From: Candidatus Limnocylindrus primus
GTDB taxonomy: Bacteria; Chloroflexota; Limnocylindria; Limnocylindrales; Limnocylindraceae
Direction of reading: 5' to 3'
Length of the DNA: 39,806 nucleotides
Assembly (NCBI GenBank): GCA_003670475.1
Contig: QWRJ01000001.1
Coordinates: 1-39,806 of the forward strand
Translations under genes and position numbers: made by a program
The notes under the pieces: model-generated
The model's database searches: none
The model's input: the letters and a program-made list of their open reading frames with translations, nothing else
Told to the model about the DNA's origin: nothing
Part shown: in pieces, positions 1-39,806 of the stretch
Layout: each line of letters starts with the position of its first letter
How positions within the stretch are numbered: the first letter of the stretch is position 1

Positions 1-1
1 C

Positions 2-283
2 GCCGCGAAACTCGGCATCGTGCGGCCGTATGTGGGGCATGGGATCGGACGCGCCATGCATGAGGCCCCCCAGGTGCCGAACTATCGGACGGGGCGGAAG
101 AGCCTTACCCTCGCCCCTGGCCACTGTCTGGCGATTGAGCCGATGCTCACCCTCGGCTCCCCAGAGGTGGGGGTGATGGACGATGAGTGGACCGTTGTAA
201 CAATCGATGGGGGCCTTGCCGCCCACTTCGAGGATTCGATCGCGATCACCCCAGAGGGGTCGCTCCTCCTGACCAGGCCCTGA
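2..283 (+). CDS. map: Methionine aminopeptidase type I, C-terminal fragment (truncated by window start)
   Basis: Frame continues upstream of the ORF-track start; motifs RPYVGHGIGRAMHEAPQVPNY and LAIEPML typical of MetAP; located before infA as is common. Confidence 0.93.
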   Translation, partial: AAKLGIVRPYVGHGIGRAMHEAPQVPNYRTGRKSLTLAPGHCLAIEPMLTLGSPEVGVMDDEWTVVTIDGGLAAHFEDSIAITPEGSLLLTRP

Positions 284-318
284 GCGTGGCGGAGCTCCGC
301 CCCACGAAGGGGGCTTCG

Positions 319-347
319 TTGCGAGGGGGGCTGGGCTCTGCTATCCT
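319..347 (+). promoter_or_regulatory. Putative promoter for the infA operon: -35 TTGCGA (319-324), 17-nt spacer, extended -10 TGcTATCCT (342-347)
   Basis: Hexamer match with 17-nt spacing and a TGN extension in the map-infA gap. Confidence 0.5.
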
Positions 348-380
348 CCGCGTTCGTGCGTTTGGGGGCTCTCCCCACTC

Positions 381-402
381 GTCCCCTGGCTCGCCAGGGG
401 AC
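381..402 (+). promoter_or_regulatory. Perfect 10-bp inverted repeat (GTCCCCTGGC-TC-GCCAGGGGAC) in the infA leader
   Basis: Read directly; lies between the putative promoter and the infA start; no T-tract follows. Confidence 0.6.
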
Positions 403-429
403 AGCACCGCAGTCTGAAACGGGGGGTTG

Positions 430-648
430 TTGGCGAAGAAGGATTCGATCGAAGTCGAAGGTACCGTGGTTGAGCCACTGCCGAACACATCGTTCGTCAT
501 TGAACTCGAAAATGGCCATCGGATTCGTGCCTATATCAGCGGGAAGCTTCGGACGAATTTCATCCGAATCCTTCCAGGTGATCGGGTAAAGGTCGAACTC
601 TCGCCATACGATCTGACACAGGGTCGGATCACCTACCGGTTGAAGTAG
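430..648 (+). CDS. infA: Translation initiation factor IF-1
   Basis: TTG start; [72 protein letters not shown] is canonical IF-1. Confidence 0.95.
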
Positions 649-664
649 CAGCACAGGAGACGAC

Positions 665-778
665 GTGAAGGTTTCTGCCTCGGTAAAGGTTCGATGCGAC
701 AAGTGCCTCGTGATTAAGCGGCACGGACGCGTCATGGTCATTTGCGAAAACCCGAAGCATAAGCAGCGGCAGGGATAG
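665..778 (+). CDS. rpmJ: 50S ribosomal protein L36 (bL36), zinc-binding form; missed by the ORF track (37 aa)
   Basis: GTG start; [37 protein letters not shown] matches L36 with CxxC...C....H. Confidence 0.95.
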
Positions 779-781
779 CAG

Positions 782-1159
782 ATGGCACGTATCGCTGGCG
801 TTGATATTCCGCGCGAGAAGCGCGTCGAGATCGCCCTCACCTACATCTTCGGCGTTGGCCTTACCACCAGCCAGAAGATCCTGAAGCAGACCTCCATCAG
901 CCCAGACATCCGCGTCAAGGACCTCTCCGAAGAGCAGATCAATCGCCTTCGCGAAGTGGTCGACAAGGGGCAGAAGATCGAGGGCGACCTGCGCCGTGAG
1001 ATCGCCATGAACATCAAGCGTCTCATTGAGGTCGGCACCTACCGTGGCACGCGCCACCGTAAGAACTTGCCGTCGCGTGGTCAGCGCACCAAGACGAATG
1101 CACGTCAACGCCGAGGCGCACGTAAGACCGTCGCCGGCAAGAAGATTGAGAAGAAGTAA
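782..1159 (+). CDS. rpsM: 30S ribosomal protein S13 (uS13)
   Basis: [26 protein letters not shown]...[24 protein letters not shown]. Confidence 0.97.
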
Positions 1160-1175
1160 GGCGAGGGAGTAGACG

Positions 1176-1574
1176 ATGGCTGAGATGGAGAAGCGCCCAG
1201 CGAAGACGCGTCGCCGCGAGAAGAAGAACGTCCCTGTGGGGCAGGCACACATTGCCGCCTCGTTCAACAACACCCTGATCTCCATCACCGATCCAACGGG
1301 CGCCGTGCTCTCATGGGGCTCGGGCGGCGTTGCCGGCTTCAAGGGCTCGCGCAAGAGCACGCCGTACGCCGCATCGCTCGGCGCCGAAGCTGCCGCACGC
1401 AAGGCGATGGAGCATGGCCTCCGCTCCGTTGAAGTCTTTGTCAAGGGTCCAGGTGCCGGTCGCGAGCAGGCGATCCGCGGCCTACAGACCGCAGGTCTCG
1501 ACATCACCGCCATCACCGATGTGACGCCGCTGCCGCATAACGGCTGCCGTCCTCCAAAGAAGCGTCGAGTCTAG
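1176..1574 (+). CDS. rpsK: 30S ribosomal protein S11 (uS11)
   Basis: [42 protein letters not shown]...[15 protein letters not shown]. Confidence 0.97.
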
Positions 1575-1586
1575 GAAGGGAGACCC

Positions 1587-2213
1587 ATGGGTCGCGATAC
1601 CGGTCCAGTCTGCCGTCAGTGCCGCCGCGAGGGGGCGAAGCTCTTCTTGAAGGGCGCGCGTTGCTATACGAAGAAGTGCTCCTTTGAGCGCCGTCCAACA
1701 CCTCCAGGCATGCACGCGGTACGCCGCCGCAAGGTGGGCGACTATGGTCTCCAGCTGCGCGAGAAGCAGAAGATGCGCCGCGTCTATCGCCTCGGCGAGA
1801 CGCAGTTCCGTCGACTCTTTGAAGAGGCGGAGCGCGGCACCGACGTGACCGGCGAGCACCTCCTGCGACTCCTCGAACTGCGTTTTGACAACGTGGTCTT
1901 CCGCCTCGGCTTCGCCACCTCGCGCGACCAGGCTCGACAGTTCATCACCCACGGTCACTTTGCCGTGAATGGTGGTGCGGTGGACATCCCTTCATACGCC
2001 CTGAAGCCTGGCGACCAGGTCTCGTTGCGCGCTGGGCGTGCCGAGCTCACGCCATTCAAGGAGGCGGCTGAGACCCTAAAGAGCGCCGCAACGCAGGAGT
2101 GGCTGCGCATTGATGCACCAAAGCTCACCGGCCATGTGGTGGCGGTTCCGCGCCGCGATCAGATGCCGGGCGATTTCAACGAGCAACTCGTCGTTGAGTT
2201 CTACTCGCGATAA
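1587..2213 (+). CDS. rpsD: 30S ribosomal protein S4 (uS4), four-Cys zinc form
   Basis: MGRDTGPVCRQCRREGAKLFLKGARCYTKKCSFERR...VRRRKVGDYGLQLREKQKMRRVYRLGETQFRR. Confidence 0.97.
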   Translation: MGRDTGPVCRQCRREGAKLFLKGARCYTKKCSFERRPTPPGMHAVRRRKVGDYGLQLREKQKMRRVYRLGETQFRRLFEEAERGTDVTGEHLLRLLELRFDNVVFRLGFATSRDQARQFITHGHFAVNGGAVDIPSYALKPGDQVSLRAGRAELTPFKEAAETLKSAATQEWLRIDAPKLTGHVVAVPRRDQMPGDFNEQLVVEFYSR

Positions 2214-2227
2214 GAGAGGAGAGGCAG

Positions 2228-3241
2228 ATGACAGACGCAGTGACTTCACGAATCGCCCCGCTCGAGGAGCTCGGCTCCTACGGCAAGTACGAGGCTGGCC
2301 CATTCGCCCCTGGCTACGGCGTCACGCTCGGCAACGCCCTGCGTCGCGTACTGCTCGGGTCGCTTGAAGGGGCGGCGGTCACCGCCGTGCAGATCACCGG
2401 CGTCCAGCAGGAGTTCTCTGCACTCCCAGGCGTCCGCGAGGATGTCGTCCAGATCCTCCTCAACGTTAAGAAGATCCGACTCCGCAGCTTCGCCACCGGC
2501 CGCGTTGAGCTGACCCTCAACAAGAAGGGGGCAGGCCCAGTGACCGCTGGCGACATCACGCCAAACGGCCAGGTGGAGATCGTCAACCCAGAGCAGATCC
2601 TTATGACGCTCGACTCAGACAAGACGGCGATCGAAGCCTTCCTTGTTGTTGAGACTGGCGTCGGCTATGTCTCCGCTGATCGCCTTGAGGCGGATCCAGA
2701 CGGTGAGGCACGACCACGCGGTGTGATGGCGGTTGATGCCATCTTCACGCCAGTGCGCAAGGTGAACTTCACCGTTGAGAACACGCGCGTCGGCCAGGAT
2801 GTTGACCGCGAGAAGTTGATCCTTGAGATCGAGACCGACGGCACCATCACGCCAGAGGAGGCGGTGCGCAAGGCGGCGGCAATCCTCGTTGGCCAGTTCT
2901 CCGCATTCTCCGGCCTTGGCGAAGCGCCAGCACCGGCACCAGCCGCTGCGGTTGGTGGCAATCTGCTCGACGCGTCCATTGAAGACCTCGACCTTCCGAT
3001 GCGCGCCTACAACTCGTTGAAGCGTGCCGGGATCGTCAAGGTTGGCCAGCTCCTCACCGCGCTCGATGGCGGCGAGGCCGAACTCCTGAAGCTGCGCAAC
3101 TTTGGACAGAAGAGCCTCACCGAAGTTCGCGAGAAGCTCGTGGAGCGCGGCTTCGATGTGCCAGAGAGCACGCTGCCCCTCGATGCCTTTGACGACGAAG
3201 AGGGCGAAGATGGCGACGACGACGCGGAAGTGAAGGCCTGA
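2228..3241 (+). CDS. rpoA: DNA-directed RNA polymerase subunit alpha
   Basis: N-terminal GYGVTLGNALRRVLLGSLEGAAVTAVQI and C-terminal alphaCTD (LDLPMRAYNSLKRAGI...LRNFGQKSLTEVREKL). Confidence 0.97.
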   Translation: MTDAVTSRIAPLEELGSYGKYEAGPFAPGYGVTLGNALRRVLLGSLEGAAVTAVQITGVQQEFSALPGVREDVVQILLNVKKIRLRSFATGRVELTLNKKGAGPVTAGDITPNGQVEIVNPEQILMTLDSDKTAIEAFLVVETGVGYVSADRLEADPDGEARPRGVMAVDAIFTPVRKVNFTVENTRVGQDVDREKLILEIETDGTITPEEAVRKAAAILVGQFSAFSGLGEAPAPAPAAAVGGNLLDASIEDLDLPMRAYNSLKRAGIVKVGQLLTALDGGEAELLKLRNFGQKSLTEVREKLVERGFDVPESTLPLDAFDDEEGEDGDDDAEVKA

Positions 3242-3242
3242 G

Positions 3243-3599
3243 ATGACGTCGCACGCGATTGGTGGTCGCAAGCTCTCTCGAAAGCAGGGGCCCCGACTCG
3301 CCCTGTATAAGAACCTGATCGTCTCGGTCTTGCGCTACGAGCGCATCCAGACGACCGAGGCGAAGGCGAAGGAGATTCGTCCGCAGGTTGAGCAGATCAT
3401 CACGCTCGCCAAGAAGGGTGGCCTCAGCGCGCGCCGCGCGGTGATCGCCGCGCTCCCGAACGAGCCGCTCGTCGTGGATAAGCTTTTCGATGAGATCGTG
3501 CCAAAGTATGCGGACCGCACCTCTGGCTACTGCAGGATCACCAAGATCGGCATCCGCCAGGGTGACTCTTCGCCGCTCGTCCAGATTGAGCTCGTCTAG
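3243..3599 (+). CDS. rplQ: 50S ribosomal protein L17 (bL17)
   Basis: RKLSRKQGPRLALYKNLIVSVLRYERIQTTEAKAKEIRP. Confidence 0.96.
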   Translation: MTSHAIGGRKLSRKQGPRLALYKNLIVSVLRYERIQTTEAKAKEIRPQVEQIITLAKKGGLSARRAVIAALPNEPLVVDKLFDEIVPKYADRTSGYCRITKIGIRQGDSSPLVQIELV

Positions 3600-3608
3600 G
3601 AGGTTGAT

Positions 3609-4040
3609 GTGAATATGAAGACGTGGACGCCTCGCGCCGCAGAGATTGAGCGCAACTGGTACGTGGTTGACGCTGAGGGGCAGACGCTCGGTCGCCTCGC
3701 AACGAAGATTGCCACCACCCTCCTCGGCAAGGGGAAGCCAACCTACGCCGACCATATGGATACTGGCGACTTCGTGATCGTGATCAACGCTGAGAAGCTT
3801 GTGGTGACGGGCGACCGCCTGCTCAGCAAGAAGTATCACTCGCACTCAGGACACCCGGGCGGCCATAAGGAAGAGGTGCTCGGCGACCTTATCCAGCGCA
3901 AGCCGACCGAGGCGATCCGACGCGCCGTCAAGGGGATGCTTCCAAAGACGAAGCTCGCCAACGCGCAGATCACCAAGTTGAAGATCTACGCTGGCCCTGA
4001 TCATCCACACGCACCACAGCAGCCGAAGCCCCTCGCATGA
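3609..4040 (+). CDS. rplM: 50S ribosomal protein L13 (uL13)
   Basis: [49 protein letters not shown]. Confidence 0.96.
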
Positions 4041-4456
4041 GTCCGAAGGAGAAGAGTGTGAGCAACCTGCCGTACTACCAGGGCACTGGCCGCCGCAAGA
4101 CCTCCATCGCACGCGTGCGCCTGGTTGCGGGTGAGGGACAGATCGTCATCAACGGACGCACCTACGTGGAGCACTTCGGCGGCGCCATCCCGCAGGCCGA
4201 GGTCTTCGCTCCGTACCGCGTCACTGGCACCGAGGGTCGCTTCAACGCGATGGTGAAGGTTGAGGGTGGTGGCATCTCTGGACAGGCCGGCGCAATCCGC
4301 CACGGCATCTCGCGCGCACTCCTCTCCGCAGACCCTGAGGCCTTCCGACTCCCACTTCGCCAGGCCGGCTTCCTGACGCGCGACCCGCGCGCCAAGGAGC
4401 GAAAGAAGTACGGTCTGCGACGCGCTCGCAAGGCGAAGCAGTTCACGAAGCGCTGA
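4037..4456 (+). CDS. rpsI: 30S ribosomal protein S9 (uS9)
   Basis: [18 protein letters not shown]...[16 protein letters not shown]...[25 protein letters not shown]. Confidence 0.96.
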
Positions 4457-4477
4457 TCTAGCGCAGCTGCGCTGCTG

Positions 4478-5848
4478 ATGGCCGCGGTCCGCTTCGGCAC
4501 CGACGGAATCCGCGGCATCGCGGGCGAGAGCCTTACCGATTCAATCGCCTACGCGCTCGGGCGCGCCCTTGCTGCGCACTTCCCAGGTGGAACCATCCTG
4601 ATCGGTCGCGACACGCGACCGAGCGGCGCAGGGCTCAGCGCTGCACTTGCGGCGGGGGCGAACGCCGCTGGTGCACACGCGATCGATCTTGGCGTCATTC
4701 CAACACCTGGGCTCGCCGCAGTTGTTGCGGGTGAGCCGACCGCATCATGCGGCGTGGTGGTTACCGCATCGCATAACCCAGTGGAGTACAACGGGCTAAA
4801 GGTGCTCGGCCGCGATGGCCGCAAGGTAGCGGATGTCGTGGAGCGTGAGCTTGAGGCGGCGATTGACGCTGAACTTGCACGCGGTGTTGAGACCGCGTCG
4901 GATCAGGTGCGTGGTGCGAGTTCGACAGTTGAAGGGGAGTCGTATCGTGCGCGATACACCGCACAGCTCGCCGCCACCGCCGCCGTAGCGGCACCAGACT
5001 CCGCCGCTGCAGCTCTCCGCGTGCTTGTTGACGCTGCGAATGGTGCGGGGGCGCCGTTCGCCGTGGCAGCACTCGCCGCAACCGGTGCCAACGTTGAGGG
5101 GATGGCGCTCGGAGACGGCGTCATTAATGATGCGGTTGGTGCCACCTCGCCGGAAGCGTTGGGCGCGCGGGTTCTTGCTAGTGGTGTGGATCTTGGGATC
5201 GCCCTAGACGGCGACGCCGATCGTTGCGCCGTAGTGGATGAGCGCGGTCAGCTGGTTGACGGCGACGTGGTGATTGCTCTCATCGCGCTCGACCGCAAGG
5301 CGCGTGGCCTTCCACACTCGGATCAGGTGGTGGCGACGATCTTGACGAACAGTGGCATTGAGCGGCAGCTCGCCGCGGCGGGGATTAGGCTCAAGCGCAC
5401 CCCGGTAGGGGATCGCCATATCGCTGAGGCGCTCGCCGGTAAGAGGGAAGGGTTCGGCGGTGAGAAGAGCGGCCACCTCCTCTTCCCAGAACATGCACCG
5501 ACCGGCGATGGGCTGATTAGCGCGATTGAGGTGATTGCGCTCTGTGCGCGAGCGAAGCGACCACTCTCACAACTTGCAGCGGCGCTTCCGCTTGATCCAC
5601 AGGTGCAGCGAGTGATTCACGTGGAGGAGGGCGAGGCGGAGACGCTCCTTGCGGACCCACGGTTTACCCAGGTGGTGCGCGAGGTGGAGGCGCTCCTTGG
5701 GGCAGGGGGCGGCCGCATCCTGGTGCGTCCGTCAGGCACTGAGCCGCTCCTTCGCGTCATGGCGGAGGGACCCGATGCTGCGGCGGTAGCGTCGGCAGCG
5801 GAGCGCCTTCTTGGCGCCGCCGCCAGCCTCCTCAGTCGTCGCTCCTGA
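4478..5848 (+). CDS. glmM: Phosphoglucosamine mutase
   Basis: RFGTDGIRGIAGE; TASHNPVEYNGLKV; DGDADRCAVVDERG; RPSGTEPLLRVMAEG. Confidence 0.95.
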   Translation: MAAVRFGTDGIRGIAGESLTDSIAYALGRALAAHFPGGTILIGRDTRPSGAGLSAALAAGANAAGAHAIDLGVIPTPGLAAVVAGEPTASCGVVVTASHNPVEYNGLKVLGRDGRKVADVVERELEAAIDAELARGVETASDQVRGASSTVEGESYRARYTAQLAATAAVAAPDSAAAALRVLVDAANGAGAPFAVAALAATGANVEGMALGDGVINDAVGATSPEALGARVLASGVDLGIALDGDADRCAVVDERGQLVDGDVVIALIALDRKARGLPHSDQVVATILTNSGIERQLAAAGIRLKRTPVGDRHIAEALAGKREGFGGEKSGHLLFPEHAPTGDGLISAIEVIALCARAKRPLSQLAAALPLDPQVQRVIHVEEGEAETLLADPRFTQVVREVEALLGAGGGRILVRPSGTEPLLRVMAEGPDAAAVASAAERLLGAAASLLSRRS

Positions 5849-5868
5849 GCGAGCGGTAGACTACGCGC

Positions 5869-6276
5869 ATGTTGCGCGACACGTCGTTCCAGCACGAGCT
5901 CCCCGCGCTGGGGGTCGACATCGTGCGTGTGGAGCGGATTGCCGCCGTCCTTCAGCGTCACCCCGCCCGCTTTGAGGCGCGCGTCTTGACCGGAGCTGAG
6001 CGCTCCTATGTCCGCGCACGACCAGAGAACTTGGCTGGTCGCTGGGCGGCGAAAGAGGCGGTCTCCAAGGTGCTCGGCCTTGGGGTTCGAGGGATCGGCT
6101 GGCGTGAGATCGAGATTGAGCTACTCGCCACAGGCCAGCCAACGGTGCGCCTCCACGGTAACGCGGCGCTACGTGCGGATCAGCTCGGCATTGAAGCGAT
6201 CGCCGTCTCGATCAGCCATGAGCGCGAATACGCCATCGCTGTCGCCTTCGGTCAGCACACCGTACGCGAGGCATAA
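5869..6276 (+). CDS. acpS: Holo-[acyl-carrier-protein] synthase
   Basis: LGVDIVRVERI...RFEARVLTGAERSYV...AGRWAAKEAVSKVLGLGVRGIGWREIEI; SISHEREYAIAVA. Confidence 0.94.
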   Translation: MLRDTSFQHELPALGVDIVRVERIAAVLQRHPARFEARVLTGAERSYVRARPENLAGRWAAKEAVSKVLGLGVRGIGWREIEIELLATGQPTVRLHGNAALRADQLGIEAIAVSISHEREYAIAVAFGQHTVREA

Positions 6277-6278
6277 GT

Positions 6279-7505
6279 ATGGGAATTCCCGAGGCGCTTC
6301 TCGCCGCGGGACTGCCACCACTCGCCCGCGCCGCATGGGTCGAGGTCAGCCTTGATGCGATCGCGAACAATGTGCGCAGTCTGAAGGCGCGCCTTCCAGA
6401 GGGTGGCCACATTGATGTCGTGCTGAAGTCAAACGCCTATGGTCTTGGCGCCGTCCAGATCGCTCGTGCCTCCATCGCCGCTGGCGCGCGCGCCGTGCTG
6501 GTGGCGACCGTTGATGAGGCGATTCAGCTACGACGCGCAGGGATCAGCGCACCGCTCCGTGTCCTCTGGCGCGTGCCGAGCGAGTACCTGCGTGAAGCGG
6601 CGCAACTCGAGATCGGCGTCCCCGCAACTTCTCCCGCCGTCGTCACTGAACTCCTCGCTGCAGATCTTCATGGCCTGTCGCCACTGATCGTTGATGTGGA
6701 GGTTGATACGGGACTCGGTCGTGACGGCATCCTGCCTGACGAACTAGAAAAACAACTGACGCTACTGCGCGCCGCGAGCGATCGCATCACGCTCCGCGGC
6801 ATCTGGAGTCATCTCACCGCCGCAGAGGATGCCCCTCGATCTGAGCGACAGGCTGAACGACTGAACGAAGTGTCTGATCAGCTCGCCGATCCTGCAGCTG
6901 GTGGCCTCAGCGTGGGGCTCGAGCGACACCTCGTCGGCTCTGGCGGACTACTCACCATGGGTGGCACGCAGCACGTTGCGCGCGTGGGGATCGCCCTCTT
7001 CGGCGTGGTGCCGAATGCGCTGCGCTCCACCTCTTCTGCCGCTGACATTGGCCTTGCTTCGGTCTATCAGCTGATCGCCCGACCGATTCGAATCGCAACG
7101 CTTCCTGCGGGACACGGCGTGGGCTACGGCCCGCACTTCGTCGCAAAGCGTCCATCACGCATCATCACCCTGCCGATCGGCTATGCGGATGGAATCTCGT
7201 ACCACGACAAGGATCGCGCTGAGGTGCTCGTTCGTGGGGTGCGGCTTCCGGTGGTCGGCACGATCGCGATGGACTCGATCACGATTGACGCAACAGATCA
7301 CCCAGCGAAGGATCTCAGCCCGTTGGATGACGTCATTTTCATTGGTCGATCCGGCGACGAAGTGATTGAGCCAGTTGATGTTGCGCGTCGTCGCGAGACC
7401 ATCACCAATGAGGTCTCAACGAGCTTTACTAACCGACTTGCGCGTGTCTACACACGTGCTGGACTCCCAGTTGCGGTCGCCACGCTGATCGAGGCCACCC
7501 CATGA
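6279..7505 (+). CDS. alr: Alanine racemase
   Basis: AAWVEVSLDAIANNVRSLKARL...VVLKSNAYGLGAVQIA (PLP Lys); GIALFGVVP; LPIGYADGI. Confidence 0.94.
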   Translation: MGIPEALLAAGLPPLARAAWVEVSLDAIANNVRSLKARLPEGGHIDVVLKSNAYGLGAVQIARASIAAGARAVLVATVDEAIQLRRAGISAPLRVLWRVPSEYLREAAQLEIGVPATSPAVVTELLAADLHGLSPLIVDVEVDTGLGRDGILPDELEKQLTLLRAASDRITLRGIWSHLTAAEDAPRSERQAERLNEVSDQLADPAAGGLSVGLERHLVGSGGLLTMGGTQHVARVGIALFGVVPNALRSTSSAADIGLASVYQLIARPIRIATLPAGHGVGYGPHFVAKRPSRIITLPIGYADGISYHDKDRAEVLVRGVRLPVVGTIAMDSITIDATDHPAKDLSPLDDVIFIGRSGDEVIEPVDVARRRETITNEVSTSFTNRLARVYTRAGLPVAVATLIEATP

Positions 7506-7543
7506 TCAAGGCCACCCCATGATTACGGTCGCCCCATGAGCAA
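7493..7543 (+). repeat. Three tandem 17-bp units at the alr / 577-aa ORF junction, creating two 6-codon mini-ORFs
   Basis: GGCCACCCCATGATCAA (7493-7509), GGCCACCCCATGATTAC (7510-7526), GGTCGCCCCATGAGCAA (7527-7543). Each contains CCCCATGA. Confidence 0.9.
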
Positions 7544-9269
7544 GAGCCTGCGCGAGGGGACTGAGCTTCGCCACGCGGCGTCACTCCTGCTCTTGGTCGA
7601 AGGGCTCGACACGATCTCGGCCGCACTCGTGCGCGAGGGTGGAGGGAGTGAGGCACTGCTTAGCGCGCTTCGCGTTCCGCGTGGCGGTTCAATCGAGGCG
7701 CTTGGCGCGACGCTCGCCGCAAGCGCAGGTCTCTCGGGAGTGACAGAAGAGGTGCGGGGTGGTGCGGCGGAGGCTGCTGTCGCCGCTGGCCGCCTCGCAG
7801 AGCGTCTCGGCATTCCGATCCGCGTGGTTGAGGTGGAGGGTGATGCTTCGCGCATGCTGCTTGCGGGGACGGATCGCTCAGCACTCTCCTTTGAGGTGGC
7901 GGCGGCGGCACTCGTTCCGCTTGACCCTACCGAGCGACGACGGCGCGCGGATGGCGTCCTCGCCCTCCTTGGGCGCACCGATCGCTCCGCGATTAGTGAC
8001 GCACTCGGAGACCTTGCCGATGCGCCGCTTCGCGACCGAGACGATGAGCGCGAACAGATTCGTGCCGCGGCGACCGTCGATGCGCTGCGCCGACTCGGCG
8101 AGGCGCTCAGCGGAGAGGATTTCGGCGAGGCGGAGACGGATGCCGCACCACTCTTGGTCGTTGGGAGTGCCGCGAGCCTCATTGCAACCGGGGCGCTCCC
8201 GCTCACCGTCCTGGTCCCACTGATCGCTCCGGGGCGCACTAGGATCCTCCTTGAGCCGTATGGCGTCTTCGCAGCGCTCGGCGACAGCGGACTCGACGAC
8301 GAGCGCGCCGCATCGCTGCTCGGCTCACTCATGAGCGACCTGCTCCTCCCTGGCGGCGATCTCTTCCTGATTGACGGCGGCGCAGGAGACGAGGTGACCC
8401 TGCAGATCAACGGCGAGCCGCAGGTGCTCCTCCGCGGCAGTTCGCTCGTCCTTCCACTGCGGAGCGGGGAGTCAACTGAGGTGGAGATCAGTGCGAGTGA
8501 CCTGCAGCTGCGCACAGAGATGCACGGCGGGATCAGTCGCGCCGCGGTGGTCTTTGGCGATGCGCAGGTTGATCTGAGCCCCGATGCGCAGAACACGCTC
8601 TCGGCAGCAGCAGCTGCAGCGGTCGCCGCCGCACCCATCCCTGCGCCAATCCATCTTCTCCCAGTTGGTGGCGGTGCGACGGGGCATCGGAGCGCGCGCC
8701 TCCTCCTTGGTGACGCAGTAGAGGGCAACGTGCACTTCAGTGAAGCCGAACCGGATGCAGATGGTTGGGAGTCGGCACGTACCGCTGGGCTTCTCGCCAT
8801 CGTGCAGGCATCGCCAGAGACGGTGCTTCGCGCACGGGCTGTTGGTGTTCGTGGCGTGATCGTCTGCGGGCTGAGCGATGGCGAGCGTGATGCGCTCGCC
8901 GCCTCACTCGAGCGCCGCATTGCCGCAGCGGTTGCAACGGAACCGTTCGGACTCCTGATCATGACCTCGCGTCGAATGAGTGAGAGCGGCCAGAGTTCGG
9001 TCACTGCACTCCTTCGTAGCCTGCATGGTGGCCGCGTCACACTAAGTGCTGAGCCGATCGGCCTCTTGATGGCGAGCGCCTCAGTGCTCCGAGAGGCGAG
9101 CGCGGCGCAGGCTGGTGACGTGCGCGTCATCGGTGGTGCGTATGAGGGCACCTTCGGCACCTGGGAAGGCCTCGCTGATCCACGCGCGGATGATCCGCTT
9201 GGCGCGGTGCGGATTAACGGGGTCCTACGCGCAATCCCACTCGGTGATCTGCAGCGCATCACCGCGTGA
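7536..9269 (+). CDS. 577-aa protein; probable divergent MutL/GlmL-type (cobalamin-mutase-associated) protein
   Basis: Long ORF coupled to alr and tsaE. From memory of the family, LIATGALPLTVLVPLIAPGRTRILLEPYGVFAALGD and the C-terminal ARAVGVRGVIVCGLSD...VTALLRSLHGGRVTLSAEP...VRVIGGAYEGTFG resemble Chloroflexota GlmL/KOW-like proteins; not verified. Confidence 0.5.
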   Translation: MSKSLREGTELRHAASLLLLVEGLDTISAALVREGGGSEALLSALRVPRGGSIEALGATLAASAGLSGVTEEVRGGAAEAAVAAGRLAERLGIPIRVVEVEGDASRMLLAGTDRSALSFEVAAAALVPLDPTERRRRADGVLALLGRTDRSAISDALGDLADAPLRDRDDEREQIRAAATVDALRRLGEALSGEDFGEAETDAAPLLVVGSAASLIATGALPLTVLVPLIAPGRTRILLEPYGVFAALGDSGLDDERAASLLGSLMSDLLLPGGDLFLIDGGAGDEVTLQINGEPQVLLRGSSLVLPLRSGESTEVEISASDLQLRTEMHGGISRAAVVFGDAQVDLSPDAQNTLSAAAAAAVAAAPIPAPIHLLPVGGGATGHRSARLLLGDAVEGNVHFSEAEPDADGWESARTAGLLAIVQASPETVLRARAVGVRGVIVCGLSDGERDALAASLERRIAAAVATEPFGLLIMTSRRMSESGQSSVTALLRSLHGGRVTLSAEPIGLLMASASVLREASAAQAGDVRVIGGAYEGTFGTWEGLADPRADDPLGAVRINGVLRAIPLGDLQRITA

Positions 9270-9766
9270 GCGCGCTGAACCTCACACTCTCTACGCTCGA
9301 TCAGACGCAGCAGTTCGGCGCACTCCTTGCGGGGCTACTCCAGCCAGGCGATCGGCTCTTCCTCATCGGTGAGATCGGTGCTGGGAAGACGACCCTCGCC
9401 CGCGCGATTGGTGCCGCGCTGCAGGCAGATCCGCCACTCACTTCGCCAACATTTGTCCTGATGTCCGAACATCTCGGCACGATGCCGATCTGGCACGGCG
9501 ATGCGTACCGACTCCCTGATGGGAGTGACCCACTTGCGCATGGACTGATTGACGAGCGACAGGCGAGCGGCCTCACGATTATGGAGTGGCCCAATCTGCT
9601 GCACTGGCCGACTAGTGGCGGTGGTGCGGCGCAGATCACGATCAGCTTGCGGTCTGGTGCGACTGAGGAGCAGCGCATCGCGCAGGTTGATTGGCTAGAT
9701 GCAGTTCGATTTCAGCGCCTCCGCGACGCGTTGCACGCGGCTGGACTGGAGCTGCACGATGTCTAG
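9266..9766 (+). CDS. tsaE: tRNA threonylcarbamoyladenosine biosynthesis ATPase TsaE
   Basis: GDRLFLIGEIGAGKTTLARAIGAAL (Walker A); SPTFVLMSEH; HGDAYRL. Confidence 0.92.
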   Translation: MSALNLTLSTLDQTQQFGALLAGLLQPGDRLFLIGEIGAGKTTLARAIGAALQADPPLTSPTFVLMSEHLGTMPIWHGDAYRLPDGSDPLAHGLIDERQASGLTIMEWPNLLHWPTSGGGAAQITISLRSGATEEQRIAQVDWLDAVRFQRLRDALHAAGLELHDV

Positions 9767-10379
9767 TGCCGCTCCACGAACTCCGACACTCCTCATCCTG
9801 GATGGATCGTTCGGCGAGGGTTGCGTTGCGCTGCTCCACCTTGATGGCGCAGCGGCTAGTCGCTTTGAGAGCGCCCCTGAGCTGAGACCGCATCAGCCAC
9901 TCGTCGCACGGGCGGCGGCGCTCCTCCCCGATGCGTCGTCACGGAGCCAGATTGTCGCCGTGCTGGTCGGCGTTGGCCCAGGGAGCTACACGGGGCTGCG
10001 CGCGGCGGCGAGCCTCGCCGCTGGTGTGGCCGCAGCGCTTAACATCCCCGTCATTCAAGTGCCATCGGATCGTGCCCTGCTGCTGGCGCGCGATGCGTCG
10101 GGCCAGACTGATCCGGTCGTCCTCCCGCTTGGAGTGCGTGAGGTGCTGGTCGTGGATGCTGCGGGGAGTCGGATCGCCGAACGAAGCGGTGCCCCAGCGG
10201 GGGCTGACCTGGAACGCATCGCCCCACACCTCCCAGCGGCGCTCGCCAGTACCGCTGCCGAAGCAATTGATCTGTTGCGGGTACATGAGTGGCGCACGGA
10301 GTCCGGTCGCGAGGCGAGTGAGATTGCAATCCGCTACCCCGCGCCACCGCGTGGCGCAGAGGGGGGAGTGGCTCGATGA
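9759..10379 (+). CDS. tsaB: tRNA threonylcarbamoyladenosine biosynthesis protein TsaB
   Basis: ATG at 9759 overlaps the tsaE end; TLLILDGSFGEGCVALL; GVGPGSYTGLRAAASLAAGVAAAL. Confidence 0.9.
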   Translation: MSSAAPRTPTLLILDGSFGEGCVALLHLDGAAASRFESAPELRPHQPLVARAAALLPDASSRSQIVAVLVGVGPGSYTGLRAAASLAAGVAAALNIPVIQVPSDRALLLARDASGQTDPVVLPLGVREVLVVDAAGSRIAERSGAPAGADLERIAPHLPAALASTAAEAIDLLRVHEWRTESGREASEIAIRYPAPPRGAEGGVAR

Positions 10380-10951
10380 AGCGTGCCGACTATGCGATGC
10401 GCCGTATGACGCTCGAAGATCTCCCCGCCATGCGCACAATTGAAGAGGCGAGCTTCACCGCCCCATGGCCGGGGAGTGCCTATGAGTCAGAGCTCACCAC
10501 GAATCGTCTCGCTCGCTACGTGGGGGCGTGGCGCGGCGACGAGCTGCTCGGATTCGGCGGCATCTGGCTGATGGTTGACGAGGCGCATGTGACGACGATC
10601 GCGGTGCAGCCGCGCCTGCGTGGCGAGGGGATTGGGACGGCGCTGATGCTTGAGCTGCTCAGCGAGTCACGTCGCGGTGATGCGCGTGTCACAACCCTTG
10701 ACGTGCGCGTCTCAAATATTGAGGCGCAGCGACTCTACGCGCGGCTCGGCTTCCTTGAGGAGGGGCTACGGAAGCGGTATTACGAAGATAATGGTGAAGA
10801 CGCGCTGATCATGACCACCGCTGAGTTGAGCGATCCAGGGCAAGAGGCGCGCGAGCGGCTCGCCCTTGCCGCACTTGACGCGGGTGAGCGGCTTCCCTCT
10901 GCTGAAGCCTTCGCCGTTGCGGCGCTCGGCGCGAACCAGAGGCGCAGATGA
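10376..10951 (+). CDS. rimI: Ribosomal-protein-alanine N-acetyltransferase (GNAT family)
   Basis: TIAVQPRLRGEGIGTALMLELL; LDVRVSNIEAQRLYARLGF; between tsaB and tsaD. Confidence 0.9.
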   Translation: MKRADYAMRRMTLEDLPAMRTIEEASFTAPWPGSAYESELTTNRLARYVGAWRGDELLGFGGIWLMVDEAHVTTIAVQPRLRGEGIGTALMLELLSESRRGDARVTTLDVRVSNIEAQRLYARLGFLEEGLRKRYYEDNGEDALIMTTAELSDPGQEARERLALAALDAGERLPSAEAFAVAALGANQRRR

Positions 10952-12087
10952 GTCGCGAGCGGTTGATCCTTGCGGTTGAGTCGAGCTGCGATGAGTCGGC
11001 GGTCGCCCTGGTGCGCGACGGCGGCGAGGTGCTTGCCGAACGAATCGCGAGCCAGAGCGATCTGCACGCCGCGACTGGTGGTGTAATCCCCGAGGTTGCA
11101 GCGCGGGAGCATCACCGCTGGGTGCCAAAACTCATTGGCGAAGTGATGGCTGAGGCTGCAACCCTCGGCGTGGCGAACGAGATTGATGCTGTGGCGGTGA
11201 CAACGGGACCAGGCCTGATCGGCTCGCTCCTTGTTGGCGCGGGTTTTGCATCGGCGTGGGCGTGGGGGCGTGGCCTCCCGGTTGTTCCAACGAATCACCT
11301 TGAGGGGCACTTTCGCGCCGCGTGGCTGCGCAGCGCTGGTGCGTCAGCAGCGAGTGCGCCAACCCTTCCGGCGATCGGGCTGATCGTCTCTGGCGGGCAC
11401 ACGCTGCTGGTCCGTGTTGACACAGATGGGAGAACGGAACGGCTCGGCGGAACGATTGATGACGCTGCGGGCGAGGCCTTCGACAAGATTGCGCGACTCC
11501 TCGGGCTCCCGTATCCAGGGGGCGCCGCGCTCTCGGCGCTCGCCGCAGGTGCAGTGCGAGGGGGTGAGCTACCTGGCGGACTGCGGCGTCTCCCCATGGC
11601 GCAGACGGACGGTGAGTACGATCTCTCCTTTAGCGGCGTGAAGACGGCTGCGGCGCGCATGGCGCTCGCCGCGATCGGTGAACCCGCTGCGTCACCCGGT
11701 CGTGCTGCGGCACTAGCCGCAACACTCCGTGATCACCCAGTGCCCGCCGCCGCCGCTGCTGCCATAGCCGCCGCCGCGCAAGACGCGATCATCGCCGCAC
11801 TTGTCTCCCGCGTGGATCGTGCACTCGCCGCCACCCCTGGCGCCTCGCTCGTTGTTGGTGGTGGGGTTGCCGCTAACGTGCCGCTACGAGAAGCACTCGC
11901 CGCCGTTGCGGCACGTCACGGCCGCACGCTCAACGTTCCGCCAGTGCGCTGGTGCACCGATAATGCCGCCATGATCGGTGCCGCCGCACACGCCGCACTG
12001 CGCGAAGGGCGCGCGCAGTTGCAGGACCCCGCACGTGGCGTGAGCGTCGCCGCCTCCTGGCAGTTCGGAGCGGAGGCACCGGTATGA
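10948..12087 (+). CDS. tsaD: tRNA N6-adenosine threonylcarbamoyltransferase
   Basis: LAVESSCDESAVALV; GGVIPEVAAREHHR; GPGLIGSLLVG; NHLEGHF; LIVSGGHTLL; VVGGGVAANVPLR. Confidence 0.96.
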   Translation: MSRERLILAVESSCDESAVALVRDGGEVLAERIASQSDLHAATGGVIPEVAAREHHRWVPKLIGEVMAEAATLGVANEIDAVAVTTGPGLIGSLLVGAGFASAWAWGRGLPVVPTNHLEGHFRAAWLRSAGASAASAPTLPAIGLIVSGGHTLLVRVDTDGRTERLGGTIDDAAGEAFDKIARLLGLPYPGGAALSALAAGAVRGGELPGGLRRLPMAQTDGEYDLSFSGVKTAAARMALAAIGEPAASPGRAAALAATLRDHPVPAAAAAAIAAAAQDAIIAALVSRVDRALAATPGASLVVGGGVAANVPLREALAAVAARHGRTLNVPPVRWCTDNAAMIGAAAHAALREGRAQLQDPARGVSVAASWQFGAEAPV

Positions 12088-13988
12088 GCCCAACACCAGG
12101 CCGACCGGCGCGACGGGGGGCGCCGAGAGGCGCCGCGAAGGGGGTCGTGGAGGGGCATCTTGCCAAGCGACGGCTGAGCCAGAGCTTCCTTGTTGACCTT
12201 GAGGCGCGAGACGCGATCGTTGCCGCCGGTTCCGCAGCACACGGCGAGACGGTCCTTGAGATTGGACCAGGACTCGGCACGCTTACAGAGGGGTTGCTCG
12301 CAACAGGTGCACACGTCGTTGCGATTGAACTCGATGACGATCTGCTGCCGCGGCTCCAGGAGCGTTTCGCTGCGGAGATTGCCGCTGGTCAACTCACGCT
12401 CGTCCATGGTGATGCACTGAATGTGGACCTTGAGCCACTCCTTCCAGCGAGTGGTGGCTGGCGCGTCATCGCGAACATCCCGTATCACATCACCAGTCCG
12501 CTCCTGCATCGGCTCCTGCTGCTGCCGAATCCGGCACAACGAATCGTGCTGCTCGTTCAGCGTGAGGTTGCGGAACGGATCGCGGCAGAGGTGGGCGACT
12601 GGTCGTATCTCACCGCATTTGTCCGCGCACGTGTGGAGGCAACGATTGTGCGCACGGTGCGACGTGAGTCGTTTGATCCGATCCCAGCGGTTGACTCAGC
12701 GGTGCTTGTCCTTGATCGGCTCTCCGCCGATGCGGCGCTGAGCCTCTCGGAGGAGGATGAGGAGCAGCTCTGGCGACTGGTGCAGGCGGGCTTCCGCGAG
12801 CGACGGAAGAAGCTGCGCAACGCGCTGCCGCGTGCACTCCCAACCCCTGTTGATCAGGTGATGGCGGCGCTGGATCGTTCGGATATCGATCCAGACCTCC
12901 GCGCCCAGGCGCTCGGCGTGGAGGAGTGGGTGCGGCTACTGCGCGCACTTGGAGGCATTCCAGGTGCGCCGACGCGTGCGCCTCGCATGATGCGCACCGA
13001 GCCTGGCGAGGCGCCGACACGGCGTACACGCGTTGGCGCAGGACGCGTGAACTGGGTGGAACTTGATGCGCCAGGGAAGGTGAACCTCACGCTCGCCGTG
13101 CTCGGCCAACGCAGCGACGGCTATCACAACCTGCACTCGGTTGTGGCACCGCTCCGTCTCGCTGATCACCTCACGCTGCGGCTCCGTTCAGCGGGGGAGA
13201 GTGAGGACGAGCTGCACTGCGCTGGGCTCCCAATTCCCGGGACGGCGGAGAATCTGATTTATGTTGCGCTGCGTGAACTGCGCGCCGCACTTGGACCAGG
13301 GGCGCCGCTCCCGCCCCTCTCCGTCGTTCTGGAGAAGCGCCTCCCCGTTGCCGCAGGTCTCGGTGGTGGATCAAGCGATGCGGCGGCTGCGCTGCGTGGC
13401 GCGCTGCAACTCTGCAACCTGAAGATGGAGCCGCGTCAACTAATGGAGGTTGCGGCACGGATCGGTTCCGATGTTCCACTCTTCCTCCCCGAAGGTCCGG
13501 TGCTGATGGAGGGGCGTGGCGAAGAGATCACGCCGCTCACGCGATGGTCAGAGCCGACCCCTGGTGTCCTGCTGGTGAGTGCCAGCGAAGGGATCAAGAC
13601 CCCCGACGTGTTCGCCGCGTTCGCTGGCGGGATTCGTGGTGAGTCGTATGGTGCGGCGCTGGTCAGCTCGCAGCACCTGGCGCAGGAGTTGACCACTGGG
13701 CTCTCAACGGCGGAGCTGCTGTTGCGCTCCTCCACGCTCGCCTCGGCGAACGACCTGCTCGCCCCTGCGCGTGCGATCACGCCATGGCTCAGGCCGCTCG
13801 ATCACGCCCTGCGCCGCGTGCTTGGACAACCCCTCTCGCTCTCAGGATCGGGGCCAACCCTCTTCCTCCTCTATCCTTCGCTCTACGATGCTTCAGCGGC
13901 TGGAGCGCTGCTCGAGGCGGCGGTTGCCCGCGGTGAGCTGGAGCTACCGCCAGGTGGCGTGACGATCACTGCGACAGAGTTGGCATAG
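12084..13988 (+). CDS. rsmA-ispE: Fused 16S rRNA dimethyladenosine transferase (RsmA/KsgA) - CDP-ME kinase (IspE)
   Basis: Single 634-aa frame: N-terminal LAKRRLSQSFLVD...VLEIGPGLGTLTEGL...NIPYHITSPLLHRLL; C-terminal DAPGKVNLTLAVLGQRSDGYHNLHSVV...LPVAAGLGGGSSDAAAALR...LSGSGPTLFLL. Confidence 0.92.
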   Translation: MSPTPGRPARRGAPRGAAKGVVEGHLAKRRLSQSFLVDLEARDAIVAAGSAAHGETVLEIGPGLGTLTEGLLATGAHVVAIELDDDLLPRLQERFAAEIAAGQLTLVHGDALNVDLEPLLPASGGWRVIANIPYHITSPLLHRLLLLPNPAQRIVLLVQREVAERIAAEVGDWSYLTAFVRARVEATIVRTVRRESFDPIPAVDSAVLVLDRLSADAALSLSEEDEEQLWRLVQAGFRERRKKLRNALPRALPTPVDQVMAALDRSDIDPDLRAQALGVEEWVRLLRALGGIPGAPTRAPRMMRTEPGEAPTRRTRVGAGRVNWVELDAPGKVNLTLAVLGQRSDGYHNLHSVVAPLRLADHLTLRLRSAGESEDELHCAGLPIPGTAENLIYVALRELRAALGPGAPLPPLSVVLEKRLPVAAGLGGGSSDAAAALRGALQLCNLKMEPRQLMEVAARIGSDVPLFLPEGPVLMEGRGEEITPLTRWSEPTPGVLLVSASEGIKTPDVFAAFAGGIRGESYGAALVSSQHLAQELTTGLSTAELLLRSSTLASANDLLAPARAITPWLRPLDHALRRVLGQPLSLSGSGPTLFLLYPSLYDASAAGALLEAAVARGELELPPGGVTITATELA

Positions 13989-14004
13989 CGAGAGGAGTAC
14001 TTCG

Positions 14005-14385
14005 ATGGGTAAGGCGATTAACGGACCTGGGGTTGCGCCAGCGATCGGACCATATAGTGCGGCGATCACCTCTGGCGATCTCCTCTTCTGCTCTGGCCAG
14101 CTCGGCATGGACCCTGCCACTGGCGACCTTCGTGACGGCGTTACAGCGCAGGCGGAGCAGGCGCTCGTGAACCTGCGCGCACTACTCGCCGCCGCTGGGT
14201 TCGGTGTTGAGCACGTGGTGAAGTGCACCATCTTCCTGACGAACCTCGCCGACTTTGCCACCGTGAATGAGATCTACGGTCGCACCTTCTCGGAGCCGTA
14301 CCCCGCACGCTCAACCGTGCAGGTGGCGGGGCTCCCCAAGGGGGGGCTCGTGGAGATTGAGGCGATCGCCCAGAGGGTCGGCTAG
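14005..14385 (+). CDS. ridA: RidA family reactive intermediate/imine deaminase
   Basis: AIGPYSAAITSGDLLFCSGQLGMDPATGDL...TVQVAGLPKGGLVEIEAIA. Confidence 0.93.
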   Translation: MGKAINGPGVAPAIGPYSAAITSGDLLFCSGQLGMDPATGDLRDGVTAQAEQALVNLRALLAAAGFGVEHVVKCTIFLTNLADFATVNEIYGRTFSEPYPARSTVQVAGLPKGGLVEIEAIAQRVG

Positions 14386-14397
14386 ACTCTTCTCCAG

Positions 14398-15774
14398 ATG
14401 ACACCCTCAAGTACTGGGCCGGAGCGCCTTTCGGGCGTGACGGCCATCATCCTCGCCGCTGGAGTCGGCTCGCGCATGGGCGCCGCCGAACCGAAGGTTC
14501 TGCACCCACTTCTTGGTCGTCCGATGGCCCTCTGGGTGCTGGAGTCGATCCACACCGTGGTGAGCGATCCTGCGATCCTCCTCCTCTCACCGGCCACTGC
14601 GGCACTCCATGCGCTTGCCCCAAAGGGGACGCTGCGCGCCGAGCAGCCTGAGCCGCGCGGCACCGGTGATGCGGTGCGCTGCGCACTCCCTGCGCTGCCA
14701 GCCGGCGCAACCGAGATTCTGATTGCCTGCGGCGATACACCGCTCCTTGAGCCGAGCACGATCAGTGCGCTGATCGCTGCGCGCCGCGCGGCCAAGGTAC
14801 CGCTCGCCCTCGCCGCCTTCCACGCTGACGATCCGACTGGGTACGGCCGTGTGGAACTGAACGACGCCGGTCGCGCCACGCGCATCACTGAAGAGCGCGA
14901 CGCGTCGCCTGAAGTTCGAGAGAGCGATCTCGTCAACGCGGGACTCTACGTTGTTGATCGCGCCTGGCTTGAGACGGCGTTGAAGGGGCTCACCGCATCC
15001 AAAGCAACGGGCGAGATCTACCTCACCGACCTTGTCGCCGCCGCAGCAGCGGCTGGCAGCCCAGCCCCGATTCTCCTTGGGAGCGAGGCAGACCTTGAAG
15101 GGGTGAATGATCGCCGCCAGTTCGCCGACGCGGCAGCGGCGCTCCGTGAGCGGGTCAACGCGGGGCATATGGAGCGCGGCGTTGGGATGGTTGATCCGAC
15201 GACGATCTGGATCGATCCTACGGTTGAGATTGCTGCAGACGTGGCGATTGAGCCAAACGTGATGATCAGTGGCACCACCACGATCGGGGCGCGCAGTCGC
15301 ATCGAGTCTGGCTCGCGCATCCACCAGAGTCAGATTGGTGCAGGCTGCACGATTCGCTCGAGCGATATCAGCGAATCGCGTCTACACGACGACGTGGAGG
15401 TTGGGCCCTTTGCGCACATTCGTCCAGGCTGTGACATTGGCGCCGGCGCGCATGTGGGGAATTACGCCGAGCTGAAGGCGACGACACTCGGCGTGCGCGT
15501 CAAGGTCGGTCATCACAGCTATCTCGGCGATACCACCGTTGGTGAGGCGGCGAACATCGGCGCAGGGACGATCACCGCGAACTATGACGGTGTGGCAAAG
15601 CATGCGACCTCAATCGGCGCGGGTGCCTTCACGGGGATTGGCACACTGATCGTTGCACCAGTGAAGATGGGGTCAAAGTCGAAGACTGGCGCAGGGACGG
15701 TGCTCCTTGAGGACCTTCCAGACGGCGCACTTGCGGTAGGGGTTCCGGCGCGCGTCATCACTAGAAAAGGGTGA
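14398..15774 (+). CDS. glmU: Bifunctional UDP-GlcNAc pyrophosphorylase / GlcN-1-P acetyltransferase
   Basis: IILAAGVGSRMGAAEPKVLHPLLGRPM; LbH hexapeptide repeats; GEAANIGAGTITANYDGVAKHATSIGAGAFTGIGTLIVAPV. Confidence 0.95.
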   Translation: MTPSSTGPERLSGVTAIILAAGVGSRMGAAEPKVLHPLLGRPMALWVLESIHTVVSDPAILLLSPATAALHALAPKGTLRAEQPEPRGTGDAVRCALPALPAGATEILIACGDTPLLEPSTISALIAARRAAKVPLALAAFHADDPTGYGRVELNDAGRATRITEERDASPEVRESDLVNAGLYVVDRAWLETALKGLTASKATGEIYLTDLVAAAAAAGSPAPILLGSEADLEGVNDRRQFADAAAALRERVNAGHMERGVGMVDPTTIWIDPTVEIAADVAIEPNVMISGTTTIGARSRIESGSRIHQSQIGAGCTIRSSDISESRLHDDVEVGPFAHIRPGCDIGAGAHVGNYAELKATTLGVRVKVGHHSYLGDTTVGEAANIGAGTITANYDGVAKHATSIGAGAFTGIGTLIVAPVKMGSKSKTGAGTVLLEDLPDGALAVGVPARVITRKG

Positions 15775-15779
15775 TCTGA

Positions 15780-17108
15780 ATGCTTGCTGATCTTGGGCTG
15801 ATCCTGCTCCTGATTCTCCTCAACGGTCTCTTCGTTGCGGCGGAGATCGCCTTCGTCACCGTCCGTCGCACACGCCTTGACGAGCTCGCCGATGAGGGGG
15901 ATCGGCGCGCTGCGCGCGCGCTGCGCCTCCTCAAAGATCCAGGGCGCTTCTTGGCCGTGATCCAGGTTGCGATCACCTTCCTCGGCGCCCTCGCTTCGGC
16001 GGTTGCTGCGGTGAGCATCGTTGAGCTGCTTGCGACGCCGCTCAGCGGCGTCTCGTGGATTGGGGAGCGGGCTGGCGTGATCGCGCTCCTCGTTGTGACC
16101 CTCCTCGTCTCGGTCGTCTCCATCGTCCTTGGTGAACTGATTCCGAAGGGATTCGCCTTGGCAAACCCTGATCGGATCGCACTCGTCGCCTCAGGACCAA
16201 TCTCCCTCTTTGCAAAGATCGTGAGCCCACTCGTCGCACTCCTTGTCCTCCTCACCAAGGTGATCTCTAAACCGTTCGGCATTGACCCAACGCGCACTCC
16301 AGAGCTCTCCGCCGCGGAGATTCGCCTCATCGTTGAGCAGGGGAGCCAGCAGGGTGTCCTTGAGGCGGAAGAGGAGCAGATGATCTCCGCTGTGATGTCG
16401 CTCAGTGACTCAAAGCTGCACGAGGTGATGGTGCCGCGCATCGACATCGTTGCGATCGATCAAGAGGCAACGTTCGATGAGGCGGTCGAAGTTGTCCTCA
16501 AAGAGGGGCACAGCCGAACACCGCTCTACCGCGAGTCGGTCGACCATATCGTCGGCATCCTGTATGCGAAGGATCTGCTGCGACTGATCGCCGCGGGCGG
16601 GACGCGACCGCGCCTCCGCGACATCATGCGCCCAGCACTCTTCGTCCCTGAGTCACAGTCGGTTGATGACCTGCTGCACGAGCTACAGCGCCGCAAGGTG
16701 CACATGGCGGTTGTCTTGGACGAGTACGGCGGCACCGCCGGCCTCGTCACCATTGAGGATCTCCTTGAAGAGATCGTTGGAGAGATTCAGGACGAGTTCG
16801 ACGAAGAGGAGCCGATGAAGGTGGAGATCGGGCCAGGCGAGGTGATCCTGGATGGTCGCGCCGCTATTGATGATCTCACCGAACTCGTTGAGCCTGCACT
16901 TGAGCTCGAGGACGACGAGGAGTACGACACGCTCGGCGGCTTTGTCTACCACCGCATCGGTCGCGTTCCCGTTGTTGGCGACGCCGTAGTGATTGAGCCG
17001 TTCGTGATCACGGTGATTAAGGTGAGCGGTCGCCGTGTTGGGAAGGTGCGCGTCCGCTGGACGCCGATCAGCACTGCTGCCGCGTCAAACGGAGACGAAG
17101 GGAAGTAG
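15780..17108 (+). CDS. HlyC/CorC family transporter (DUF21-CBS-CorC domains)
   Basis: N-terminal TM DUF21; [15 protein letters not shown] domains; [36 protein letters not shown]. Confidence 0.92.
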
Positions 17109-17114
17109 GCTGCG

Positions 17115-17129
17115 CTCCGCTATGCGGAG
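17115..17129. other. Stem-loop CTCCGC-TAT-GCGGAG between convergent genes, containing the stop of the prenyl synthase gene
   Basis: Perfect 6-bp inverted repeat; possible weak bidirectional terminator, no T-tract. Confidence 0.3.
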
Positions 17130-18172
17130 ATGACGCGCGTCAGGATCTCTTCTAGTCGCTCGATCGCTCGCGGGTTCATCGCCTTCACGCTGTGGATCTC
17201 CTTCAGGGCGCGCTCACGCCAGATCGCCGCCTGCTCACGCGTGTAGGCCTCAGCGCCTGTGCGCTCAAGCACGGCGAGTCCAGCCGCAATGAGTGCCGCG
17301 TCAGGGTTCGGCGTGGAGAAGAGTCGGTCGAGCGTCCCGCGATCTTCGGTGTTGGCGTGCTCCGCCGCGTAGAGGACGGGGAGCGTCTTCTTATGACGCG
17401 CTAGGTCTGACGGCTCTTTCCCTGTTGCCGCCTCGTTCCCCCAGATGCCGAGGAGATCATCATTGATCTGGAAGGCGAGCCCCAACGCCCAACCGAAGGC
17501 ACGGAAGCGAGCAATCACCTCGTTGTCATCGGTTGCAAGCACCGCCGCTGACTCAACGCCGCCAGAGATGAGTGCAGCGGTCTTGCGGCCGATCATCTCG
17601 AAGTAGTGCTCCACGCTCTGCATTTCGTTCTTCTGGCTTGCGGCAATATCAATGAACTGACCTTCGCAGAGGCGGAGGCAGGTCTCGTCATAGATCTTCA
17701 TCATGCGGATCACCTTTGCGTCGGAGAAGCCGAGCGCGCTCAGGCGGTGCGTCGCGACGCGGCTGATGGTGAAGAGGGCGTCACCCGTGTTGATGGCATG
17801 GGGGATCCCCTCACGCACCCAGAGGGTGGGTCGTCCACGGCGCTCTGCGTCGCTGTCTTCGATGTCGTCATGCACCAAGCTGAAGTTATGGCCGAGCTCA
17901 ACGGCTGCGGCTCCAGGGATGGCGCGCTCCCAGTCGCTGGAGAGCGATGCGTAGGTGAGCAGCCCGAGGAGTGGCCGCATTCGCTTCCCAAGCCGTGCGG
18001 TCGGATCGCCGTAGCCCATGTGATAGCGGATCTGGTCGTACATGTTTGCGGTGATCGGCTCCTCCCACTCCGCGAAGAGCGCAAGGATCGCCTTGTCTGT
18101 TGCGGCGATGAGCACGTCAAGATCTAGCTCGAGCAGGTTCGCGCCAGAGGGTGTGCCCCGTAACTCCGTCAT
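17120..18172 (-). CDS. Polyprenyl/geranylgeranyl diphosphate synthase
   Basis: FSLVHDDIEDSDAERRGRPTLW (DDxxD) and FQINDDLLGIWG. Confidence 0.92.
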   Translation of the reverse strand: MTELRGTPSGANLLELDLDVLIAATDKAILALFAEWEEPITANMYDQIRYHMGYGDPTARLGKRMRPLLGLLTYASLSSDWERAIPGAAAVELGHNFSLVHDDIEDSDAERRGRPTLWVREGIPHAINTGDALFTISRVATHRLSALGFSDAKVIRMMKIYDETCLRLCEGQFIDIAASQKNEMQSVEHYFEMIGRKTAALISGGVESAAVLATDDNEVIARFRAFGWALGLAFQINDDLLGIWGNEAATGKEPSDLARHKKTLPVLYAAEHANTEDRGTLDRLFSTPNPDAALIAAGLAVLERTGAEAYTREQAAIWRERALKEIHSVKAMNPRAIERLEEILTRVISA

Positions 18173-18179
18173 ACCCCAA

Positions 18180-18188
18180 TGCTACCCT
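18180..18188 (+). promoter_or_regulatory. Extended -10 TGcTACCCT upstream of recO, implying a near-leaderless transcript
   Basis: Last T of the -10 is 6 nt before the recO ATG (18195). Confidence 0.4.
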
Positions 18189-18194
18189 GACCCC

Positions 18195-18941
18195 ATGCCT
18201 GAACGCCGAACCTCACGGACGCTGGCGGTTGTGACCTCCCGATTTCGATTAGGTGAGGCGGATCGCGTCCTTACCCTCCTCTCGCCGGATCGCGGCAAGT
18301 TCAAGGCGATCGCGAAGGGGGTGCGTAAGCCAACGAGTCGGCTCGGTGGCGGCGTGGAGCCGTTCGCCGAACTTGAGGTTGCGCTCGCCGCCGGTCGCAC
18401 CTTCGACATCGTGACGCAGGTGCAGTCGCGTCGCGTCTGGCTCGGGCTCCGCGAACGGCTAAAGAGCAGCGCCGTCGCCTGGTACGCGGCGGAGCTCGTT
18501 GAGCGCGCCACCAGTGAAGAGCAGCCTGAGCCGCAACTCTACGAGCTCCTCATCCACGCCTGGGATCTCCTTGAAGCGGGCGCCTCCGATGAGCTCGTTG
18601 CGCGCTGGGTTGAGCTCGGACTTCTTGATGCGGCAGGACACGGCCCCGAGCTTGATCAGTGTCTTGATTGCGGGCGCGCGCCAGTTGAGGGGGAGGGTCT
18701 GCGCTGGGATGAGGTGGCGGGCGGTATCCGTTGTGCAGCACATGGTGAGGGGCTTCCGCTTAGTAGTGATGCGCTGCGCCTCCTGCGCGCGCTGCGACGC
18801 TTCCCCCCAGAGCAACTCACTCAACTTCGTCTCCCCACAGGACCACTCGCGGAGGCGGATCGCGCCCTCCGTGGCTCTATCCTGTTGCTCTACGGACATG
18901 AGCCGAAGAGTCGAAGCTTCCTTGATGAGGTGATGGCATGA
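18195..18941 (+). CDS. recO: DNA repair protein RecO
   Basis: RTLAVVTSRFRLGEADRVLTLLSPDRGKFKAIAKGVRKPTSRLGG; Cys motif LDQCLDCGRAP...IRCAAH. Confidence 0.93.
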   Translation: MPERRTSRTLAVVTSRFRLGEADRVLTLLSPDRGKFKAIAKGVRKPTSRLGGGVEPFAELEVALAAGRTFDIVTQVQSRRVWLGLRERLKSSAVAWYAAELVERATSEEQPEPQLYELLIHAWDLLEAGASDELVARWVELGLLDAAGHGPELDQCLDCGRAPVEGEGLRWDEVAGGIRCAAHGEGLPLSSDALRLLRALRRFPPEQLTQLRLPTGPLAEADRALRGSILLLYGHEPKSRSFLDEVMA

Positions 18942-18960
18942 GTGAGGTGGCGGCATGAAC
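18927..18960 (+). repeat. Two tandem 17-bp units at the recO/crcB junction, creating one 6-codon mini-ORF
   Basis: GAGGTGATGGCATGAGT (18927-18943) and GAGGTGGCGGCATGAAC (18944-18960); 13/17 identical. Confidence 0.8.
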
Positions 18961-19335
18961 AGCGTGAGCGATCTACTCCTCGTGGCGTTCGGTGGCGGTG
19001 CTGGCGCGCTGCTGCGCGGTGGTATCGACACGCTCGCGACACGCTTCGGTCTTGCGGCACCACTCGCCACACTCTCCATCAACCTCCTCGGCTCCTTCTT
19101 CGCTGGCCTCGTTGCTGTGCTGCTGATCGATCGCAGCCTTCTCCCTGAGGCGGCGCGACCACTCCTCCTGATCGGCCTACTCGGTGGCTTCACCACCTTC
19201 TCCACCTTTGCGCTGCAGCTCGCACGGATGAGCGACGCAGGGGAGGCGCTTCCGCTCCTCGCCTATGCGGCGGGGTCGCTCCTTCTCGGGTTCGCCGCTG
19301 CTGTTGCGGGGATCGCTCTCGGGCGTGCCCTCTAG
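18955..19335 (+). CDS. crcB: Fluoride channel CrcB/Fluc
   Basis: GGGAGALLRGGIDTLA; TLSINLLGSFFAGL; LLGGFTTFSTFALQ. Confidence 0.93.
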   Translation: MNSVSDLLLVAFGGGAGALLRGGIDTLATRFGLAAPLATLSINLLGSFFAGLVAVLLIDRSLLPEAARPLLLIGLLGGFTTFSTFALQLARMSDAGEALPLLAYAAGSLLLGFAAAVAGIALGRAL

Positions 19336-19365
19336 CGTGCGACGGATCGGGTAGGCTTCCACTTC

Positions 19366-20799
19366 ATGAGCATCACCGCCGATCCTTCGATCACGCTCGC
19401 CGGCACGCTGGCCGCCGACGCCACCCCCGCGGTCGCAGATCTCGACGTCATCGTCTCGCTCGCAAAGCGTCGCGGCTTCGTCTTCCCAAGCTCGGAGATC
19501 TACGGCGGGATCAACGCCGTCTGGGATTACGGCCCACTCGGCGTGGAGCTGAAGAATAATGTGAAGCGTGCCTGGTGGCGCAGCATCGTCCAGGAGCGCA
19601 ACGACGTGGTGGGCCTTGACGCAGGCATCTTGATGCACCCACAGGTGTGGCGCACCTCAGGGCACGTCGGCTCGTTCAGCGATCCGCTCGTTGAGTGCAC
19701 CGCCTGCAAGCGTCGCTACCGCCTAGATGAACTCCCAGGGACAGATGCGCTCACCACACTGCAACTTGCCGAGGCTGACATTGTCACGAAGCTCGGCCTC
19801 GTCTGCCCCGACTGCGAGGGGAGCCTCACCCCACCGCGTCGATTCAACCTGATGTTCAAGACCTTCATGGGCCCAGTAGAGGAGGATGCCTCGGTCATCT
19901 ACCTCCGTCCGGAGACGGCACAGGGTGCATATGTTCAGCACAAGAACGTTCGCGATGCTGCACGAAAGAAGATCCCATTCGGTATTGCGCAGATTGGGAA
20001 GTCCTTCCGCAACGAGATCAGCCCAGGGAACTTCGTCTTCCGCATGCGCGAGTTTGAGCAGATGGAGCTGCAGATGTTCGTGCGGCCAGAGGAGGGTGCG
20101 ACCGCCGCCTTTGATGAGTGGCTCCCACGCCGACTTGAGTGGTACAAGGCGTACGGCGTCTCGCCAGAGCGGCTCCGCGCGCGCGAGCATGCGCCTGATG
20201 AGCTCGCTCATTACGCAAAGCGCGCCATTGACGTTGAGTACCGCTTCCCATTCGGCTGGAAGGAGCTTGAGGGGGTGCATAACCGTGGCGACTTTGATCT
20301 CTCCCGTCACGCGGCCGAGAGCGGCGAGAGCCTCTCGTACTTTGATCCAGCAACAGAGCAGACCTTCACGCCGTGGGTTGTTGAGGCGGCTGCTGGCGCC
20401 GACCGCGCCGCGTTCACCTTCCTGATCGACGCCTATCGTGAAGAGATCGTGCGCGATGAGAAGCGCGTCGTTCTCGGACTGCACCCAGAGCTCGCGCCGT
20501 ACAAGGTGGCGGTACTGCCGCTACTGAAGAAGCGCGACGATCTCGTAGAGCTCGCGCATAAGATTCGTAACGGCCTCTCACGTGAGTTCACGGCGGTCTA
20601 CGACGACACGGCCGCCATCGGGAAACTCTACCGCCGTCAGGATGAGATCGGCACGCCGTGGTGCATCTGTGTTGACGTTGACTCAATGGACGACCACGCG
20701 GTTACGGTGCGCGATCGCGACAGTATGGAGCAGGAGCGGGTCAGCGTGGATCGACTTGAGGAGTACTTCCTTAGCAAGTTGCGCGCCGCGCGCCCGTAG
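19366..20799 (+). CDS. glyS: Glycyl-tRNA synthetase (single-chain type)
   Basis: LAKRRGFVFPSSEIYGGINAVWDYGPLGVELKNNVKRAWW; YLRPETAQGAYVQHKNV; IGKSFRNEISPGNFVFRMREFEQME. Confidence 0.96.
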   Translation: MSITADPSITLAGTLAADATPAVADLDVIVSLAKRRGFVFPSSEIYGGINAVWDYGPLGVELKNNVKRAWWRSIVQERNDVVGLDAGILMHPQVWRTSGHVGSFSDPLVECTACKRRYRLDELPGTDALTTLQLAEADIVTKLGLVCPDCEGSLTPPRRFNLMFKTFMGPVEEDASVIYLRPETAQGAYVQHKNVRDAARKKIPFGIAQIGKSFRNEISPGNFVFRMREFEQMELQMFVRPEEGATAAFDEWLPRRLEWYKAYGVSPERLRAREHAPDELAHYAKRAIDVEYRFPFGWKELEGVHNRGDFDLSRHAAESGESLSYFDPATEQTFTPWVVEAAAGADRAAFTFLIDAYREEIVRDEKRVVLGLHPELAPYKVAVLPLLKKRDDLVELAHKIRNGLSREFTAVYDDTAAIGKLYRRQDEIGTPWCICVDVDSMDDHAVTVRDRDSMEQERVSVDRLEEYFLSKLRAARP

Positions 20800-20802
20800 C
20801 GC

Positions 20803-21642
20803 TTACTCGGTCGGTTCGGTAGCCCCAGTCGCTCCGGTCGCGCCAGTCGGCTGCTTCCCCGCCGGCCAGTAGAGTTCCTTATGAATCGCCTCCTCAGGAA
20901 GTCCATACGCGCGGAGCTTCAGCTCCGCCGCAACAATCATCTCGGGGTTGCCACAGAGGTAGGCGACCGCACCGGCTGGGTCAACACCGAGATCCTTCAG
21001 TGCTGACTGGATTACCGTCTCTACGCGTCCTGTTCGTCCGGTCCACCCTGCGTTCGCAGGATCGTTCGGACGAGAGATTGATGGCACGTAGGTGGCTGGA
21101 TACTCGCCGCTCGCGTTCCAGCCATTCAGCAGTTCGGCGTAGCCGATATCTGCGACGTAGCTCACCCCGTTCAGGTAGATCGCTCGACGTGGTCGACCAT
21201 CGGCGAGCAGCGTGCGTGCCATGGAGACGAATGGGGCAATGCCGGTTCCGGACGAGATGAAGAGATGGATGCGGTCGTCATCTGGTTGAAGGGTGAACTT
21301 CCCCTTCGGTGCGAGGACGCGGAGTCCATGCCCAACTGGAAGCGCAAAGGCGAGTGGCGTGAATGCGCCACCACGAACGAGTCGGAGATAGAGTTCGTAG
21401 CCGCCGGTCAGGTCGCGTGCGGATGATGCGATCGAGTAGGGGCGCTGCATCCACTTTTCGCCAACCTTCACACCAATCGTCACGTACTGTCCCGGCTCAA
21501 ACGGCGTTGGTGTGCCGGTCGGCTTGATCCAGACACGCGCGAGGGTATCGGTGTCATCGATGCGGGCGGCGAGCGTCGCGTTGTAGCCAGGGTCCTGCGC
21601 AAGGATGCCGAGCGACGCTGGATCTGAGCTGCTACCGCTCAT
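20803..21642 (-). CDS. FAD/NAD(P)-binding ferredoxin--NADP+ reductase-like oxidoreductase, with C-terminal GATGATGAT tail
   Basis: FEPGQYVTIGV...MQRPYSIASS; LFISSGTGIAPFVSMARTLL; YLCGNPEMIV. Confidence 0.85.
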   Translation of the reverse strand: MSGSSSDPASLGILAQDPGYNATLAARIDDTDTLARVWIKPTGTPTPFEPGQYVTIGVKVGEKWMQRPYSIASSARDLTGGYELYLRLVRGGAFTPLAFALPVGHGLRVLAPKGKFTLQPDDDRIHLFISSGTGIAPFVSMARTLLADGRPRRAIYLNGVSYVADIGYAELLNGWNASGEYPATYVPSISRPNDPANAGWTGRTGRVETVIQSALKDLGVDPAGAVAYLCGNPEMIVAAELKLRAYGLPEEAIHKELYWPAGKQPTGATGATGATEPTE

Positions 21643-21752
21643 CGCTACCTCCGCTACACGACCCGCGCGCCATTACGTGGCGCCTCCCGCTGAGTGTAGG
21701 GGAGCCCCCGCGTGCTCGCCCCGTGCCGCCTGGCCAGACCTGGCGGCGGCTG

Positions 21753-21781
21753 TTGACGGTGGGGGGTGTGGGTGGCATCCT
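21753..21781 (+). promoter_or_regulatory. Putative dnaG promoter: -35 TTGACG (21753-21758), 17-nt spacer, -10 CATCCT (21776-21781)
   Basis: Hexamers with 17-nt spacing in the divergent gap; a perfect TTGACA also occurs at 21796-21801. Confidence 0.35.
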
Positions 21782-21857
21782 TCCGCGGATAGGACTTGAC
21801 ACCCACGGGCAGCCGCTATGCCCGCCACCGAAGCCCTTTGAGGAGGTCAGCCAGCCG

Positions 21858-23777
21858 ATGGCTTCAGGGAGCGTCGCCGAAGTCAAGAGTCGACTCGCCG
21901 TCGCCGACGTTGTCGGCGAGACGGTCCAACTGCGCAAGGCTGGAACCACCTTTAAGGGCCTCTGCCCATTCCACGGGGAGAAGACGCCATCGTTTGTCGT
22001 GACGCCGGCGCGAGACTCGTGGAAGTGCTTCGGCTGTGGGAAGGGGGGCGACATCTTCACCTTTGTCATGGAGCGCGACAACCTCCCATTCGGTGAGGCG
22101 CTCACACTCCTCGCCGCCAAGGCGGGCGTCGTCCTAGATGAGCGCAGTCGCGCAGAGGATGTGCGCCGCGCTCGGCTGCGCGAAGTGCTTGAAGGCGCGG
22201 TCAGCTTCTATCACGCCATCCTTCTCTCGCACGACTTAGGGAAGCCGGCGCTTGAATATCTGCACAGTCGCGGTTTCACCGATGCAACGATTGAGTCGCA
22301 GCGCATCGGTTGGGCACCAGAGTCGTGGGACGCCTGCTCCAAGGCACTCGCCGCAAAGCGTGGTGCAACGCCAGAGGAGCTTGATGCTGTTGGACTGACA
22401 ACAGATCGTGGCGGGGGTCGTGGTGCCTACGATCGATTCCGCGCGCGGATCATCTTCCCGATTCGCGATGCAAACGGAAAGATCACTGGGCTCGGTGGTC
22501 GCCTCCTCCCCGTTGATGACACGCGTGGCGATCACGGCCCGAAGTATCTGAACAGCGCCGCAACGCCGCTCTTTGATAAGTCGCGCACCCTTTATCTGAT
22601 TGACAAGGCGAAGGCGGCGATTCGTAAGAGCGGCACCGCCGTGCTAGTTGAGGGATACACCGATGCGCTGATGGCACATCAGTCGGGCTTTGAGAACGTC
22701 GTCGCAAGCATGGGGACGGCGCTTACCCCAGCACAGGTGGCGCTGCTGTTGCGTTACGGTTCAAAGATCGTCCTCGCCTATGACGTTGATGCCGCCGGTG
22801 CAAAGGCGGGCGCATTTGGGGCAACAGAACTTCTTCGCCTTGTGACTGAACTTGCAGGCGTCGCTGACGGCCCGTCACTCGTTGATGTTGGGATCGTGAA
22901 GCTTCCTGACGGGAAGGACCCTGACGAAGTGGTACGCGATGAGCCTGACCTCTGGCGTGCCGCCGTTGAGCGACCGATCCCCGTTGTTGAATACCTGATT
23001 GAAGAGGCGGCGAGCGCGCACGACCTGCGCGATCTCGGTGGACGGAAGCGTGCCGTTGACGCGATTAAGCCAACGCTGCGCATCCTGCGCGACCCAGTGA
23101 TTCGCGACGGCTACGCCGCCGCCGCCGCGCGGAGGATCGGCGTGGACGAATCTACGATCCGTGAGGCGATCCGCCGCCCTGGCGGAGATGCCCCAACGTC
23201 ACTTCAGGACGGGAAGATCTCGGCCGACAGCGTGCGCGCCGCCGACCTTGAAGGGGACCTTGGCGCCATCCTGGCTGGGGTTTCGCCCCCTGAGGCTGAA
23301 CTGCTACGCCTCCTCCTCCTCGCGCCTACGGAGCGTCTGCGGGTCCGTGAGACACTAGGGGACGAACTCTTCTCTAGCGGGCTTGCCCGCTCGCTCTGGC
23401 ACGGCCTTCGTGCTGGGCTGGACGCGACGCTAGAGGCTGGTGGAGCCCCCACTTCGCTAGAGCAACTTCCGGCGGCGATCCAGGGGGAAGAGCGACGGCT
23501 TGCACAGGCGTTGCTCGCACGTGACGGGCAGTCGGTAAGCGTTGAACGAGTACGGATCGGTATTGATCAGACAGCGTTACGACTCGAGGCGGACCGACTT
23601 GATGAGGCGATGGCCTGGTCGCGTTCGGAGATCGCAGAGGCGGAACGCGCAACGGACGCGCCGCGCGTCCGTGAACTTATGGAGCGAGAGCGTGATCTCG
23701 GTGTAAAGCGAAAGGTCTTGGATCGGCGGCTGATGGCCTCCGGCGTGATGACAGCAGGGAAGGGGGGCCTACGATGA
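21858..23777 (+). CDS. dnaG: DNA primase
   Basis: ATG 21858 preceded by AGGAGG; zinc finger [56 protein letters not shown]...[11 protein letters not shown]. Confidence 0.95.
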
Positions 23778-25876
23778 CCGCAAAGAAGCCAGCTCCAGTC
23801 GCGAAGCCCGTCGTAAAGCCGGCCGCACCAGCGAAGCTTGTGACAAAGCCCGTCACGAAGCCCGTAGCCAAGCCTGCCCCGAAGCCTGCCGCCACGAAGG
23901 CACCTGCGAAGAAGGCGGCTCTGTCGAAGCTTCCGCAGAAGTCAGCAGCGTCCCCCAAAAAGGCTGCACCAAAAAAGATTGCGCCGAAGAAGGCCGTCCC
24001 AGTGAAGACCGCTGCAAAGCCAGCAGCTAAGCCCGCCACTAAGCCAGTAGTAAAGCCAAAAGGAAAGGCAACGCCAAAGCCGGCTGCGAAAACGCCTCCG
24101 AAGCCCACCGCGAAGGTGACCGCGAAGGTTGTCGCCGCAAAAGCAGCTACGAAGCCAGGCGCGAAGGCCCTTGTGAAGGCGAAGGTGGCGCCGCTCGCCA
24201 CCGTCGCGCCAAAGGGGAAGGGCTCAGCGCCGAAGGGTGGTGCAGCGAAGAAGGGGGCGGCTGCGGAGCCAGATCCAACGGCGAAGCTTGCCGGGATCGC
24301 TGAGCCTGGCGCTGGCGATCTTGCTGAGATTGAGGCGGACGGCGTAGAGATCCTTGATCCAGAGGCCGCCGCCGCGGCGCTGCTGGAGGTTGCAGCGCCT
24401 GAGGTGGCGAAGGTCGCAGAGGTGGTCGCCGAGACGGTGACCGAGTCCGTCGGCATTGACGATCCGGTCCGCATGTACTTGAAGGAGATCGGTCGCGTTG
24501 GGCTGCTTACCGCAGAAGAGGAGGTCGTCCTCGCCAAGATGATCGAGCTCGGCGAGCAGATGGCGGACGAGCCGTGGAAGGCGATCTACAACCTCCACCA
24601 GTGGACGTACCACGAGACGGAACTGAAGACGCGCAAGAAGAAGGAGTGGTATCGCTTCGACCCGATCATTGCCGAGAAGGCGCACGTCACCTTCCGAGAG
24701 GCGATCGCCTTCTACGTCAAGGGGCATAAGCTCGGCGAGTGCAAGATCACGGGCTTTGACAAGGCGGTCCGCGAAGTGGCGGCACTCCCTGGGAGCGACA
24801 CGGCGCAGAAGAACCTGCTTGTCGCCAAGAGCTTGGTGAAGGCCTTCAACGATCCGAACCGTCGCAACCTTGCGGCGAGGACGAGCGAGCTCGTTGACTT
24901 CGCCTTCCAGGCGGTGAGCTCGGGTGACTTGAACAGCCGTGATAACCCGGTGCTCAGCAAGCTCTTCGTCTGGTCGCGCGATGAGATCGCCTGGCCAGCA
25001 ATGGAGGCGTACGTGCAGTCAGGAAAGTATGTGAGCGCAACGGGAGAGGACTGGCTTCGTGAGGGCGGCTGGGATCCTGAGAACCCAGCGCTCGGCAAGC
25101 TTCGTGGCCGTGAAGGGGCCGTCGTGCAGCTCGGCTGGCGCGGTCGGGAGGAACTGACCAAGGCAAACTTGCGCCTCGTCGTTTCGATTGCAAAGAAGTA
25201 CATCGGCCGCGGCATGAGCTTCCTTGATCTCATCCAGGAGGGGAACATCGGCCTCATCCGCGCGGTGGAGAAGTTTGAGTACATCAAGGGCTTCAAGTTC
25301 TCTACCTATGCAACCTGGTGGATTCGCCAGGCAATCACGCGTGCGATTGCCGACCAGGCGCGCACGATCCGCATTCCGGTGCACATGTACGAGCAGTTAA
25401 ATCGGCTGACGCGTATTCAGCGGCAGCTCTTTCAGGAGCTTGGCCGTGAGGCAACGGATGAGGAGATCGCCACCGAGTTGACCAAGGTGACCGAGACTGA
25501 GGTGACGGCCGAGCGCGTCCGGGAGATGCGTAAGGTGAGCCAGGAGCCAGTCTCGTTGGAGACCCCGATCGGCGAAGAGGAAGATAGTCACCTCGGTGAC
25601 TTCATTGAGGATAAGGCGGCGAAGAAGCCAGATGAGGCGGCGAACAGTCAGCTGCTCAGCGAGCAGATTGTTGCAACGCTTGAGTCACTCAGTGCGCGCG
25701 AACAGCGCGTACTGCGACTACGCTTCGGCCTTGAAGATGGGCGACAGCGCACGCTGGAAGAGGTGGGCGCCGAGTTCAACGTGACGCGTGAGCGCATCCG
25801 CCAGATCGAGGCGAAGGCGCTGCGTAAGTTGCGGCACCCATCACGCTCGCGCAAGCTGCGCGACTATCTCGACTAG
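23774..25876 (+). CDS. rpoD: Primary sigma factor (RpoD/SigA family) with ~165-aa Lys/Ala/Pro N-terminal tail
   Basis: [138 protein letters not shown]. Confidence 0.96.
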
Positions 25877-25880
25877 TCGC

Positions 25881-26144
25881 ATGGCCACGCACCAGACGAG
25901 CGCACTGGTTCCCAACGGCGTCGGGCTGCATGCCCGCCCTGCGGCACTCTTCGTCCAGCAGGCGTCTGGCTTCAGCTCCACGATCCGGCTCACCTGCGGC
26001 GAACGGACTGCGGACGGGAAGTCCATTCTCGGCGTCCTGCAGCTCGGCGCCTCTGCAGGGAGCGCAGTAGAGATCCGCGCAGAGGGGGACGACGCCGAGG
26101 CAGCCGCAGAGGCGCTCGCCGCCTTCATCCGTGCGATCGCCTAG
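25881..26144 (+). CDS. ptsH: Phosphocarrier protein HPr
   Basis: VPNGVGLHARPAALFVQQA (active His) and GKSILGVLQLGASAGSAVEI. Confidence 0.93.
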   Translation: MATHQTSALVPNGVGLHARPAALFVQQASGFSSTIRLTCGERTADGKSILGVLQLGASAGSAVEIRAEGDDAEAAAEALAAFIRAIA

Positions 26145-26207
26145 CGTCGTTCTGTAGGGCGCGCCAGCGCGCTCGGAGTCGGAGAGTTCGGGGCAGACTG
26201 TTGGTTG

Positions 26208-26223
26208 CTGGGTGATCACCCAG
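26208..26223. promoter_or_regulatory. Perfect 16-bp palindrome CTGGGTGATCACCCAG upstream of PTS EIIB; candidate operator
   Basis: CTGGGTGA/TCACCCAG between -35-like TTGGTT (26201-26206) and -10-like GATAAA (26223-26228). Confidence 0.5.
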
Positions 26224-26246
26224 ATAAACAAGTCGATGGAGGGGAT

Positions 26247-26498
26247 ATGGGCACAGATATCGTCGCCGCAGCGAAGGGCGTGATTAAAGGACTCGGCGGG
26301 GCAAAGAACATCAAGTCGAGCGAGCCCTGCATCACACGGATTCGGTGCGACCTTGTTGACATGAAGAAGATGGACGAGGCGACACTGAAGAAGGCTGGGG
26401 CGATTGCCGTTGTGAAGTTTGGGAAGGGTGTCCAGGTGGTGATGGGAACCCTCTCTGACAACATCGAATCTGAGATGCGCCGTCAGATGAAGCGCTGA
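26247..26498 (+). CDS. PTS EIIB, glucose/GlcNAc family
   Basis: Stand-alone EIIB with active Cys: SSEPCITRIRCDLVD...GAIAVVKFGKGVQVVMG; ATG preceded by GGAGGGG. Confidence 0.9.
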   Translation: MGTDIVAAAKGVIKGLGGAKNIKSSEPCITRIRCDLVDMKKMDEATLKKAGAIAVVKFGKGVQVVMGTLSDNIESEMRRQMKR

Positions 26499-26966
26499 GT
26501 GGCGGAGCGGGTCACCCTGCTCGCCCCCTTCGCGGGGCGGGTCGTCCCACTGAGCGACCTCCCCGACCCCGTCTTCGCACAGGGGATCATGGGTAGTGGG
26601 GTCGCGATTGACCCCGAGGAGGTCTCGCTGCTGACCGCTGCCTCCCCCTGCGCGGGGAGCGTGGCGAAGCTCTTTCCAGGCGGGCACGGGGTGGCGATTG
26701 AGAGTGCCGCTGGCCCCATCCTCCTTCACCTTGGTCTCGACACGGTCGCCCTGAAGGGAGTCGGCCTCACCGCGCTGGTGGGGGATGGTGATCTGATCGT
26801 CGCCGGTCAGCCCCTCGTCGAACTCGCAGCCGCCAGCATCCGTGCTGGTGGGACCTCGCTCCTCACCCCGATCGTTGCGATCGGTGGACAGCGGGTTGAG
26901 CTCCTCGCTACCGCAGGGGGGCAGGTTAAGGCGGGGGAGCCGCTCCTCACCGTTCACCCCGCCTAG
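26499..26966 (+). CDS. crr: PTS EIIA, glucose (Crr) family
   Basis: APFAGRVVPLSDLPDPVFAQGIMGSGVAIDP; GPILLHLGLDTVALKGVGL (active His); GTG start abutting EIIB stop. Confidence 0.9.
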   Translation: MAERVTLLAPFAGRVVPLSDLPDPVFAQGIMGSGVAIDPEEVSLLTAASPCAGSVAKLFPGGHGVAIESAAGPILLHLGLDTVALKGVGLTALVGDGDLIVAGQPLVELAAASIRAGGTSLLTPIVAIGGQRVELLATAGGQVKAGEPLLTVHPA

Positions 26967-26986
26967 CCACGAGGCCCTAAGCACGA

Positions 26987-27110
26987 TTTGGCCCCTGGCT
27001 GGGCCAAAAGATAAGGGACCTTAATGAAACCCCTTGCCATACCGCTACCTGGGGAGTAGGGTTATCCACAAGCGGGAGCCGTCCTGACCGCAAGGGCAGG
27101 GCCTCACGCT
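26987..27110 (+). promoter_or_regulatory. Candidate structured leader RNA upstream of PTS EIIC
   Basis: TTTGGCCC-CTGGCT-GGGCCAAA (26987-27008) and a long GNRA-capped hairpin at 27071-27110 ending 5 nt before the SD. Confidence 0.5.
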
Positions 27111-27129
27111 TAAGTGGAGGTACAGAGGA

Positions 27130-28359
27130 ATGTTGGAGTACATGCAGAAGATCGGGAAGGCGTTAATGCTTCCGATCGCAGTGCTTCCGGCGGCGGCGCT
27201 GTTGCTTCGCCTCGGAGTACTTTTCAGTGGTGGTGACGCGGGCCAGGGCTTCGCGGGTCTCGCCACAGACACACCGCTTCTTGCGGTGTGGAAGGTCATG
27301 GCACTCGCTGGAGACACCGTCTTCGGCGCACTGCCAATCTTGTTCGCAGTCGGTGTGGCCGTTGGTCTCACCGAGGGTTCCGGCGTTGCCGCCCTTGGCG
27401 GTACGGTCGGTATCTTGATTCTCAATGCAATCAACAAGCAGGGTTCGATCAGCGACATCCTGAATGCGACCCCAGACGCAGCCCCTCTCAAGATGGGCGT
27501 GTTCGGCGGTATCATTATCGGTGTTGTTGCTGCGTGGGCCTACAACAATTACAAGGATATGAAGCTGCCGAGCTACCTCGGCTTCTTCGCCGGTCGTCGC
27601 TTTGTCCCAATCATTACGGCGCTTGCGTCGGTGGGTGTGGGCATCGTGGCAGCCGTCGTCTGGCCGCCAATCGGGCAGGCCATCCAGAGCTTTGGCGACA
27701 TGATCGTCACGTTGGGCGGTATCGGACTCGTCCTTTACGGCTTCGCCAACCGCATGCTGCTCCTCGTGGGCTTGCATCACATCCTGAACACGTTCGTTTG
27801 GTTCCAGCTCGGAAGCTTCACTAAGGCCGACGGCACTGTTGTGAACGGCGACCTTAACCGCTTCTTCGCTGGCGACCCAACCGCAGGCCCATTCATGGCG
27901 GGTTGGTTCGTGGTGATGATGTTCGGCCTTCCGGCCGCGGCATACGCCATTTACCAAGCTGCAGACAAGAGCGAGAAGAAGGCAACTGGCTCCATCATGG
28001 GCTCGGCGGGCTTCACCTCGTTCCTCACCGGTATCACTGAGCCGATTGAGTTCAGCTTCGCTTACGCGGCACCGGCACTCTTCGCAGTGCACGGTCTCCT
28101 CGCCGGCGTGGCACTCGCCATCTGCGCACAGCTCGACTGGGTGCAGGGCTTCGGCTTCTCGGCAGGCTTGATCGACTACCTGCTCAACTTCACGTTGGCG
28201 TCAAGCGCGTCAGCGGGTGGGAGCACGGGACCCCTCGGGATCCTGGGCTTGGGCGTTGTCTTCGCTGCGCTGTACTACGTACTGTTCGCAGCGGTGATCA
28301 AGAGCCAGAACCTTGCCACCCCTGGCCGCACGCCAGTCAAGGGGAAGGGCCGACGCTAA
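27130..28359 (+). CDS. PTS EIIC, glucose/N-acetylglucosamine family
   Basis: MLEYMQKIGKALMLPIAVLPAAALLLRLGVL; GITEPIEFSFAYAAPALFAVHGLLAG. Confidence 0.93.
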   Translation: MLEYMQKIGKALMLPIAVLPAAALLLRLGVLFSGGDAGQGFAGLATDTPLLAVWKVMALAGDTVFGALPILFAVGVAVGLTEGSGVAALGGTVGILILNAINKQGSISDILNATPDAAPLKMGVFGGIIIGVVAAWAYNNYKDMKLPSYLGFFAGRRFVPIITALASVGVGIVAAVVWPPIGQAIQSFGDMIVTLGGIGLVLYGFANRMLLLVGLHHILNTFVWFQLGSFTKADGTVVNGDLNRFFAGDPTAGPFMAGWFVVMMFGLPAAAYAIYQAADKSEKKATGSIMGSAGFTSFLTGITEPIEFSFAYAAPALFAVHGLLAGVALAICAQLDWVQGFGFSAGLIDYLLNFTLASSASAGGSTGPLGILGLGVVFAALYYVLFAAVIKSQNLATPGRTPVKGKGRR

Positions 28360-28400
28360 CTCGTGATCCAATCCGTCTCGGCTCTCTAGGCTTAGGCGGA

Positions 28401-28468
28401 AACGCGTGGACGATCTAATCGTCCTGGGGCTGGTAGTCGCCGTTTGGTGGCTACCAGCCCTACGCGTT
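28401..28468 (+). ncRNA. Candidate three-way-junction RNA element overlapping the start of the 28406 ORF
   Basis: Three fully complementary stems: AACGCGT/ACGCGTT, GGACGAT-CTA-ATCGTCC, GGGCTGGTAG-N14-CTACCAGCCC (24 Watson-Crick pairs). Confidence 0.45.
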
Positions 28469-28693
28469 ATTCGAGACATGGATCTCATCCCTGGCATCCC
28501 GCGACCACTCTTCTGGTCGGTCTTGCCGGTGATCGGCCTCCCGATCGTGGGGCCGCTCTTCTACGCCACCTGGCTGCGCCGCAGGCTCTTCAACATCGGC
28601 GCTAACGCTCTGCAACTCCGCGAAGAGCGGAACCGTGCCCGCCGCGCCCGAGGGGCGGGCGAGGAGCACGGCGATCCCTCTCGTCGACGCTGA
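28406..28693 (+). CDS. Small membrane protein, possibly PLDc_N-like (phospholipase D N-terminal/cardiolipin synthase N-terminal type)
   Basis: GTG start; two hydrophobic helices, FWSVLPVIGLPIVGPLFYATWLRRR; internal ATG at 28478 is an alternative start. Confidence 0.6.
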   Translation: MDDLIVLGLVVAVWWLPALRVIRDMDLIPGIPRPLFWSVLPVIGLPIVGPLFYATWLRRRLFNIGANALQLREERNRARRARGAGEEHGDPSRRR

Positions 28694-28696
28694 CCC

Positions 28697-28705
28697 TGCT
28701 ACCAT
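28697..28705 (+). promoter_or_regulatory. Extended -10 TGcTACCAT upstream of tRNA-Asn
   Basis: Same TGcTANCNT pattern as infA and recO. Confidence 0.35.
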
Positions 28706-28738
28706 TTCGCCCTCGGCAGCCTCGCGCTGCTGACCTGT

Positions 28739-28813
28739 TCCGGCGTAGCTCAGTGGTAGAGCGGGCGGCTGTTAACCGCTAGGTCGTAGGTTCGAGCCCT
28801 ACCGCCGGAGCCA
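28739..28813 (+). tRNA. tRNA-Asn (anticodon GTT), CCA encoded
   Basis: Acceptor TCCGGCG/CGCCGGA, D-arm GCTCAGTGGTAGAGC, anticodon loop CTGTTAA, T-arm GTAGGTTCGAGCCCTAC, G-CCA 3' end. Confidence 0.95.
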
Positions 28814-28850
28814 GCAACATTGATTCTGTATTGAGCGGCAGGAGGACCAG

Positions 28851-29219
28851 ATGGTTGGCACAGGCCTCAGCGAAACCCCCGCCGCCTACCGCACCAAACT
28901 CGTTGCGCAGGACGATGCGCAGCTTGACGCCTGGGTTGCCGGATCACTCCGCGATATCGCCAAGCGGAGGGGTGTGGTGCAGTCAGTGCATGAGTTGAGC
29001 AAGGCAACCGGCCTTGATGACGATGCGCTCGCTGGCGCCTTCACCCTTGGCGGTGGTGCCGCTGCAACGATGGGGCGCGATGCTGAGGGGCAACTGATCT
29101 TCCCCGCCGTGGCGCTCTGGGCCTTCGTGCCGGGGATCCGCGCCTACGAGCCGAAGCTCGGCCGCGATCGACTGATCAACTTCCTGGTCGCGACCTTCGA
29201 GGAGGTCGTCTACATCTAG
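28851..29219 (+). CDS. Hypothetical protein (122 aa)
   Basis: Clean ORF after tRNA-Asn with GGCAGGAGG-like SD; no family recognised (…WAFVPGIRAYEPKLGRDRLINFLVATFEEVVYI). Confidence 0.65.
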   Translation: MVGTGLSETPAAYRTKLVAQDDAQLDAWVAGSLRDIAKRRGVVQSVHELSKATGLDDDALAGAFTLGGGAAATMGRDAEGQLIFPAVALWAFVPGIRAYEPKLGRDRLINFLVATFEEVVYI

Positions 29220-29264
29220 CGCTGATCTCCTGCGCGCCTCTTGCGCGACCGGCGAGGGTTCGGG

Positions 29265-30329
29265 CTATTCGCCCTTCTGGCGAAGGATCGCGGCGAGGTT
29301 ATCTAACTTGTTGCGCGCGATCTGCAACCACTTCGCCATGTTCGTGCGATCAAGGTGGTTCAACTTGACAGAGCCGTCTGCGCGATCAATCGCATGCAGG
29401 ATGGTGGCGAGCTCTTCAATGGCGTTACCGAGTGACTCGCGTGCGGCGGTGAGACCTGCGTCGCTTGCCGCAGGGAGCGCCGCACGGAGTGGGGCGCTGG
29501 TGAGCGGCGTCGCTTCAATAATTGGCGCAAAGACCTGCGTCTGGGCTGGTGCTGGTGTATCAACGGCAAACGGAGTTGGGGTTGCAGCTGCGGCAGGAGC
29601 CACTGCTGGTGCGCCGAGGCTTGGGTGCTCGCTCTCTCCACGGACAGCCTCCTTCAGTCGCGCAAGTGAGAGCTCGCCGCGTGCGATCTGCGCTGCGAGT
29701 TCGGCGCGACGGGCAGGGTCATCAATCTTCATCAGTTCGTAGGCGTGACTGATCGTGTCGGAGCGTTCGGCAACGAGGGCGCGCACATCGGCTGGCGCGG
29801 CGACAAGGCGGAGGCGATTCTCAATGTAGCCCTTATCTTTGCCGAGTTTGTTGGCGAGCTTGCGGATGCTATAGCCGAGCTCGCTCGTCATGCGCGCGAA
29901 GATTGCCGCTTCATCAAGTGGCGAGAGGTTCTCACGCTGTAGGTTCTCGATCACGGCGATCTCGATCGCCTGCTCGTCGCTCATCTCCTCAATGATCGCG
30001 GGGATCAGGGCGAGGGCGAGTGCGGTAACGGCGCGCCAGCGGCGCTCACCAGCAACGATCTCGTAGCGGCCGCGTTCGAGCGGGCGCACAAGGATCGGCT
30101 GGAGGACGCCATGCTCGCGGATGCTCGCCGTAAGGTCGTCTAGTGCGGCGGGGTCGGCGGCGATGCGCGGCTGCTTCGGATTTGGCGTGATGCGGTCAAC
30201 GGCGATCTGGCGGACGGCGCGATCGTGCTGCTCGCCCTCTGGCTTGAGGAGCGAGAGGACGGAGTCGCTTAGCTTTTCCTCCTGGGCGAGGCGCTGGCTT
30301 GCCGCTGCGCGAAAATCAGGCTTGGCCAC
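29265..30329 (-). CDS. parB: Chromosome partitioning protein ParB
   Basis: NPKQPR; GVLQPILVRPLERGRYEIVAGERRWRA; ENLQRENLSPLDEAAIFARM; HTH LGYSIRKLANKLGKDKGYIENRLRL. Confidence 0.93.
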   Translation of the reverse strand: MAKPDFRAAASQRLAQEEKLSDSVLSLLKPEGEQHDRAVRQIAVDRITPNPKQPRIAADPAALDDLTASIREHGVLQPILVRPLERGRYEIVAGERRWRAVTALALALIPAIIEEMSDEQAIEIAVIENLQRENLSPLDEAAIFARMTSELGYSIRKLANKLGKDKGYIENRLRLVAAPADVRALVAERSDTISHAYELMKIDDPARRAELAAQIARGELSLARLKEAVRGESEHPSLGAPAVAPAAAATPTPFAVDTPAPAQTQVFAPIIEATPLTSAPLRAALPAASDAGLTAARESLGNAIEELATILHAIDRADGSVKLNHLDRTNMAKWLQIARNKLDNLAAILRQKGE

Positions 30330-31089
30330 GTGCGATCACCTCCGCTGCTAACTCGCGATACATCTCCGCTGCGTCGGAGACTGGCGCATACACGGTGATC
30401 GGCTTCCCGGTGAGTGGCGCTTCGCCGAGGCGCACCGTTGAGCCGATGATTGTCTTGAATACTGGCGCATCGGCGTAGCCCTGCATCTCAGCGAGCATCT
30501 CCTTGCCGAGCACGGTGCGCTGATCAACGAAGGTGGGGAGGAGTCCGAGTACGGTGAGATCCTTGTTCAGCTTGGAGTGGATCGTCTTGACCACATTGAG
30601 CAGGTTCTTCAGTCCCTTCAGCGCGTAGTACTGCGCCTGCACTGGGATGATGACTGCATCCGCCGCCACGAGCCCGTTGATGGTGAGGAGGCCGAGCGTT
30701 GGTGGGCAGTCGATGAGGATGTAGTCGTAGGCGCCGCGCGTGCCATCATCAAGGGCCTCACGCAGCGCGTACTCGCGCCCCATCGCGTTGAAGAGGTCCA
30801 CCTCTGCCGAAGCGAGGTCGAGGGTTGCTGGGGCAACGTGGATTCCGGGGAAGTCGCTGTGCAGGATGATCGGTGCCATAGAGCGCTCCTGCGAGACGAG
30901 CACGTCAGCAGTTGAGCGGGAGACATCGGCGAGGTTGAAGCCGAGCCCAGCGGTGAGGTTCGCCTGGGCATCCATGTCGATGGCGAGCACCTTCAGGCCG
31001 CGCTCAGCGAGCGCTCCAGCGAGGTTGACGACCGTGGTCGTCTTTCCGACGCCACCCTTCTGGTTGGCGACCGCAATGACCTTCCCCAT
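30316..31089 (-). CDS. parA: Chromosome partitioning ATPase ParA/Soj
   Basis: MGKVIAVANQKGGVGKTTTVVNLAGALA (deviant Walker A); DYILIDCPPTLGLLTINGL. Upstream 17-codon extension in the ORF track judged non-coding. Confidence 0.94.
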   Translation of the reverse strand: MGKVIAVANQKGGVGKTTTVVNLAGALAERGLKVLAIDMDAQANLTAGLGFNLADVSRSTADVLVSQERSMAPIILHSDFPGIHVAPATLDLASAEVDLFNAMGREYALREALDDGTRGAYDYILIDCPPTLGLLTINGLVAADAVIIPVQAQYYALKGLKNLLNVVKTIHSKLNKDLTVLGLLPTFVDQRTVLGKEMLAEMQGYADAPVFKTIIGSTVRLGEAPLTGKPITVYAPVSDAAEMYRELAAEVIARGQA

Positions 31090-31294
31090 GTAACTCCCTC
31101 CGCGAGCGCTGGCGGTGTGCCGCCTGTGCGCCTTGCGCATCCTACCCCCTTGTCTTTGTTCGTAGCGGCGTCTGTGCGCTGTCTGCGTACACGGACGTCA
31201 CGGCTGTCTGGCAGGGTGGGGGTGTGGGAGAATCTCAGGGATCGGTGGGGGTGACTGCCGCTGTAACAAATAGAGATCTAACAATGGGGGGGTC

Positions 31295-32899
31295 ATGGCG
31301 GGAGACGGGGAGCGAGAGGCGGCGCGGACGACGACCAGCTCTGGAATCCCGCTCGCCCAGGAGTACGGCCCAGAGAGCGCGACGGGTCGCTTAGAGGCTG
31401 AGATTGGGGCGGCTGGGGCATACCCGTACACCCGCGGTGTCCAGTCAACGATGTACCGCGGCCGCCTCTGGACGATGCGCCAGTACGCCGGCTTCTCTAC
31501 CGCCCGAGAGTCGAACGCCCGCTACCGCTACCTCCTGGAGCAGGGACAGACGGGACTCTCGGTCGCCTTCGACCTGCCGACCCAGATGGGCTACGACTCC
31601 GACGCCCCTGAGGCGGAGGGGGAGGTTGGACGCGTCGGGGTGGCGATCGACTCGCTCGCCGACATGGAGCAGCTCTTCGATGGGATCCCGCTCGACAAGG
31701 TTTCGACCTCAATGACGATCAACTCCACCGCGCCGATCCTGCTCGCCTTCTACGTGGCGGTTGCCGAGCGACAGGGGGTGCCGCGTAGCGCGCTCGCTGG
31801 GACAACGCAGAACGATGTGCTGAAGGAGTACATCGCACGCGGCACCTATATCTTCCCGCCAGAGCCGTCCATGCGCCTGATCACCGACGTCTTTGAGTGG
31901 TGCAGCGCCGAGCTGCCGAAGTGGAATACGATCAGCATCTCTGGCTATCACATGCGCGAGGCGGGGGCGACCGCAGCGCAGGAGCTCGCCTTCACCTTCG
32001 CCGATGCGATCGCGTATGTAGACGCGGCGATTGCGCGCGGCATGGAGGTGGACGCGATCGGGCCGCGCCTCTCCTTCTTCTTCGCCGCTTGGACCGACAT
32101 CCTGGAGGAGACGGCAAAGTTCCGCGCTGCGCGGAGGATCTGGGCGCGACTGATGCGCGAACGATTCGGTGCGAAGAGTGAGAAGTCGCTCCACTGCCGA
32201 TTCCATGTTCAGACCGCAGGATCTGCGCTGACGGCGCAATCGATTGACAACAATGTGGTGCGCGCTGCGTATCAGGCGCTTGCTGCAATCTTCGGCGGCG
32301 CGCAGAGCCTGCACGTCAACGGGAAAGATGAAGCGCTCGCGCTACCAACAGAAGAGTCGGCGCGTCTCGCACTGCGAACACAACAGGTCCTTGCGCACGA
32401 AGCGGGCGTTATTGGAACAGTTGATCCACTCGGTGGAAGTTGGGCGATTGAAGCGCTCACCGACAAGATTGAAGCCGAAGCGCTGGAACTGATCGCTGAG
32501 ACAGATCGGCTCGGCGGCGCCGTTGCCGCAATCTCTGCCGGCTTCCCACAACGTGCCATTCAGGATGCCGCCTTCGCATATCAGCGCGAAGTAGAGCGCG
32601 GCGATCGTGTGATTGTTGGCGTAAACCGTTTTGTTGACGAAGAGGTGAGCACGCCGCCGATCGCCCGCATCGATCCGGCGCGCGAGAAGGAGCAGGTTGC
32701 CTCGCTTACAGCGTTCCGCGCAGCACGAAACGCGGCTGCGGCCGCTGCGGCACTCGCTGCAATTGAAACTGCGGCGAAGGGGAACACCAATCTGATGCCG
32801 CTCCTGATTGACGGCGTCAAGACGGGGCTCACTGTTGGTGAGATTAGTGGTGCACTGCGCAAGATCTGGGGCGAGTATCGAGAGTCACTCGTTCTATGA
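31295..32899 (+). CDS. mutB: Methylmalonyl-CoA mutase catalytic subunit (no B12-binding domain)
   Basis: [99 protein letters not shown]. Ends near residue 534. Confidence 0.94.
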
Positions 32900-33393
32900 G
32901 CGCGGCGCAGCATGAGGTCGGACTAGGCGGCCTCCCAATCAACGGTCGTATTCATCACGTCGCCACGGTCGTGCGCGATCTCGATGCCGCTGTGAAATTC
33001 CACGCTGAGGTGCTCGGCCTGCCGCTCGAACAGATCGCCGATGTCCCGTCACAAGAGGTGCGCATCGCCTTTCTCACCGCGGGTGACTCTAAGATTGAAC
33101 TTGTGGCGCCAACGAACAGTACGAGCGGCGTCGCGCGCTTCCTCGAGACAAAAGGTGAGGGCTTTCACCACCTCTGCTTAGAGGTCGCCGACATTGATGC
33201 AGAGCTGCAGCGACTCGCAGCCACGGGGATTCAACTGATCAACGTAGTGGCGGTTGAGGGTGTTGAGGGGCCGGTCGCCTTCCTCCATCCGAAGAGTTGC
33301 CACGGCATCTTGGTGGAGCTGATTGAGGCGCCAGGTGGTCCAGCATGGAAGCGACTCGGTTACGGAGATCCAGCGCAGCTGCGGATTCGCTAG
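32896..33393 (+). CDS. mce: Methylmalonyl-CoA epimerase
   Basis: [61 protein letters not shown]. Confidence 0.94.
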
Positions 33394-34289
33394 GCCTTCT
33401 TGTAGCCCGCTTCGATAAGGAGGCGGGGGAGTTCAGTAGGGGAGCCAGCCACCTTGAAGCCCGCCGCCTCAAGCGCGGCGATCTTGTCCACCGCACGCCC
33501 TGAGGCGCCAGAGACGATCGCTCCTGCGTGGCCCATGCGGCGCCCCTCAGGGGCGGCACGTCCAGCGATAAATGCGACGCGTGGGAGGTGCTTCAGGTGC
33601 TCAGCGGCCCAGGCGGCCGCCTCCTCCTCTGCAGATCCGCCGATCTCGCCGATCAAAACGATCGCGCGCGTGCCTTTGTCTGCGGCGAAGAGCTCGAGCG
33701 CTTCGCGGAAGGTGGTGCCGATGATCGGATCGCCGCCAATGCCGAGGCAGGTCGACTGACCGATCCCCGCATCCGTCATTGACTGCACCGCTTCGTATGT
33801 CAGCGTTCCGGAGCGGCTCACCACGCCAACATCGCCGGGGAGATGGATTGACGCAGGGATGATGCCAACCTTGGTGCCGCTCCCGTTTGCGCCAGGTGAT
33901 GTTGCACCAGGGCAGTTCGGTCCAATCAGGTGTGCGCCGTGCGCACGAACGATGGCGAGCGCGCCAACCATGTCGTGGACGGGGATCCCTTCGGTGATAC
34001 AGAAGATGACTTTGATGCCAGCTTCGGCCGCTTCGGCGATCGCATCTCCCGCGCTTGCTGCTGGAACGAAGATGCAGCTCGTGTTCGCGCCGGTCTCGCG
34101 CACCGCATCGGCCACGGTGTCAAACATCGGGACGCTGTTATCAAGTGCGCGCTCGCCACCGCGACCCGGCGTGACGCCGGCAACGATCTTCGTGCCGTAC
34201 GCCGCCATCTGCGCGGCATGGAATCCGCCTTCGCGACCGGTGAGCCCCTGAACAACGAGACGCGTCTGCTCTCCAACTAGGATGCTCAT
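33390..34289 (-). CDS. sucD: Succinyl-CoA ligase subunit alpha
   Basis: [71 protein letters not shown]. Confidence 0.95.
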
Positions 34290-35458
34290 TGCGTCCCTCC
34301 TGCGGCGAGTGCCACCGCCTTCTCCGCCGCCTCATCAAGGCTGGCCGCAGTTGCAAATCCACCAGCGGTGAGAAGTTCCGCCGCCTCTTTCGCGTTGGTG
34401 CCAACGATGCGAACCACCATCGGAACGGTGCGCTCCTGCTGTCCGCGTGCTTCAATCAGGCCGCGCGCCACTTCGTCGCCGCGCGTGATGCCACCGAAGA
34501 TGTTGACCAGGATCGCCTTCACGCCCTTGTCCGCAAGGATGATGCGCATCGCGGCGGCAACCTTGTCGGCGCGCGCCCCACCACCGATGTCAAGGAAGTT
34601 TGCCGGCGTGCCACCAGCGCGTGTCACAAGGTCAAGCGTGGTCATGGCGAGGCCTGCGCCGTTGACCATGCAGCCGATGCTGCCGTCGAGTCGGATATAG
34701 GCGATTCCCATCTCGCGCGCCTCGCGATCGATCGGATCCTCACTATCTTCGTCGCGCCACGCCTCAAGTTCCGGGTGGCGCTCAAGGGCGGAGTCGTCAA
34801 TGGTGATCTTTGCGTCAAGGCAGACGAGTCGCTCACCACCAGGAAGTTCTGGCGCAGGGACAACCGCGAGAGGATTCACCTCCACAAGATCTGCGTCAGA
34901 TTCACGCGCAACGCGAACGAGTCCTGTCGCAATCGCCACGAACTGCTTGAGCAGATCGCCACGTGCGCCGATGCGGAGGCCGAGGCGTCGCGCCTGGAAG
35001 GGGAGGAGTCCTGCATGCGGGTGCGCGTTCTCGCGGATAATCGCGGTTGGATCCTTAGCGGCAACCTCTTCAATCTCCATGCCGCCAGCGGCGGATGCCA
35101 TCAGCAGAATGCCGCGGCTGCTGCGGTCGATCAGTGCGGAGAGGTAGATCTCGCGCAGGATCTCTGCCGCTGGTGCTACGAGCACGCGGCGCACGGGGAG
35201 ATCCTTAATCGTGAGGGCGAGGATCTGCGCGGCGATCGTCTCCGCCTCTTCGGCGGTGGCGGCGAGCTTGACGCCCCCCGCCTTTCCGCGCCCGCCAACG
35301 AGGACCTGCGCCTTAATTACAACCTGTTTAGCGCCGCTTGCGAAGAGTCGCTCCGCAACGGCTCGGGCTGCGGCTGGCGTAGCGGCGACTTCACCATCGG
35401 GGACGGGGAGGCCAGCGCGGCGTAGGAGTTCCCGTGCCTCAGCCTCATGCAGTTTCAT
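34286..35458 (-). CDS. sucC: Succinyl-CoA ligase subunit beta
   Basis: [77 protein letters not shown] at 35458. Confidence 0.95.
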
Positions 35459-35477
35459 CTCGCCTCCGCTCGCTGGA

Positions 35478-35493
35478 TCGGGCATCTGCCCGA
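35478..35493 (-). promoter_or_regulatory. Stem-loop TCGGGCA-TC-TGCCCGA just upstream of sucC
   Basis: Perfect 7-bp inverted repeat in the sucC leader. Confidence 0.3.
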
Positions 35494-35604
35494 GTCGTCA
35501 TGGGGGAGTGTACGCGTGCAGACTTTAATCGGCGCGGGTAGGATTGACGTGAGCGAAACACGGTAGGGTGCGAGGCAAAATTGAGAGCAAGGAAGGGGTC
35601 GCAC

Positions 35605-36018
35605 GTGGCTCAAGGATCTAGCCCTCTCGCCTCCCCCCAGAAGCTACGCAACTACCCGTCCTATCGGGGTGGCGAGGGGATGGTTGCCTGGGCCTTCCAT
35701 CGAATCTCGGGCATCGGAGTGTGGGCCTTCATCGTCCTCCACGTGTTCGACATCTGGTTGATTGGTGCCAACCCTGAACTGTACGACGACCTCGGCAAGT
35801 TCTATGCGAGTCCCGCAGGTCGTGTGATGGAGACGCTTCTTGGAGCGGCGCTCTTCTATCACGCGCTCAACGGCATGCGCATTGTGGTGATGGACTTCTG
35901 GCCGGCGCTCACCGCCTACCACCGCCAGTTGTGGCGCGTAGTTTGGATCGTCTTCTTCGCGCTCGGACTCCCCGGCGCGTACATCATCTTGAAGCCCATT
36001 TGGGAGGTTGCAGGATGA
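35605..36018 (+). CDS. sdhC: Succinate dehydrogenase cytochrome b subunit
   Basis: MVAWAFHRISGIGVWAFIVLHVFDIWLIG; FYHALNGMRIVVMDFWP. Confidence 0.9.
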   Translation: MAQGSSPLASPQKLRNYPSYRGGEGMVAWAFHRISGIGVWAFIVLHVFDIWLIGANPELYDDLGKFYASPAGRVMETLLGAALFYHALNGMRIVVMDFWPALTAYHRQLWRVVWIVFFALGLPGAYIILKPIWEVAG

Positions 36019-36404
36019 GCGCCCAGAAATATTCAGTCTCCGGTCGTCCTCGCCCGACAGGGTCGCAAGTGGATCTCTACGTCTGGTGGGCGGTACGAAT
36101 CAGCTCTCTTGCACTCTTTGTTCTTGCACTCGCGCACTTTGCGATGACGCACTTCGTCTTTGACCCTGGAGATCAGAGCGCTGAGTGGGTACGCCAGACA
36201 CGCTGGAGTTCGGTCGCCCTCCGCGCGTTGGACTGGGGGATGTTGATGGCAGTGCTCGTGCATGGATTTCTCGGCATGAGGACGGTCATGCAGGACTATG
36301 TCCCTTCGCGCATTAAGCGTGGGTCGCTCATTGGCCTGTACGGGATCGCGCTCCTCTTATTCGTGCTTGGTACCCAGGTCGTCGTCACGCTGCCAATGGA
36401 TTAG
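36015..36404 (+). CDS. sdhD: Succinate dehydrogenase membrane anchor subunit
   Basis: WWAVRISSLALFVLALAHFAMTHFVFD; VLVHGFLGMRTVMQDYV; ATG overlaps sdhC stop. Confidence 0.88.
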   Translation: MSAQKYSVSGRPRPTGSQVDLYVWWAVRISSLALFVLALAHFAMTHFVFDPGDQSAEWVRQTRWSSVALRALDWGMLMAVLVHGFLGMRTVMQDYVPSRIKRGSLIGLYGIALLLFVLGTQVVVTLPMD

Positions 36405-36411
36405 TGACTCT

Positions 36412-38193
36412 ATGAGTAGTGCACTTCGAGCGGAGGCGGGTCAGATCGATGTCGACGCGATCGTCATCGGTGCTGGCGGTGCTGGTCTTTGGGCCGCGCT
36501 TGAGTTGGCACGCGAAGGGATCCCAACGGCGGTGCTCACGAAGCTGTATCCAACGCGCTCTCACACTGGCGCTGCACAGGGTGGCGTCTGCGCCGCACTC
36601 GGCAATGTTGAAGAGGACCACTGGGAGTGGCACATGTTTGACACCATCAAGGGTGGCGACTACCTAACCGACCAGGATGCCGCCGAGGTGCTAGCCCGCG
36701 AAGCGATCCCTGCGGTCATTGAACTCGAGCGCATGGGACTCCCATTCAATCGCACCCCGGACGGAAAGATTGACCAGCGTCGCTTCGGTGGCCACACGCG
36801 CAACTACGGCGAAGGACCAGTTCGACGTAGCTGCTATGCGGCTGATCGTACTGGCCACATGATTCTGCAGACGCTCTATCAGCAGTGCATTAAGGCGGGC
36901 GTAAAGTTTTATGACGAGTACCACGTTGTGGATCTCCTCTTTGAGGGCGGCAGTGCAGATCAGGGTGGACGCTGCAGCGGCGTGGTTGGCTACAAGATCG
37001 CTGACGGTTCGCTCCACGTGCTGCGTGCCAAGGCGGTACTCCTTGCAACCGGCGGATATGGACGCGCCTGGCGCGTAACCTCCAACGCGCACTCACTCGC
37101 TGGCGACGGCATGGCGCTCGCCTGGCGTCAGGGTGTGCCACTGATGGACATGGAGTTCTATCAGTTCCATCCCACAGGGATTGTTGGGATCGGCATTCTC
37201 CTCTCTGAGGCGGCGCGCGGTGAGGGTGGCTACCTGCTGAATAACGAAGGGAAGCGGTTTATGGAGGACTACGCGCCGAAGCTGATGGAGCTTGCCCCGC
37301 GCGACATGATCTCGCGCGCCATGTATCAGGAGATTCGCGCCGGCCGCGGCATTGATGGGAAGGACTACGTTTACCTTGATGTACGACACCTTGGCCGCAA
37401 GGTGATTGAAGAGAAGCTCCCCGACATCACCGACTTTGCCCGCGTCTATCAGGGCGTAGAGCCGATCAGCGAGCCGGTCCCAGTGCAGCCAACGGCGCAC
37501 TACGCGATGGGTGGCGTGCCAACAAACCTTGAGACCGAGGTGCTTGCGAACGCCGCGGGCGCCGTCGTCCCTGGCCTCTTCGCGGCGGGCGAGGTTGCAT
37601 GCGTTAGCGTCCACGGCGCAAACCGGCTTGGGACGAACTCTCTTGTCGATCTTCTCGTCTTTGGCAAGCGTGCAGGGAAGCGGATGGCAGCGATCTGCAA
37701 GTCGACCACCGCCCCGAAGCACGTTGCGGGGGCCGAGCGGGCGATCCGTGAGGAGATGCTCGCCCTATCGACCCGACCTGAGGGGGTCCGCCCAGCGGAG
37801 ATCCGCCGTGCGCTGGCCGACGTGATGATGGAGAGCGTTGGCGTCTATCGAGACGAGGCGCTCCTCACCAGCGCGGTGAGTGAGATCCAGCGGCTGAAGG
37901 GGGAGTACCAGCACGTGCGCGTTGAGGACACGGGGAGCGTTTTCAATACGGATCTGCTCGAGGCGCGTGAGCTCGGTTACCTGCTCGATGTATCTGAGGC
38001 AACCGCCGTCTCCGCACTGGCGCGAAAAGAGTCGCGTGGCGCGCACAGCCGCGAAGACTATCCAGAGCGCGATGATGCGAAGTTCCTGGCGCATACAATG
38101 GTCTGGCGCGGCACTGATCAGGCACCTGCCACCAAGATTGACTATAAGCCAGTGACGATCACCAAGTTTGAGCCGAAGCCGCGCGTGTATTAG
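36412..38193 (+). CDS. sdhA: Succinate dehydrogenase flavoprotein subunit
   Basis: AIVIGAGGAGLWAALELA; YPTRSHTGAAQGGVCAALGN; FYQFHPTGI; GVHGANRLGTNSLVDLLVFG-type motif. Confidence 0.96.
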   Translation: MSSALRAEAGQIDVDAIVIGAGGAGLWAALELAREGIPTAVLTKLYPTRSHTGAAQGGVCAALGNVEEDHWEWHMFDTIKGGDYLTDQDAAEVLAREAIPAVIELERMGLPFNRTPDGKIDQRRFGGHTRNYGEGPVRRSCYAADRTGHMILQTLYQQCIKAGVKFYDEYHVVDLLFEGGSADQGGRCSGVVGYKIADGSLHVLRAKAVLLATGGYGRAWRVTSNAHSLAGDGMALAWRQGVPLMDMEFYQFHPTGIVGIGILLSEAARGEGGYLLNNEGKRFMEDYAPKLMELAPRDMISRAMYQEIRAGRGIDGKDYVYLDVRHLGRKVIEEKLPDITDFARVYQGVEPISEPVPVQPTAHYAMGGVPTNLETEVLANAAGAVVPGLFAAGEVACVSVHGANRLGTNSLVDLLVFGKRAGKRMAAICKSTTAPKHVAGAERAIREEMLALSTRPEGVRPAEIRRALADVMMESVGVYRDEALLTSAVSEIQRLKGEYQHVRVEDTGSVFNTDLLEARELGYLLDVSEATAVSALARKESRGAHSREDYPERDDAKFLAHTMVWRGTDQAPATKIDYKPVTITKFEPKPRVY

Positions 38194-38201
38194 GAGGCGT
38201 G

Positions 38202-38897
38202 ATGGATGTTGAACTGAAGATCCACCGTTTCGATCCCGAGCGAGACAGCGCGCCGCACTGGGAGACGTATCGCGTTCCGGTTGAGCCGATGGATCGCGTC
38301 CTTGACGTGCTGACGCGTGCCAAGGAGCTGCTCGACGGCAGCATCACCTTCCGTCGCTCTTGCGCTCACGGTGTCTGTGGCTCCGATGCCCTCCTCATCA
38401 ACGGGCGCAATCGCTTGGCTTGCAAGGTGCGCGTGGAGCAACTCGGCAAGAGCATCAGCGTGGCGCCGCTCCCTGGCCTTCCCGTGGTGAAGGACCTTGT
38501 GGTGGATATGGATGAGTTCTTCGGCAAGTACCGATCCGTGCTTCCGTTCCTGATCGCCGATGAGCCAGAGGGGACAGGGGAGCGCTTGCAATCGCAGCAG
38601 CAGCGCGATGTCTATGACGACACCACAAAGTGCATCCTCTGCGCGGCGTGCACGAGCTCCTGCCCAAGCTTCTGGGCCCAGCCCGAATATGTTGGCCCTG
38701 CGGCGATCGTCAATGCGCACCGATTTATCTTTGACTCGCGCGACCAGGGGGCAGACGAGCGCCTTGAGATCTTAAGCAACGAAGACGGAGTTTGGCGCTG
38801 CCGCACCACCTTTAACTGCGTTGATGCCTGCCCTCGCGGAATCAACATTACAAAGGCGATCCTTGAGGTCTCTTCGGCGATCGGCTCACGCGGCTAG
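38202..38897 (+). CDS. sdhB: Succinate dehydrogenase iron-sulfur subunit
   Basis: RRSCAHGVCGSDALLINGRNRLACK; CILCAACTSSCPSFW; CRTTFNCVDACPRGIN. Confidence 0.96.
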   Translation: MDVELKIHRFDPERDSAPHWETYRVPVEPMDRVLDVLTRAKELLDGSITFRRSCAHGVCGSDALLINGRNRLACKVRVEQLGKSISVAPLPGLPVVKDLVVDMDEFFGKYRSVLPFLIADEPEGTGERLQSQQQRDVYDDTTKCILCAACTSSCPSFWAQPEYVGPAAIVNAHRFIFDSRDQGADERLEILSNEDGVWRCRTTFNCVDACPRGINITKAILEVSSAIGSRG

Positions 38898-38903
38898 CGC
38901 GCG

Positions 38904-39806
38904 ATGCGCTCGCTGATCGGCAGGACAGACGGTGCCTGCCGCGGGAATCCTGGCCCTGCATCCATTGGCGTTGCACTCTATGACGCATCACGCAATGGGT
39001 CTGACCGACCAGATGCGCCCCCCGACGCAACCATCTCCGCCGCGATCGGGACGACGACGAACAATGTGGCGGAGTGGAAGGCGGTCATCTCGGCGATTGA
39101 ACTTGCGGCCGAGCTCGGCGCATCTGAGCTGCGACTTCTACTAGATAGCAAGCTCGTTGTTGAGCAGCTCAACGGCCGTTGGCGCGTGCGTGATGCGAAG
39201 CTTGCACCGCTCTGTGATGAGGCGCGCGCGCGACTTGAGAGTTTCACGGCGTGGAGCGCAGCACACGTCCCCCGCGAGCAGAATGGCCAAGCTGATGCGC
39301 TCGCCAATGAAGGTCTGGACCGTGCACTGCGCGGTGGGCCGGCATGGGTGGTGCGTCGACCAGATGATGTGGTGCGATCTCGCGGCGCATCAGATCGAGC
39401 AGCGGATCGCACAGCGGGCAACACTTCAGCAACGGAGGCGGATGGTGCCGCTACGCGGCTCACACTCCTCGGCACGGGAGCATCGCGTGGTGTGCCACGG
39501 GTTGGCTGCCGCTGCGAGGTCTGCCTCTCAAAGGATGCACGTAACCAGCGCCTGCGTAGTTCGCTTCTCCTGGAGTGGCGTGACCCGGCAACGAAGACCT
39601 CGTGTGCGGTGGTGATTGATCCCGGGATGGACCTGCGGGAGCAGGCGCTTCGCGTTGGACTAGAGCGTCTTGATGGCGCACTGATCACACACATTCACGT
39701 GGATCACACTGGAGGCATTGACGAGCTGCGCGCCTACACCGATGCGCAAGATGTGGTGATGGAGGTCGGCGCTGGGCCTGAGACCTGTGTTGAGCTGATG
39801 CGCCGC
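38904..39806 (+). CDS. RNase HI domain fused to PhnP-like metallo-beta-lactamase domain (truncated at window end); absent from ORF track
   Basis: Own translation, 301 codons without stop: MRSLIGRTDGACRGNPGPASIGVALYD...NNVAEWKAVISAIELAAELGASELRLLLDSKLVVEQL...HVPREQNGQADALANEGLD (RNase H D-E-D-D), linker, TRLTLLGTGASRGVPRVGCRCEVCLSKDARNQRLRSSLLLEW...LITHIHVDHTGGIDELR (MBL HxHxDH). Confidence 0.9.
   Translation, partial: MRSLIGRTDGACRGNPGPASIGVALYDASRNGSDRPDAPPDATISAAIGTTTNNVAEWKAVISAIELAAELGASELRLLLDSKLVVEQLNGRWRVRDAKLAPLCDEARARLESFTAWSAAHVPREQNGQADALANEGLDRALRGGPAWVVRRPDDVVRSRGASDRAADRTAGNTSATEADGAATRLTLLGTGASRGVPRVGCRCEVCLSKDARNQRLRSSLLLEWRDPATKTSCAVVIDPGMDLREQALRVGLERLDGALITHIHVDHTGGIDELRAYTDAQDVVMEVGAGPETCVELMRR

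Follow-up and report, generated by a model that had tools for sequence, protein, structure and literature searches.

The alanine racemase gene alr and the 577-aa ORF that follows it are separated by 30 nt in the stretch of DNA analyzed here (39,806 nt, hereafter the window), and this interval is filled by a short tandem repeat in which stop and start codons overlap. The locus raises the question of how such an array arose and by which route ribosomes reach the downstream gene. We consider it fairly likely that two successive 17-bp duplications of the alr/577-aa ORF junction made a ribosome relay, whose translation and coupling we infer from the sequence.

Structure of the alr junction array

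The alr gene (6279–7505, plus strand; Pfam Ala_racemase_N, 3.8e-43, and Ala_racemase_C, 1.4e-31) ends with a TGA at 7503–7505, which is overlapped by an ATG at 7502. By direct reading, the region is CTGATCGAGGCCACCCC ATGA TCAAGGCCACCCC ATGA TTACGGTCGCCCC ATGA GCAAG, and CCCCATGA is present three times (7498–7505, 7515–7522, and 7532–7539). Tandem Repeats Finder reported an array of period 17 with 3.5 copies at 7486–7544 on the plus strand, and its score of 76 was the top value among the 30 rows for the window. Three 17-bp units extend over 7486–7536, and a partial fourth reaches 7544. The first-pass annotation had placed the array at 7493–7543; the array itself was recovered, and its start lies 7 bp earlier. 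In our own scan, the array scored 22, compared to a best value of 14 in 40 dinucleotide-preserving shuffles of the whole window.

Unit 1 (TGATCGAGGCCACCCCA, 7486–7502, plus strand) encodes the alr C-terminus, and is followed on the same strand by unit 2 (TGATCAAGGCCACCCCA, 7503–7519) and unit 3 (TGATTACGGTCGCCCCA, 7520–7536). Of the 17 bases, a single one distinguishes unit 1 from unit 2, and four distinguish unit 2 from unit 3. Since the units have diverged in sequence, the array is no exact assembly stutter, and the unequal mismatches fit one old and one recent duplication.

Two mini-ORFs are formed by the array, both on the plus strand and both with an ATGA overlap at each end. The stop of mini-ORF 1, MIKATP* (7502–7522), overlaps the ATG at 7519, and the stop of mini-ORF 2, MITVAP* (7519–7539), overlaps the ATG at 7536, the start of the 577-aa ORF. 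The 4-nt stop/start overlap that marks coupled gene pairs therefore occurs at 7502, 7519, and 7536 by way of the mini-ORFs. The reading frames of alr, the two mini-ORFs, and the 577-aa ORF are 0, 2, 1, and 0, so the chain comes back to the alr frame. The 17-bp ATGA relay with two six-codon mini-ORFs, as described in the first-pass annotation, was borne out by this reading, and so was its arithmetic that a unit length of 2 mod 3 preserves the relay.

The 577-aa ORF (7536–9269, plus strand) most likely starts at 7536, because its predicted N-terminus, MSKSLREGTELRHAA, matches that of an 89% identical relative, MSENLREGTELRHAA, despite several synonymous codon changes. It gave no Pfam, NCBIfam, or PDB-sequence match. 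Relatives with 41–89% identity were found in most of the genus, located between alr and tsaE. Its AlphaFold2 model (pLDDT 82) matches ASKHA-type ATPase structures with TM-scores of 0.14–0.25 of the query, a weak resemblance that hints at an actin-like ATPase fold. The gene order is alr, the 577-aa ORF, tsaE, tsaB, a GNAT acetyltransferase gene, and tsaD. By ORF coordinates, −4 borders join the 577-aa ORF, whose TGA overlaps the GTG of tsaE, to tsaE (9266/9269), tsaB to the GNAT gene (10376/10379), the GNAT gene to tsaD (10948/10951), and tsaD to the next gene (12084/12087). In contrast to these neighboring borders, the alr border is the one pushed apart. Beyond tsaD, a 634-aa ORF (12084–13988) combines, in a single frame, a KsgA/RsmA-type rRNA dimethylase with the N-terminal domain of a GHMP kinase.

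Copy number of the unit in related genomes

The comparison drew on 19 genomes of the genus, in which the window genome is G000. The nearest relative, G017 (an uncultured Chloroflexi MAG, contig CAJARA010000026), has an 89% identical ORF. Its alr junction reads GAGGCCACCCC ATGA TTACGGTTGCCCG ATGA, with two units and a single mini-ORF, MITVAR*, which differs from MITVAP* by one residue (P to R). Unit 2 of the window is the one missing in G017, and unit 3 is common to both genomes. In G009 and G013, in which the ORF is about 60% identical, alr ends at the same residue and the downstream frame begins with a GTGA. A plain ATGA or GTGA overlap is present in most of the other members of the genus. 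The variation in 17-nt steps that the first-pass annotation had proposed to look for was thus found, with three units in the window genome, two in G017, and one elsewhere.

The alr duplication is carried by two genomes only. Among the junctions shared with the compared part of G017 (182 of 559), the alr step was the only border indel of 17 bp. The alr junction was not recovered from G005, G008, and G016, which leaves G017 as the only genome that dates the second duplication.

Similar duplications at other gene junctions

A further 17-bp tandem duplication across a stop/start junction lies at 18926–18958 (plus strand; Tandem Repeats Finder score 52, the second highest in the window) and was absent from the first-pass annotation. 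It joins recO (18042–18941, plus strand; Pfam RecO_C, 1.2e-26) to crcB (18955–19335, plus strand; Pfam CRCB, 4.8e-23) through the mini-ORF MSEVAA* (18938–18958, plus strand), which has ATGA overlaps with the recO stop and the crcB start. Both copies contain GAGG (−6.9 and −9.0 kcal/mol). The relay with MSEVAA* is kept in three genomes, namely the window genome, G016, and G017, and in the other genus members with recO adjoining crcB, the two genes overlap directly.

At the split cytochrome-b junction (contig C31), a 17-nt relay was found in seven genomes with differing peptides and starts: MSEAQR* in G000, G008, G016, and G017, MSGARR* in G009 and G013, and VIEGRR* from a GTG in G005. The relay of G004 is 35 nt long with 12 codons, which is also 2 mod 3, and the other clade has 3–6 nt gaps without a relay. 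The peptide varies at this junction, and the frame and both overlaps are kept. This constancy could be due in part to a conserved Shine-Dalgarno spacing. In the window genome, the cytochrome-b operon (minus strand of C31, locus L092) has two successive relays, MSEAQR* and then VMGAH*, which ends in TGATG.

A private 17-bp duplication producing MKRAQR* was found at a trmH-like/dmpA-like junction of G008 (contig C53), where G000 has a direct ATGA. In other cases the downstream N-terminus was lengthened in frame, by 15-bp duplications on C34 and on G017 contig C44 and by a 12-bp insertion at C3. The C44 duplication (L170, junction near 3451) spans a GTGA overlap. At start-overlapping borders of this clade, the events comprised five of 17 bp, two of 15 bp, and one of 12 bp, and none was 1 mod 3; this lack among eight events is suggestive only, as it was partly ascertained through searches specific for 17 and 16.

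Several candidates were rejected. A 16-bp case on contig C96 of G008 was discarded, since its upstream gene extends to the second ATGA and terminates there. MKRSR*, seen in four species, is not a mini-ORF and corresponds to DEFDEEEPM of a longer protein, and other conserved ATGA-spacer-ATGA matches read best as one long frame. Counts of this pattern across the genus were not used, since the matches lie mostly inside coding genes.

The same events allow a neutral explanation to be weighed, in which replication slippage duplicated the junction, the mini-ORFs arose incidentally, and ribosomes reach the downstream gene by initiating independently or by scanning over a short range. Neither protein is altered by a duplication across the junction, which can therefore drift. 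Tandem duplications of 13–18 bp also occur at other stops of the window genome, lengths of 13 and 16 included, and the restriction of the alr case to two genomes agrees with drift. The frame bias is weak as well. Among G000 pairs separated by 4–31 nt, in which the stop is start-like and the downstream start is xTGA, spacings of 2, 1, and 0 mod 3 numbered 10, 4, and 4. Compared with other stops, this was a trend only (10 vs. 4) without significance (Fisher p = 0.15), and a genome-wide frame preference is not claimed. Against neutrality, no 1-mod-3 duplication was found at a start-overlapping junction of this clade, and the cytochrome-b relay keeps its frame despite a changing peptide. Neutral duplication is possible in our judgment, but we doubt it.

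Junction duplications in viral contigs

Viral contigs were scanned for two GGAG-N6-ATGA modules, and the matches were classed by open frames on both sides. Border-type cases numbered seven at a distance (L) of 14, four each at 15, 16, and 17, seven at 18, none at 19, three at 20, and one at 22. The excess of L = 14, 17, and 20 over L = 16, 19, and 22 (14 vs. 5 cases) is confounded by the greater frequency of short distances and by the differing composition of the L = 14 pattern.

One phage contig (IMGVR_UViG_3300010376_000007) carries a three-start relay with a 14-bp unit (L440). A 242-codon frame, which by eye we take to be of Rpf/transglycosylase type, ends on the first ATG and is followed by MRRCR*, a second MRRCR*, and a 58-aa ORF. 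This relay is an independent case and a close parallel to the alr relay. Duplications with L = 16 (1 mod 3) were also present at phage junctions; therefore, duplications that break the frame are tolerated at least on occasion. As a tentative generalization, junction duplication may be a recurrent route to mini-cistron chains in bacteria and phages, with selection for coupling keeping units of 2 or 0 mod 3 (relay or N-terminal extension) and removing those of 1 mod 3. In that case, copy number would tune the ratio of neighboring operon proteins.

Initiation signals and the proposed relay

Unit 1 contains GAGG at 7491–7494, 7 nt upstream of the ATG at 7502 (duplex −5.9 kcal/mol), and unit 2 contains AAGG at 7508–7511, 7 nt upstream of the ATG at 7519 (−2.8 kcal/mol). 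No Shine-Dalgarno sequence was found in unit 3 upstream of the ATG at 7536, where the value of −2.4 kcal/mol is close to the random median of −2.3. This start argues against independent initiation as the neutral explanation would have it. Sequence matching gave no promoter or terminator around the junction (7300–7700), and the RNA structure around the array was unremarkable (z = −0.47).

The GAGG-N7-ATG of unit 1, the GAGG in both recO-crcB copies, and the Shine-Dalgarno-ATG arrangement that the viral search found at real gene junctions would also suit a duplicated ribosome-binding module, whose extra copies raise de novo initiation and whose mini-ORFs are ordinary leader cistrons. At alr, however, Shine-Dalgarno strength declines from unit 1 to unit 3, so that the real gene obtained no better start, which makes this explanation improbable. 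Stop readthrough deserves hardly any credence: alr and the 577-aa ORF share a frame, and the alr stop is the only one between them, so UGA readthrough would fuse them through the linker SRPPHDYGRPM, but G017 with its one unit less has differing frames, and in close relatives the C-terminus of alr lies at the same position.

For the favored relay by duplication, the ancestral alr junction was most likely a direct NTGA overlap. A first duplication, predating the divergence from G017, would have made one mini-cistron, and a second, in the window lineage only, would have added another. Since a unit of 17 bp is 2 mod 3, every copy forms an ORF of six codons whose start overlaps the preceding stop and whose stop overlaps the following start. 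Ribosomes finishing alr would meet the overlapping start at once and pass through MIKATP and MITVAP to the 577-aa protein; the 4-nt coupling would thereby survive the 30-nt separation, and the peptides would need no function. As a general rule, a short tandem duplication of a stop/start junction would produce a mini-cistron relay wherever the unit is 2 mod 3.

The mini-ORFs probably hand ribosomes from alr to the 577-aa ORF in this manner, provided that they are translated as predicted. The ATG at 7502 is nearest to the alr stop and has GAGG at 7 nt (compare the weak 7536), so a terminating ribosome would be expected to enter mini-ORF 1. The start at 7536 is almost without a Shine-Dalgarno of its own, which makes passage through the mini-ORFs the likeliest route to the 577-aa ORF. 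In a phage coat-lysis pair, scanning ribosomes used the start closest to the upstream stop (PMC12548453). A spacing of about 20 nt almost abolished coupling in six native pairs (PMC10666635), and an added 13 nt abolished it in one E. coli construct (PMC12548453). In some studies little coupling was lost at +25 nt (PMC12548453), so the relay may be unnecessary. This last point, the non-significant frame bias, and the phage duplications of L = 16 limit the relay reading; the 3/2/1 copy number, the other junctions, and the independent phage case strengthen it.

Translational coupling is expected to weaken as the gap between two coupled genes widens. A 2-mod-3 duplication across an NTGA border would part the genes without breaking the coupling, and such duplications create six-codon genes that annotation skips. 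The junctions with 0, 1, and 2 mini-ORFs form a natural series for asking whether ribosomes pass several reinitiation events, and unit length mod 3 offers a counting test for coupling as a selected trait.

Comparison with known systems

The first-pass annotation had called a duplicated coupling module unusual. This judgment should be tempered: small −4-coupled ORFs are already known from MIRUs (PMC12548453), and about ten single mini-ORF relays occur in the window genome. The nearest precedent is the MIRUs between senX3 and regX3 of Mycobacterium tuberculosis. There, the repeat was inserted at a start codon and brings along a small ORF with −4 coupling (PMC12548453), the number of tandem copies is variable (PMC9392950), and the units are 77 and 53 bp long (PMC4213456). 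Both of these lengths are 2 mod 3. The alr array likewise has small ORFs, −4 overlaps, a tandem arrangement, and a variable copy number. Unlike MIRUs, which are long, dispersed, and apparently mobile, the alr unit is 17 bp and was derived locally from the junction. The units at alr, recO-crcB, cytochrome-b, and G008 C53 differ in sequence, each copied from its own junction, and do not form a dispersed repeat.

In uORF systems, the ORFs lie before a gene, whereas here a tandem pair lies between two operon genes. As cited in PMC12548453, the work of Shell et al. 2015 on bacterial uORF coupling proposes that a short ORF drives the downstream gene, and the proposal for alr is similar in this respect. 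Each relay junction is also a standard −4 overlap, as in termination-reinitiation at ATGA/TGATG overlaps (PMC6728339, PMC10666635), but those are direct overlaps of two full genes and here two mini-ORFs are placed between the genes. In engineered bicistronic designs (PMC12548453), a short ORF beside the target start delivers ribosomes, as it would here. The Shine-Dalgarno of the target lies inside the short ORF for crcB (−9.0 kcal/mol) and not for the 577-aa ORF (−2.4 kcal/mol). In contrast to these designs, in which the short ORF is placed after a promoter, the alr relay is natural and tandem and would receive its ribosomes from an upstream gene. The alr relay is a variation on a known coupling principle, with a recurrent and testable origin.
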